A stretch of 42,724 nt of DNA from Halorubrum coriense DSM 10284 (GTDB lineage Archaea; Halobacteriota; Halobacteria; Halobacteriales; Haloferacaceae): NCBI RefSeq assembly GCF_000337035.1, contig NZ_AOJL01000009.1, positions 1 to 42,724 on the forward strand, in the 5' to 3' direction. How positions within the stretch are numbered: position 1 is the first letter of the stretch; every line of letters starts with the position of its first letter. The notes under the pieces were generated by a model. That model worked only from the letters and a program-made list of their open reading frames with translations. It ran no database searches and was not told where the DNA came from. Shown here one piece after another: positions 1-42,724 of the stretch. The translations under genes and the position numbers were made by a program.

Positions 1-493
1 CGCAAACAAGCTCGGGCCCGCGGGCGTCGAGACGGACGACTCCGGCACGGTCACCCGGGTCGACCGCGACGGCGACGACTACGTCTACTCGCGCGGCGGC
101 TACCTCGAACGGTTCCTCAACTACAGCGTCGGCGGCGTGTTCCAGGGGCTCGCGGGCTTCGGCATCGGCGAGCTCGGGATCATCTCCATGCTCCGCACGC
201 AGGTCCCGGTCCGCGTGGCGATCGGGACGAATCACATTGTCGTCGCGACCACCGCCGTGCTGGCGTCCGTCGTCCACGTGTTCGGCGGCGGACTGGTCGG
301 CGGGCACACGATGGACCTGGCGACGACACCGTGGAACATGGTGGTCTGGACCGTTCCGGCGACGACGCTCGGGGGCCAGATCGCGCCGTACGTCTCGACG
401 GCGCTGAACACGCAGACGATCAAGGCGGGCGTCGGCGGCCTGTTCGCGGCCATCGCCGTCGCGCTGTTCGCGATGGCCGCTGGCGGGATCTGA
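1..493 (+). CDS. TSUP (TauE/SafE) family membrane transporter, C-terminal part
   Basis: The reading frame is open from base 2 and ends at TGA 491-493, so the 5' end lies outside the window. About 163 residues are visible. A hydrophilic acidic stretch (DDSGTVTRVDRDGDDYVYSR) is followed by the second TSUP half: a glycine-rich segment with GFGIGELGI, then VAIGTNHIVVATTAVLASVVH, and a last hydrophobic helix ending AVALFAMAAGGI. TSUP proteins are permeases for sulfite, sulfonates or other organic anions across the cytoplasmic membrane; the substrate cannot be read from this fragment. A hydrophilic loop between the two halves is usual for haloarchaeal members as far as I recall. The family call is fairly safe, the substrate unknown. 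Confidence 0.8.
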   Translation, partial: ANKLGPAGVETDDSGTVTRVDRDGDDYVYSRGGYLERFLNYSVGGVFQGLAGFGIGELGIISMLRTQVPVRVAIGTNHIVVATTAVLASVVHVFGGGLVGGHTMDLATTPWNMVVWTVPATTLGGQIAPYVSTALNTQTIKAGVGGLFAAIAVALFAMAAGGI

Positions 494-616
494 GAGCGTC
501 GCTCCTTCTAGTAGGGGTTACTGACCTCTCGCCAGTCTTCGCCCCGGTTGCGGCCTTCGCCCTTGTGTCTCACTGACGTCGGTTTGGAATTCTCCAAACT
601 GATACCGCGTCGAAAA

Positions 617-626
617 CTGTTAAACA
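617..626 (+). promoter_or_regulatory. TATA-like box of the histidine kinase gene
   Basis: CTGTTAAACA is an A/T-rich island in GC-rich DNA, centred about 28 bases before ATG 650. That is the distance expected for a haloarchaeal leaderless transcript, and it is the main reason for choosing ATG 650 over upstream starts in the same frame. Confidence 0.5.
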
Positions 627-649
627 CGGTTACAGAATCTGTGAGAACA

Positions 650-1795
650 ATGTGGACCACACGGCTCCAAAACGCCGCTGAACTCGGGCTGCTTGCGGCC
701 GTGGGTCTCGTGCCGCTCGGGTACCACCTCGCCTTGCTGTCAGTGATGACCGACCCTGTCGCGATCGTGAGCGGCGCGGTGGTTCCCATTGTCTGTAGTT
801 CGCTCGTCGTTGCCGCGACGGTTCCGGTCGCCCGGTCGCCGCTCTCCCCGGCGTACACCCTTCGAGTCACAGGGTGGAGCGCGCTGGGGGCGCTGACGCT
901 CGGCGCGGTCGCGCTGCTTTTCGTCACCTACGAGACGAGTCAAGGACCGCCGCCGGAGCGGCCGTTCGTCGTTGTCACCGGCGCGGCGTCGATCGGGTCG
1001 CTGTTCGGACTCACGTTCGGGCTGACCGACGCGCAACAGCGGCACACGCAGGACCAGCTTGAACGGGTGAACGCCCAGCTCACGGTGTTGAACCGCGTAC
1101 TTCGCCACAACATCCGGAACGCCATGACGGTCATCAGCGGCCGCGTGGAACTCCTCACCGAGCGTGCCGACGGCGGTGAGGAGAGCGCCGCGGTCGTGGA
1201 GGAGAACGTCGATCGGCTGCTGTCGGTCAGCGAGCACGCTCGCCGCATCGGCGCGGTGATCGGCTCCGAGGGTCCCCACGGATCCGACGATATGGAAACG
1301 GTGCTCGACCTCGTCGAGGTCGTCGATGGCGCGATAGAGCGGCTCGGGACCGAACACCCCGACGCGGAGTTCGACGCCCCCGCCGCGGCGACGTGTCGGG
1401 TCCGGTCGCACCCTCTCACCGAGGCCGTCGTGTCGGAAGTAATGGAGAACGCGGTGGTCCACGGCGGCGGCGACGCGCCGCGGGTCTCGGCCTCGATCCG
1501 CCGGATCGGCGACGGGGTCGCGCTCCGCGTCGCCGACGACGGTCCAGGGATCCCGGCAGAGACTGTCGAGACGATCCAGCGCGGCTACGAGACGTCGATG
1601 CGCCACACCGACGGTTTGGGCCTGTGGCTCGTCCAGTGGGTCGTCGACCGCTCCGACGCCCACCTCGACTTCGAGTCGAGCGGCGAGGGGCAGGTCGTCC
1701 AAATCCGGTTCGAGCGTTTTGAGGAGACAGCGGGCGTTCCTACGTCTGCGACCGCGTCTGGTCCATCGGTCAACCGAGACGCTGCCGCCGACTGA
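650..1795 (+). CDS. Membrane-bound sensor histidine kinase
   Basis: A 381-residue sensor kinase. Four N-terminal hydrophobic helices (about residues 9-30, 37-62, 75-95, 104-124) form the membrane sensor part with no large external domain. A short linker helix leads to the H-box (LRHNIRNAM, phospho-acceptor His153), then the HATPase domain with N-box (EVMENAVVHGG), G1 (RVADDGPGIP) and G2 (TDGLGLWLVQW). The HNIRN form of the H-box is typical of haloarchaeal kinases. It should autophosphorylate and pass phosphate to a response regulator, but no regulator gene is adjacent, so it is an orphan kinase here. The signal is unknown. The frame is open upstream to 548, but TATA spacing favours ATG 650. 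Confidence 0.88.
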   Translation: MWTTRLQNAAELGLLAAVGLVPLGYHLALLSVMTDPVAIVSGAVVPIVCSSLVVAATVPVARSPLSPAYTLRVTGWSALGALTLGAVALLFVTYETSQGPPPERPFVVVTGAASIGSLFGLTFGLTDAQQRHTQDQLERVNAQLTVLNRVLRHNIRNAMTVISGRVELLTERADGGEESAAVVEENVDRLLSVSEHARRIGAVIGSEGPHGSDDMETVLDLVEVVDGAIERLGTEHPDAEFDAPAAATCRVRSHPLTEAVVSEVMENAVVHGGGDAPRVSASIRRIGDGVALRVADDGPGIPAETVETIQRGYETSMRHTDGLGLWLVQWVVDRSDAHLDFESSGEGQVVQIRFERFEETAGVPTSATASGPSVNRDAAAD

Positions 1796-1893
1796 TCTTC
1801 TTCCACCGACCAACGGTGCCCTGTCGACTTGGCCGTTCACCCGTCTCGCCGCCGGCGTCAGGTTCTTTCCTCTCTCCTGCGGAACGGAACACG

Positions 1894-2910
1894 ATGACTG
1901 ACACCATGCGAGCCGCGGTCGTTCCGGAGCCGGGAGCTGAGTTCGAACTCGTCGAGCGCGACGTGCCGGAACCGGGTCCCGGCGAAGTCCGGGTCGAGGT
2001 TGAGGCGTGCGGGATCTGCCGCAGCGACGAGTTCGTTGTCGAGGGCGGCTACCCTGGCGTGGACTACCCCCGCGTGCCTGGGCACGAAATCGCCGGCACG
2101 GTCGACGCGGTCGGCGACGATGTCGACACGTGGGAGCCAGGCGAGCGCGTCGGCGCGGGCTGGCACGGTGGCCACTGTTTCACCTGCGAGCCGTGTCGCC
2201 GCGGCCAGTTCCTCCAGTGTGAAAACGCCGAGATCACCGGCCTGAGCTTCGACGGCGGCTACGCTGAGTACGCGACCGTCCCAGCCGAGGCGCTGGCAGC
2301 GATCCCCGACGCCCTCGACGCGGTCGATGCCGCGCCCCTGCTGTGCGCCGGGATCACCACGTACAATGCGCTTCGCAACTCGGACGCCCGCGCCGGCGAC
2401 CTCGTTGCGATCGTGGGCGTCGGTGGGCTCGGTCACCTCGCGGTCCAGTACGCGCACGCCGCCGGCTACGAGACGGTCGCGATCTCGCGCAGCCCGGACA
2501 AGGAGTCGCTCGCGAGGGACCTCGGGGCCGACCACTTCGTGAACGCCGCCGAGGCGGACCCGGCCGCGCGGCTCTCGGAGCTGGGCGGCGCGAGCGTCGT
2601 CCTCACGACCGCGCCCGCCAGCGACGCCATCGAGTCCGTAGTGGGCGGGCTCGGGATCGACGGCTCGGTGATCATCGCCGGTATCCCGGGCGAGCCCGTG
2701 TCGGTCGACGCCCAGCAGCTGGTCGGTACGCGCGGGGCCGTCGAGGGGTGGGGGTCGGGAGACGCCCGCGACTCGCAGGACACCCTCGAGTTCAGCGCGC
2801 TCCGCGAGATCACCCCCGAGGTCGAGACGTACGCGCTCAACGACGTGAGCGCGGCGTACGACCGGATGGCCGACAACGAGGCGCGGTTCCGAGTGGTCTT
2901 GGAGCCGTAG
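1894..2910 (+). CDS. Zinc-dependent alcohol dehydrogenase (MDR family)
   Basis: A 338-residue medium-chain dehydrogenase starting MTDTMRAAVVPEPG. The catalytic-zinc region is visible (EACGICRSDE, PGHEIAGTV), followed by a structural-zinc cysteine cluster (GGHCFTCEPCRRGQFLQCE) and a Rossmann nucleotide site (GVGGLGHLAVQYA). This domain order is that of NAD(P)-dependent alcohol/cinnamyl-alcohol-type dehydrogenases that interconvert alcohols and aldehydes or ketones in the cytoplasm. The exact substrate cannot be deduced. An open frame extends upstream to 1816, but residues before MTDTM do not look like family sequence. It stands alone; a second MDR gene at 5137 is not close enough in sequence to suggest a recent duplication. 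Confidence 0.87.
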   Translation: MTDTMRAAVVPEPGAEFELVERDVPEPGPGEVRVEVEACGICRSDEFVVEGGYPGVDYPRVPGHEIAGTVDAVGDDVDTWEPGERVGAGWHGGHCFTCEPCRRGQFLQCENAEITGLSFDGGYAEYATVPAEALAAIPDALDAVDAAPLLCAGITTYNALRNSDARAGDLVAIVGVGGLGHLAVQYAHAAGYETVAISRSPDKESLARDLGADHFVNAAEADPAARLSELGGASVVLTTAPASDAIESVVGGLGIDGSVIIAGIPGEPVSVDAQQLVGTRGAVEGWGSGDARDSQDTLEFSALREITPEVETYALNDVSAAYDRMADNEARFRVVLEP

Positions 2911-3013
2911 GCCGCGGACGCGGTCGCCTTCACGCCGCTCGCCTGTTTCTTTGCTCTTCGACCACTCAGCCCCCGGGCTGCTCATCCGCGGGCGTTGTCG
3001 CCTCATATTCGTT

Positions 3014-3020
3014 GTTTTTA
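3014..3020 (+). promoter_or_regulatory. TATA-like box of the sppA-like gene
   Basis: GTTTTTA lies about 28 bases before ATG 3045 in an otherwise GC-rich region. An ATG at 3040 is out of frame and runs into a stop soon after, so translation from ATG 3045 (or 3051) is preferred. Confidence 0.45.
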
Positions 3021-3044
3021 TCTTACCGTTCTCACTCGTATGAG

Positions 3045-4034
3045 ATGCCGATGTCAATAGACAAGCCCTCCACGGCCCTCACGTCGCGACAGCAGGTGGC
3101 TGTCGTCGTGCTGGCCGCGGCCCTGGTCGGTGCCGTGCTCGCTCCCAGCGTGTACGCGGCGACCAACGAACCAAGTGATACCGTCGCCGTCGTTGAGGTC
3201 GAGGGGCCCGTCAACACGGCCCTCGCCGACGATGTCGAGAGTGAACTCGCGGATATCCGCGCTAACGACTCCGTTGGCGCGGTCGTCCTCAAACTGGACA
3301 CGCCCGGTGGTGCGCCCGTCGCCTCCGAGCGGATGTACAAGGCGGTCCAGCGGACGAGCCAAGATATGACCGTCATCGCGAGTGTCCAGTCGATCAGCGC
3401 CTCGGGCGGCTACTACGCGATGGCGCCCGCGGACGAAATCTATGTACTGCCGACATCGACGGTCGGCAGCATTGGTCTTAACGCCCCCGCGCCTCGGACG
3501 GCGTCGACGCCCCTCGGCCCGAGCGGCCCCGACAAGGCCGGGAGCAACCCGACGCAAACCTGGGCTCAACAGCAGACGCTCGCGGACACGTTCGTTGACG
3601 CGATGATGGCGGAGCGCGGCGACGAATTTGAGATGCCCCGCGAGGAGGTCGCGAAGGCGGACGTTTATCTCGGCACCAAGGCCGTCCAGAACGGCTACGC
3701 CGACGAGATTGGCTCGCTTAACGAGGCGGTCCACGCCGCGGCCACCGCGGAGAACCTTGGCGAGTACACCGTCGACACCCGCGAGACCGGTGGAATCTCC
3801 GGGCTCCCGTTCCTTGTCCGGACCGACACGCAGGTCGTTGCGATCCACGCCAACAACCCCGGCTACGCCGACGTCGAGCCGATGGGAATGACCTACGTCC
3901 ACTGGCCGGCCGTCCCGCACGTCGACACGATAGAGCGGTTCTCCGAGACCAACCTTCGGACCGGCGGCGCGACACAGACCGACAGCTCGACGAGTAATGC
4001 GACCGGGCGGCTCGCCGGAGGTGTCGGCGCATGA
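3045..4034 (+). CDS. sppA: SppA-like S49 family signal-peptide peptidase
   Basis: A 329-residue protein with one N-terminal membrane anchor (about residues 16-39). The ClpP/crotonase-like S49 fold follows: LKLDTPGG oxyanion-side motif near 83-89, SISASGGYYAMA with the likely nucleophile Ser120, then PTSTVGSIGL. S49 proteases degrade cleaved signal peptides and other membrane segments in the plane of the membrane. The region expected to carry the catalytic lysine is altered and I could not place that residue with confidence. The gene overlaps the next by 4 bases (ATGA), pointing to translational coupling. The family is clear; whether it is an active peptidase is not. Confidence 0.85.
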   Translation: MPMSIDKPSTALTSRQQVAVVVLAAALVGAVLAPSVYAATNEPSDTVAVVEVEGPVNTALADDVESELADIRANDSVGAVVLKLDTPGGAPVASERMYKAVQRTSQDMTVIASVQSISASGGYYAMAPADEIYVLPTSTVGSIGLNAPAPRTASTPLGPSGPDKAGSNPTQTWAQQQTLADTFVDAMMAERGDEFEMPREEVAKADVYLGTKAVQNGYADEIGSLNEAVHAAATAENLGEYTVDTRETGGISGLPFLVRTDTQVVAIHANNPGYADVEPMGMTYVHWPAVPHVDTIERFSETNLRTGGATQTDSSTSNATGRLAGGVGA

Positions 4035-5062
4035 GCCGACTCCCCACCCTTGCGGCCGCGTTCGTCGTGACGCTCGCTGTGGTCACCGGCGGCGCGGCGG
4101 TCACCGGCTACGTGACCGCCGATGGCGCAGCGCCCGCCCCGGCGATCCAGAACGACCACTACCAGAACCCCGACCTGATCGCGAACGACACGCCCGGGCA
4201 GGCGACGGTCGAGATGGACGCCACGGCGCGCTCCCAGACCGTTCTCGTCGACCCCGGCGTGGAGCCGACGAGCCCTGGCGGGGCGTTCCCCTTGCCCCTC
4301 ATCGGGCTCGGGGGCGGCGGCGTCGCCGACCGCGACATCCGGCCGCTGGCGAACGCGCTCATCGAGAACGGCCACGAGGTCGGCGTGTACGTTCCCGATC
4401 CGAACCAGCGGCGACCGCCTACACGACCTGGCGCGGACCCGCCGACGCAGCTCGGCGAGCGGCTCGCCGAGGCCGACGCATTCGTGACGTTCCGAACCGA
4501 CTACGAGCCGGACGAACTTGACGCGATCGAGTCGTTCGTCGACTCCGGCGGCCACGTCGTGCTCGCGACCGAGCCCGACGCAGCGTACTCGGAGCCGGGC
4601 GCAGCGTCGCTTGACGCGACGCTTGACGTGACGACCGAGCCGGGCTACGTGTACAACATGGCGGAGAACGACTTGAACTACCAGCGCGTCTACGCCGAGG
4701 CGACTCGCGAGATGGCGCTCACCGAGGGCGTCGACCGGGCGGTGTTCCCGTCTGCGACGCCCGTCGGCACGACCGCGACCGGGGCCGATGTGTTGCGGCC
4801 GATCGCGGGCAGCGAGCTCTCGACGACGCGCGCGCCGACCGAGGCCCCGCTCTTAGTCCGCAACGATGGGGTCGTCGCGATCGGCGACAGCGACTTCCTG
4901 TCGCCGGACAACGCCAGGCGCGCTGACAACGACGCGCTGATCGGCAACCTCGCCGACTTCCTCGTGACGAACGACCGGACGCCGCCCGGCCCCGGTGGAG
5001 CGTCGGGACCGACGCAGCCGCCGCAGCCCGGTCAGCCGCCCGCGAACGGGACGGCCGGCTGA
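4031..5062 (+). CDS. Uncharacterised exported/membrane protein coupled to SppA (DUF4350-like)
   Basis: A 343-residue protein that starts inside the stop codon of the SppA-like gene (ATGA). An N-terminal hydrophobic helix (about 7-28) suggests a signal anchor or signal peptide. The middle has an ALIENGHEVGVYVPD segment, then FVTFRTDYEPDELDAIESFVDSGG with VVLATEPDA, and later VVAIGDSDFLSPDNA. This resembles the glutamine-amidotransferase-like fold of DUF4350 domains, in which a strand ending in a loop precedes a 'go to the next helix' segment. The tail (after about 315) is low-complexity Pro/Gly. Coupling to SppA suggests joint work at the outer face of the membrane, but function is unknown. 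Confidence 0.75.
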   Translation: MSRLPTLAAAFVVTLAVVTGGAAVTGYVTADGAAPAPAIQNDHYQNPDLIANDTPGQATVEMDATARSQTVLVDPGVEPTSPGGAFPLPLIGLGGGGVADRDIRPLANALIENGHEVGVYVPDPNQRRPPTRPGADPPTQLGERLAEADAFVTFRTDYEPDELDAIESFVDSGGHVVLATEPDAAYSEPGAASLDATLDVTTEPGYVYNMAENDLNYQRVYAEATREMALTEGVDRAVFPSATPVGTTATGADVLRPIAGSELSTTRAPTEAPLLVRNDGVVAIGDSDFLSPDNARRADNDALIGNLADFLVTNDRTPPGPGGASGPTQPPQPGQPPANGTAG

Positions 5063-5136
5063 TCGGTCGCTCGATTCCTATCCGAGCGGTTTCCATCACC
5101 CTCTCACTTTTGCCGCGCGCGCCGGAAGTAAACAGC

Positions 5137-6189
5137 ATGCGCGCAGCCGTGTTCAACGCTCCCGGCGAGATCGGCGTCGAAGAGCGACCCCGACCCGAAA
5201 TCGAGGCACCGACCGACGCGATCGTCCGCGTCACGCATACCGCAGTCTGCGGCTCCGACTTGTGGTTCTACCGCGGCGACAGCGACCGCGACCCCGGCTC
5301 GCCGGTGGGTCACGAGCCGATGGGCATCGTCGAGGAAGTCGGCGACGATGTGACCTCGGTCGCCCCGGGCGACCGGGTGCTCGCCCCCTTCGCCATCTCC
5401 TGTGGCGAGTGCGAGTTCTGCCGGAAAGGGCTCCACACCTCCTGCGCGAACGGCGACTCATGGGGCGGCGACAACGGCGGCGGGCAGGGCGAGTTCGTCC
5501 GGTCGACACACGCCGACGGGACGCTCGTGCGCGTGCCAGACCGCCACGCCGACGACGAGGACACGCTCCGCTCGCTTTTACCCCTGACCGATGTGATGGG
5601 CACTGGCCACCACGCGGCCGTCAGCGCGGGCGTCGAGGAGGGGTCGACCGTGGCCGTCATCGGTGACGGCGCAGTCGGACTCTGCGGCGTCCTTGCGGCG
5701 CGGCGGCTCGGCGCGGAGCGGATCGTCGCCGTCGGCCATCACGAGGACCGGCTCGAACTCGCCGAGGAGTTCGGGGCCACCGAGACTGTCTCCGAGCGCG
5801 GCGACGCAGCGGTCGAGCGCATTCGAGAACTCACCTATGGCGGCCCGAACCACGTGATGGAGTGCGTCGGAGCCGCGAGCGCGATGAACACTGCGATCGA
5901 CGCCGTCCGCCCCGGCGGCACGATCGGCTACGTCGGCGTCCCGTACGGCGTCGAGGAGGAGGGCCTCGACGTGTTCGGCATGTTCGGGCAGAACGTGACG
6001 CTCGCGGGCGGGGTCGCCCCCGTCCGCGCGTACGCCGAGGAGCTGATGGCCGACGTGCTCCAGGGAACGCTCGACCCCGCGCCGATCTTCACCGAGACGG
6101 TCAGCCTCGATGAGGTCGACGAGGGGTACCGCATGATGGATGACCGCGAGGCGATCAAGGTGCTGGTCAAACCCCACGCCGGCGCGTAA
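5137..6189 (+). CDS. Zinc-dependent alcohol dehydrogenase (MDR family)
   Basis: A 350-residue MDR enzyme. Visible are the catalytic-zinc region (HTAVCGSDLWFYRG, VGHEPMGIVEEVG), the four-cysteine structural-zinc loop (CGECEFCRKGLHTSC), a Rossmann site (VAVIGDGAVGLCGVLAARRLGA) and a conserved C-terminal end. A glycine-rich loop DSWGGDNGGGQGEF follows the cysteine cluster, as in the glutathione-independent formaldehyde-dehydrogenase/threonine-dehydrogenase-like branch. Substrate is unknown. A TATA-like CACTTTTGCC at about 5105 lies 28-32 bases before ATG 5137, so the transcript is probably leaderless and the longer upstream frame from 5110 is not used. Confidence 0.87.
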   Translation: MRAAVFNAPGEIGVEERPRPEIEAPTDAIVRVTHTAVCGSDLWFYRGDSDRDPGSPVGHEPMGIVEEVGDDVTSVAPGDRVLAPFAISCGECEFCRKGLHTSCANGDSWGGDNGGGQGEFVRSTHADGTLVRVPDRHADDEDTLRSLLPLTDVMGTGHHAAVSAGVEEGSTVAVIGDGAVGLCGVLAARRLGAERIVAVGHHEDRLELAEEFGATETVSERGDAAVERIRELTYGGPNHVMECVGAASAMNTAIDAVRPGGTIGYVGVPYGVEEEGLDVFGMFGQNVTLAGGVAPVRAYAEELMADVLQGTLDPAPIFTETVSLDEVDEGYRMMDDREAIKVLVKPHAGA

Positions 6190-6263
6190 TCCCCCGCGAG
6201 AACCGCTCTCCGCTCCGATTCGGCGTAAGATTTACGTGTGGCTAGCCCCTGTCAATAGTTGTC

Positions 6264-6437
6264 ATGTGCCATCATTACGACGAGGCGATGACCTGGGAAG
6301 AGGTCCAGGCGCGTCACCGGTCCGAGGAGGCGGACGAACTCGACGACTCCCCCGACGTCGACGCGGTCGACGAGCCGGCGGGGGAGGCGGAGGAGACCGA
6401 GCCCCCGGCGGAGCCGCACGCCCCGGCCGACGACTGA
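6264..6437 (+). CDS. Small acidic haloarchaeal protein (57 aa)
   Basis: A 57-codon frame starting ATG-TGC-CAT-CAT (MCHHYDEAMTWEEVQARH) and ending TGA 6435-6437. The first 20 residues look like a folded conserved motif with Cys2-His3-His4, which could hold a metal. The rest is almost entirely Asp, Glu, Pro and Ala. A TATA-like stretch (TAAGATTTAC, 6226-6235) lies about 30 bases upstream of ATG. I recall similar short MC-H-Y-D-...-MTWEE starts in other haloarchaea but could not search. Function unknown. Confidence 0.65.
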   Translation: MCHHYDEAMTWEEVQARHRSEEADELDDSPDVDAVDEPAGEAEETEPPAEPHAPADD

Positions 6438-6537
6438 CGCGGTCGGGCACGACACCGCCCCGAACCCCGATTTTTTATCGCATACCTGGCCCTCGGAGCG
6501 GCAGCGCCGGGCAATGACCAGTAGTGAAACCGCTCGT

Positions 6538-6906
6538 TCACAGCGGCTCGATCAGTTCGACCACGTGGCCGTCAGGGTCCTCGACGAATGCGACTCGCGC
6601 CCCGGCCTCGGGGTGATCGCTCGGCGGCTCCACGACGCCGTAGTGGTTGATCTCGTCGAACGCCACGTCCACGTCGTCGACGCCAAGGGCGACGTGATCG
6701 TACCGGTCGCCGTCCGCGCTCGGCGTCGCTCCCTCGGTGTCCGACAGCTGGAACTCGACGCCGTTCCCGTCGGCGACGTACACATTCCGCGCGTCGCCGT
6801 CCGCGGTCGTGAACTCCCACGAGCGTTCGAGCCCGAGCTCGTCGACGTACCAGTCGGCGGCTTGGTCCGCGTCCGCCACGTTCAGGCAGGTGTGGAGAAT
6901 CTCCAT
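6538..6906 (-). CDS. VOC family glyoxalase-like protein
   Basis: A 122-residue single-domain vicinal-oxygen-chelate protein. The two beta-alpha-beta-beta-beta units are visible: MEILHTCLNVADADQAADWYVDELGLE with the N-terminal metal His, and DRYDHVALGVDDVDVAFDEI, ending DPDGHVVELIEPL. The pattern H...E...H...E fits glyoxalase I (lactoylglutathione lyase) and related enzymes. Haloarchaea generally lack glutathione, so another thiol or another VOC reaction is likely; I do not assign gloA. The gene is single, transcribed opposite to its neighbours, and ATG 6906 is the first residue of the conserved domain. Confidence 0.85.
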   Translation of the reverse strand: MEILHTCLNVADADQAADWYVDELGLERSWEFTTADGDARNVYVADGNGVEFQLSDTEGATPSADGDRYDHVALGVDDVDVAFDEINHYGVVEPPSDHPEAGARVAFVEDPDGHVVELIEPL

Positions 6907-7012
6907 ATGATCTCGTCTCCCGGCGTCGATATAAACCTCGCCGGCAGACGCCCGGTGCGCTCGCGACGGCTCCCGGCAGCACAGTCATGTCTCTCGCGCC
7001 CGATCGCTCCGT

Positions 7013-7639
7013 ATGGACCGCAACGCCGTGCGCCGCGCGTGGGACGAGGTCGCGGAGACGTACGCCGACCGCCGCGACCCGGACGGGTCGGACGCGGCGC
7101 TGATCGACGACCTACTCGCCGAACTGCCTCCCGACCCGAGCGTCCTCGACGCGGGCTGCGGCGACGGTGCGCGGACCCTCGCGAACCTCCCGCCGGACAG
7201 CGTCGGGCTCGATGTCTCCCGGCGCGGGCTCGACCTCGCGAGCGAGACGGTGCCCGATGCCCGGCTCGTCCACGGCGAGATGTCGGCGCTCCCGCTCGCG
7301 GCTGACCGTTTCGACGCGGTCACGGCGTACCACTCGGTGTTTCACGTCGAGCGCGAGCGCCACCCCGAGGTGTACGCGGAGTTCGCCCGCATCCTCCGCC
7401 CCGGCGGACGACTGCTCATGACCCTGCCCGGTGGCCGCTTCGAGACTGTCCGGCGCGGCTGGATGGGCGGCCGGATGTTCTTCTCCGCCCCCGGCCGCGA
7501 GCGAACGCTCGACCAACTGCGCGCGGCGGGGTTCACCGACGTCGAGACGACGACCGCGACCGACCCGCTCGGCAGCAGCACGGAGTTCGCGCTCGCGACG
7601 CTCGACGAGGCGGGCGACGCGGGGCCGAGCGACCCGTGA
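7013..7639 (+). CDS. Class I SAM-dependent methyltransferase
   Basis: A 208-residue Rossmann-fold methyltransferase. Motif I is VLDAGCGDGART (about residues 44-55), the acidic loop after strand 2 is VGLDVSRRGL, motif II/III region FDAVTAYHSVFHV, and motif IV area LRPGGRLLMTLPGG. The set matches the UbiE/Methyltransf_11 group. The substrate is unknown; these proteins methylate small molecules, lipids or quinones. Its stop overlaps the start of the next gene by 4 bases (GTGA), so the two are translationally coupled. Confidence 0.85.
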   Translation: MDRNAVRRAWDEVAETYADRRDPDGSDAALIDDLLAELPPDPSVLDAGCGDGARTLANLPPDSVGLDVSRRGLDLASETVPDARLVHGEMSALPLAADRFDAVTAYHSVFHVERERHPEVYAEFARILRPGGRLLMTLPGGRFETVRRGWMGGRMFFSAPGRERTLDQLRAAGFTDVETTTATDPLGSSTEFALATLDEAGDAGPSDP

Positions 7640-7902
7640 CCGACGCCGACGAGGTCCCCCACGACGTGCGCGCGAGCCTCGAACAACTGCTCGCGGCGGC
7701 CGCCGACGCGGCGACGGAGGGCAACGACGCGACCGCTCGAGCCGCCCTCGACACAGCCGAGACGGTGGCGACGAACAAGCTCCCGGCCGGCGAGCGGCGC
7801 GACCGGGTCCGGTGGGGCTGCGCCGCGGCGCTTGACGCCCTGCCGAACGCGGACCTCGCGGCCGCGTACGCCACGGCGACTGCGGAGGCCGTCGCGGCAT
7901 AG
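7636..7902 (+). CDS. Small helical protein coupled to the methyltransferase (88 aa)
   Basis: GTG-initiated, 88 residues, overlapping the methyltransferase stop codon by 4 bases. The sequence is nearly all alpha-helical, Ala-rich and acidic, with a repeated rhythm (LEQLLAAAADAATEGNDATARAALDTAETVA, in two parts) resembling a helical hairpin. No catalytic motif or cysteine cluster is seen apart from one Cys. Typical haloarchaeal partner of a methyltransferase in layout only; function unknown. Confidence 0.65.
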   Translation: MTDADEVPHDVRASLEQLLAAAADAATEGNDATARAALDTAETVATNKLPAGERRDRVRWGCAAALDALPNADLAAAYATATAEAVAA

Positions 7903-7959
7903 GCGTCGCGTCCGCCGCGAAAGCACCGACCATTTCACCCGCCGCACCCACAGTCAAGT

Positions 7960-8145
7960 ATGTACCGGCGCAACGCGCGGTTCGCCCTCCTGAGTACCCT
8001 GCTCGCCGTCACGCTGTTGAACACGCTCGACGCCCCGACCGCGCGGTGGTTCCAGACGGCGGCGTTCGCGTTGGCGGTCGCGACGCTGCTGTACGCCGGT
8101 TCCGTCGTCTCACAGCCGCTCCTCGCGTGGTTCCCCGCGCGGTAG
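7960..8145 (+). CDS. Small membrane protein (61 aa)
   Basis: 61 residues starting MYRRNARFALL, with positively charged N-terminus and two hydrophobic helices (about 8-24 and 32-54). The positive-inside rule suggests both ends in the cytoplasm. A/T-rich bases (AAGTATG) sit just before the ATG. Codon use matches neighbouring genes. No family recognised. Confidence 0.55.
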   Translation: MYRRNARFALLSTLLAVTLLNTLDAPTARWFQTAAFALAVATLLYAGSVVSQPLLAWFPAR

Positions 8146-8261
8146 CGCCGACTGGCCCCTCGCTTTTGCCGTCAAGCGCGTTTCGACTGACATACGCGTC
8201 GCCCCGCTACTGCCGCCCCCCGAAGGCGCTGATCGCGCTCGACGCCGACCGTAACGCGTCG

Positions 8262-8267
8262 AAAAAA
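8262..8267 (-). terminator. T-rich terminator-like tract after the dipeptide-receptor gene
   Basis: On the minus strand a run of six T follows about 30 bases after the TCA (TGA) stop at 8297, in GC-rich surroundings. Archaeal termination often uses such T tracts without a hairpin. Confidence 0.35.
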
Positions 8268-8296
8268 TCCCCGGCGTCGGTGTGGATCGCCGTCCG

Positions 8297-10123
8297 TTAG
8301 CGGTCCAGCGTCGTCGTGTCGTGCTTCTGTTTGTAGGACCCGCCGGAACCGAACGCGTCGACGTCGACGTGGTCGTAGCGGAACCGCTGTTCGATCTCGT
8401 GGTAGACGGGGAGATTCGCCACGTCCTCCCAGTTGGCCTCTTCCATCGCGATCGCGGCCTCGTTACGGATCTGCGTGTTCTCGTCGTTGGCGAGGGGGTT
8501 GTTTTCGATCCGCTCCCAAGCCTCGACCGCGTTTTGGGCCGCCTCGCTGTCGTTCGGCCAGTCGGCGTACATCTCTACCGGCCCATCGGTCGGGTCCGAC
8601 CGCGATGCATCGAGGTGTTTGACGAACGCGTCCGGCGCCGCCCAGGGGACGATCCACGCGAGCGTGAACGCTTCGACGTTGAGGGCGCGCACCCGTTCGA
8701 GCAGGGTCGAGAACGGCGCCTGCTCGATCTGCATGTCGATATACGCGTTGGTCAGCTTGTCACGGAGTGTGTTCGCCACACTCAGCCACGTACTCGACTG
8801 GTACTGGAGCCAGTCGAGTTCGTAGCGGTTGTTCGGCCCGTAGCCAGCCTCCTCCATCACCTGCCGCGCGCCTTCGAGGTCGGTCTGGTTGTACCCGTAC
8901 GGGTAGTTCTCCTCGGCGTGTTGGTCGTACGCTTCCGCCCCGCCAGGGTAGATGTTCGGTGACATCGTGTGGTACGCCGGCACCGCCCGGTTCTTGAACA
9001 CTTGCTGGGCGATTGTCTGCTGATTCATTGCGTGTGCCAGCGCCTGTCGCACGGGCTTCGGCACCGCGGGCATGTTGAAGCCGATATAGTTGTAGTTCAG
9101 CGTCGGAACGCCGGTGGCCGACAGCGTTTCACCGTTGCGCGCCTCGTACGTGCCGCGCTGTCGGCCCTGTTCGTCCGTCCGGTCGATCGTGTAGCTGCTT
9201 GCGCTGAACTGGGAGGTTGGAATGGCGAACATGTCGGCATTTTGATTCATAGCGTAGTTGAACCGCGCCGAGGGGTCCGCGATGATCTGCCAGTGAATGC
9301 CGTCCACCTCCGGCCCGCTGCCGTGGTAGTCATCGTAGGCCAAAACGGTCGCTTCCGTCCCGGACTGCCACTCCTCAAACTCGAAGGGTCCGGCGCCGAT
9401 AGGGTTATCGGAGGCGAACGTCCCCTGGTCTATCTCGCCGTCGTATCCCTCGATGTCGCCGACGATCCCCTTCGGGTAGACGGCGAACTGGTTGTTCGCC
9501 ATCACTTGTGTGGCCGACGCGAACGGGGCCGCAAGCGTGAACTCGAAAGTGTAGTCGTCGACGGCCTCCATCTGTAGGGTGCCGGGGACGTACGACCCGT
9601 CGTCGGTCTCCTCGTGAGCGATGTTTACCGCGCTCAAGATGTCCGACGGCGCCTGGGAGTTTGGCGACGCGGCCAGCCGCTCCCACGCGTAGACGAAGTC
9701 CTGTGCCGTGACTTCGTCGCCGTTGTGATACGTGACACCCTCCTTGAGTTCGAAGGTGTACGTGAGGAAGTCGTCGCTGACCGAGTAGTCGGCGGCCAGA
9801 CGAGCCTCTACCGGAACGCCGCCGTCCACCCAGTTCAACAGGCCGTCGAAGATCTGCGTCGTGACCTCCGATGAGGCCGTGTCCGACGCCTGAACCGGAT
9901 CGAGGGAAGTCATCGTCGCATTGATGAGCTGGAGCTCATTCCCGGCGTCGCCACCGTCTTCGCCGGTGTCTGACCCGACATCCGTCCCCGAGTCCGTATC
10001 GTTCATGCCGCTGTCGTTCGGTTCGTCGCCGCCGGTACAACCTGCCAGTGCCGCACCAGTCGCCACCGCACCAGTTGTTTTCAAGAATGTCCGCCGTGAG
10101 GCGTCTGTGTTACCAGATCCCAT
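8297..10123 (-). CDS. dppA: Dipeptide/oligopeptide ABC transporter solute-binding lipoprotein
   Basis: A 608-residue family 5 extracellular solute-binding protein. The N-terminus carries a twin-arginine signal (SRRTFLKTTGAVATG) and a lipobox (LAGC), so it is exported folded by Tat and anchored to the membrane by lipid. A Gly/Asp/Thr-rich acidic tether (about 25-60) precedes the SBP domain; family landmarks include FELKEGVTYHNGDEVTAQDFVYAWER and NPIGAGPFEF. It captures peptides and hands them to the DppBC channel encoded divergently. The frame also has an ATG four codons upstream (10135), but a TATA element at 10146-10152 is 26 bases from ATG 10123, supporting the shorter, leaderless form. Confidence 0.9.
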   Translation of the reverse strand: MGSGNTDASRRTFLKTTGAVATGAALAGCTGGDEPNDSGMNDTDSGTDVGSDTGEDGGDAGNELQLINATMTSLDPVQASDTASSEVTTQIFDGLLNWVDGGVPVEARLAADYSVSDDFLTYTFELKEGVTYHNGDEVTAQDFVYAWERLAASPNSQAPSDILSAVNIAHEETDDGSYVPGTLQMEAVDDYTFEFTLAAPFASATQVMANNQFAVYPKGIVGDIEGYDGEIDQGTFASDNPIGAGPFEFEEWQSGTEATVLAYDDYHGSGPEVDGIHWQIIADPSARFNYAMNQNADMFAIPTSQFSASSYTIDRTDEQGRQRGTYEARNGETLSATGVPTLNYNYIGFNMPAVPKPVRQALAHAMNQQTIAQQVFKNRAVPAYHTMSPNIYPGGAEAYDQHAEENYPYGYNQTDLEGARQVMEEAGYGPNNRYELDWLQYQSSTWLSVANTLRDKLTNAYIDMQIEQAPFSTLLERVRALNVEAFTLAWIVPWAAPDAFVKHLDASRSDPTDGPVEMYADWPNDSEAAQNAVEAWERIENNPLANDENTQIRNEAAIAMEEANWEDVANLPVYHEIEQRFRYDHVDVDAFGSGGSYKQKHDTTTLDR

Positions 10124-10145
10124 GGGAAGGCACATGGAGGTGATG

Positions 10146-10152
10146 TATAAAA
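10146..10152 (-). promoter_or_regulatory. TATA box of dppA
   Basis: TATAAAA on the plus strand (TTTTATA read on the minus strand) centred 26 bases upstream of ATG 10123. It fixes the likely start of dppA. The plus-strand motif GGAGGTGA just beside it is complementary to what a minus-strand ribosome site would need and is not used as such. Confidence 0.55.
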
Positions 10153-10190
10153 CATGTCATGAACGGGCAATGATGTTGACTATTGAAAAC

Positions 10191-10197
10191 TTTATAT
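10191..10197 (+). promoter_or_regulatory. TATA box of the dppBCDF operon
   Basis: TTTATAT, about 32 bases before ATG 10226 of dppB. With the dppA box 45 bases away on the other strand, this makes a compact divergent promoter region of about 100 bases that probably binds one shared regulator. Confidence 0.5.
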
Positions 10198-10225
10198 TCG
10201 ATACGAGGTAGCATATCACACACTA

Positions 10226-11269
10226 ATGGCCAAGTGGAACTACTTCCTCCGTCGGTTACTCCTCTCGATACCCGTGCTCATCTTGGGGACGACGGTGGCA
10301 TTCCTGATCATCCGCGCCGGCCCGATCGATCCCGCGGCAGCAATCCTGGGTCCGTCCGGTGATCCAACCGAGTACGAGCAGCTAAGAGAGTCGTTGGGGC
10401 TAAACGACCCGCTGTGGGACCAGTATCTCGATTACATGTGGAACCTGTTTACTTTTAATCTTGGCCAGTCATGGGTGATAAGCCCTGGCGACGGCGCGTA
10501 CGAACTCATCGCGTCGTACGCGCCGCGTACCCTGTGGCTCGGGTTTTGGTCGATACTGATCCCGCTGTTTATCGGCATTCCGCTCGGGTTCTACGCGGGG
10601 TTGAACCCCAACACGCTGAGCGACTACTTCGCCTCGTTTGGGGGGATCGTCTGGCGCGCCATGCCGAACTTCTGGCTCGCGATCATCCTCGTCTCCGTCC
10701 TCTCTCAGTCCGAGAAATTGTTCGGCTTCGAGTGGGCCACCTTTCTCGTCGAGACCAACATCGTAACCCCCCCGCCCTTGGGGTTCCTCGGTGACCCGCT
10801 CAGCCTGATCACGGCGCCCGGAGAGACGTGGCCCGTCGTGCTTGGGGCGACGAAACAGATCCTTCCGGCCGCGCTGGTGTTGGGATCGGCGTCGATGGGG
10901 AATGAGATGCGGATCGGCCGGACCGCTGTGCTGGAAACGGTGAACTCGAAATATGTCGAAACCGCCCGAGCGAAGGGGATGAGCCGGCGTAACATCGTTT
11001 GGAAGCACATCTTCCGGAACGCCATGATCCCGCTCGTTCCGGTTATTACCGGCGAGGCGTTTCTGCTGATCGGCGGCTCCGTGCTGGTCGAGGTTGTGTT
11101 CGGGATCAACGGAATCGGATACCTCTTCTTCCAGTCGGCAATCCAAGGAGACCTGCCGCTGGTCTCGTCGCTACTGTTCGTGTTCATCCTGACGCTGGTC
11201 GTACTCAACATCATCCAGGACCTGCTGTACACGGTACTGGATCCCCGCGTTGGATTCGAGGATCAATAA
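10226..11269 (+). CDS. dppB: Dipeptide ABC transporter permease DppB
   Basis: A 347-residue inner-membrane permease. The family N-terminus is clear (FLRRLLLSIPVLILGTTVAF with IRAGPIDPAA), followed by the BPD_transp_1 domain and the EAA coupling loop (VETARAKGMSRRNIVWKHIFRNA), ending LYTVLDPRVGF. About six transmembrane helices. With DppC it forms the channel of the peptide importer. A segment of about 30 residues (EKLFGFEWATFLVETNIVTP and on) within the external loops is longer than in the shortest bacterial DppB. dppC starts 3 bases after the stop. Confidence 0.93.
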   Translation: MAKWNYFLRRLLLSIPVLILGTTVAFLIIRAGPIDPAAAILGPSGDPTEYEQLRESLGLNDPLWDQYLDYMWNLFTFNLGQSWVISPGDGAYELIASYAPRTLWLGFWSILIPLFIGIPLGFYAGLNPNTLSDYFASFGGIVWRAMPNFWLAIILVSVLSQSEKLFGFEWATFLVETNIVTPPPLGFLGDPLSLITAPGETWPVVLGATKQILPAALVLGSASMGNEMRIGRTAVLETVNSKYVETARAKGMSRRNIVWKHIFRNAMIPLVPVITGEAFLLIGGSVLVEVVFGINGIGYLFFQSAIQGDLPLVSSLLFVFILTLVVLNIIQDLLYTVLDPRVGFEDQ

Positions 11270-11272
11270 TCC

Positions 11273-12715
11273 ATGTCCGCTGACCAAACGGCAACAACGA
11301 CGACGTACCGTGACCGTATGCGCGATTACCCTGCTCCGTTCGCTCGATGGCTGGCGGGGGTCTCACTCCTCCTCTTGGTCGAACTCGGGGCAGTGCTCTC
11401 TTTCGTGTTGGGTGTGGCGAACGACCTCCTCCGGCTTACCCTCGGGACTGCCCCGCTCTCAGGCGCGGTCAGTACATCTCAATCGCTCCCGACGCTGATC
11501 TCACGCGATCTCGTGCCGAACCGGGGGTATTACACCGGCGAAGAGTGGGCGGGCACATTCCTCGGGCTTGAGCCGAAGTATGCCTGGCTCATTCGGGTCG
11601 CCCTGGTCGTCGTCTATGGGGCGGTCTGGTGTGGTTGGTTGTGGTTCGGGTATATCACGTTCCGCCGCCACTACCGAGTCGCGGACTGGACCCCGACCGA
11701 TGATATCATCGACCGGCTCAGGAGCCACCAGTGGGGGAAGTTCGGGATGGTTATCGTCGCTCTGTTCCTCCTGTTGGCGCTGTTCGCGCCCGTCGTGAGT
11801 CCGACGACGATGGAACAGAACATTCAGGACCCGTACTCCAACCAGATCCAGTACTTCTCCGAAGAGACCGGTGAGGTTCAAACGACGACGGCCGGAGCGG
11901 CGAACCGACAGTCGACCTCAGTCGGATCGGTCGCGCGCAACGTCGGCCCGTGGGAGTACGACAACTTCAACAGATTCCACCCGTTCGGCACCCTGCCTTC
12001 GGGGAAGGACCTGTTCACGTTCCTCGCGTACGGAGCACGCATCTCGCTGTTCATCGGCGTCAGCTCGATGCTCGGGGCCGGCGCCCTCGCGATGTCGTTC
12101 GCGATGATCTCCTCGTTCTACAAAGGCGCCGTTGATTTGGCGCTGGTCGTCACCAGCGACTCGATCCAGGCGTTGCCGGTGTTGATGATACTTATTCTAG
12201 CCGCGGTGGTGTTCTCAAACACCTGGATAGCGACGGTGTACAACGGTGCCTTGCTGTTCATAGCGCTGTTCACCCTCATATACTGGCCGTACCTGTGGCG
12301 AGCGATCCGCGGTCCATCGTTCCAAGTCGCAGAGGAGGAGTGGATAGACGCCGCTAAAAACTACGGGCAACACCCCGCTCAGATCATGCGAAAGCACATG
12401 GCGCCCTACATCGTTGGCTACATGCTGATCTACGCCTCGCTCACGCTCGGCGGGGTGATCATCTCCGTTGCCGGGCTCTCGTTCCTCGGGCTCGGGATCA
12501 CGCCACCGACACCGGAGTGGGGGCGAGCAATTAGCGTCGGCCAGCCGTACGTCGCCTCTGCCTCGTGGCACATCTCGCTGATCCCGGGGTTCTTGATCAC
12601 GCTGGTCGTCACCGCGTTCAACGCGATGGGGGACGGGATCCGCGACGCTGTCGATCCGCAGAGCGCCGAAGGCGACGAAGCGACAGCTGCCGCCGCCGGT
12701 GGGGGTGGCGCATGA
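11273..12715 (+). CDS. dppC: Dipeptide ABC transporter permease DppC
   Basis: A 480-residue permease, clearly longer than the roughly 300 residues of typical bacterial DppC. The extra part is an N-terminal extension with two hydrophobic helices (about 20-50 and 100-130) before the usual first helix (KFGMVIVALFLLLALFAPVVSP). The BPD_transp_1 domain contains the EAA loop (WIDAAKNYGQHPAQIMRKHMAPY) and the conserved end (GDGIRDAVDP). Such long DppC forms are known to me from haloarchaea. The last codon region overlaps dppD by 4 bases (ATGA). Confidence 0.92.
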   Translation: MSADQTATTTTYRDRMRDYPAPFARWLAGVSLLLLVELGAVLSFVLGVANDLLRLTLGTAPLSGAVSTSQSLPTLISRDLVPNRGYYTGEEWAGTFLGLEPKYAWLIRVALVVVYGAVWCGWLWFGYITFRRHYRVADWTPTDDIIDRLRSHQWGKFGMVIVALFLLLALFAPVVSPTTMEQNIQDPYSNQIQYFSEETGEVQTTTAGAANRQSTSVGSVARNVGPWEYDNFNRFHPFGTLPSGKDLFTFLAYGARISLFIGVSSMLGAGALAMSFAMISSFYKGAVDLALVVTSDSIQALPVLMILILAAVVFSNTWIATVYNGALLFIALFTLIYWPYLWRAIRGPSFQVAEEEWIDAAKNYGQHPAQIMRKHMAPYIVGYMLIYASLTLGGVIISVAGLSFLGLGITPPTPEWGRAISVGQPYVASASWHISLIPGFLITLVVTAFNAMGDGIRDAVDPQSAEGDEATAAAAGGGGA

Positions 12716-13806
12716 GCCGAACCCCGGAGCCTCATCCGGCCACCGCCAGTGCCGACGAAACCATGCTCGCCGTGGAGAACCTACAGACGGTGTTCCACAC
12801 CGACAAGGAGACCGTTCGGGCGGTCGAGGGGATCACCTTCGAGGTTCGAGAAGGCGAGACCGTCGGAATCGTTGGCGAGTCCGGGTCCGGCAAGAGCGTA
12901 ACGGCCCGCTCGATCATGGGGCTGGTCGACGCTCCCGGCCGGATCGGGGACGACTCCTCGATCGAGTTTCGGGGGCGTGAGCTGACCGGGATGACGGAGA
13001 ACGAATACCGCGAGGTGCGAGGCAGCGGGATCGCAATGGTGTTCCAAGACCCGCTCACTAGCCTGAACCCGGTGTACACGGTCGGCAACCAGATCAAAGA
13101 GACGCTGAGGGTCCACCAGGGGATTCGGGGCGACGCGGCCGACGAGGCGGCGATCGACCTCCTCGAATCGGTGAGCATCCCCGACGCCCGGCGGCGACTC
13201 GACGAGTATCCCCACCAGTTCTCTGGCGGAATGCGCCAACGTGTGGTGATCGCGATGGCGCTGGCGTGTGACCCGGAGCTGCTGATCTGCGACGAACCGA
13301 CGACTGCGCTGGACGTGACGATCCAAGCGCAGATCCTCGAGTTACTTCAGGAGCTCCAGGAAGAGCGCAACCTGAGCATCATCTTCATCACCCACGACAT
13401 GGGCGTGATCGCGGAGATCAGCGACTGGGTGAACGTGATGTACGCCGGCGAAATCGCAGAATCCGGCCCTGTCGGAGAGATATTCGAGAACCCCGCTCAT
13501 CCGTACACTGAGGGGTTACTGAAGAGCATTCCCGGTCGATTCCCCGACGAGACGTACCTCAGGACAATTGACGGAGACGTTCCGACCCCGACGGAGTCAC
13601 CGACCGACTGCCGGTTCCACCCGCGGTGTCCGAAGAAGTTCGACGCGTGCGAGGAGGTCCACCCCGCGCCGGTCGACGTCGAATCCGGGAGGGGGGGTCA
13701 CCAAGCGGCGTGTCTATTGTACCCGGACGGTCTGACTCGGGAGGCAGCGGTCAAGGAGCACGAACGACAGATGGAGGACTCCGACACGGAGGCCGACGAT
13801 GAGTAA
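12712..13806 (+). CDS. dppD: Dipeptide ABC transporter ATP-binding protein DppD
   Basis: A 364-residue ATPase. Walker A is GESGSGKS, the Q-loop region VFQDPLTSLNP, signature FSGGMRQR, Walker B LLICDEPTTALDV and the switch His in IFITHDMG. The C-terminal oligopeptide/dipeptide (oligo_HPY) domain has four cysteines at residues 300, 306, 313 and 334; in a mycobacterial dipeptide importer the equivalent cysteines were reported to hold a [4Fe-4S] cluster. ATG 12712 overlaps the dppC stop, so upstream in-frame starts are unlikely. Energises peptide uptake with DppF. Confidence 0.93.
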   Translation: MSRTPEPHPATASADETMLAVENLQTVFHTDKETVRAVEGITFEVREGETVGIVGESGSGKSVTARSIMGLVDAPGRIGDDSSIEFRGRELTGMTENEYREVRGSGIAMVFQDPLTSLNPVYTVGNQIKETLRVHQGIRGDAADEAAIDLLESVSIPDARRRLDEYPHQFSGGMRQRVVIAMALACDPELLICDEPTTALDVTIQAQILELLQELQEERNLSIIFITHDMGVIAEISDWVNVMYAGEIAESGPVGEIFENPAHPYTEGLLKSIPGRFPDETYLRTIDGDVPTPTESPTDCRFHPRCPKKFDACEEVHPAPVDVESGRGGHQAACLLYPDGLTREAAVKEHERQMEDSDTEADDE

Positions 13807-15136
13807 AATGAATACGACGCCCGAACAAGAGCATCAAGCGACGACTGCCGACGACGAGGTGCTGGTCAGCGTTCGTAACCTGCGAAAACACTACGGTGCG
13901 GACAGCTTCCTCTCGGACGATCCGGTAAAAGCTGTCGACGGCGTGAGCTTTGATATCCATCGCGGAGAGACGCTCGGGCTTGTCGGCGAGTCCGGCTGCG
14001 GAAAGACCACGCTCGGGCGGACGCTCATTCGGCTGGAAACGCCTACGAGCGGCGAAATCCGGTTCGACGATACCGATATCACGACGCTTTCCGGCAGCGA
14101 TCTCAAGCAGTGGCGACGGAACGCACAGATGGTGTTTCAGGACCCCGACTCGAGCCTCAACGAGCGGATGACCGTCGGGGAGCTGATCCGCGACCCGCTC
14201 GACGTTCACGACTGGAAAACGAAATCGGAACGCGACGAGCGGGTGCGCGAACTGCTGGAGAAGGTCGGACTCTCGGAGAATCACTACTTCCGGTACCCTC
14301 ACCAGTTCTCTGGCGGCCAGCGTCAGCGTATCGGGATCGCTCGCGCGCTCGCGCTCGAACCTGAGTTCCTCGTCCTCGACGAGCCGGTCTCGGCGCTCGA
14401 CGTGTCGGTCCAGGCCAAGATCCTGAACCTGCTCCGGGACCTCCAATCCGACCTCGATCTGACGTACCTGCTGATCGCCCACGACCTCTCGGTCGTCCGC
14501 CACTTGGCCGACCGCGTCGCGGTGATGTACCTCGGCCATATCATGGAGCTCGGCGAGACCGAACGACTGTTCGAAAACCCCGCGAATCCGTACACTCAAT
14601 CCCTGCTATCGGCGATTCCCGAAGCGGATCCCTACGCCGAGTCCGAACGGATCACGCTCCGCGGGGCGCCGCCGAGTCCACGGAATCCGCCGGAGGGCTG
14701 TCCGTTCTCAACGCGCTGCCCGACGAAGATCCGCCCCGAAAAGTACCGCTCCGTCGACGACGACGTCTGGCGGGCGATGGAAGAGCTCCGAGGGATCCTG
14801 CGAGAACGGGCGCGTACCGACCGCTCGATAGCCATGATCGCCCGCGAACTGCTCGGGCTGGAGACGCGACTCTCCGACATCGACGAGATCGTCGAGGAAG
14901 TGTTCGGTGGCGTCGACCTCCCGCCCGAGCTGTCAACCCACGTCGACCGCGTCGTCCACGAGGTGACCGACGGGAACCCCGAGGCCGCTCAGAGCTACTT
15001 GAAACGGGAGATCGGTGGCCCGTGTGACACCGACACGCCCGAGTACTACACCGTCGACGACGACGGGCGGTCTAGCTACTGCCATCGCCATACCGCGGAG
15101 TACGATCCACCGTCTCCGACCCTCAGATCCGAGTGA
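13799..15136 (+). CDS. dppF: Dipeptide ABC transporter ATP-binding protein DppF with C-terminal insertion
   Basis: A 445-residue ATPase, about 100 residues longer than usual. Core motifs: Walker A GESGCGKT, VFQDPDSSLN, signature FSGGQRQR, Walker B LVLDEPVSALDV, LIAHDLSV. The C-terminal oligo_HPY domain begins normally (GCPFSTRCPTK, Cys301 and Cys307), but about 100 residues predicted as mostly helix are inserted before the third and fourth cysteines (Cys409, Cys428). It pairs with DppD as the second ATPase subunit. The start overlaps dppD by 8 bases; a second ATG three codons later is possible. Confidence 0.92.
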   Translation: MSKMNTTPEQEHQATTADDEVLVSVRNLRKHYGADSFLSDDPVKAVDGVSFDIHRGETLGLVGESGCGKTTLGRTLIRLETPTSGEIRFDDTDITTLSGSDLKQWRRNAQMVFQDPDSSLNERMTVGELIRDPLDVHDWKTKSERDERVRELLEKVGLSENHYFRYPHQFSGGQRQRIGIARALALEPEFLVLDEPVSALDVSVQAKILNLLRDLQSDLDLTYLLIAHDLSVVRHLADRVAVMYLGHIMELGETERLFENPANPYTQSLLSAIPEADPYAESERITLRGAPPSPRNPPEGCPFSTRCPTKIRPEKYRSVDDDVWRAMEELRGILRERARTDRSIAMIARELLGLETRLSDIDEIVEEVFGGVDLPPELSTHVDRVVHEVTDGNPEAAQSYLKREIGGPCDTDTPEYYTVDDDGRSSYCHRHTAEYDPPSPTLRSE

Positions 15137-15537
15137 TGTCGGCGGATCGGACGTATCCGGTCGCGGTGTTTCTCTCCAAGACAGTCGACGGCGTCATCTA
15201 CGCCGTCCTCACGGCGGGAGCCGCGTCGCTCGTCGGGTTAACCGTCGGGGCGTTCTTCGCGGAGCCGCTGGTCGTCCTCAAGCACCTGCTGTTCGTCGGC
15301 GGGTTCTTACAGGTTGGCGTCGGTGTCGCACAGCTCTGGCCGACCGACTCGTCGGACGTCCGAGAGCCGGATCCCGACGCGGCCACTCGGACGCAGCGGG
15401 TCGTGGACCGACTCTCGCTGACCCGACGTCTCGGCCTCCCCGCCGGACGGCACTTCGCTCTCGGCACGAAACGGTCCCTCTCGGGGCTGGCGATCCTCCT
15501 CGTGTCGTTCGGACTGGAGGCGGCGTTCGGCGTCTGA
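15136..15537 (+). CDS. Small membrane protein at the end of the dpp operon (133 aa)
   Basis: ATG 15136 shares one base with the dppF stop (TGATG), a classic coupling arrangement. About 133 residues: two N-terminal hydrophobic helices (about 18-38 and 46-72), a charged middle (REPDPDAATRTQRVVDRLSLTRR), and a final hydrophobic helix (SGLAILLVSFGLEAAFGV). No known domain. Its place suggests an accessory membrane factor of the peptide importer, but this is inference. Confidence 0.65.
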   Translation: MSADRTYPVAVFLSKTVDGVIYAVLTAGAASLVGLTVGAFFAEPLVVLKHLLFVGGFLQVGVGVAQLWPTDSSDVREPDPDAATRTQRVVDRLSLTRRLGLPAGRHFALGTKRSLSGLAILLVSFGLEAAFGV

Positions 15538-15551
15538 CGCCGTCGGGAGGT

Positions 15552-15560
15552 ATTTAACTA
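15552..15560 (+). promoter_or_regulatory. TATA box before the 162-aa conserved gene
   Basis: ATTTAACTA-type A/T-rich box about 27 bases before GTG 15581. It supports a leaderless GTG start and shows that this gene has its own promoter after the dpp operon. Confidence 0.5.
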
Positions 15561-15580
15561 GCATTTCCATATCTCGGATC

Positions 15581-16069
15581 GTGCCCGAACCAACCGATGA
15601 CACCCCGGCGAGCGTTGAGGCGCGAAAAGACGCGTGGCGCCGAACGCTACAGGAGATGGAATCGATCGCGTCCGAACTCGAAACAGAGGGGTGGGAGACA
15701 GTCGCGATCCCGGTCGGCCACGCCGCGCCCGAGATCCCCGATGTCGGCGAGGAGGATCGGTTCGGTTTCGTTCACGTGATCCCCGGCAACCACGAGTCGG
15801 CGTTCCGGGAGGCGTTCGAGGCGGGCGGCTTCGAGCGCTACGACGTGTTCCACCGAGAGATCGCCGGGAAGGTGTTCTTCCTTCTCCAACTGCTTGACGC
15901 ACCGTCACGGAACGCGATCCTGCTCGCTGCGCAGTATGACGAACAACACGGACAGTCGCTCCAGTCGGTGGCCGAGGACGAGGGGGTGGTGTACACCCAC
16001 GTCCAGAAACTCGACGCGACCCACCTCGGTACGTTCCGACACGACGAGCCGGGGAAGTTCTTCCCCTGA
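15581..16069 (+). CDS. Conserved haloarchaeal protein of unknown function (162 aa)
   Basis: GTG-initiated, 162 residues, soluble and acidic. An N-terminal helix (EARKDAWRRTLQEMESIASELETEG) leads to an alpha/beta domain: WETVAIPVGHAAPE, FGFVHVIPGNHESAFREAFEAGGFERYDVFH and KVFFLLQLLDAPSRNAILLAAQYD, ending THLGTFRHDEPGKFF. I recall this as a conserved haloarchaeal DUF (possibly DUF7529), without known function. The TATA spacing supports the GTG start. Confidence 0.7.
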   Translation: MPEPTDDTPASVEARKDAWRRTLQEMESIASELETEGWETVAIPVGHAAPEIPDVGEEDRFGFVHVIPGNHESAFREAFEAGGFERYDVFHREIAGKVFFLLQLLDAPSRNAILLAAQYDEQHGQSLQSVAEDEGVVYTHVQKLDATHLGTFRHDEPGKFFP

Positions 16070-16189
16070 AACTAACCCGGCCGCCGTTATCGGTCCACTA
16101 CAGCGCTCCGTTCGTATACGAGTCGGGGTGGCCACACACTCGCTCCGTGCGACCCCTGGCTTTTCACGTCCGACCGACTCATATCAAGT

Positions 16190-17134
16190 ATGCGCGTCGC
16201 CTCACTACTGCCCTCCGCCACCGAGACGCTGTTCGCGCTCGGCGTCGAGCCGGTCGGTGTCTCCCACAGCTGCGACCACCTGGCCGCCGCCCGCGAGCTT
16301 CCGACGCTGACAAGCACGGTCGTCGACCACGCGGACCGCTCGGCGGCCGACATCGACGAACAGATGCGCGAAGTTGACGGCGCGGTCTACGACCTCGACG
16401 AGGAGCGGCTCGCGGCCCTCGACCCCGACCTCCTCGTCACGCAGGCCACCTGCGACATCTGCGCGGTCGACGCGAGCGAGGTCCGTGCGGCCGCCGAGCG
16501 ACTCGACCGCGCGCCCGACGTGCTCGTGTGTGACCCGCACTCCTTCGCCGACGCCCTCGACGACGTGGTGCGGATCGGCGAGGCGGTCGACGCGGCCGAC
16601 GCCGCGACCGCGCTCCGGGGCGATCTGCGCGAGCGCGTCGACACGATCCGCGAGCGCGCCGAGCGCGCCGTCGCCGACGGGGGCCACCCCCGAGTCGCCG
16701 TCCTCGACTGGACCGACCCGCCGATCCGCGCGGGCCACTGGGTGCGCGACATGGTCGAAATCGGGGGCGGTGACCCGGCCTTCCAGCCCGACGGGCCCTC
16801 GGAGCCGGTCGCGTGGGACGACGTGCGCGAGTTCGACCCCGAGGTGCTCGTCGTCGCGCCCTGCGGGTTCGGCCGCGACCGCGCCGTCGAGGCAGTCGGC
16901 GACCTCGCGGCGTGTCCGGGCTTCGACGACCTCTCTGCCGTGGTCGATGGGCGCGCGTACGCGGTCGACGGCAACGGGCTCTTCAATCGCCCGAGCCACC
17001 GGCTCGTCGACTCGCTGGAGGCGCTGTTCGCCTGTCTCCACCCCGAGCACGCCGCGACGGCGCCGACCGCGCACGAGCGCGTTGCGGCCGTTGACGATAC
17101 CGCCAAGCCGTCCGTGCGCGCCGACGGCGGTTGA
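16190..17134 (+). CDS. Cobalamin-binding-like protein (BtuF fold) without signal peptide
   Basis: A 314-residue periplasmic-binding-protein-type fold starting MRVASLLPSATETLFALG, the usual beginning of mature BtuF-like domains. Further landmarks: VGVSHSCDHLAA, LDPDLLVTQATCDICAVD, the long backbone helix around DALDDVVRIGEAVDAADAA, and DPEVLVVAPCGFG. BtuF proteins bind vitamin B12 or corrinoids for import. This one lacks any signal peptide or lipobox, so it should be cytoplasmic; such forms may handle corrinoids inside the cell. TATA-like CTTTTCAC lies about 28 bases upstream of ATG 16190, arguing against a longer N-terminus. No transporter genes are adjacent. Confidence 0.8.
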   Translation: MRVASLLPSATETLFALGVEPVGVSHSCDHLAAARELPTLTSTVVDHADRSAADIDEQMREVDGAVYDLDEERLAALDPDLLVTQATCDICAVDASEVRAAAERLDRAPDVLVCDPHSFADALDDVVRIGEAVDAADAATALRGDLRERVDTIRERAERAVADGGHPRVAVLDWTDPPIRAGHWVRDMVEIGGGDPAFQPDGPSEPVAWDDVREFDPEVLVVAPCGFGRDRAVEAVGDLAACPGFDDLSAVVDGRAYAVDGNGLFNRPSHRLVDSLEALFACLHPEHAATAPTAHERVAAVDDTAKPSVRADGG

Positions 17135-17201
17135 CATCCTCCGTGATGATCACCGACTGAGGGCCCCCATCGAAGTGTTTACCAGTATGAATATGATATG
17201 A

Positions 17202-17474
17202 ATGTGTATGAGCAAGGGTGAACGTCGGAAGATCGGGGAGCGAGGTCAGGTAACCATCCCGAAGGAGCTCAGAGAACGGTTCGGACTCATGGGCGGCGAC
17301 GATGTTGTGATCCGCGAAGAGGCGGGGCAGCTCGTCATTGAACGCGCGGTCACTCGCGAGGAGTTGGCTGAGGGATATCGCCGACGGGCCCAGCGGACCG
17401 GTGAACTTGCCGAGCAACTAGAGGGCATCTCGACAGAGGCGAATGACCACCTTGGCGACAGCCCGGACTGGTAG
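17202..17474 (+). CDS. mazE: AbrB/MazE-type antitoxin
   Basis: About 90 residues. The N-terminal swapped-hairpin DNA-binding domain is plain (IGERGQVTIPKELRERFGL, GDDVVIREEAGQLVIERAV); the C-terminal half (EELAEGYRRRAQRTGELAEQLEG) is a helical tail that would wrap the toxin. ATG 17202 and ATG 17208 are both possible starts (MCMSKGE or MSKGE). It immediately precedes the toxin gene with no gap. As in other MazEF pairs it probably represses its own promoter; the A/T-rich stretch at 17176-17200 (GTGTTTACCAGTATGAATATG, split) is a likely operator/promoter. Confidence 0.88.
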   Translation: MCMSKGERRKIGERGQVTIPKELRERFGLMGGDDVVIREEAGQLVIERAVTREELAEGYRRRAQRTGELAEQLEGISTEANDHLGDSPDW

Positions 17475-17834
17475 ATGGCTATATCAGTCCATCGTGGGGA
17501 CATCGTTATCGTCGAACTCGATCCGACCGAAGGGTCTGAACAGCGAGGGACGCGTCCGTGTCTCGTCGTCCAGAATGATGTCGGGAATGCGAACGCACCG
17601 ACGACGATCGTCGTTCCGTTCACCACCTCGTTCGGCGAGCAGCGCTATCCGTTTGAGGTGTTCGTCTCGGCCGACGAATGTGCGCTTCGGGAGGATTCGG
17701 TCGCACTCTGTAGTCAGATTCGAACTATCTCCATCGATCACCGCATTACTGAGAACCTCGGATCGTTACCGCAAGAGCGGATGGAGGGGGTCGATACGGC
17801 ACTCGAGTACAGCCTCGGGCTCACGGTGATCTGA
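17475..17834 (+). CDS. mazF: MazF/PemK-type mRNA interferase toxin
   Basis: 119 residues with the PemK/MazF SH3-like barrel: HRGDIVIVELDPTEGSEQ then RGTRPCLVVQND, TTIVVPFTT, and the LCSQIRTISIDHRI strand carrying the usual catalytic Ser/Thr-Arg region. MazF enzymes cut single-stranded RNA at short sequences and stop growth when the antitoxin decays. The ATG abuts the antitoxin stop exactly, so the pair forms one transcript. All family hallmarks are present, so it is probably intact. Confidence 0.9.
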   Translation: MAISVHRGDIVIVELDPTEGSEQRGTRPCLVVQNDVGNANAPTTIVVPFTTSFGEQRYPFEVFVSADECALREDSVALCSQIRTISIDHRITENLGSLPQERMEGVDTALEYSLGLTVI

Positions 17835-17883
17835 TCGAGAGTAGTGAGGCGTTGCCGCCTATTCACCGGTTTCGGTCGGCCGA

Positions 17884-18342
17884 TCACGTCTCCGCCCGGT
17901 CGCGCAACCCCGACAGCGTCGCCGCCTCGCGGAGGTCGGCGACGGTACAGTACCACGCGCCGCGCACGCCGTTCAGGTCGTTCTCGACGGGGCTATCGAG
18001 GGGCACCAGCTCGTCGAACTCGAAGACGACTACCACGCGCTCCTCGGAGAACGGGTCGATAAGCGCCGCCCAGTCGGCCTCGTTCATCGGTCCCGGCTCG
18101 CCGCGCGCCTGTTCGGTGCGGGCGTCGACGTGGGCGTAGTGGGTGATCGCCGACACTGGCGCGGTGCGGTAGAAGGCCATGTACGCGAAGTCGGCGCGGG
18201 TGCGGTCGTACGAGCGCGGCGCCGGGTAGAAGCCGGCGCGGCAGCGCTCGAAGGTGTCTGGCTGCGTCGCGACGACACAGACCCGGGCGTCGCCCGGCGC
18301 GTCGTCCTCGGGAGCGTCGGCGGCAAAGCGGTCGAGGTCCAC
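17884..18342 (-). CDS. Uncharacterised haloarchaeal protein (152 aa)
   Basis: About 152 residues from GTG 18342, or 156 from GTG 18354. Sequence features: ARVCVVATQPDTFERCRAGFYPAP, ADFAYMAFYRTAPVSAITHYAHV and ERVVVVFEFDELVPLDSPV, alternating strands and helices. The FYRTAPVSAITHY segment brings to mind PUA/EVE-like small domains, but this is weak. GTG 18342 is favoured because it lies 27 bases from the centre of a palindromic TATA element shared with the divergent ABC exporter genes. Function unknown. Confidence 0.65.
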   Translation of the reverse strand: MDLDRFAADAPEDDAPGDARVCVVATQPDTFERCRAGFYPAPRSYDRTRADFAYMAFYRTAPVSAITHYAHVDARTEQARGEPGPMNEADWAALIDPFSEERVVVVFEFDELVPLDSPVENDLNGVRGAWYCTVADLREAATLSGLRDRAET

Positions 18343-18362
18343 ACGCGGTATCACCGGCGAGC

Positions 18363-18376
18363 GCGGATATATCCGC
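18363..18376. promoter_or_regulatory. Palindromic bidirectional TATA element
   Basis: GCGGATATATCCGC is a perfect 14-base palindrome. Its centre is about 29 bases from ATG 18399 (plus strand) and 27 bases from GTG 18342 (minus strand). A single symmetric TATA box could thus serve two divergent leaderless genes. Confidence 0.6.
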
Positions 18377-18398
18377 CGCCGGCGCGTAACAGGGGTAG

Positions 18399-19466
18399 AT
18401 GGCACGGAGTGCGACGAGCGCGCGCGGCGGTCCCCGCGAGCGCGACGAGACTAACGCGGCACGCGGCGAGGAGTCGCCCGCCGATCGGTCGGGGCCGCCG
18501 GCCCTCTCGGTCGACGGGCTCACCAAGCGGTTCGGCGAGGGCGACGAGGCGGTGACCGCGGTCGACGACGTGAGTCTCACCGTCGAGCGCGGCTCCGTCG
18601 TCGGCCTGCTTGGGCCGAACGGCGCGGGCAAGACGACGCTGATCAAGTGCGCCCTCGGGATCGTCATCCCCGACGCGGGGTCGGTCCGGGTGTTCGGCAA
18701 CGACGTGCGCGACGGTCGCCGCGCGGCGTACGCCGACGTGGACGCGATGCTGGAGGGCGCGCGCAACGACTACTGGCGGCTCACGGTCCGCGAGAACCTG
18801 CGGTACTTCGCGACGATCAGCGGGGTCGACCCCGACTCCGTGGCGGCGCGTCACGACCGGCTGCTCGACCGGCTCGATCTGGCCGACAAGGCGGACACGC
18901 CGGTCCGCGACCTCTCGCGGGGGATGAAACAGAAGGTGTCGCTGGCGAGCGTGCTGGCGGGGGGCGCGGAGCTCGTTTTCCTCGACGAGCCGACGCTCGG
19001 ACTCGATGTCGAGAGCGCGCGAACGCTCCGGGCGGAGCTGCGCCGGCTGGCGGTCGAAGAGGGGCTCACCATCGTCGTCAGCAGCCACGACATGACGACG
19101 ATTGAGGCGGTGTGCGACCGCGTCGTCATGCTGTCGAACGGGCGGATCGTCGCGGACGACAGCGTCGAGGCGCTGCTCGGCGCGGCCGACCGCGACGCCG
19201 TTCGGGTAGCGAGCCCCGACCTCAACGCCGAGACGGTCGCGGGGGTCCGCGAGTCGTTCGAGATAGTCGATGTCGACCGTGAGGCGCGGCCGCCGACGGT
19301 GACGGTCGCGGCCGGCGGCGACCGGTTGTACGACCTGACCGACGCGCTCCGCGCGGCTGGCGTCACCGTCTCCGACATCCGCACGGTCCAGCCTGACCTC
19401 GAAGAGGTGTTCCTCGAACGCACCGGGACCGCGCCCGACGCGCCGTCCGGGGGTGACCGGCGGTGA
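18399..19466 (+). CDS. ABC-2 exporter ATP-binding protein
   Basis: A 355-residue ATPase of the drug/polysaccharide (NatA/DrrA-like) exporter group. After a 35-residue low-complexity N-terminus come Walker A GPNGAGKTT, signature LSRGMKQKVS, Walker B LVFLDEPTLGLD and the switch His in VVSSHDMTT. The C-terminal 80 residues form the accessory domain common in DrrA-like proteins. It overlaps the permease gene by 4 bases (GTGA), so the two form one two-component exporter. Substrate unknown. The first 30 residues are poorly conserved in appearance, so a later start cannot be excluded, though the TATA spacing fits ATG 18399. Confidence 0.9.
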   Translation: MARSATSARGGPRERDETNAARGEESPADRSGPPALSVDGLTKRFGEGDEAVTAVDDVSLTVERGSVVGLLGPNGAGKTTLIKCALGIVIPDAGSVRVFGNDVRDGRRAAYADVDAMLEGARNDYWRLTVRENLRYFATISGVDPDSVAARHDRLLDRLDLADKADTPVRDLSRGMKQKVSLASVLAGGAELVFLDEPTLGLDVESARTLRAELRRLAVEEGLTIVVSSHDMTTIEAVCDRVVMLSNGRIVADDSVEALLGAADRDAVRVASPDLNAETVAGVRESFEIVDVDREARPPTVTVAAGGDRLYDLTDALRAAGVTVSDIRTVQPDLEEVFLERTGTAPDAPSGGDRR

Positions 19467-20317
19467 GCGCGGACACCACACCGCCAGAGGAGCCGGCGGC
19501 CGAGGGGACCGGCGACGCGGCGCGGGCCGGTGACGACCCCCGCCCGGCCAGCTACTACCATCTGGCGCGGGCGGTGTTGTACCGCGAGTACCTGATCTTT
19601 GTGCGGTACCCCGCCAACGCGATCGGCGGGATCGTGGTGTCGCTGTTCTTCTTCGCCGCGCTGTTTCTCGGCGGGCAGCTGCTCGCCGGGCAGGCGCTCA
19701 CCGACTCGATCGAGGGGATCGTCGTCGGCTACTTCCTGTGGACGCTGTCGGTGGGCGCGTACTCGTCGGTGTCGAACGACATCGGCAGCGAGGTACAGTG
19801 GGGGACCCTCGAACGCCACATCACCACGCCGTTCGGCTTCGCGCCCGTCGCGCTGCTGAAGGGGGTCGCGAAGGTGGTGCGAACCTTCATCACGAGCGCG
19901 GTGATACTCGCCGCGATGCTCGTCATCACCGGAACGCGGCTCAGCCTCGCCCCCGTCACCGTGGTCGTCGTCGCCGGGCTGTCGATCGTCTCCGTGCTCG
20001 GCCTCGGCTTCGCCGCCGGCGGGGTGACCGTGCTGTACAAGCGGATCGGCAACTGGCTCAATCTGCTCCAGTTCGGGTTCGTTGCGCTCATCTCCGCGCC
20101 CGTCTTCGATCTGCCGTGGACGCGCGTGCTCCCCCTAGCGCACGGCAGCGCTATGCTCCAGCGCGCGATGGTCGACGGGGTGCGGCTGTGGGAATTCCCG
20201 CTCGTCGACTTGGCGCTGCTCGTCGTGGTCGCGGTCGGCTACCTGTTCGGCGGCTACCTCGTCTTCCAGTTCGCCACGGCGCGCGCCCGGCGGCTCGGCG
20301 TGCTCGGCGACTACTAA
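19463..20317 (+). CDS. ABC-2 type exporter permease
   Basis: GTG-initiated, 284 residues, overlapping the ATPase gene. After an N-terminal disordered acidic stretch (about 1-35) and an amphipathic helix (LARAVLYREYLIFVRYPANA), six membrane helices follow, typical of ABC2_membrane proteins: IGGIVVSLFFFAALFLGG, IVVGYFLWTLSVGAYSS, AVILAAMLVITG, VTVVVVAGLSIVSVLGLGFAAGG, and the last at LALLVVVAVGYLFGGYLVF. Exports an unknown substrate with the preceding ATPase. Confidence 0.88.
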   Translation: MSADTTPPEEPAAEGTGDAARAGDDPRPASYYHLARAVLYREYLIFVRYPANAIGGIVVSLFFFAALFLGGQLLAGQALTDSIEGIVVGYFLWTLSVGAYSSVSNDIGSEVQWGTLERHITTPFGFAPVALLKGVAKVVRTFITSAVILAAMLVITGTRLSLAPVTVVVVAGLSIVSVLGLGFAAGGVTVLYKRIGNWLNLLQFGFVALISAPVFDLPWTRVLPLAHGSAMLQRAMVDGVRLWEFPLVDLALLVVVAVGYLFGGYLVFQFATARARRLGVLGDY

Positions 20318-20354
20318 GCGGCCCCTCGCGGCCGACGGAACCGGCGAGGGCCGC

Positions 20355-20534
20355 CTACCCCGCCGCGTCGGTCTCGTCGGCCGTCAACACGGCGTAGATC
20401 ATTGCCACCGGTATCGCCGCGCCGAGCGCGCCGGTTGGGACGACCGACCGCGGCGCGCCCACGAGCAGCAGCAGTCCGACCGCGACGCCGGCCGCCGCGC
20501 CGCCAGCGAGGAGCACCGCCCCGGATCTTCGCAT
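20355..20534 (-). CDS. Small two-helix membrane protein (59 aa)
   Basis: A 59-residue frame from ATG 20534 to TAG at 20355-20357: MRRSGAVLLAGGAAAGVAVG then a second helix GALGAAIPVAMIYAVLTA and an acidic end DETDAAG. Positive N-terminus, two hydrophobic segments and an acidic tail resemble many small haloarchaeal membrane proteins. It lies convergent to the ABC permease gene. No homologue recalled. Confidence 0.5.
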   Translation of the reverse strand: MRRSGAVLLAGGAAAGVAVGLLLLVGAPRSVVPTGALGAAIPVAMIYAVLTADETDAAG

Positions 20535-20618
20535 GTCCGATCGATGATCGCGGAGTCGTATGTACGTGCCGAGTCGTCGACTCGCGGGGCGCGAATGTCG
20601 CGGTCGCGGTCGACGCCG

Positions 20619-20693
20619 GTGTCTCAGTCTCGCGCGGTCAACGTCTTCGTGTCAGTCCCGCGGGGTCGATGTCTCCGCGTCAGTCCCGCGCGG
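20619..20693. repeat. Three degenerate tandem repeats (~28-30 bp) at the 3' end of eda
   Basis: Copies begin at 20619, 20649 and 20677, with the core GTGTCAGTCCCGCG (variants GTGTCTCAGTCTCGCG and GCGTCAGTCCCGCG). The last copy contains the aldolase stop codon (20680-20682), so the repeats look like tandem duplication of the end of the gene. Confidence 0.5.
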
Positions 20694-21315
20694 CCGCCAC
20701 CGCCTCCACCACCGCTCGCGCGTTCGCGGCGATTCGGTCGTACGCGCCCGCCTCAACGGCGTCGTGGTCGACGATGGCGCTGCCGACCCCGACGGCCGTC
20801 GCACCGGCCTCGATGTATGCCCTCGCGTTGTCGGCGCTCACGCCGCCGGTTGGGACGAGTGGGATCTGCGCGAGCGGCCCGCCAAGCGCTGCGACGTGGT
20901 CGGGGCCACCGGTCTTCGCCGGAAACACCTTCACGAAGTCGGCGCCCGCTTCGAACGCATCGAGCGCCTCGGTCGGCGTGTAGGCCCCGGCCGCGATCGG
21001 CGTACCGTACCGGTTCGCGGTGCGGATGACTTCCCGGTTCACGGTCGGCGTGACGACGAACTCCGCGCCGGCGAGCTGTGCCGCCCGAGTGGTCTCTGCG
21101 TCGAGGACGGTGCCGACGCCGACCGCGGCGTCGACGCGGTCCGCGACCGCCTCGATGGCCGCCGTGACGTTCGGCGTGTCCGCCGTTATCTCTAGGGCCG
21201 TCACGCCGCCGTCGGCGACCGCCTCGGCGACGTCCGGGGCGTCCTCGACGGCCACGCCGCGAAGGATGGCGATCACGCCCGTGTCCGCGATCCGCTCGGC
21301 GCTGTCAGGTCGCAT
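20680..21315 (-). CDS. eda: KDPG/KDPGal aldolase (Eda-type)
   Basis: A 211-residue class I aldolase of the bacterial Eda family. Landmarks: GVIAILRG, ALEITADTP with Glu42, GVGTVLD, FVVTPTVN, and FVKVFPA with the Schiff-base Lys129, then PTGGVSADNARAY. It splits 2-keto-3-deoxy-6-phosphogluconate (or the galactonate epimer) into pyruvate and glyceraldehyde 3-phosphate. It is divergent from dgoD and shares a cluster with the SDR and kdgK, giving a phosphorylative sugar-acid route. A TATA-like TTTAAGAG (plus strand 21338-21345) sits 23-30 bases upstream of ATG 21315, so it is probably leaderless. Confidence 0.92.
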   Translation of the reverse strand: MRPDSAERIADTGVIAILRGVAVEDAPDVAEAVADGGVTALEITADTPNVTAAIEAVADRVDAAVGVGTVLDAETTRAAQLAGAEFVVTPTVNREVIRTANRYGTPIAAGAYTPTEALDAFEAGADFVKVFPAKTGGPDHVAALGGPLAQIPLVPTGGVSADNARAYIEAGATAVGVGSAIVDHDAVEAGAYDRIAANARAVVEAVAAARD

Positions 21316-21460
21316 GACGGCCCTCCGCCGCCGAGCCTCTTAAATCGGCCTCGTTCGGCGGCCGGAGCGACTTCCCCGAGGGGAGTGACCGCCCGATCGC
21401 GCCGCACACCCCGATTCGTCGACCGCCCTAACGCGCCGCCCGACCCGCCGACCGCCCTGT

Positions 21461-21467
21461 TTTTAAT
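21461..21467 (+). promoter_or_regulatory. TATA-like box of dgoD
   Basis: TTTTAAT in GC-rich DNA, about 43 bases before ATG 21508, which would give a short leader of roughly 15-20 nt. The eda promoter on the other strand is about 120 bases away; a common regulator may bind between them. Confidence 0.4.
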
Positions 21468-21507
21468 CGGCTCCTGCCGTTGTCGATACCACGGAACAGA
21501 CCCGACA

Positions 21508-22659
21508 ATGCACATTACTGACTACGAACTGTTCGAGGTCCCGCCCCGGTGGCTCTTTTTGAAGCTGACGACCAGCAACGGCGCGGTCGGCTGGGGGGAG
21601 CCGGTCGTCGAGGGCCGGGCCCGAACGGTCGCGACCGCGGTCGAGGAACTGCTCGACAACTACCTGCTGGGCGAGGACCCGACGCGGATCGAGGACCACT
21701 GGCAGACGATGTACCGCGGGGGCTTCTACCGGGGCGGCCCCATTCTGATGAGCGCCATCGCGGGGATCGACCAGGCGCTGTGGGACCTGAAAGGGAAGCA
21801 GTTCGGGGCTCCGGTCCACGAGCTGCTCGGCGGGCGCGCCCGCGACCGCGTCCGCGTCTACCAGTGGATCGGCGGGGACCGCCCGGCCGACGTGGGCGAG
21901 GCCGCCCGCGAGAAGGTCGACGCGGGCTTCTCCGCCCTGAAGATGAACGCCACCGCGGAGCTCCGCGCGGTCGACACGCCCGCGGCGGTGAGCGACGCCG
22001 TCGACCGCATCGCGGCGGTCAGGGAAGCCGTCGGCGACGAGGTTGACATCGGCGTCGACTTCCACGGCCGCGTGTCGAAGCCGATGGCCCGGCGGCTGGC
22101 GTCGGCGCTCGAACCGTACGACCCGATGTTTGTCGAGGAGCCGGTGTTGCCGGAGAACAACGACGCGCTGCCGGCGATCCGCGCGTCGACGACCGTTCCG
22201 ATCGCCACCGGCGAGCGGATGTACTCCCGGTGGGAATTCAAGGAGGTGCTCGAAGCTGACGCCGTCGACGTGATCCAGCCGGACGTCTCGCACGCGGGCG
22301 GTATCACCGAGGTGAAGAAGATCGCCTCGATGGCCGAGGCGTACGACGTGTCGGTCGCGCCGCACTGCCCGCTGGGCCCGATCGCGCTCGCCTCGTGTCT
22401 CCAGGTCGACGCCTGTACGCCGAACGCGCTCATTCAGGAGCAGTCGCTCGACATCCACTACAACGAGACGAGCGACGTGTTGGACTACCTGGCCGACCCG
22501 TCGGTGTTCGACTACGAGGAGGGGTTCGTCGACGTCCCCGACGGCGACGGCCTCGGCATCGAAATCGACGAGGCGCACGTCCGCGAGCAGGCCGAGAAGG
22601 ACGTCGACTGGCACAACCCCGTCTGGCGGCATCCGGACGGGTCGGTCGCGGAGTGGTGA
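21508..22659 (+). CDS. dgoD: D-galactonate dehydratase
   Basis: A 383-residue enolase-superfamily enzyme that aligns over its whole length with the E. coli DgoD sequence as I remember it (382 residues). The metal ligands (Asp184, Glu210, Glu236) and catalytic histidines (His186 in DFHGRV, His286 in APHCPLGP) are all present, as is the end NPVWRHPDGSVAEW. It removes water from D-galactonate to give 2-keto-3-deoxygalactonate; related enzymes also use gluconate. Next to the SDR, kdgK and eda it supplies the second step of a DeLey-Doudoroff-type pathway. Confidence 0.93.
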   Translation: MHITDYELFEVPPRWLFLKLTTSNGAVGWGEPVVEGRARTVATAVEELLDNYLLGEDPTRIEDHWQTMYRGGFYRGGPILMSAIAGIDQALWDLKGKQFGAPVHELLGGRARDRVRVYQWIGGDRPADVGEAAREKVDAGFSALKMNATAELRAVDTPAAVSDAVDRIAAVREAVGDEVDIGVDFHGRVSKPMARRLASALEPYDPMFVEEPVLPENNDALPAIRASTTVPIATGERMYSRWEFKEVLEADAVDVIQPDVSHAGGITEVKKIASMAEAYDVSVAPHCPLGPIALASCLQVDACTPNALIQEQSLDIHYNETSDVLDYLADPSVFDYEEGFVDVPDGDGLGIEIDEAHVREQAEKDVDWHNPVWRHPDGSVAEW

Positions 22660-22702
22660 CGATGCGAGGAGCCACTCAGTCCGGGCGCTCACGGAGGGAG
22701 CG

Positions 22703-23572
22703 ATGACCCGCCGCCACGACTCGCCGCGCGAACACGCCGTGCCCAGGCGCTTCACGGGGCAGACGGCGATCGTGACGGGGTCGACTCGGGGCATCGGTGC
22801 CGGGATCGCAGAGCGGCTGGCCGCCGAAGGCGCGAACGTCGTCGTTAGCGGCCGGAGCGAGGACGCCGGCGAGGCGATCGTCGAGCGGATCGACGAGGCG
22901 ACCGGCGGGGATTCGGGCGACGCGGACGCTCCGACCGGCGACGCGGTCTTCGTCCGCGCGGACATGCGCGACCCGGACGACGTCGCCGCGCTCGCCGAGG
23001 CCGCCGTCGCAGAGTACGGCTCGCTCGACGTACTCGTGAACAACGCCGGCGTCCAGACCGAGACCGCGGCCGACGAGGCGACGCTTGACGACTGGGCGTT
23101 CGTCGTGGAGACGGACTTCCGCGCGTACTGGCTGGCGGCGCGGGCGGCGCTCGACCACATGGACCGGGGCGCGATCGTGAACGTCTCGTCGAACCACGCG
23201 CACGCGACGATGCCGAAGTACTTCCCGTACAACGCGGTGAAAGCCGGGATCAACGGGATGACCCGGTCGCTCGCGGTCGACTTCGGCCCCCGCGTCCGGG
23301 TGAACACGGTCGTCCCCGGCTGGGTGGAGATCGAGCGCACCCGCGACGAACTCCCCGAGGGGCGGTTCGAGTCGGTTGAGTCGATCCACCCGACCGGGCG
23401 CATCGGCACGCCAAGCGACGTCGCCGGGGCGGTCTCGTTCCTTGCGAGCGAGGACGCCGCGTACGTCACCGGTTCGGCGCTGCTCGTCGACGGCGGCCGC
23501 GGGGCGGTGCTCCAAGACGATGTGCTGCCCGACTACCGGGCGCGCGAAGGCTCCACTGGCGACGAGGAGTGA
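22703..23572 (+). CDS. SDR family dehydrogenase, candidate sugar dehydrogenase
   Basis: A 289-residue classical short-chain dehydrogenase. Cofactor motif TGSTRGIGAGI, NNAG (VLVNNAGVQ), catalytic Ser 13 residues before Tyr in YNAVK, and C-terminal VTGSALLVDGG. It most resembles the glucose 1-dehydrogenase/3-oxoacyl reductase group. Given its place 43 bases after dgoD and before kdgK, I infer it oxidises galactose or another aldose to the lactone that feeds DgoD, or reduces a pathway intermediate. A 25-residue acidic insertion (GGDSGDADAPTGD) follows the second helix. Confidence 0.85.
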   Translation: MTRRHDSPREHAVPRRFTGQTAIVTGSTRGIGAGIAERLAAEGANVVVSGRSEDAGEAIVERIDEATGGDSGDADAPTGDAVFVRADMRDPDDVAALAEAAVAEYGSLDVLVNNAGVQTETAADEATLDDWAFVVETDFRAYWLAARAALDHMDRGAIVNVSSNHAHATMPKYFPYNAVKAGINGMTRSLAVDFGPRVRVNTVVPGWVEIERTRDELPEGRFESVESIHPTGRIGTPSDVAGAVSFLASEDAAYVTGSALLVDGGRGAVLQDDVLPDYRAREGSTGDEE

Positions 23573-23627
23573 CCGCCGCGGCCCGGATCATCGTCGCGAC
23601 TCGGCTTACCGCCGCGGACCGCGATCG

Positions 23628-23635
23628 CTTTTAGG
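23628..23635 (+). promoter_or_regulatory. TATA box of the kdgK transcript
   Basis: CTTTTAGG is centred about 26 bases before ATG 23657, the start of a 13-codon ORF, not before the kdgK ATG (23695), which is 63 bases away. It indicates that the transcript begins at the mini-ORF. Confidence 0.5.
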
Positions 23636-23656
23636 CGTCCGCCGTCAGGGTCGGGT

Positions 23657-23698
23657 ATGAGTCCACTCGACGTCCGTGGCGTGAGGTGGGCGGCATGA
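23657..23698 (+). CDS. Leader mini-ORF upstream of kdgK (13 aa)
   Basis: ATG AGT CCA CTC ... GCA TGA encodes [13 protein letters not shown]. The stop TGA overlaps the ATG of kdgK (ATGA), and the start is where a leaderless transcript would begin from the TATA box at 23628-23635. This suggests a leader peptide whose translation brings ribosomes to kdgK. No attenuation hairpin was recognised. Confidence 0.45.
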
Positions 23699-24651
23699 CC
23701 GACCTCGTGACCTTCGGTGAGACGATGCTCCGGCTGTCGCCGCCGCGCGGCGATCGACTGGAGACAACGCGCGAGCTGGCCGTTCAGGCTGGCGGGGCGG
23801 AGAGCAACGTTGCCGTCGGCGCGGCGCGTCTGGGCGTTGACGCCGCGTGGCTCTCGAAGCTCCCAGACTCGCCGCTCGGCCGGCGGGTGACGAGCGAGCT
23901 CCGGAGCCACGGCGTCAGCCCGGGAGTCGCGTGGACTGACCCGGCGGAGAGCCGGGTCGGAACGTACTACCTCGAACACGGCGGCGTCCCGCGCGGGACG
24001 AACGTGATCTACGACCGCGCCGACGCCGCGATCACGACTGTCGAGCCCGACGAACTCCCTACGGAGACGCTGACGGGGGCGCAGTGGTTCCACACGACGG
24101 GGATCACGCCGGCGCTGTCGCCGACCGCCGCGGCCACGACGACCGCGCTGTTGCGCCATGCCGGCGAGGCCGGCGTCACCCGATCGTTCGACCTCAATTA
24201 CCGGTCGAAGCTGTGGGAGCCCGACGAGGCGCGCGAGGCGTACGCGGCCCTGTTCGAACACGTCGACGTGTTGTTTGTCCCGCGCCGTGACGCGCGCGAG
24301 GTGCTCGGCCGCGACGGGAGTGCCGTCGAGGTCGCCCACGGGCTCGCGACCGCCCACGGCTTCGAGACCGTGGTCGTCACCCGCGGCGATGAAGGGGCGC
24401 TGGCGCTCACGGACGGCGACGTGTACGAGCAGCCGGTGTTCGAGGCGGAGACGTTCGACGCCATTGGCACTGGCGACGCATTCGTCGCCGGGTTCGTCGC
24501 CGAGCGGCTCCACGGCGGCGATGTCTCCGACGCTCTAGAGTGGGGGGCGGCGACCGCGGCCGTGAAGCGGACGACCGACGGCGACCTCGCCGTCACGACC
24601 CGCGCGGAGGTCGAGTCGGTTGTCGCCGGCGGCGACGAAATCAGCCGCTGA
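23695..24651 (+). CDS. kdgK: 2-keto-3-deoxygluconate/galactonate kinase
   Basis: A 318-residue PfkB-family sugar kinase. Motif 1 region [20 protein letters not shown] binds the sugar; motif 2 ([13 protein letters not shown]) carries the catalytic Asp; [11 protein letters not shown] with D-x-N-x-R is the typical mark of KDG kinases. It phosphorylates KDG or KDGal at C6 for Eda. A GTG at 23686 in the same frame would add MGG, but ATG 23695 overlapping the leader ORF is favoured. It completes the cluster of galactonate dehydratase, SDR and aldolase. Confidence 0.92.
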
Positions 24652-24732
24652 CGCTCGTCGGGCACGCTCGCCGGTGGGACTTCGCTGGGGTTTCCCCGCC
24701 GGTGGGCCCTTGTTGGGGACGAGGCCGTCGGC

Positions 24733-25182
24733 TCAGCGGTCGTCGTCTGGCTCCGCCGCGAGCGCCTCGTCGCGGAGTTCGCGGCAGCGCTCGCCCGCGA
24801 CCTCCAACTCCGGGACGGGTGTGGGGTCCCCGTCGGCGTCGACGGCGACGAACACGAAGTACGACTCCGTGGTGAGTTCGCGCTCGCCCGTGCGCGGCGA
24901 CTCGCGGTAGGCGCGGATTCGCGTCCGGAGGCTCGTCCGCCCGACTGCGTACACGTACGACTCGATGACGCAGGTGTCGCCTTGCGGGACCGGCCGCTTG
25001 AAGTCGAGCCCGTTTATTTTAGCCGTGACGCAGGTCTCGCCGGCGGCGCGCATCGCCGACATTGCGCCGATTTCGTCCATCCACTTGACGACGTTGCCCC
25101 CGTGGGCCGACGCGTAGTTGTTGGTGTGGGTCGGCTGGACGCGCTGGCGGTTCTCGATGTAGGTCTCGCTGACACTGGGCAT
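24733..25182 (-). CDS. Hotdog-fold acyl-CoA thioesterase
   Basis: 149 residues with the single hotdog domain of the YciA/cytosolic acyl-CoA hydrolase type: [26 protein letters not shown], where the Asn-x...HGG...D pattern is usual, [21 protein letters not shown], and [17 protein letters not shown]. It hydrolyses acyl-CoA to free acid and CoA; chain-length preference is unknown. The start ATG 25182 is supported by a TATA-like CTTTTCC on the minus strand (25204-25210) about 25 bases upstream; the frame remains open further upstream to 25251 but the sequence there is not family-like. Confidence 0.88.
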
Positions 25183-25298
25183 GGATCCGGGTGGCGCGGC
25201 CGAGGGAAAAGCCCGCGCCCCGACGCCCCCCGTCGCTGCGCGGGTGTCCAACTCTCACTTGTCAGGCGATCTGCCGGGGGCTCCACGCTCGTTGCCGC

Positions 25299-25318
25299 GA
25301 TTATCTATCCGGATAATC
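25299..25318. promoter_or_regulatory. Inverted repeat upstream of the transducer gene
   Basis: GATTATC-TATCCG-GATAATC: 7-base arms with a 6-base spacer and an inner TATCCGGATA palindrome, ending about 18 bases before ATG 25337. It overlaps where a TATA box for a leaderless transcript would be and may be an operator for the transducer/opsin-like pair. Confidence 0.4.
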
Positions 25319-25336
25319 TTGCCTACAATACTAAGT

Positions 25337-26968
25337 ATGGTGATCCTTTTTATTCGATCAGATATGCTGAACGTAATCACCGCGCGGTATGGCCGACGCG
25401 TCGGAGCGACGGTGCTTCTGGCGCTCGCCGTCACGCTCGGGTTCGTCGCCCTTTTCGCGGGCCATGTCGCGACAGTCGGGACGCTGTCGGCGGCGATTGC
25501 GTCGCTCGTCGGGATCGGGGTTGTTGTCACCCTGAATCTAGGCCTATTGGGAATTGTCTTGGTTGGGAACGTCGCCGTCGAGCTCCGGCGGCTGACGGAG
25601 ACGGCTGAGGCGGTCGGGCGCGGCGAGTTCGACGCGAGCGCGAGTTCTGACCGTGGCGACGAGATTGGGCGTCTCTTCGACGCCTTCGATGAGACCCGGC
25701 GGTCGCTGCGGGACGCAGTTGCCGAGTCCGAGCGCGCCACGTCAGAGGCGGAGGAAGCCCGTGAAGAGGCCGAAGAGCTCTCCGACACCCTGCTTGACCG
25801 CGCCGACGAAATCGGCGGTGCGATGGAGCGGGCGGCCGACGGTGACCTCTCACAACAGCTCTCAGAAGAGAGCGAGGTCGACGCAATCGAGCGGATCACG
25901 ACCGCGTACAACGAGATGACCGGCGGGCTCTCGACGACAATCGAGAACATCCAGACGTTCGCGGGCGACGTGGAGGCGACGAGCGAGGAGATGGCCGCCG
26001 AGGCCGACGACGTGGCCGAGATGAACGAGGAGGTGGCCGCCGAGATGCGGACGCTGGCCGACGAGTTAGACGAGCAGACCGACCGGCTACGCGAGACGGC
26101 GGCCGACACGGACGACTTCTCCGCCACGGTCGAGGAGATCGCCTCCACCACCGACGAGGTGGCAGGCGACGCGAGCGCTGCGGCCGAGCTCGGCGAAGAA
26201 GGCGAGCGGCGGGCGACCGAGGCAGTCGAGGCGATCGTCGCCATCGGCGACCTGTTGGCGGAGCTCGACGACCTCGTTGCCAGCCTCGACGACCGGATGG
26301 ATGGCGTCGCCGAGACCACCGACGTGATCGCCGACATCGCCGAGCAGACCAACATCCTCGCACTGAATGCCTCGATCGAGGCGTCGCGGGCGGGCGGCGA
26401 CGGTGACGGATTCGCGGTCGTCGCAGAAGAGGTGAAAGGACTCGCCGAAGAGACACATGAGTCCACTACGGAGATTGAGGCGACGATTGGCGATGTCACC
26501 GAGGATGTCTCCGAGGTCGCTGGCGAGATGGACCGCACGATGGCGGAGTTGGACGACACGACCACCGCGGTTCAGGCGGCAGGGGAGGCGATCGAAGAGC
26601 TCACTGGCACCGTTGAAGACGTTGACATCGCAATGGGTGATATCGCGCGGGCAACTGACCAGGGAGCCGAGGGGATTGAGTCGGTCGCGGCCCGGGTCGA
26701 AGAGGTCCACAGTTCGGCGACCGCCGCAGCCGACCGCGCACGGACACTGGCCGAGACCGCCGATGACACCGCCCAGACGGTCGGCGACCTCGCGGAGACG
26801 GCGACGGCGCTCGCCGACCGCACCGCCTCCCTCTCTGAGCGGCTCGACCAATTCGAAACACGCGACACAGACACGGTTGATGGCCAACACACAACGCCCA
26901 CGACCGCGGCCGGGTCACAGCCTGCGGACCCAACTGTTGTTGACCCAGAGGTGAGCGCGGATGATTGA
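25337..26968 (+). CDS. Methyl-accepting transducer (Htr-like) without extracellular sensor domain
   Basis: A 543-residue transducer. Two close transmembrane helices (about 22-43 and 49-78) with only a few residues between them are followed by a HAMP domain ([37 protein letters not shown]), a second HAMP-like segment near DLSQQLSEE, and the long coiled-coil signalling domain. The CheA/CheW tip is intact: [20 protein letters not shown], then [14 protein letters not shown]. Methylatable Glu/Gln heptads flank it; the C-terminus has no CheR-binding tail. The architecture recalls sensory-rhodopsin transducers. It overlaps the following opsin-like gene by 8 bases. An alternative start is ATG 25364. 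Confidence 0.88.
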
Positions 26969-27692
26969 GCCGTCGGCGATCCGATTCGTCTCCGCCGGTG
27001 TGTATGCCGTCTCCGCGGTCGTGCTACTGGTGCTTGCGCGGCGCAAGCCTGCCGCCTTGCGGCCGTACTGCTACCCGTTTGTTGGGGTTGTCGGGATTGC
27101 GGCTGTGGGGGTAGGGCTATGGGCGGCCGGCGTCGGAACGTTCTCAGTCGGGAGTGGCACGCTAGCGGGCGGCCAGCTGCTCACCGACTACGTGGGGTAC
27201 ATGTTCCTGTTTGGCTTTGCGGCGTTCGTCTCGGGAGTGAGCCGGCGGTACGTGGGCGGTGTGGTAGCCATCACTGCGTTCCTCCGGCTGGGCTACGATG
27301 TCGCCGAAGTATTTGACGGAGCGGCCGCGCTCGCCGGTACCGGAGCAATCTTCGTCGGATACGTTGCGCTGCTAGGGCTCTTCTTCGGGCCCATTGCGAG
27401 CGCGGCGGCTGCGCAGCCGCCCGCCCGCGAACTCTTCTTCAAGAAGACGCGGAACCTCGCGTTGTTCGCGTTCGGCGTGCTGATCGCGTGGGCGATGTTC
27501 CAGATCGCCGGCCTCCTCGATCAGTTCACGGGCACAGTGACGCTGGAGTATCTTGATCTCCTCTTGCGGGTTGGCTTCGCCGGCTTCGTGTTCGCGAACG
27601 TCGAGACGCTGGCAGCGGAAGGCGGAAACGATACGGAGAGCGTTGACGACACCGGACAACACAGTGGTTCAATGGGGACAGGCGCAGACTGA
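26961..27692 (+). CDS. Opsin-like seven-helix protein lacking the retinal lysine
   Basis: 243 residues, seven hydrophobic helices (about 7-26, 38-56, 74-92, 97-115, 124-144, 165-186, 197-214). It can be aligned by eye with sensory rhodopsin [21 protein letters not shown] for helix [11 protein letters not shown] in place of RYIDWILTTP in helix [16 protein letters not shown] for helix F, and [15 protein letters not shown] in place of YLDLVTKVGFGF in helix G. The Schiff-base lysine is Arg203; the counterion Asp is kept (Asp76), while the helix-C Arg is Leu73. It therefore cannot bind retinal in the usual covalent way. It belongs to the class of lysine-less type 1 opsin-like proteins described in haloarchaea next to Htr genes. 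Its acidic tail is disordered. Likely partner of the overlapping transducer. Confidence 0.85.
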
Positions 27693-28054
27693 CCACCACG
27701 GCTGTCACCTGCCTGTCGTCCGGCTTGTAGCTAATTAAACAGTAGTGTCGCAACAATCGCTGTCAAGACAACAATCAAAATCGCTAAGCGAACTACGTTA
27801 ACAATCTCAAATTTATATATAGATTGCGAGCGTATACCCTCGCCTTTAGTCGGAGGAGAGGGTCAAATGGTCGGGACTGTATCCGTTGTGTTCGCACACG
27901 GACACGACATCTTTCACACGGATTCCTGTCTCTCCTGCCGTTGGTGCTCCGTCGCTGTGGTCGCTATCCCAAACCATTCCCATACCAAAGAATCGATTGT
28001 ACCGAGTTGAAACGCATAGTCCAGCCGACCCGGATGGTGGGTCCAACTGCGTGC
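27693..28054. other. Gene-free stretch with IS200/IS605-like hairpin
   Basis: About 360 bases with no convincing gene. The first 130 are AT-rich (TTAACAATCTC, TTTATATATAG) and include a minus-strand frame reading VNVVRLAILIVVLTAIVATLLFN without a start codon. At 27836-27863 ACCCTC ... GAGGGT encloses GCCTTTAGTCGGAG, resembling the right-end hairpins of haloarchaeal TnpB-type (IS200/IS605) elements. The rest (27870-28054) has only shadow frames. Confidence 0.4.
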
Positions 28055-28882
28055 TTACACGATGAGCGCGATGCCGCCCCCGCCAACGATTGCGATCGCG
28101 CCGAGCGCGAAGCACACGGTCGCGAACGGCACCCGCTCGACGACCCGCATGAGCGCGTCAATCGTGACGTACCCCACGACGGCGCTCACACCGAGCGCGA
28201 CAACCGCTGGGATGGGATCGATCCCGGGCAGGCCACCTGCGCCCACAACGGTCAGAAGGGCCGCCCCGACGCTTGCGGGAATTGACAACAGAAACGAGAG
28301 CCGAAACGCGCTTGGCGGGTCGTAACTGCGGAACAACAGCGTGCTTGCCGTCACGCCAGATCGCGAGATACCAGGCAGGATGGCGAATCCTTGGGCGCTC
28401 CCAACCAGTATGGAATCAACGAGCGAGGGGGTCTCACGCCCGCCCATACTGACTGTGTTCGAGACGCGTTGGAGTACCCCGGTGATGATGAGCAGCACGC
28501 CAATAACCGCGATGAAGACGCCACCGGTGAGCTGGCCGGCAAGGTCGACGGCGAACACGTAGAGTGGAATGCCGACGATTCCGGTGAAGAGTGACGCCAC
28601 CACGATGTATGAGACAAGTGCGTGTTCGCCCTCGTACGCTGTGGCCGGCCGCCAACTGGGCGCCGCTCGGAGTGCGGTAGCAAGTTCGTCGCGGTAATAG
28701 GTGGCGGCCGACAACGTCGTTCCAACTTGGAGGAACAGAGCGAGTTGAACCGCGACCGCAGGATCCGTCCCGACGAGCGTGAGCACGAGCGAGAGGTTTC
28801 CTTGACTCGACACGGGAAGCCACTCGACGACTCCCTGGACGATTCCGGCGAGAACGGCGATCAACAACTCCGTGGTAGTCAC
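28055..28882 (-). CDS. uppP: UppP/BacA-type undecaprenyl(polyprenyl)-diphosphatase
   Basis: 275 residues, about eight membrane helices, GTG start at 28882. Motif 1 VVEWLPVSSQGN carries the catalytic Glu20; the usual SSTGH has Asn in place of His (Asn29). Motif 2 is PGISRSGVTAS, normal for the family. In bacteria the enzyme recycles the C55 lipid carrier; in archaea, which use dolichyl-type lipids, it may dephosphorylate the polyprenyl carrier of glycan assembly. A TATA-like TGTTAAGTG about 28 bases upstream (28906-28914 on the plus strand) supports a leaderless GTG start. Confidence 0.88.
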   Translation of the reverse strand: MTTTELLIAVLAGIVQGVVEWLPVSSQGNLSLVLTLVGTDPAVAVQLALFLQVGTTLSAATYYRDELATALRAAPSWRPATAYEGEHALVSYIVVASLFTGIVGIPLYVFAVDLAGQLTGGVFIAVIGVLLIITGVLQRVSNTVSMGGRETPSLVDSILVGSAQGFAILPGISRSGVTASTLLFRSYDPPSAFRLSFLLSIPASVGAALLTVVGAGGLPGIDPIPAVVALGVSAVVGYVTIDALMRVVERVPFATVCFALGAIAIVGGGGIALIV

Positions 28883-28927
28883 TAGCTGATTCGGGCGCAG
28901 GCAATCACTTAACAGGCGCTGTTTGCG

Positions 28928-29545
28928 TCAGCGGTGGTGCGACTGGTCGTCGGCTGCGTCTGTTGTGTTCGTGGGCGCGGCCGATGACTCGTCTTCGGTG
29001 TGTGTATTTTGGGTGTCGTTCTGGGCGGGTGGCTCCGGTGGTTCAAGTGCGGCAATAAGCAACTCGACTGGGCGCGTTTCGCGGAGTTCTGCCCAGGTAC
29101 GGCGCTCACGTGTGGCGACTGCGCCGCCGACGATGAGTCCGGCTGCGATTCCGAGTCGGATTGTGCTCACGTTCTGGGTGGCAACGCTTGTGAGCGCGGT
29201 GAGGAGTCCGCCAACGAGCAGCATAACTCCACCAACGACTAGTGGCGCTGCCAGTGTGCGCTGGACACCAACTTGTACAGCAGACGCGGCCCGTGAGTCC
29301 TCGAACGCGGGCAACACACGCTCAATCACTGCGTCAAGCAGGCGAATGAACGGTCCAACAGTCCACGTCTCTCGCAGGTCGATCACAATCACATCTGGGT
29401 CCGGTTCGGCGGTCAGCCAGCGATAGAGATACGACCCTTTGAAGAGTGTAATAGTCCGACGCCATAACTGACCGAGCCGTGACGTGCGGGCGGCCCGCTG
29501 GATCGCGGTTGCGGATGGTCTATCGGCCTCCGTCTCGTCACCCAT
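28928..29545 (-). CDS. Haloarchaeal membrane protein, partner of the DUF4330-type gene
   Basis: 205 residues, starting 63 bases after the preceding DUF4330-like gene in the same direction, so probably one operon. The N-terminal half is soluble (LFKGSYLYRWLTAEPDPDVIVIDLRETWTVGPFIRLLDAVIERVLPAF), followed by two hydrophobic helices (LVVGGVMLLVGGLLTALTS, LGIAAGLIVGGAVA), a charged RERRTWAELRETRPVELL and a disordered Asn/Thr/His-rich tail. Unrecognised family; likely in the cell envelope. Confidence 0.7.
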   Translation of the reverse strand: MGDETEADRPSATAIQRAARTSRLGQLWRRTITLFKGSYLYRWLTAEPDPDVIVIDLRETWTVGPFIRLLDAVIERVLPAFEDSRAASAVQVGVQRTLAAPLVVGGVMLLVGGLLTALTSVATQNVSTIRLGIAAGLIVGGAVATRERRTWAELRETRPVELLIAALEPPEPPAQNDTQNTHTEDESSAAPTNTTDAADDQSHHR

Positions 29546-29608
29546 CTGAATTGGCGGTTGGGTACGGATCCATGTAGTTTGTGGCTTTCTGGGGTGGAGT
29601 TGAGGGTT

Positions 29609-30709
29609 TTACTGACTCACGGAGACGACCGTTGCGTTCACGCTAACGGTTCCAAAATCAAGTGTGGCAGTCGACCCCTGTCGGAGCTGATCGCCTTTAA
29701 ATGCGAGCCCGCTTGGCGTTTCCCGCAGTTGGAGCCGAGCGGTGATCGTCACGTCACGGTTGACCGGGTGATCAACGACATTGACGCTTCCATCCTCGCC
29801 GGTGGCGATGATGAGTGACGGCTCCGTCTCAACGCGTGTGACGCGGGCCACAGTGGTGTCTCCGGCGCGTTCGGTCATGCCAGGCTCAATGGCGTCCGCG
29901 AAGTCCTCGCGAACCTCCTCCATCCGGAGTGTCACGGTCCGGGTTGTGGTTGCGCCCAATGAGATGTCACCACCGACTTGGTCGATTTGGCCGGTGAGGG
30001 TATACTCGTTTGCTGGGAGTGTAACTGACTGCCCCCGGCGCACGGCGTTGCCGCCAAACCGGAGCCGGTCCTGTTGGCGGTGAGCGGTGAGCGTCGTCTC
30101 GACAAGGAGTTGGCGCTGATCTGCCTGATTCGTTGTGTAAGTGGTTACATCGTTAATTTGTGCTATCGTCCGGTCGCTAAGCTGGATTTCATCCCCTGGG
30201 GTGACCACTTGGGCGGTGGCGGCATCAACTCGGCTACTCAAAAGGACGCGCTGTTGTTCGGTTGACAGTGCGTCGCTGTCGCCCACGTCACGAATCTGGC
30301 CGCTGATCTGGTAGCGGTCGGTGGTGATGTCGAGTGTGCGCCCAAGCCGGGGTGGCGCGCCCTCATACATGAGACTCCCCTGATCGTTGCGTTCGCCCTC
30401 AAGTGCGACCCGAAGTGTAACCCGGCTAGTGTCGTCTTGCGGTGTGAGGTACACGTCGGTGACCCGGAGCGTCGACGTGCTATCGGTCTCGTAAGTGTCG
30501 CCCTCTTCAATTTCGTCAACGACGTACGGCGAGACCGTCCCCACATCAAGCGTTGCGTAGGTGGTATCCGTCTCTGGGGCGGGAGCGGAGTTGTCTGTAA
30601 GCACAAACGCGGCGCCCGCAACGACGACGGCAGCGATCACCAACACGACAAGCGCGTCGATCACATTGACGCGGCCGAACAGACGGCCCTCGTCGTCGAT
30701 CAGCTCCAT
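29609..30709 (-). CDS. DUF4330-like anchored protein with three internal repeats
   Basis: 366 residues. A short cytoplasmic lead (MELIDDEGRLFGRVNVIDALV, in two parts) and one membrane helix (about 18-40) are followed by an outside region of three repeats of about 90-100 residues. Each begins with a [EQ]-x-G-D-type strand pair and ends Y-x-[IL]-[ST]-G-Q-I-x-x-V-G or an equivalent (about residues 55-145, 160-250, 265-366). The lead and membrane anchor match DUF4330 proteins. A Shine-Dalgarno-like GGAGG is 8 bases before ATG 30709, in contrast to the leaderless genes around. It may act in surface polysaccharide or S-layer assembly; function unknown. Confidence 0.72.
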   Translation of the reverse strand: MELIDDEGRLFGRVNVIDALVVLVIAAVVVAGAAFVLTDNSAPAPETDTTYATLDVGTVSPYVVDEIEEGDTYETDSTSTLRVTDVYLTPQDDTSRVTLRVALEGERNDQGSLMYEGAPPRLGRTLDITTDRYQISGQIRDVGDSDALSTEQQRVLLSSRVDAATAQVVTPGDEIQLSDRTIAQINDVTTYTTNQADQRQLLVETTLTAHRQQDRLRFGGNAVRRGQSVTLPANEYTLTGQIDQVGGDISLGATTTRTVTLRMEEVREDFADAIEPGMTERAGDTTVARVTRVETEPSLIIATGEDGSVNVVDHPVNRDVTITARLQLRETPSGLAFKGDQLRQGSTATLDFGTVSVNATVVSVSQ

Positions 30710-30823
30710 TTAGATCCCTCCGAGCGCGGCATTATTGGTATTGACCGGAGCGCGGGTGAAAAGCGTATTTGTTCGGCGATCTGGTCAACAACCCTGTGTT
30801 TTTTGCGTGGTGTCTGGCTGGGT

Positions 30824-31279
30824 GTGAATACACTGACTCGCGTTCGGCTTCCACTTGTGCCGCGGTGGCTCCGGCTTGTGGGCGTTGGAGTCGTCGCGGA
30901 GACAATCCTCTATTTTTCGGTGTTTACACCACCTGGGAGCGGGGTGATTCGGACTGGGCCGCTTGGCGCGGTCCCGTACAGTACGTGGCTTCATGGGTTG
31001 GCGTACGCCGGGCTCGCTGTGACGCTTGCGTATGCGCTTCAGGACCGACCGTGGCGCGACCGGACCGTGTTGATCGTTGTGTTCGTCGGTGCTGTGGGGT
31101 ACGGTGGGAGCATTGAGCTGCTCCAGTCGACGTTGGCCGCGCGGACGGCCGGTTTTGGGGACCTGCTGGTGAATGCGATTGGCGCTGCGGTTGCCGCTGT
31201 GAGTTGGCGGGTGCTCACGCGGTGGGTGCGGTTCTATCGGCTTCGGCGAGTTACCGACATCGAGCAGCCGATACAATAG
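30824..31279 (+). CDS. VanZ-like family membrane protein
   Basis: GTG-initiated, 151 residues, four hydrophobic helices. The VanZ-type pattern is seen: early helix after WLRLVGVGVVAETILYFSVFTPPGSG, WLHGLAYAGLAVTLAYAL with a His, EL...QSTLAARTAGFGDLLVNAIGAAVAA containing the conserved D-(x)2-(x)-N-(x)3-GA signature. VanZ-like proteins are of unclear molecular role; some affect antibiotic or envelope behaviour. A T-rich TGTTTTTTGC at 30796-30805 about 24 bases upstream may be the promoter. The next gene starts 3 bases after the stop. Confidence 0.75.
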   Translation: MNTLTRVRLPLVPRWLRLVGVGVVAETILYFSVFTPPGSGVIRTGPLGAVPYSTWLHGLAYAGLAVTLAYALQDRPWRDRTVLIVVFVGAVGYGGSIELLQSTLAARTAGFGDLLVNAIGAAVAAVSWRVLTRWVRFYRLRRVTDIEQPIQ

Positions 31280-31282
31280 CCC

Positions 31283-31690
31283 ATGTTTGCTCGTATTCAA
31301 TCGGCCGGCTCGCTCCGTCTCATCTTCGGGTGTTGTTGTCTGCTTGCGTGTCTCGGTGGCGTTTATACTGGTATGCCACTGTATGAGACAACAATCGATA
31401 CACAAGCCCCTACTGAAGAGGCGATGGCGGACTCACTTGCGGCGTACTCACCTGCGGGGGTTGAGCCAATTGCTTTTGAAACGCTCTCGGCTGAAGAGCA
31501 AACTGTAATCAAGAAGACGATTCAGTCACCAGCCCGTGTCCACACAGACCGCGGTTGGTCGGCTCAATCTGTTCAGCTCACGTATCGGAATGATGTCGCT
31601 TTCATCCAATTCGTTCAGTATGAAGGGGCAATCGACTTCATTCGAGGCAAACGTCTTCGGATGGAGGCGCACCCTGTCAGTGTGCGCTGA
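31283..31690 (+). CDS. Membrane-anchored protein after VanZ (135 aa)
   Basis: 135 residues with a hydrophobic N-terminal helix containing a cysteine cluster (IFGCCCLLACLGGVYTG), which could be a lipobox-like anchor. The rest is soluble: VEPIAFETLSAEEQTVIKK, RVHTDRGWSAQSVQLTYRNDVAFIQFVQ. It follows the VanZ-like gene by 3 bases, so it is in the same transcript. The C-terminus may be truncated, since an IS200/IS605-type remnant begins exactly at its stop codon. Unknown function; it resembles haloarchaeal proteins of unknown family. Confidence 0.6.
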   Translation: MFARIQSAGSLRLIFGCCCLLACLGGVYTGMPLYETTIDTQAPTEEAMADSLAAYSPAGVEPIAFETLSAEEQTVIKKTIQSPARVHTDRGWSAQSVQLTYRNDVAFIQFVQYEGAIDFIRGKRLRMEAHPVSVR

Positions 31691-31795
31691 CGTCAGGGAC
31701 GTTGAACCTGAACGGCGAATTTATCGCCTCCGTCGATTCGACGGCAGAAGGGGAGTCCACTGACAAGCCCACGACTTCAGTCGTGGGTCACTGAC
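31690..31795 (+). mobile_element. IS200/IS605-type remnant: TnpB tail and right-end hairpin
   Basis: A frame from 31690 reads TSGTLNLNGEFIASVDSTAE, GESTDKPTTSVVGH and stops at TGA 31792-31794. Such tails ending over the terminal hairpin are typical of haloarchaeal TnpB (IS1341-type) genes. The hairpin CCCACGACT-TC-AGTCGTGGG (31768-31787) has a perfect 9-base stem, the usual right end of IS200/IS605 elements. No other part of a tnpB gene is present. It lies between two convergent genes and might also act as a terminator. Confidence 0.5.
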
Positions 31796-31803
31796 GAGCC
31801 ATC

Positions 31804-31818
31804 CCCCTGATCGAGGGG
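31804..31818. terminator. Small hairpin between convergent genes
   Basis: CCCCT-GATCG-AGGGG, a 5-base stem with a 5-base loop, just after the IS hairpin and 18 bases before the stop of the minus-strand gene at 31836. Could help end both transcripts; weak evidence. Confidence 0.25.
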
Positions 31819-31835
31819 TTACACAGTCGTGAGTC

Positions 31836-32723
31836 TCAACTCTGGTTAAATCCGTAAGCGGCCTGTTCACGACGTTGTGACACTGCCGTTGGGGTATCAA
31901 ACACGCGGCTATCGCTGTCGTCCATCCATGAGAGTACTGTTAGTGTCGTTTGTAGCTCGTCGTCCACAGTATGTTGATCGCTTAGAGTTTCGATGATAGC
32001 AGGCGGCCACGGTGGCTCGTTGCTGCTCTCAAGCTCGGCACCTGTAGTAACGCCAGCGTCGGCGAGCGTCGTCGCCACAGGCTCTGGAATTGTTTGTAAC
32101 TCACGCAGCGTTGTCGATGTCAACTTTTGATCAGGGTCAACACTCACCTCGATGGGCGAGGAGAACAGATTGTTGTCGGCGTCTTCAATCTGCGTGGTAG
32201 CGTCCGCAAACGAGTCTCGAGCCTGCCGAAACCGTATTCGGGCGAGTGTATGATCGCCTTGTGTATGGGCCCCGATAGCCACCTGAAAGCTCTGTTCTGC
32301 CGATTTGAGCGTCTCGGTGAGGTTTTTGCGTTGGGTGTGGAGGGTCCGAACCGCTTCTAACTCACTTTCTGTCGAGTCGATAGTATCCTCAATCTCGGTG
32401 TGTGTTTTGCTCGCTTCGGGATTGAGTTTGTTGAGCGCAGCCTGATACCGGGTGAGAGCTGCGGTGTAGGCCTCGATAGCTTCCTCGAATTTACGCTCTT
32501 CTCTGGCACTAGCAGCCGTATCAAGAAATGTGTCGGCTGTAGATCGAAGTTCACCGACCGATGAGGCATCGAGCGTCCGCTCTGGATTGTGTGATGTCTG
32601 CTTCGTGCTGGGTTCTTTTTGGCTCGCTTCGGCGGCTCCGATCAGCCTGAGCAGTGCGAGAGAAAAGATAACCATGGCAATCACGACCCCACCGGTCCAC
32701 ATCATATACGAACTCTGGAACAT
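31836..32723 (-). CDS. Membrane-anchored coiled-coil/HhH protein, paralog A
   Basis: 295 residues. One N-terminal membrane helix (about 10-30), a Ser/Thr/Asn linker, then a TPR-like and coiled-coil part (REERKFEEAIEAYTAALTRYQ; SAEQSFQVAIGAHTQGDHTLA followed by RIRFRQARDSFADA), then SPIEVSVDP and a helix-hairpin-helix-like end (IPEPVATTLADAGVTTGAELE). About 190 residues are homologous by eye to the divergent gene at 32872, which has a different N-terminus. It is probably tail-inside at the membrane. Function unknown; the HhH-like part might bind DNA or protein. Confidence 0.65.
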   Translation of the reverse strand: MFQSSYMMWTGGVVIAMVIFSLALLRLIGAAEASQKEPSTKQTSHNPERTLDASSVGELRSTADTFLDTAASAREERKFEEAIEAYTAALTRYQAALNKLNPEASKTHTEIEDTIDSTESELEAVRTLHTQRKNLTETLKSAEQSFQVAIGAHTQGDHTLARIRFRQARDSFADATTQIEDADNNLFSSPIEVSVDPDQKLTSTTLRELQTIPEPVATTLADAGVTTGAELESSNEPPWPPAIIETLSDQHTVDDELQTTLTVLSWMDDSDSRVFDTPTAVSQRREQAAYGFNQS

Positions 32724-32871
32724 GGCTTGTGGTCAACGGGGACGACGCATCAAGCTATTGGACAATTAACATTATTGCCCCAGAGCGGTCTCTTTCGGTG
32801 TATCCAGTTGATGATCTCTCTTAGGGGTACCCATTAAAACCAAGTTCACTAATTACAAAAATGTCATCTGT

Positions 32872-34017
32872 ATGATTGAGTACTGCGAGAACGAAAAACA
32901 GCTTCCCGACTCTCTCCGAGGGTACATCATCGATGCGATCGGTGAGGATGAGACGTTTCGTGCCGCCGTTAAAACAACAACTGGCGGATTCACAGAAACG
33001 GTTTGGTTAGTATTGACTTCCGAGAAGGTGATAATTGTCGTCTCTAAGCTGATTGACGCGACCTTGGAGTCTGTACCGTTGTCAACTGTTACAGAAGTTG
33101 ACTCTCGTCTTGTTGATTTACCAGATGAGCGCCGGCGAGAGCTTTCCATCGCGACGATTGACGAGACGTTTACATACGAGCTTCATGACCCAAACCGAGA
33201 GTTCATCGACAAGGTCCAGACGGCCGTTGCCGCCGTTCCCGACCCAGAACTCACAGACCCGACTCATCCAACGGACGTTGATCACGTTATTCAAAACTGC
33301 GAACGGGTTGTTGATGCCGCCGAAAGCGCTCACAGTGAAGGACTACTTACTGAGGCTTCTGACCAGTATGAGACGGCCATCAGTGGATACCAGACGGTTC
33401 TTGAACGACTCCCAGCTGACGATGGCCGGCGAGACGCCATCCAGCATACGCTGAGGGACCTCCAAACTACTCACCAACAGGTTGTGGATCTTCAAGCGCG
33501 TCGCGAAACGCTTCGCTCACGGCTTACCACTGCGGAGAATAGCTTTCAAACTGCTGTGAGGGCACATCTTGAGCAACGACAGACGGTCGCCAAGATCCGG
33601 TATCGCGAGGCTCGCAACGGGTTTGAGAACGCGCTTGATCTGCTAACGACCGATTCTCCGGTGCTTGTGACGCCGATTGAATTTGCTGTGGAGGCTCACT
33701 CTCTTTCAGTTTCTGGATCGCTTGCTGAATATACCCCACTGTCAACAACCACCATAGAGGCACTCAGTGCCGATGAGATCACAACTGTCGCAGATCTCCA
33801 AGCACGAACAACGGGGCCTACAAGCACTGACGACGCCGACACCGGGCCGGCGCTTACGATAGACGACCTTGTTGAGACACCAGCTATTAGCCAAACAGAT
33901 GTCCCACCCCTTCTGGCGCTTGCGTGTCAGCACACAGACAGCGTTTCCTTCAAGTCCCGAGATGACATCCAGCGACGCTTCGAGCAAGCGCTCTCGGGAT
34001 ATCACGCGACCGTCTAA
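32872..34017 (+). CDS. PH-like plus coiled-coil/HhH protein, paralog B
   Basis: 381 residues, soluble. The first 125 residues look like a bacterial PH-type (YokE-like) domain: strands TVWLVLTSEKVIIVVSKLIDA, ESVPLSTVTEVDSRL and a last helix with DKVQTAVAAV. A TPR/coiled-coil region follows (EASDQYETAISGYQTVLERL; AENSFQTAVRAHLEQ; AKIRYREARNGFENAL), then VTPIEFAVEAH and an HhH-like segment (LSTTTIEALSADEITTVADLQ). It shares the central and C-terminal parts with the gene at 31836 on the other strand, 148 bases away. Codon use is less GC-biased than in the first half of the window. Function unknown. Confidence 0.65.
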   Translation: MIEYCENEKQLPDSLRGYIIDAIGEDETFRAAVKTTTGGFTETVWLVLTSEKVIIVVSKLIDATLESVPLSTVTEVDSRLVDLPDERRRELSIATIDETFTYELHDPNREFIDKVQTAVAAVPDPELTDPTHPTDVDHVIQNCERVVDAAESAHSEGLLTEASDQYETAISGYQTVLERLPADDGRRDAIQHTLRDLQTTHQQVVDLQARRETLRSRLTTAENSFQTAVRAHLEQRQTVAKIRYREARNGFENALDLLTTDSPVLVTPIEFAVEAHSLSVSGSLAEYTPLSTTTIEALSADEITTVADLQARTTGPTSTDDADTGPALTIDDLVETPAISQTDVPPLLALACQHTDSVSFKSRDDIQRRFEQALSGYHATV

Positions 34018-34052
34018 TCGTCTGATTCAGGTAGTTCACCCGTGAGCGGATA

Positions 34053-34703
34053 TCACTCGAACGTGTAGTCAGTGTCGTACGCGCTAACGTACTCGTCGTT
34101 GCCTGTTCGATCTGGCACGTAACACGGGCTTCGTATCCCACCCATGAACACGGGAGCCTCGATATCGAGATCCGTTCGTCGGTCGAGCAGTGCCGGAACC
34201 ATCTCCCGAAGTTCTCTCACTCGTGGTTCTCGCCGGGTGCGGAGTGTGCCTTGTGGCGGTCGGTGTTCGGTTAGCGGGGGCAGTGAATTCTTCCTGAGAT
34301 CCTCGCTGGTGACGATCCGCACGTCAAGTCGCTGAGCGAGATACCATGCGGGTGTGGTCACGCCCCACGCTACAACGAGTACGGGCATTGCCCGACCGAG
34401 TGCGGCCCGGTGTGAGATCGACGCAACGGCGTTCCGACCGACCAAGGTCGTGTTCCAGTCTTTACACTCAGCGACGATGAAGTCGTCCGGCTCATCACGG
34501 AGGGGTTTGTGCCGCGCGATGACGTCGGTTTCGAGCCCGAAAATGTGCTCATTGCGGGCGGTGAGATACCCCCATCTTTCGAGTGTCTCAGCGAACTTCG
34601 CTTCGAGCCACCGGCCGTTTGTTGGGTCGTGATCAACGGTGGGCTTCTCGTCGGTGTCACCAACCTCCGGAATCTGCTTGGGTTCTTCAGGAGGGTCACT
34701 CAT
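34053..34703 (-). CDS. PD-(D/E)XK nuclease-like protein
   Basis: 216 residues. A restriction-endonuclease-like core is visible: RWLEAKFAETLERWGYLTARN with a helix-Glu, GLETDVIARHK (the Asp), and FIVAECKDWNT (Glu-x-Lys), then SHRAALGRAMPVLVVAWG. This is the Mrr/RecB-like arrangement that cuts or processes DNA. The C-terminal region (from about residue 140) is a separate segment with RREPRVRELREM and a YVPDRTGNDEY end. It is the last gene of the accessory operon and overlaps the 80-aa gene by 8 bases. Could be a restriction or replication-related nuclease of an integrated element. Confidence 0.7.
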   Translation of the reverse strand: MSDPPEEPKQIPEVGDTDEKPTVDHDPTNGRWLEAKFAETLERWGYLTARNEHIFGLETDVIARHKPLRDEPDDFIVAECKDWNTTLVGRNAVASISHRAALGRAMPVLVVAWGVTTPAWYLAQRLDVRIVTSEDLRKNSLPPLTEHRPPQGTLRTRREPRVRELREMVPALLDRRTDLDIEAPVFMGGIRSPCYVPDRTGNDEYVSAYDTDYTFE

Positions 34704-34938
34704 CTGTGGAGCCCTCCTGATTAGTCACGTCGGTGGCTGCCTCTTCGAGTGCGGTTGCGACTGCTCGTGCCTCTTCGGGCGTGAGTTCCGCGTAGGTGGT
34801 CCCCCACGGACCACCAAACCCGAGCGTGATGGTGGTGTCATCGAGTTCGCTCTGGCTTACCTGAATTGCCCCCTCGGTGTGGGTGACAGGGCGGTCGCGT
34901 GTCACGGCTGTCTTGAGGTCGATCGTGGGCGATGTCAT
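34696..34938 (-). CDS. Small acidic protein of the accessory operon (80 aa)
   Basis: 80 residues, overlapping the upstream 927-aa gene by 4 bases (ATGA) and the downstream nuclease-like gene by 8. A compact beta-rich core (TITLGFGGPWGTTYAELTPEEARAVATALEEA, in two parts) is flanked by acidic ends. No known domain. The tight overlap on both sides indicates translation as part of one polycistronic message and a real gene. Confidence 0.6.
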   Translation of the reverse strand: MTSPTIDLKTAVTRDRPVTHTEGAIQVSQSELDDTTITLGFGGPWGTTYAELTPEEARAVATALEEAATDVTNQEGSTDE

Positions 34939-37718
34939 TGCGTCTCACCCCTTTGTTTCGAGTGGAGCGTTGATGTTGTCGGCTCTGGTGGTCGGCTCTG
35001 TGTGGTTGGTATTTGAGAGGCGAGCAGTGAACTGTGCTGGTCGAATTGTCGATACGACTTCACTGGAAGCGTGGTGTGTCGGGTCATCTGAGTCGTGGTG
35101 AACAGCGCTGTGTACGCATGGACAGTACGGCGTCGTGTCCAGACGTCGGAGTGACTGCGTACAACGCGGTGAGGTAGGTTCGGCTGGCGATGCGCCAACA
35201 GCGGTGGTGCGTTCGTGGCTGCCGGTGGAGTGAACGAGGCTTTGGGAGTGGCCACCCACCGTCGGTGGCCATTCACCTGGACAGGCTGGATCTGGTCGAG
35301 CTCGCGCACATCGTGAATTCGACGATCATAGCTGCTAGCAGAGACCCCAGCTTGCTCGAGTAACTCGGTGCGACCAAGCGGCTCCTCGGCTCTGAGCAGC
35401 GTGGCGTACAACTTCGTCGCCGTCGGCGTGAGATCAGGCCGAAAGCGCCTAGCTGAGAGTGTGGCCGCTGTGCGTTCCACGTCGGCAGGCGTTGGTGAAT
35501 GCGTCTCGTTCAGCGCGCGGAGGAGGCTCTCCACGACGTCGTACGGACACGCTCTGTGGGTGTCCGCCGGGCTGAACGAGCGCAGACAGCGCCGCACGAG
35601 CCGCTGTTTCTCGCGGGGTGTCCACTGTACATCGTGGGTCATCGCAATTTTCTCTATTGCCCGCCGAATGGCGGGGTAGGTCGTCCCGTTGACGACGGGG
35701 ATTTCGAGCGGTGGTGCGTGTTCGGTGCCGTCGGCGATCGCTTCCCGGACGTCGGTGAGTTCCGCTTCGAGGGCTGTGGTGATCTGATCGGCAAGTTCTG
35801 TGACAGTCGGCCCAGCAAGCACCCACGACATGGTGAGATCCATCTGTGTGTCAGGCTCAACCTCGTAGGGGAGTCGCCGGGCCAGTTTTGCGGGCCGCTC
35901 TTCGAACAACATGCGGTAGCCCGCGTGAATTCCGTAGACAGATTGTTTAGGGACCGTCTTGGCAAGGAACGTACTGAGGTCCTGTAGTTGGGTGGTGTTG
36001 CGTGCGAGCGCATCGGTATCTGGAAGCCTGATGGTGGTCGTGAGATCAATACTCGCTGCGTGATACAGCTGGGTGGCTGAAGCAATCAGGCCGTGGAGAT
36101 CTTCAAAGAGGTCACTTCGGGCAGCGGTGTCATCGCTGTGCGTGAGTTTGGCGACTTGTGTGAGGAGGCGGTCTCGGACAGTCGTGATTCGCTCACGCCA
36201 TGCTCCGTAGGTTGTTTCTGTGTCGCTGTACCAGCCGACTTGGTGGCCACGGCGGAGGAGACGGGCGGTGTCGTGGTCGGTATTTTCGTGGAGTCTGTTG
36301 AAGTTCTGGCCGAGCCGCGAGGGAGTGAGAATTTTGGAGAGAGCCTTTTCGCTCAGTAAGGCACCCGCGAGACGTCCCAGGGTGGCTAAGGGGCCACCCC
36401 ACTGGAGCACAACGAGGGTTTCATTGTTGGTGTGGCTCAGGTACGCGACACGGCCGTCCTCGAAGGGTTCTGGTTGGTCATCAACGAGCGTGACGGCATT
36501 GTCATGAGCGACGGTGGAGAATCGCTCGTGGAGGTGGGTTGGAGCGTTTTTTGCGTCGGTGAGCCACTGGACGTACTCACTATTCTTGTCTGGATTGCCG
36601 GTTGTCGCCACCCATTCCTCTGGGGAGGGTGTCTTTTCGCCTCCTCGGCGAGGCGACACTGTACTTGTGGATTCCTGAGGGGTCGCAGTAAGACTCTTTC
36701 CGAGTTGGCGCTGATCCGGGTGGACGAGGTCGTAGTTATCGTCGAGACACTGTTTGACGGCTAAATTTCCGAGGTCAGTGAGATGGACGGAGTTCTGCTG
36801 GCCACGGCGGTCGATCGTGACTACGTCGCGGGCTTCGAGATTGAGGACATACCTGCTAATGGTACCGTCTGCGACATCGATCGCGTGGTCGTTGCCAAGA
36901 TCGCGGTAGCTCCGGGCGTACGCTATATTGAGATTCCCGAGAACGCGGCGTTTTCCAGGCTCGGTGTCGAGATCACGGATGGCCTTCCATGCGGTCTCGA
37001 CAGTTTGTGCGTGGTCGGTGTGGGGGGACCGCTCCCGGCTGGCAGTAAGACTGAGGTGACACTCACCCCAGTCGGGATACCGCTTCAATAGATGTCTGTG
37101 GACTCTGGGGGAGGCGACGAGTCTAACGTCGAACCCATCGGCAAGGACGGCGGTCGCTGCGAGTGCGCGGACGCCCGTGCGGCGGTCTGTAAGAGAGGTC
37201 CACGCGTCGCCGTCCAATAGGAGTGTGAGGGCACGTGGTTGATCGTCGAGTTCACGATGGAGTGCGACCGGGCCCTTCGCGAGTGCGCCGAGGTCGGCGT
37301 TGACTGGCCCGCGCCCCGTGCCGATGCTGGTGACTGTATCGGTGAGGTCTGCGTGTCGCCGTTGGTGGTACGGACTGCGTGTCTTGGTGGGTCCGTCTCC
37401 GTAGGTGAGCGCGAGTGTCGTGATCGCGCGGGTGTACGCGACGGCTTCGGCGACGTCGTCGGTCCATGGGTTGTCCGTGCGTTGCCACGCTGGCAGGGTT
37501 TCTGCGAGGATCTGGGAACTCGTGTGCCACGGATCGGTGGTGGGGTACTCGCGGATGGTTCGCTCCGTTTGTGGCCGGAGTTTGTCGAGGAGCTCTGGGA
37601 CCCACTCGGTCAGCCGGGGGGAGACCGCTGGACAGGTGATCCCCTCGGTGGAGACGTTCGTGCTGTGGCTGACGAGGCGGACCCCTCGCTTGCGGACCAC
37701 GGGCTGGCGTGTTCCCAC
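34935..37718 (-). CDS. Large accessory protein with two winged-helix domains (927 aa)
   Basis: GTG start at 37718 (or GTG 37700), 927 residues. An N-terminal part (about 30-220) with ALTLLLDGDAWTSLTDRRTG looks alpha/beta. A clear winged helix lies at about 255-325 (RRVLGNLNIAYARSYRDLG, VADGTISRYVLNLEARDVVTI). The middle is mostly helical (RITTVRDRLLTQVAKLTHS). A second winged helix is near 780-845 (TPTATKLYATLLRAEEPLG, AGVSASSYDRRIHDVREL, VQVNGHRRWVATP). The final 80 residues are low-complexity Thr/Pro/Arg/His. I recall proteins like this in haloarchaeal plasmids and integrated elements, unnamed. A DNA-binding, perhaps replication-control role is inferred from the winged helices only. Confidence 0.6.
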   Translation of the reverse strand: MGTRQPVVRKRGVRLVSHSTNVSTEGITCPAVSPRLTEWVPELLDKLRPQTERTIREYPTTDPWHTSSQILAETLPAWQRTDNPWTDDVAEAVAYTRAITTLALTYGDGPTKTRSPYHQRRHADLTDTVTSIGTGRGPVNADLGALAKGPVALHRELDDQPRALTLLLDGDAWTSLTDRRTGVRALAATAVLADGFDVRLVASPRVHRHLLKRYPDWGECHLSLTASRERSPHTDHAQTVETAWKAIRDLDTEPGKRRVLGNLNIAYARSYRDLGNDHAIDVADGTISRYVLNLEARDVVTIDRRGQQNSVHLTDLGNLAVKQCLDDNYDLVHPDQRQLGKSLTATPQESTSTVSPRRGGEKTPSPEEWVATTGNPDKNSEYVQWLTDAKNAPTHLHERFSTVAHDNAVTLVDDQPEPFEDGRVAYLSHTNNETLVVLQWGGPLATLGRLAGALLSEKALSKILTPSRLGQNFNRLHENTDHDTARLLRRGHQVGWYSDTETTYGAWRERITTVRDRLLTQVAKLTHSDDTAARSDLFEDLHGLIASATQLYHAASIDLTTTIRLPDTDALARNTTQLQDLSTFLAKTVPKQSVYGIHAGYRMLFEERPAKLARRLPYEVEPDTQMDLTMSWVLAGPTVTELADQITTALEAELTDVREAIADGTEHAPPLEIPVVNGTTYPAIRRAIEKIAMTHDVQWTPREKQRLVRRCLRSFSPADTHRACPYDVVESLLRALNETHSPTPADVERTAATLSARRFRPDLTPTATKLYATLLRAEEPLGRTELLEQAGVSASSYDRRIHDVRELDQIQPVQVNGHRRWVATPKASFTPPAATNAPPLLAHRQPNLPHRVVRSHSDVWTRRRTVHAYTALFTTTQMTRHTTLPVKSYRQFDQHSSLLASQIPTTQSRPPEPTTSTLHSKQRGETQ

Positions 37719-37765
37719 AAGCGATCACCTGCTGGTGTTGGGCTGGTGGGTCAGATCGGCCAGCA

Positions 37766-38242
37766 TCACTCCGACCCCTCGCGCGGGGAGCCTCCATCAG
37801 AGCGGGCGTGTTCCCGAACTGTCGTGAGAAGCGGGCTTGGCTCCTGCCGTGCCGGCTGGGTTGGGGTTCGTGGTGTTGGGGCGTCCAGGTGGATACGTGG
37901 TTCTGTGGTCGTCGTGGGACTCGTGGCAATCGGGGTCGGGTCGAGGAGGACGTACGTTGTGGATTGCGTTCGGGTGTTTGAACACGTCCCGATGTGGCCT
38001 GTAAGGACGTACTCACGAACACCGCGGGTGAAGACGGTCGGGTGTTCGTGAATATCTGATCCGCACATGACATACCCGATCGCGTACGCGGGTTCGCCGG
38101 CTGCGCGGTAGGCGTAGGCGGTGATGTCGCCGCCTTCATGGAAGGGTTGGCCGCAGACTTGGCAGATTGGATTCTGGGTGTTGAGGGAGATGCGGGTGAG
38201 TTGGGCGAGGTCTGCGGCTTGTGGGCCGTCGGGGCGCGTCAT
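37766..38242 (-). CDS. Zinc-ribbon protein of the accessory operon
   Basis: 158 residues starting MTRPDGPQAADLAQL at ATG 38242, which overlaps the regulator gene stop (ATGA). A zinc-binding knuckle CQVCGQPFHEGGDITAYAYR and a second pair (MCGSDIHEH and GTCSN) suggest one bound zinc. Conserved-looking FTRGVREYVLTGHIGTC follows, then a Thr/Pro-rich disordered tail. It resembles small haloarchaeal plasmid-type proteins of unknown function. The frame is open further upstream to 38281 but that part overlaps the regulator and is not needed. Confidence 0.6.
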   Translation of the reverse strand: MTRPDGPQAADLAQLTRISLNTQNPICQVCGQPFHEGGDITAYAYRAAGEPAYAIGYVMCGSDIHEHPTVFTRGVREYVLTGHIGTCSNTRTQSTTYVLLDPTPIATSPTTTTEPRIHLDAPTPRTPTQPARQEPSPLLTTVREHARSDGGSPREGSE

Positions 38243-38556
38243 TCGTGCTCTCCCGCAGTGTTGCGAGTGCCAGCTTGCCACGCCTGCCGCGCGGAAAGCG
38301 CGTGGCGGGCCGACTCGGTCAGTCGGTACTCGGTCGTGTCGTGGGTTTGTTTGGTGACGAGGTCCAGTTCGATTAGGTCCTTGAGGGTGTCACACACTCG
38401 AGTTTGGTCGATACCGCCGGTGTAGTAGTCGGTGAGTGTGTGGTGGAGTGGACCGCTCTCTCTGGGACCAGTCTGCGATAGTACCCAGAGCAGGTCGCGA
38501 TGAGTGGCTGAGAGATCGGCAAGCGAGATGCCGTTGTTCTCGTTGGGGCTAGACAT
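38239..38556 (-). CDS. Winged-helix DNA-binding protein
   Basis: 105 residues from ATG 38556 (MSSPNENNGISLADLSATHRD). A wHTH is plain: LLWVLSQTGPRESGPLHHTL, GIDQTRVCDTLKDLIELDLVTKQTH, TEYRLTESARHAL. It is the usual haloarchaeal small regulator that follows PadR/MarR-like topology and probably controls the operon it leads. The start overlaps the preceding zinc-finger gene by 8 bases, and its stop overlaps the next gene. Longer frames exist upstream but lie inside the neighbour. Confidence 0.75.
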   Translation of the reverse strand: MSSPNENNGISLADLSATHRDLLWVLSQTGPRESGPLHHTLTDYYTGGIDQTRVCDTLKDLIELDLVTKQTHDTTEYRLTESARHALSARQAWQAGTRNTAGEHE

Positions 38557-38740
38557 TGTGCCCCTCCACGGTTTCCTGGTTGGCGCTACGTTTCGTAGCG
38601 CACGGTGTACAGAATGGGCCGTCGAAGACAGCGTCGTAGCCGTCGGTTGGGTTTGTACACAAACTATGGCAAGCACTGTTACCGTTCGATCCGTTAGTCG
38701 TCTCGCAGGGCTTAAGCCCCGCAGCTGCCAGCATTAACAT
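38549..38740 (-). CDS. Small zinc-finger protein, first gene of accessory operon
   Basis: 63 residues from ATG 38740 (or 79 from GTG 38788). Two cysteine pairs, CHSLC and CTPC, separated by TNPTDGYDAVFDGPF, form a likely C4 zinc ribbon. Four-Cys ribbons in small haloarchaeal proteins often go with wHTH regulators. Its end overlaps the regulator start by 8 bases, so it fits the chain of overlaps in the operon. The start is uncertain because no clear TATA box sits at the right distance. Confidence 0.5.
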   Translation of the reverse strand: MLMLAAAGLKPCETTNGSNGNSACHSLCTNPTDGYDAVFDGPFCTPCATKRSANQETVEGHNV

Positions 38741-38866
38741 GGTTCTGTGTTCAGGCACAGGACCCGTCTCGGCCGGGTGTTGGAGCACCGCGGCCGGGGT
38801 TTCTACACTTTCTCGTGCGCCGAGGGTTCGTCACCGGGCTCTGTAGTAGCTAGTAGTATCGCTTGT

Positions 38867-38927
38867 AACTTATAAGTTCGGATACTGCCTATGGAAAGAG
38901 AAAATTCTGAAGTAAACTATCCGAACT
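38867..38927. promoter_or_regulatory. Palindrome plus inverted repeat: candidate operator between divergent accessory genes
   Basis: A 12-base palindrome AACTTATAAGTT (38867-38878) overlaps a 10-base perfect inverted repeat, AGTTCGGATA (38875-38884) and TATCCGAACT (38918-38927), with a 33-base spacer. It sits between the minus-strand accessory operon and the plus-strand winged-helix pseudogene. Likely promoter/operator for one or both. A 20-codon ORF (ATG 38891 to TAG 38951) also lies here, without support. Confidence 0.5.
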
Positions 38928-38958
38928 CATTACACGCACTCCGAGAGAATTAGTTCTC

Positions 38959-39274
38959 ATGCTCCGGCACTCTGGAAACTGGATGAAACTAGTTGACGAT
39001 CGGATTTTAGAATATCTCTATGAGAATGAAGCGGCGTCGCCCACAGAAATGATGAAGGGCGGACCAATCAAATTTAGCCGAGCATATATTGGTAGGCGAT
39101 GTAAAAAAACTGAAAGAGAAAGGATTACTCCGAGAGATTAGTGATGCAACATATGTCCTTACAGAAGACGGTAAGACATATCTCAAGGGCCACCTAGATA
39201 CTGAAGATTGGGAATATATTGATCAAGATGCCGCTGAGAACATCAATAGCGATTCTACTGGGAAGGGTATTTGA
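38959..39274 (+). pseudogene. Frameshifted winged-helix regulator
   Basis: The first part reads SGNWMKLVDDRILEYLYENEAASPTEMMKGGPIKFSR then AYIGRRCKK, matching a very common small haloarchaeal wHTH family. In frame +1 it continues KLKEKGLLREISDATYVLTEDGKTYLKGHLDTEDWEYID. The two halves join at a run of seven A (39103-39109): losing one A restores one frame of about 104 codons. Thus it is a frameshift mutation, a sequencing error at the homopolymer, or a gene read by slippage. Its DNA is clearly AT-richer than the core genes. Confidence 0.75.
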
Positions 39275-39705
39275 TAAATAGTTGCTATAGGACAGATCAA
39301 TACTTCATCACGCTTCAATCGAAACGGTGGTGTGTCTACTCTGATCGAAGACGGATAAAAGCACGAACTAAACAGGTGTCTACAAAGTGATAGTAGTAGG
39401 CCTCTGTCACCTACTCATCTCGGAGTAGTCGATCACCCCCTCGTTTCGTCTGCTCTGGGAGAGTCAGTCAGCGATCAATCAGCGGTCCATACTAATCACG
39501 GTGAGGTTACGACTCGGCCTTAATCGATTCTCAAGTTTCGAGGACTGTCTACGGGTCAAGCGTGAGTTCGTACTGATAGTGAGCGCCGCCGGCACGCCTC
39601 TTGTTCTGCCTAGAGCGTTCGAGAAAGCCGAGCATCGTGAGATCTGAGGGGTGGTTCTGAATGCCCTTCAGCGTCGTGAGGGTGTCGTGATCCCAACACC
39701 TCGTG
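39275..39705. other. Gene-free stretch with one partial ORB-like motif
   Basis: About 430 bases without a convincing gene. CACCCCCTCGTTTC at 39434-39447 matches one half of the haloarchaeal origin recognition box as I remember it. A small inverted repeat CTACTC-ATCTCG-GAGTAG is at 39411-39428. Together with the Orc1 fragment that follows, it looks like debris of a replication origin. Confidence 0.4.
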
Positions 39706-40017
39706 ACTCGTTCGTACGTGTCTTGTCTTCCGCTCGCGCTTGAAGAAGAGACGCCAACTCGGGTCTGAAAGATATATCCCCGTTACCGGACGATCGCTGA
39801 TCACTCTGAGATCGATCCGCTGGTCCGCCGGCGGATACACGATCACTTGGCCGACTTCGCCATGCTTGGTATTCTTGACTGGCAGTCGCGCAACGAGGGG
39901 CGACGCGGCGGACAGTACTGCGAGTACGAGTTTAGCGTTTATTTGCGGACCGTTCGAGAGGCCGTGGGAGACTTGGAGGGACTCGCGCTTCCACAGCGCG
40001 TGCGACACCGTATCTGA
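39706..40017 (+). pseudogene. orc1: Orc1/Cdc6 C-terminal winged-helix fragment
   Basis: In the frame ending at TGA 40015-40017 the sequence reads LEEETPTRV, a stop (TGA 39766-39768), then KIYPRYRTIADHSEIDPLVR, RRIHDHLADFAMLGILDWQS, RNEGRRGGQYCEYEFSVYLR and TVREAVGDLEGLALPQRVRH. This is the C-terminal winged-helix domain of a haloarchaeal Orc1/Cdc6 initiator, recognised by the pattern RR-I-x-D-HL-x-(L/F)-xMLGI and GG-x-Y-x-EYE. The AAA+ part is missing and one in-frame stop interrupts it, so it is a dead gene fragment. Confidence 0.7.
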
Positions 40018-40021
40018 GACT

Positions 40022-40208
40022 GAACGAACACTCGATATAATAGGGTGAATAACATGTAAAATCCGTGAGTAAGAGTTGCTCCATACCGTTGGCAGAACAC
40101 TCAACATAGTGGGGTGAGAGGTAGGACGTATCCGACACAAAGTGATGGGGAGCCGACGTCGTAATGGCCCCGATGTGATCGCCAGAACATTCGACACAGT
40201 GGGGCAGG
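40022..40208. repeat. Degenerate ORB-like repeats beside the orc1 fragment
   Basis: Three to four copies of a roughly 24-base motif: GAACACTCGATATAATAGGG (40026-), GAACACTCAACATAGTGGGG (40095-), a weaker TCCGACACAAAGTGATGGGG (40131-) and GAACATTCGACACAGTGGGG (40185-). All are in one orientation and followed by a G-run. On the minus strand they read CCCCACT-x-TG-TCGA-x-TGTTC, which is laid out like origin recognition boxes (C/G-run next to a TG...TTC core). They flank the dead Orc1 gene. Confidence 0.5.
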
Positions 40209-40356
40209 AGCGTCTGAGCGTTTATGACACTCTCCGAATGGGACAAACCGCGCTCGCGAGTGAATACGGACCGACTACTCGCCCACAGCAGTCGGACGAG
40301 CCCGCATGTCCGGAGCTTTTACTATTATCGGACGCATCCACATTGGGTCCGACGCC

Positions 40357-41265
40357 TTAGCCGAGGTACGCGTCAAGCCCCGTCGCGACGTCGTAGGTGG
40401 GTTCGAAGCCGAGCACGTCGCGCGCCTTTGAGACATCCGCCTCGCTGTGGTTGATGTCGCCCGACCGGGAGTCAACGTAGACAATCTCCGCGTTCGAGTC
40501 CGTCACGTCGCGGATCGTCTCGGCTAGCTCGCGGATCGAGATGCTGTTTCCGGTACCGATATTGAACGCCTCGCCGGCAGCCTCCTCGGTGGCCGCGGCG
40601 AGCAGGTTCGCTTCGACGATGTCGTTGACGTGGACGAAGTCGCGGGTCTGGGTCCCGTCGCCCTCAACGGTGAGGTCGTCGCCCGCGCGTGCCTGGTCGC
40701 GAAAGATGCCGATGACGCCGCTGTAGTTGCCGCCCTGCTGTCGGGGGCCGTAGGCGTTGAAATATCGGAGCGCGACCGCGTCGACGCCGTAGCGCTCGTG
40801 ATAGAGCCGGCAATAGTGGTCTGCGGTGAGCTTTTCGAGCCCGTACGGTGAGGTCGGTGTTTTCGGGTGGTGTTCGTCGATCGGCAGCGAGTGGGGATGG
40901 CCGTAGATTGCGGCACTAGACGCGAAAACGACGCGCGTGTCCGTCCCCCGAACAGCCTCGAGGATTGTGAGGAGTGGGTCAATATTCACCTCATGACTCG
41001 CTTGCGGGTCGTCGACGGAGCGTTGGACGCTGACCTGCGCCGCCTCGTGGAAGACGACATCGGCGTCGTTGACCGCATCTCGGAGCGTCTCGGCGTCACG
41101 GATATCGGCGTGGATGAACGCCGCGTCTTCGGGAACGTTGTCTCGGGAGCCCGTCGAGAGATCATCGTAGACCGTGACGGTACAGTCGTTGACGAGTCGG
41201 TCGGCGAGGTGGCTGCCGATGAATCCCGCTCCGCCGGTGACGAGGGCGTGATCAGAGTCGAACAT
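40357..41265 (-). CDS. NAD-dependent sugar-nucleotide epimerase/dehydratase (GalE-like)
   Basis: 302 residues, extended SDR. Cofactor motif VTGGAGFIGSHLADRL, SSAAIYG with the catalytic Ser region, YGLEK (Tyr-x3-Lys), RYFNAYGPRQ, and DFVHVNDIVEANLLA. The sequence is closest in style to archaeal UDP-glucose 4-epimerase/dTDP-glucose-dehydratase-like proteins that convert nucleotide sugars for glycan synthesis. The exact substrate is unknown. ATG 41265 is preferred over an upstream ATG at 41295 because the Rossmann strand begins right after it. It fits the glycan-related genes around. Confidence 0.87.
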   Translation of the reverse strand: MFDSDHALVTGGAGFIGSHLADRLVNDCTVTVYDDLSTGSRDNVPEDAAFIHADIRDAETLRDAVNDADVVFHEAAQVSVQRSVDDPQASHEVNIDPLLTILEAVRGTDTRVVFASSAAIYGHPHSLPIDEHHPKTPTSPYGLEKLTADHYCRLYHERYGVDAVALRYFNAYGPRQQGGNYSGVIGIFRDQARAGDDLTVEGDGTQTRDFVHVNDIVEANLLAAATEEAAGEAFNIGTGNSISIRELAETIRDVTDSNAEIVYVDSRSGDINHSEADVSKARDVLGFEPTYDVATGLDAYLG

Positions 41266-41507
41266 TACGTGGGTGTCTACGAGGTGGTCCGTCACGAGGC
41301 GTACTGGTCGTTACGACCGTATCGAATCACACATACAGAGCGGTGCGGGTGGTGTTCTCGTGCGGATAGATTCTAGACTCAATTGCCAATCAGAGGTATG
41401 CTTGGGCCTGTTCAGTGACCAATGGTCGGTGTCTCCAACCAGTAGCAATCTTAGACGAGAAGACGAACGTTAAAAGTGCGCCTAACCACTAACAACGTAG
41501 TTGATTA

Positions 41508-42641
41508 ATGCCTGACTCCAAACAACCGCGTGTTTTCCATTTAATAACGCGATTATTGAAAGGTGGTGCTGAAGGTCATCTGATCGCCACAGTCCAGGGT
41601 CTCGACAGATATGAGTTTACAGTAGGATATGGTTCGGAATACGTCCAGTCACAAGTTGACTCCCTAGAGAACGCGGGGGTTTCGACAAAGCGGTTCCCTC
41701 TCGTGCGACATTATAATCCTATAACGACGGTTCCAGCTGTTCTGTCGCTGGCCTGGTATCTTCAACGCAGAGATTTCGATATTGTCCACACGAACAGCAC
41801 GGAAGCTGGTATTATCGGGCGATTTGCTGCTAAGTTAGCTGGCGTTCCAAATATTGTTCATACTGTTCATGGAATACCGTTCTCGACGGACCGAAATAAT
41901 ATTTTAAGTCAGTTTGTACTCACCTGCGAGCGTCAGGTAGCGAGCTACACAGATCGTATTGTGACAAATGCAGATATCATTACTGAGGACTATCTTGAAC
42001 GTAACATTGGTACGTCAGAGCAGTACACGACCGTGTACAGTGGTGTTGAGTTAGATGCGTTTGTAGACGCAACGCCAGCAGACGATTTGCCGGGTAAACG
42101 TCCCCGTATCGTTATGATCGGACGGCTCACCGAGGGGAAAGGGCACGGAGTACTACTCAACGCTATTGAATCAATGGATGAGGACATTGGATCCGTGTGT
42201 ATCGTCGGTGACGGCCCACTGTACGACGAATTGGAAGCAGAGATTCTGAGGCGGGGATTGGACGGGCGTGTGTTCTTAATTGGTTTTCGAGATGATATTC
42301 CGAACGTGCTCGCTGCGAGTGACTTACTAACGTTACCATCGTTTCGTGAGGGGACACCCAGAGTGATCACAGAAGCGATGGCAAGTGGGGTGCCAGTAGT
42401 TGCCACCGACATTGCGGGAATTCCAGAGCAGGTCGCAGATGGAGAAAGCGGGTATCTGATCCCGACCGGAGATGCCAAGGCGTTGAGACGACGCTTAGAA
42501 CAATTATTACAGGATACAGAATTACGCCAACGAATGGGTCAACAAGGAATTGAGCGAGTAAAGCGGTTTTCTGTGGAGGCGATGGTTGAAGAAACAGATA
42601 ATATCTATCGGGATCTTCTTGGAAAGGATTGTCAGCTATAG
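41508..42641 (+). CDS. Family 4 glycosyltransferase
   Basis: 377 residues, GT-B fold. N-terminal half: VFHLITRLLKGGAEGHLIAT (sugar-acceptor side), IVHTNSTEAGIIGRFAAKLAGV; C-terminal half: IVMIGRLTEGKGHGVLLNAI, VCIVGDGPLYDELEAE, LTLPSFREGTPRVITEAMASG with the E-x7-E motif, VVATDIAGIPEQVADGESGYLI. It transfers a sugar from a nucleotide donor to a lipid- or glycan-linked acceptor in the cytoplasm. DNA is less GC-rich than the first half of the window, suggesting transfer as part of a surface-glycan region. TATA-like CGTTAAAA lies about 35-40 bases upstream. Confidence 0.9.
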   Translation: MPDSKQPRVFHLITRLLKGGAEGHLIATVQGLDRYEFTVGYGSEYVQSQVDSLENAGVSTKRFPLVRHYNPITTVPAVLSLAWYLQRRDFDIVHTNSTEAGIIGRFAAKLAGVPNIVHTVHGIPFSTDRNNILSQFVLTCERQVASYTDRIVTNADIITEDYLERNIGTSEQYTTVYSGVELDAFVDATPADDLPGKRPRIVMIGRLTEGKGHGVLLNAIESMDEDIGSVCIVGDGPLYDELEAEILRRGLDGRVFLIGFRDDIPNVLAASDLLTLPSFREGTPRVITEAMASGVPVVATDIAGIPEQVADGESGYLIPTGDAKALRRRLEQLLQDTELRQRMGQQGIERVKRFSVEAMVEETDNIYRDLLGKDCQL

Positions 42642-42683
42642 TAGCCGTTAGAACTTTCCGCACGGCAGATTGTACAGTACCTA

Positions 42684-42724
42684 ATGGATCATCTCGACGA
42701 GATCTCCGTCGAAGAACTCCAAGA
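42684..42724 (+). mobile_element. IS630-type transposase, first 13 codons
   Basis: The window ends in ATG GAT CAT CTC..., reading MDHLDEISVEELQ. This is, as I recall, the usual start of the small haloarchaeal IS630-family transposases. Bases 42642-42683 would hold the element's left end, but its limits cannot be seen. Only a fragment is present. Confidence 0.55.

Follow-up and report, generated by a model that had tools for sequence, protein, structure and literature searches.

The complete 42,724-base contig analysed here (the window, one of 69 contigs in the genome of a Halorubrum-type haloarchaeon) carries a compact block of six minus-strand genes, and the question raised by this locus is what the operon does and how its output is set. 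Coordinates were re-derived and agree with the initial annotation, which had described six minus-strand genes joined by short overlaps with a 47-base gap before the gene of a 927-aa protein. The first operon gene encodes a 63-aa zinc-finger-like protein of the CxxC type (ZnF, 38549-38740) and is followed by genes for a small wHTH protein (38239-38556; PHROG 4278, 2e-11 with a longer reading frame), a zinc-ribbon-like protein (ZR, 37766-38242 from an ATG, or to 38281 from a GTG, giving 171 aa), the 927-aa protein with two winged helices (34935-37718, GTG start), a conserved protein of 80 aa (p80, 34696-34938) and a nuclease-like protein of 216 aa (34053-34703). The overlaps amount to 8 bases (ZnF/wHTH), 4 bases (wHTH/ZR, with the ATG at 38242), 4 bases (927-aa gene/p80) and 8 bases (p80/nuclease), and the gap of 47 bases separates ZR from the 927-aa gene. 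Two features had been overlooked, namely a structured leader reaching from the ZnF ATG to position 38845 and a divergent repressor gene.

The 927-aa protein, to which the initial annotation could give no family name, is a RepH plasmid replication protein of haloarchaea as judged by full-length homology to annotated RepH proteins. It matches PHROG 17376 'replication protein' (3.6e-36), displays 64.6% identity over 88% coverage to RepH of pHrrPV6 and 46.6% identity to that of pNRC100, and also matches repH of phages phiH and ChaoS9. Furthermore, comparison of its AlphaFold model to BFVD retrieved the plasmid replication protein of ChaoS9 at E 2.3e-27, while the same model (pLDDT 67.6) matched nothing in the PDB beyond winged helices and, weakly, AAA+ proteins, with no catalytic hint. 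Assignment to the Rep-Arvir rolling-circle initiators (PF25227/DUF7845) was rejected, as no profile match was obtained at E up to 1 in Pfam dated 2025. In the case of pNRC100, repH is required for autonomous replication (PMC1447603).

The arrangement of the genes is conserved and not a matter of chance, since the order ZnF-wHTH-ZR-RepH, accompanied by a divergent phiH-type wHTH gene, recurs across more than 20 Halorubrum-type loci at 35-85% protein identity. ZR precedes RepH in all of these (>20 loci), and p80 and the nuclease gene follow RepH in about 18 of the compared loci, p80 (for which a weak DUF6907 match, E 0.0023, fell below the cut-off) keeping its position. The divergent phiH-type wHTH repressor gene (38959-39274, plus strand) is intact in relatives and is frameshifted in the window at an A7 run, which may reflect a real mutation or a sequencing error. 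Additionally, the operon is present on complete Halorubrum plasmids; one of them, pHrrPV6, has its genes annotated in this arrangement, with an HTH and PemK/MazF pair after the nuclease position. The gene occupying that nuclease position in the pHrrPV6 RepH operon (10783-11379 of the locus, L172) is annotated as rod-determining factor RdfA, although it matched no NCBIfam RdfA model at E up to 0.1.

Alignment of 26 intergenic regions identified a common block that begins about 105 nt ahead of the ZnF ATG and runs to codon 13. In the window this block is represented by a conserved structured leader of ~145 nt (38703-38845, minus strand; 153.9 bits against our R1 model), which comprises the 5' UTR and the first 13 ZnF codons. 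Its strand GGGUUCUGUG is able to pair either with the 5'-end motif ACRGARCCC (helix P1) or with CACAGAACC beside the ATG (helix H3). The corresponding window elements, all on the minus strand, are the P1 5' arm ACAGAGCCC (38836-38844, near the predicted transcript start), the switch strand GGGTCCTGTG (38756-38765), which pairs with the P1 5' arm or the H3 3' arm, and the H3 3' arm CACAGAACC (38741-38749) immediately before the ATG. Between them lies hairpin H2 (38768-38798), with a variable 6-nt loop and a covarying stem showing antisense-type substitutions, while hairpin H4 (TGCGGGGCTTAAGCCCTGCG, 38704-38723) is located inside the ZnF ORF and displays an AT-rich loop. A TATA-like box is found about 31 nt upstream of P1, and its position suggests that transcription would start at the P1 5' arm. 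Covariation was evident among 54 distinct sequences, in which double changes affect 9 pairs and 46 cells (0/500 shuffles). The stem of H2 covaries, whereas H3 hardly varies and is mismatched in the window. Loop length varies from 6 to 7 nt. A YUNR loop motif is enriched about twofold over shuffles, equally on both strands, and is not decisive. Loop sharing among co-resident elements is not avoided, contrary to the expectation for loop-based compatibility. The leader matched none of 4227 Rfam models at E up to 10, and neither it nor the nuclease-linked toxin-antitoxin (TA) arrays dealt with below were found described in the open-access literature. The leader looks to be a new conserved element and, from its sequence, a predicted RNA switch.

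The helices of the leader differ in the strand on which departures from Watson-Crick pairing are tolerated. The non-Watson-Crick pairs of P1, as read on the sense strand, comprise 75 G-U and 1 A-C (48 versus 1 by another count), whereas the departures in H2 comprise 6 G-U and 19 A-C, and those in H3 0 G-U and 6 A-C, an A-C on the sense strand being equivalent to a G-U on the opposite strand. When only unique stems of the main family are considered, the ratios are 10:1 and 1:11 (Fisher p = 1e-4, a value weakened by the relatedness of the sequences; fewer than 20 unique stems carry the signature). The opposite direction of the signature in neighbouring helices argues against mutation bias. These substitution patterns point to selection on the 5' helix P1 in the sense RNA, but on both looped hairpins in an antisense RNA. 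From this opposition between P1 and H2/H3 we infer the existence of an antisense RNA composed of H3' and H2'. The centre of H4 represents a conserved AT-rich box about 27 nt inside the ZnF ORF, which is a candidate promoter for this RNA and would place the antisense start near the ATG.

A covariance-model search located the leader in 38 of 196 haloarchaeal genomes, representing six genera, where it heads two types of cargo: RepH operons, or operons composed of ZnF, wHTH and an SNJ2-type tyrosine integrase, the small wHTH protein having homologues in the latter as well. The suggestion that the window harbours an integrated plasmid or integrative element module for replication control is supported by the RepH identity, by the presence of the operon on complete Halorubrum plasmids and by a control region held in common with SNJ2-type integrase operons. 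Four leaders (loci L122, L125, L130 and L133) are not followed by RepH or by an intact integrase gene and are probably element remnants, and in two integrase-type elements of a single genome the H3-ATG part is tandemly duplicated (L126, 8025-8256; L127, 1071-1299). Among pleolipoviruses, the R1 model matched Humcor2 (E 3e-5), HRPV9 (E 0.0033) and SNJ2 (E 0.11, not significant alone). In the diverged leader subfamily, HRPV9 and Humcor2, P1 lies about 86-115 nt ahead of the ATG and H3 0-2 nt ahead of it, albeit with other sequences; this geometry is less clear in SNJ2, and in the diverged subfamily P1 alone performs no better than shuffled sequence. The pleolipovirus leaders and the T1 and T4 leaders of phiH fold beyond shuffles (z -2.9 to -7.4), which two coding controls do not. 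No leader was found by blastn in 50,697 phage records or by exact pattern in IMG/VR, the R1 model produced no significant match in the phiH L segment with filters off (best E 0.74 or worse), and the leader family was not found in distant RepH loci.

Taken as a whole, we favour, with a probability of roughly 0.6, the reading that this is a RepH plasmid or provirus replication operon in which a divergent repressor, an alternatively pairing leader and an antisense RNA together set RepH-driven replication. The sense transcript would begin at the P1 5' arm, and its switch strand would either pair back to the 5' end (P1) or form the H3 hairpin abutting the ATG. A short antisense RNA with its 5' end at about the start codon would fold into the looped hairpins H3' and H2', bind the leader and shut the operon down, in the manner of phiH T(ant) acting on T1. 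In this way the divergent wHTH repressor and the structured leader would determine operon output and thereby replication by RepH; we infer which leader state would be ON and what effect this would have on copy number.

Several known systems resemble this arrangement in part. Homologous RepH proteins are encoded by the replicons pNRC100/pHH1 and by phages phiH and ChaoS9; of these, phiH presents the same order as the window (repR divergent from gp56-gp57-repH, i.e. a divergent wHTH gene, small genes and repH), while pNRC100 carries repH only, without the ZnF-wHTH-ZR genes. No homology was detected between phiH gp57 and the small wHTH protein. The T1/T(ant) pair of phiH offers a matching layout in an early mobile-element operon with a structured leader of ~150 nt (z -4.0) and a divergent regulator, and T(ant) has its mapped start one base away from T1's first ATG. 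However, its leader sequence is a different one and it controls T1 rather than the repH transcript T4, and the antisense RNA of the window is a predicted one. The integrase operons of SNJ2, HRPV9 and Humcor2 combine a divergent repressor, a structured leader (with P1, and with H3 next to the ATG, in HRPV9 and Humcor2, less clearly so in SNJ2), accessory genes and a tyrosine integrase, the integrase standing where the window operon carries RepH and the nuclease. In bacteria, countertranscript copy control (ColE1, R1, pT181, pIP501) likewise places antisense hairpins, variable in their loops, across a replication gene's leader; in contrast, the system described here is archaeal, its leader also heads integrase operons and its loops lack a compatibility signal. 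In phiH, the T1 leader is cleaved once T(ant) has bound (PMC4284463). The T(ant) observation of 1993, said to await full exploration (PMC6210493), would be extended to a widespread class if the favoured reading holds.

A wider proposal, to which we assign somewhat less than even odds, is that in haloarchaeal viruses, integrated elements and plasmids one family of two-state leaders with antisense RNAs switches both RepH replication and SNJ2-type integration, while the nuclease site in Halorubrum ratchets up addiction cassettes. A single RNA control may govern both replication and integration in many mobile elements of haloarchaea. The presence of a single recognisable RNA element before both kinds of operon provides a handle that can be searched for, deleted or mutated, and that bears on how plasmids and temperate viruses of haloarchaea set their copy number and choose between integrating and replicating; vectors for haloarchaea would also gain a regulatory RNA of natural origin.

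Two other readings of the leader were weighed against this control by sense and antisense RNA. Its hairpins might act as DNA, i.e. as inverted repeats or cruciforms forming the RepH origin or sites for the repressor or RepH, as would suit an element adjoining a replication gene and a divergent repressor and containing strong inverted repeats in H2 and H3; SNJ2 indeed provides a precedent of a DNA hairpin origin (PMC13107129). We regard this as unlikely, as the leader also precedes integrase operons devoid of any replication gene, DNA duplexes do not explain a G-U tolerance that varies by helix and strand, loop length ranges from 6 to 7 nt and the P1 arm can form its pairs solely in single-stranded RNA. 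Slightly less likely still is a classical riboswitch or protein-sensing leader, in which P1 is the switching helix, the conserved bases that separate P1 from H2 bind a ligand or an operon protein, and no antisense RNA is made. The mutually exclusive pairing of P1 and H3 and the highly conserved unpaired bases would fit such a leader, but the antisense-type substitutions in H2 would be unexpected, and the leader was found only before mobile-element operons with no common metabolic theme.

The initial annotation had also proposed a defence system, and an anti-phage operon combining a nuclease with DNA-binding proteins would draw on the last gene. The fold of the 216-aa protein matches AF1548 (1y88, E 1.2e-5) and EndoMS (5gke, 8.5e-4), and E34 is conserved in 90% or more of sequences while D60 and the E79-x-K81 motif are invariant; the core of the model reaches a pLDDT of about 70-85 and its last 70 residues are unreliable. 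The PD-(D/E)XK-like enzyme suspected earlier therefore has a restriction-endonuclease-like core that keeps its catalytic residues, and by modelled fold and residues the protein is a member of the PD-(D/E)XK superfamily and a putative nuclease. PADLOC, however, returned only weak winged-helix matches (CARF3 8.3e-5 for a wHTH, AbiEi 0.003), the nuclease matched no defence family, other RepH operons lack it or carry another gene in its place, and replication and TA genes make up the conserved neighbourhood. Given also the identity of RepH, a defence role is highly improbable, and the operon is better read as a replication module.

The region 3' of the nuclease gene in relatives is rich in TA genes. 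The 104 proteins encoded there include MNT-type nucleotidyltransferases (7), PIN (4), PemK (3), UPF0175 (3) and two each of HepT, TumE, MazE and RHH, and TnpB elements are likewise frequent; the 81 proteins on the opposite side include two PIN and two HepT and are dominated by glycosyltransferases. Toxins supported by Pfam occur in about 12 of 20 loci (single-protein scans). Truncated copies of the nuclease gene, most of them with a common 3' end, alternate with TA genes in about nine loci. Copies within a locus are barely more alike than copies between loci (identity 0.77 versus 0.72), and for several of them the nearest copy lies in another genome, which disfavours local duplication and suggests that nuclease-TA units were captured repeatedly by recombination inside the nuclease gene. 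These tandem arrays of mixed ancestry look to be a new feature and represent a natural record of repeated capture of addiction modules beside a replication gene; the gathered cassettes would bind the host to the replicon. Polymorphic-toxin cassette arrays (PMC3482391) likewise consist of tandem truncated anchor copies, with a recombination-acquired cassette of toxin type behind each copy, whereas here the anchor is a replicon-linked nuclease and the cassettes are intracellular TA pairs rather than secreted toxins. The window lacks a TA array after the nuclease and carries a pair of paralogues there instead. With its frameshifted repressor, mismatched H3 and missing TA cassettes, this copy may be decaying.

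The flanks of the module indicate where it resides. On the left (27-34 kb, from UppP to the 381-aa gene), the window is collinear with a contig of another species at about 68-79% DNA identity, where no RepH adjoins; on the right lie epimerase and glycosyltransferase genes, and glycosyltransferases predominate on that side in relatives. The RepH plasmid or provirus module is therefore probably chromosomal today and appears to lie on the edge of a variable surface-glycosylation island. Neither an integrase nor flanking direct repeats of the att type were found adjoining this RepH copy. The right-hand genes next to the module encode a UDP-sugar epimerase and a glycosyltransferase (40357-42641), and another RepH copy in the same genome (locus L039) has an epimerase nearby that is 61% identical to that of the window. 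The divergent paralogues of 295 and 381 aa (31836-34017) possess coiled or TPR-like middles, and the same pair also adjoins UppP genes in another species (locus L170). Lastly, an AbrB-like/MazF-like toxin-antitoxin pair, assigned by reading, is located in the core of the contig (17202-17834, plus strand) and is unrelated to the RepH module.
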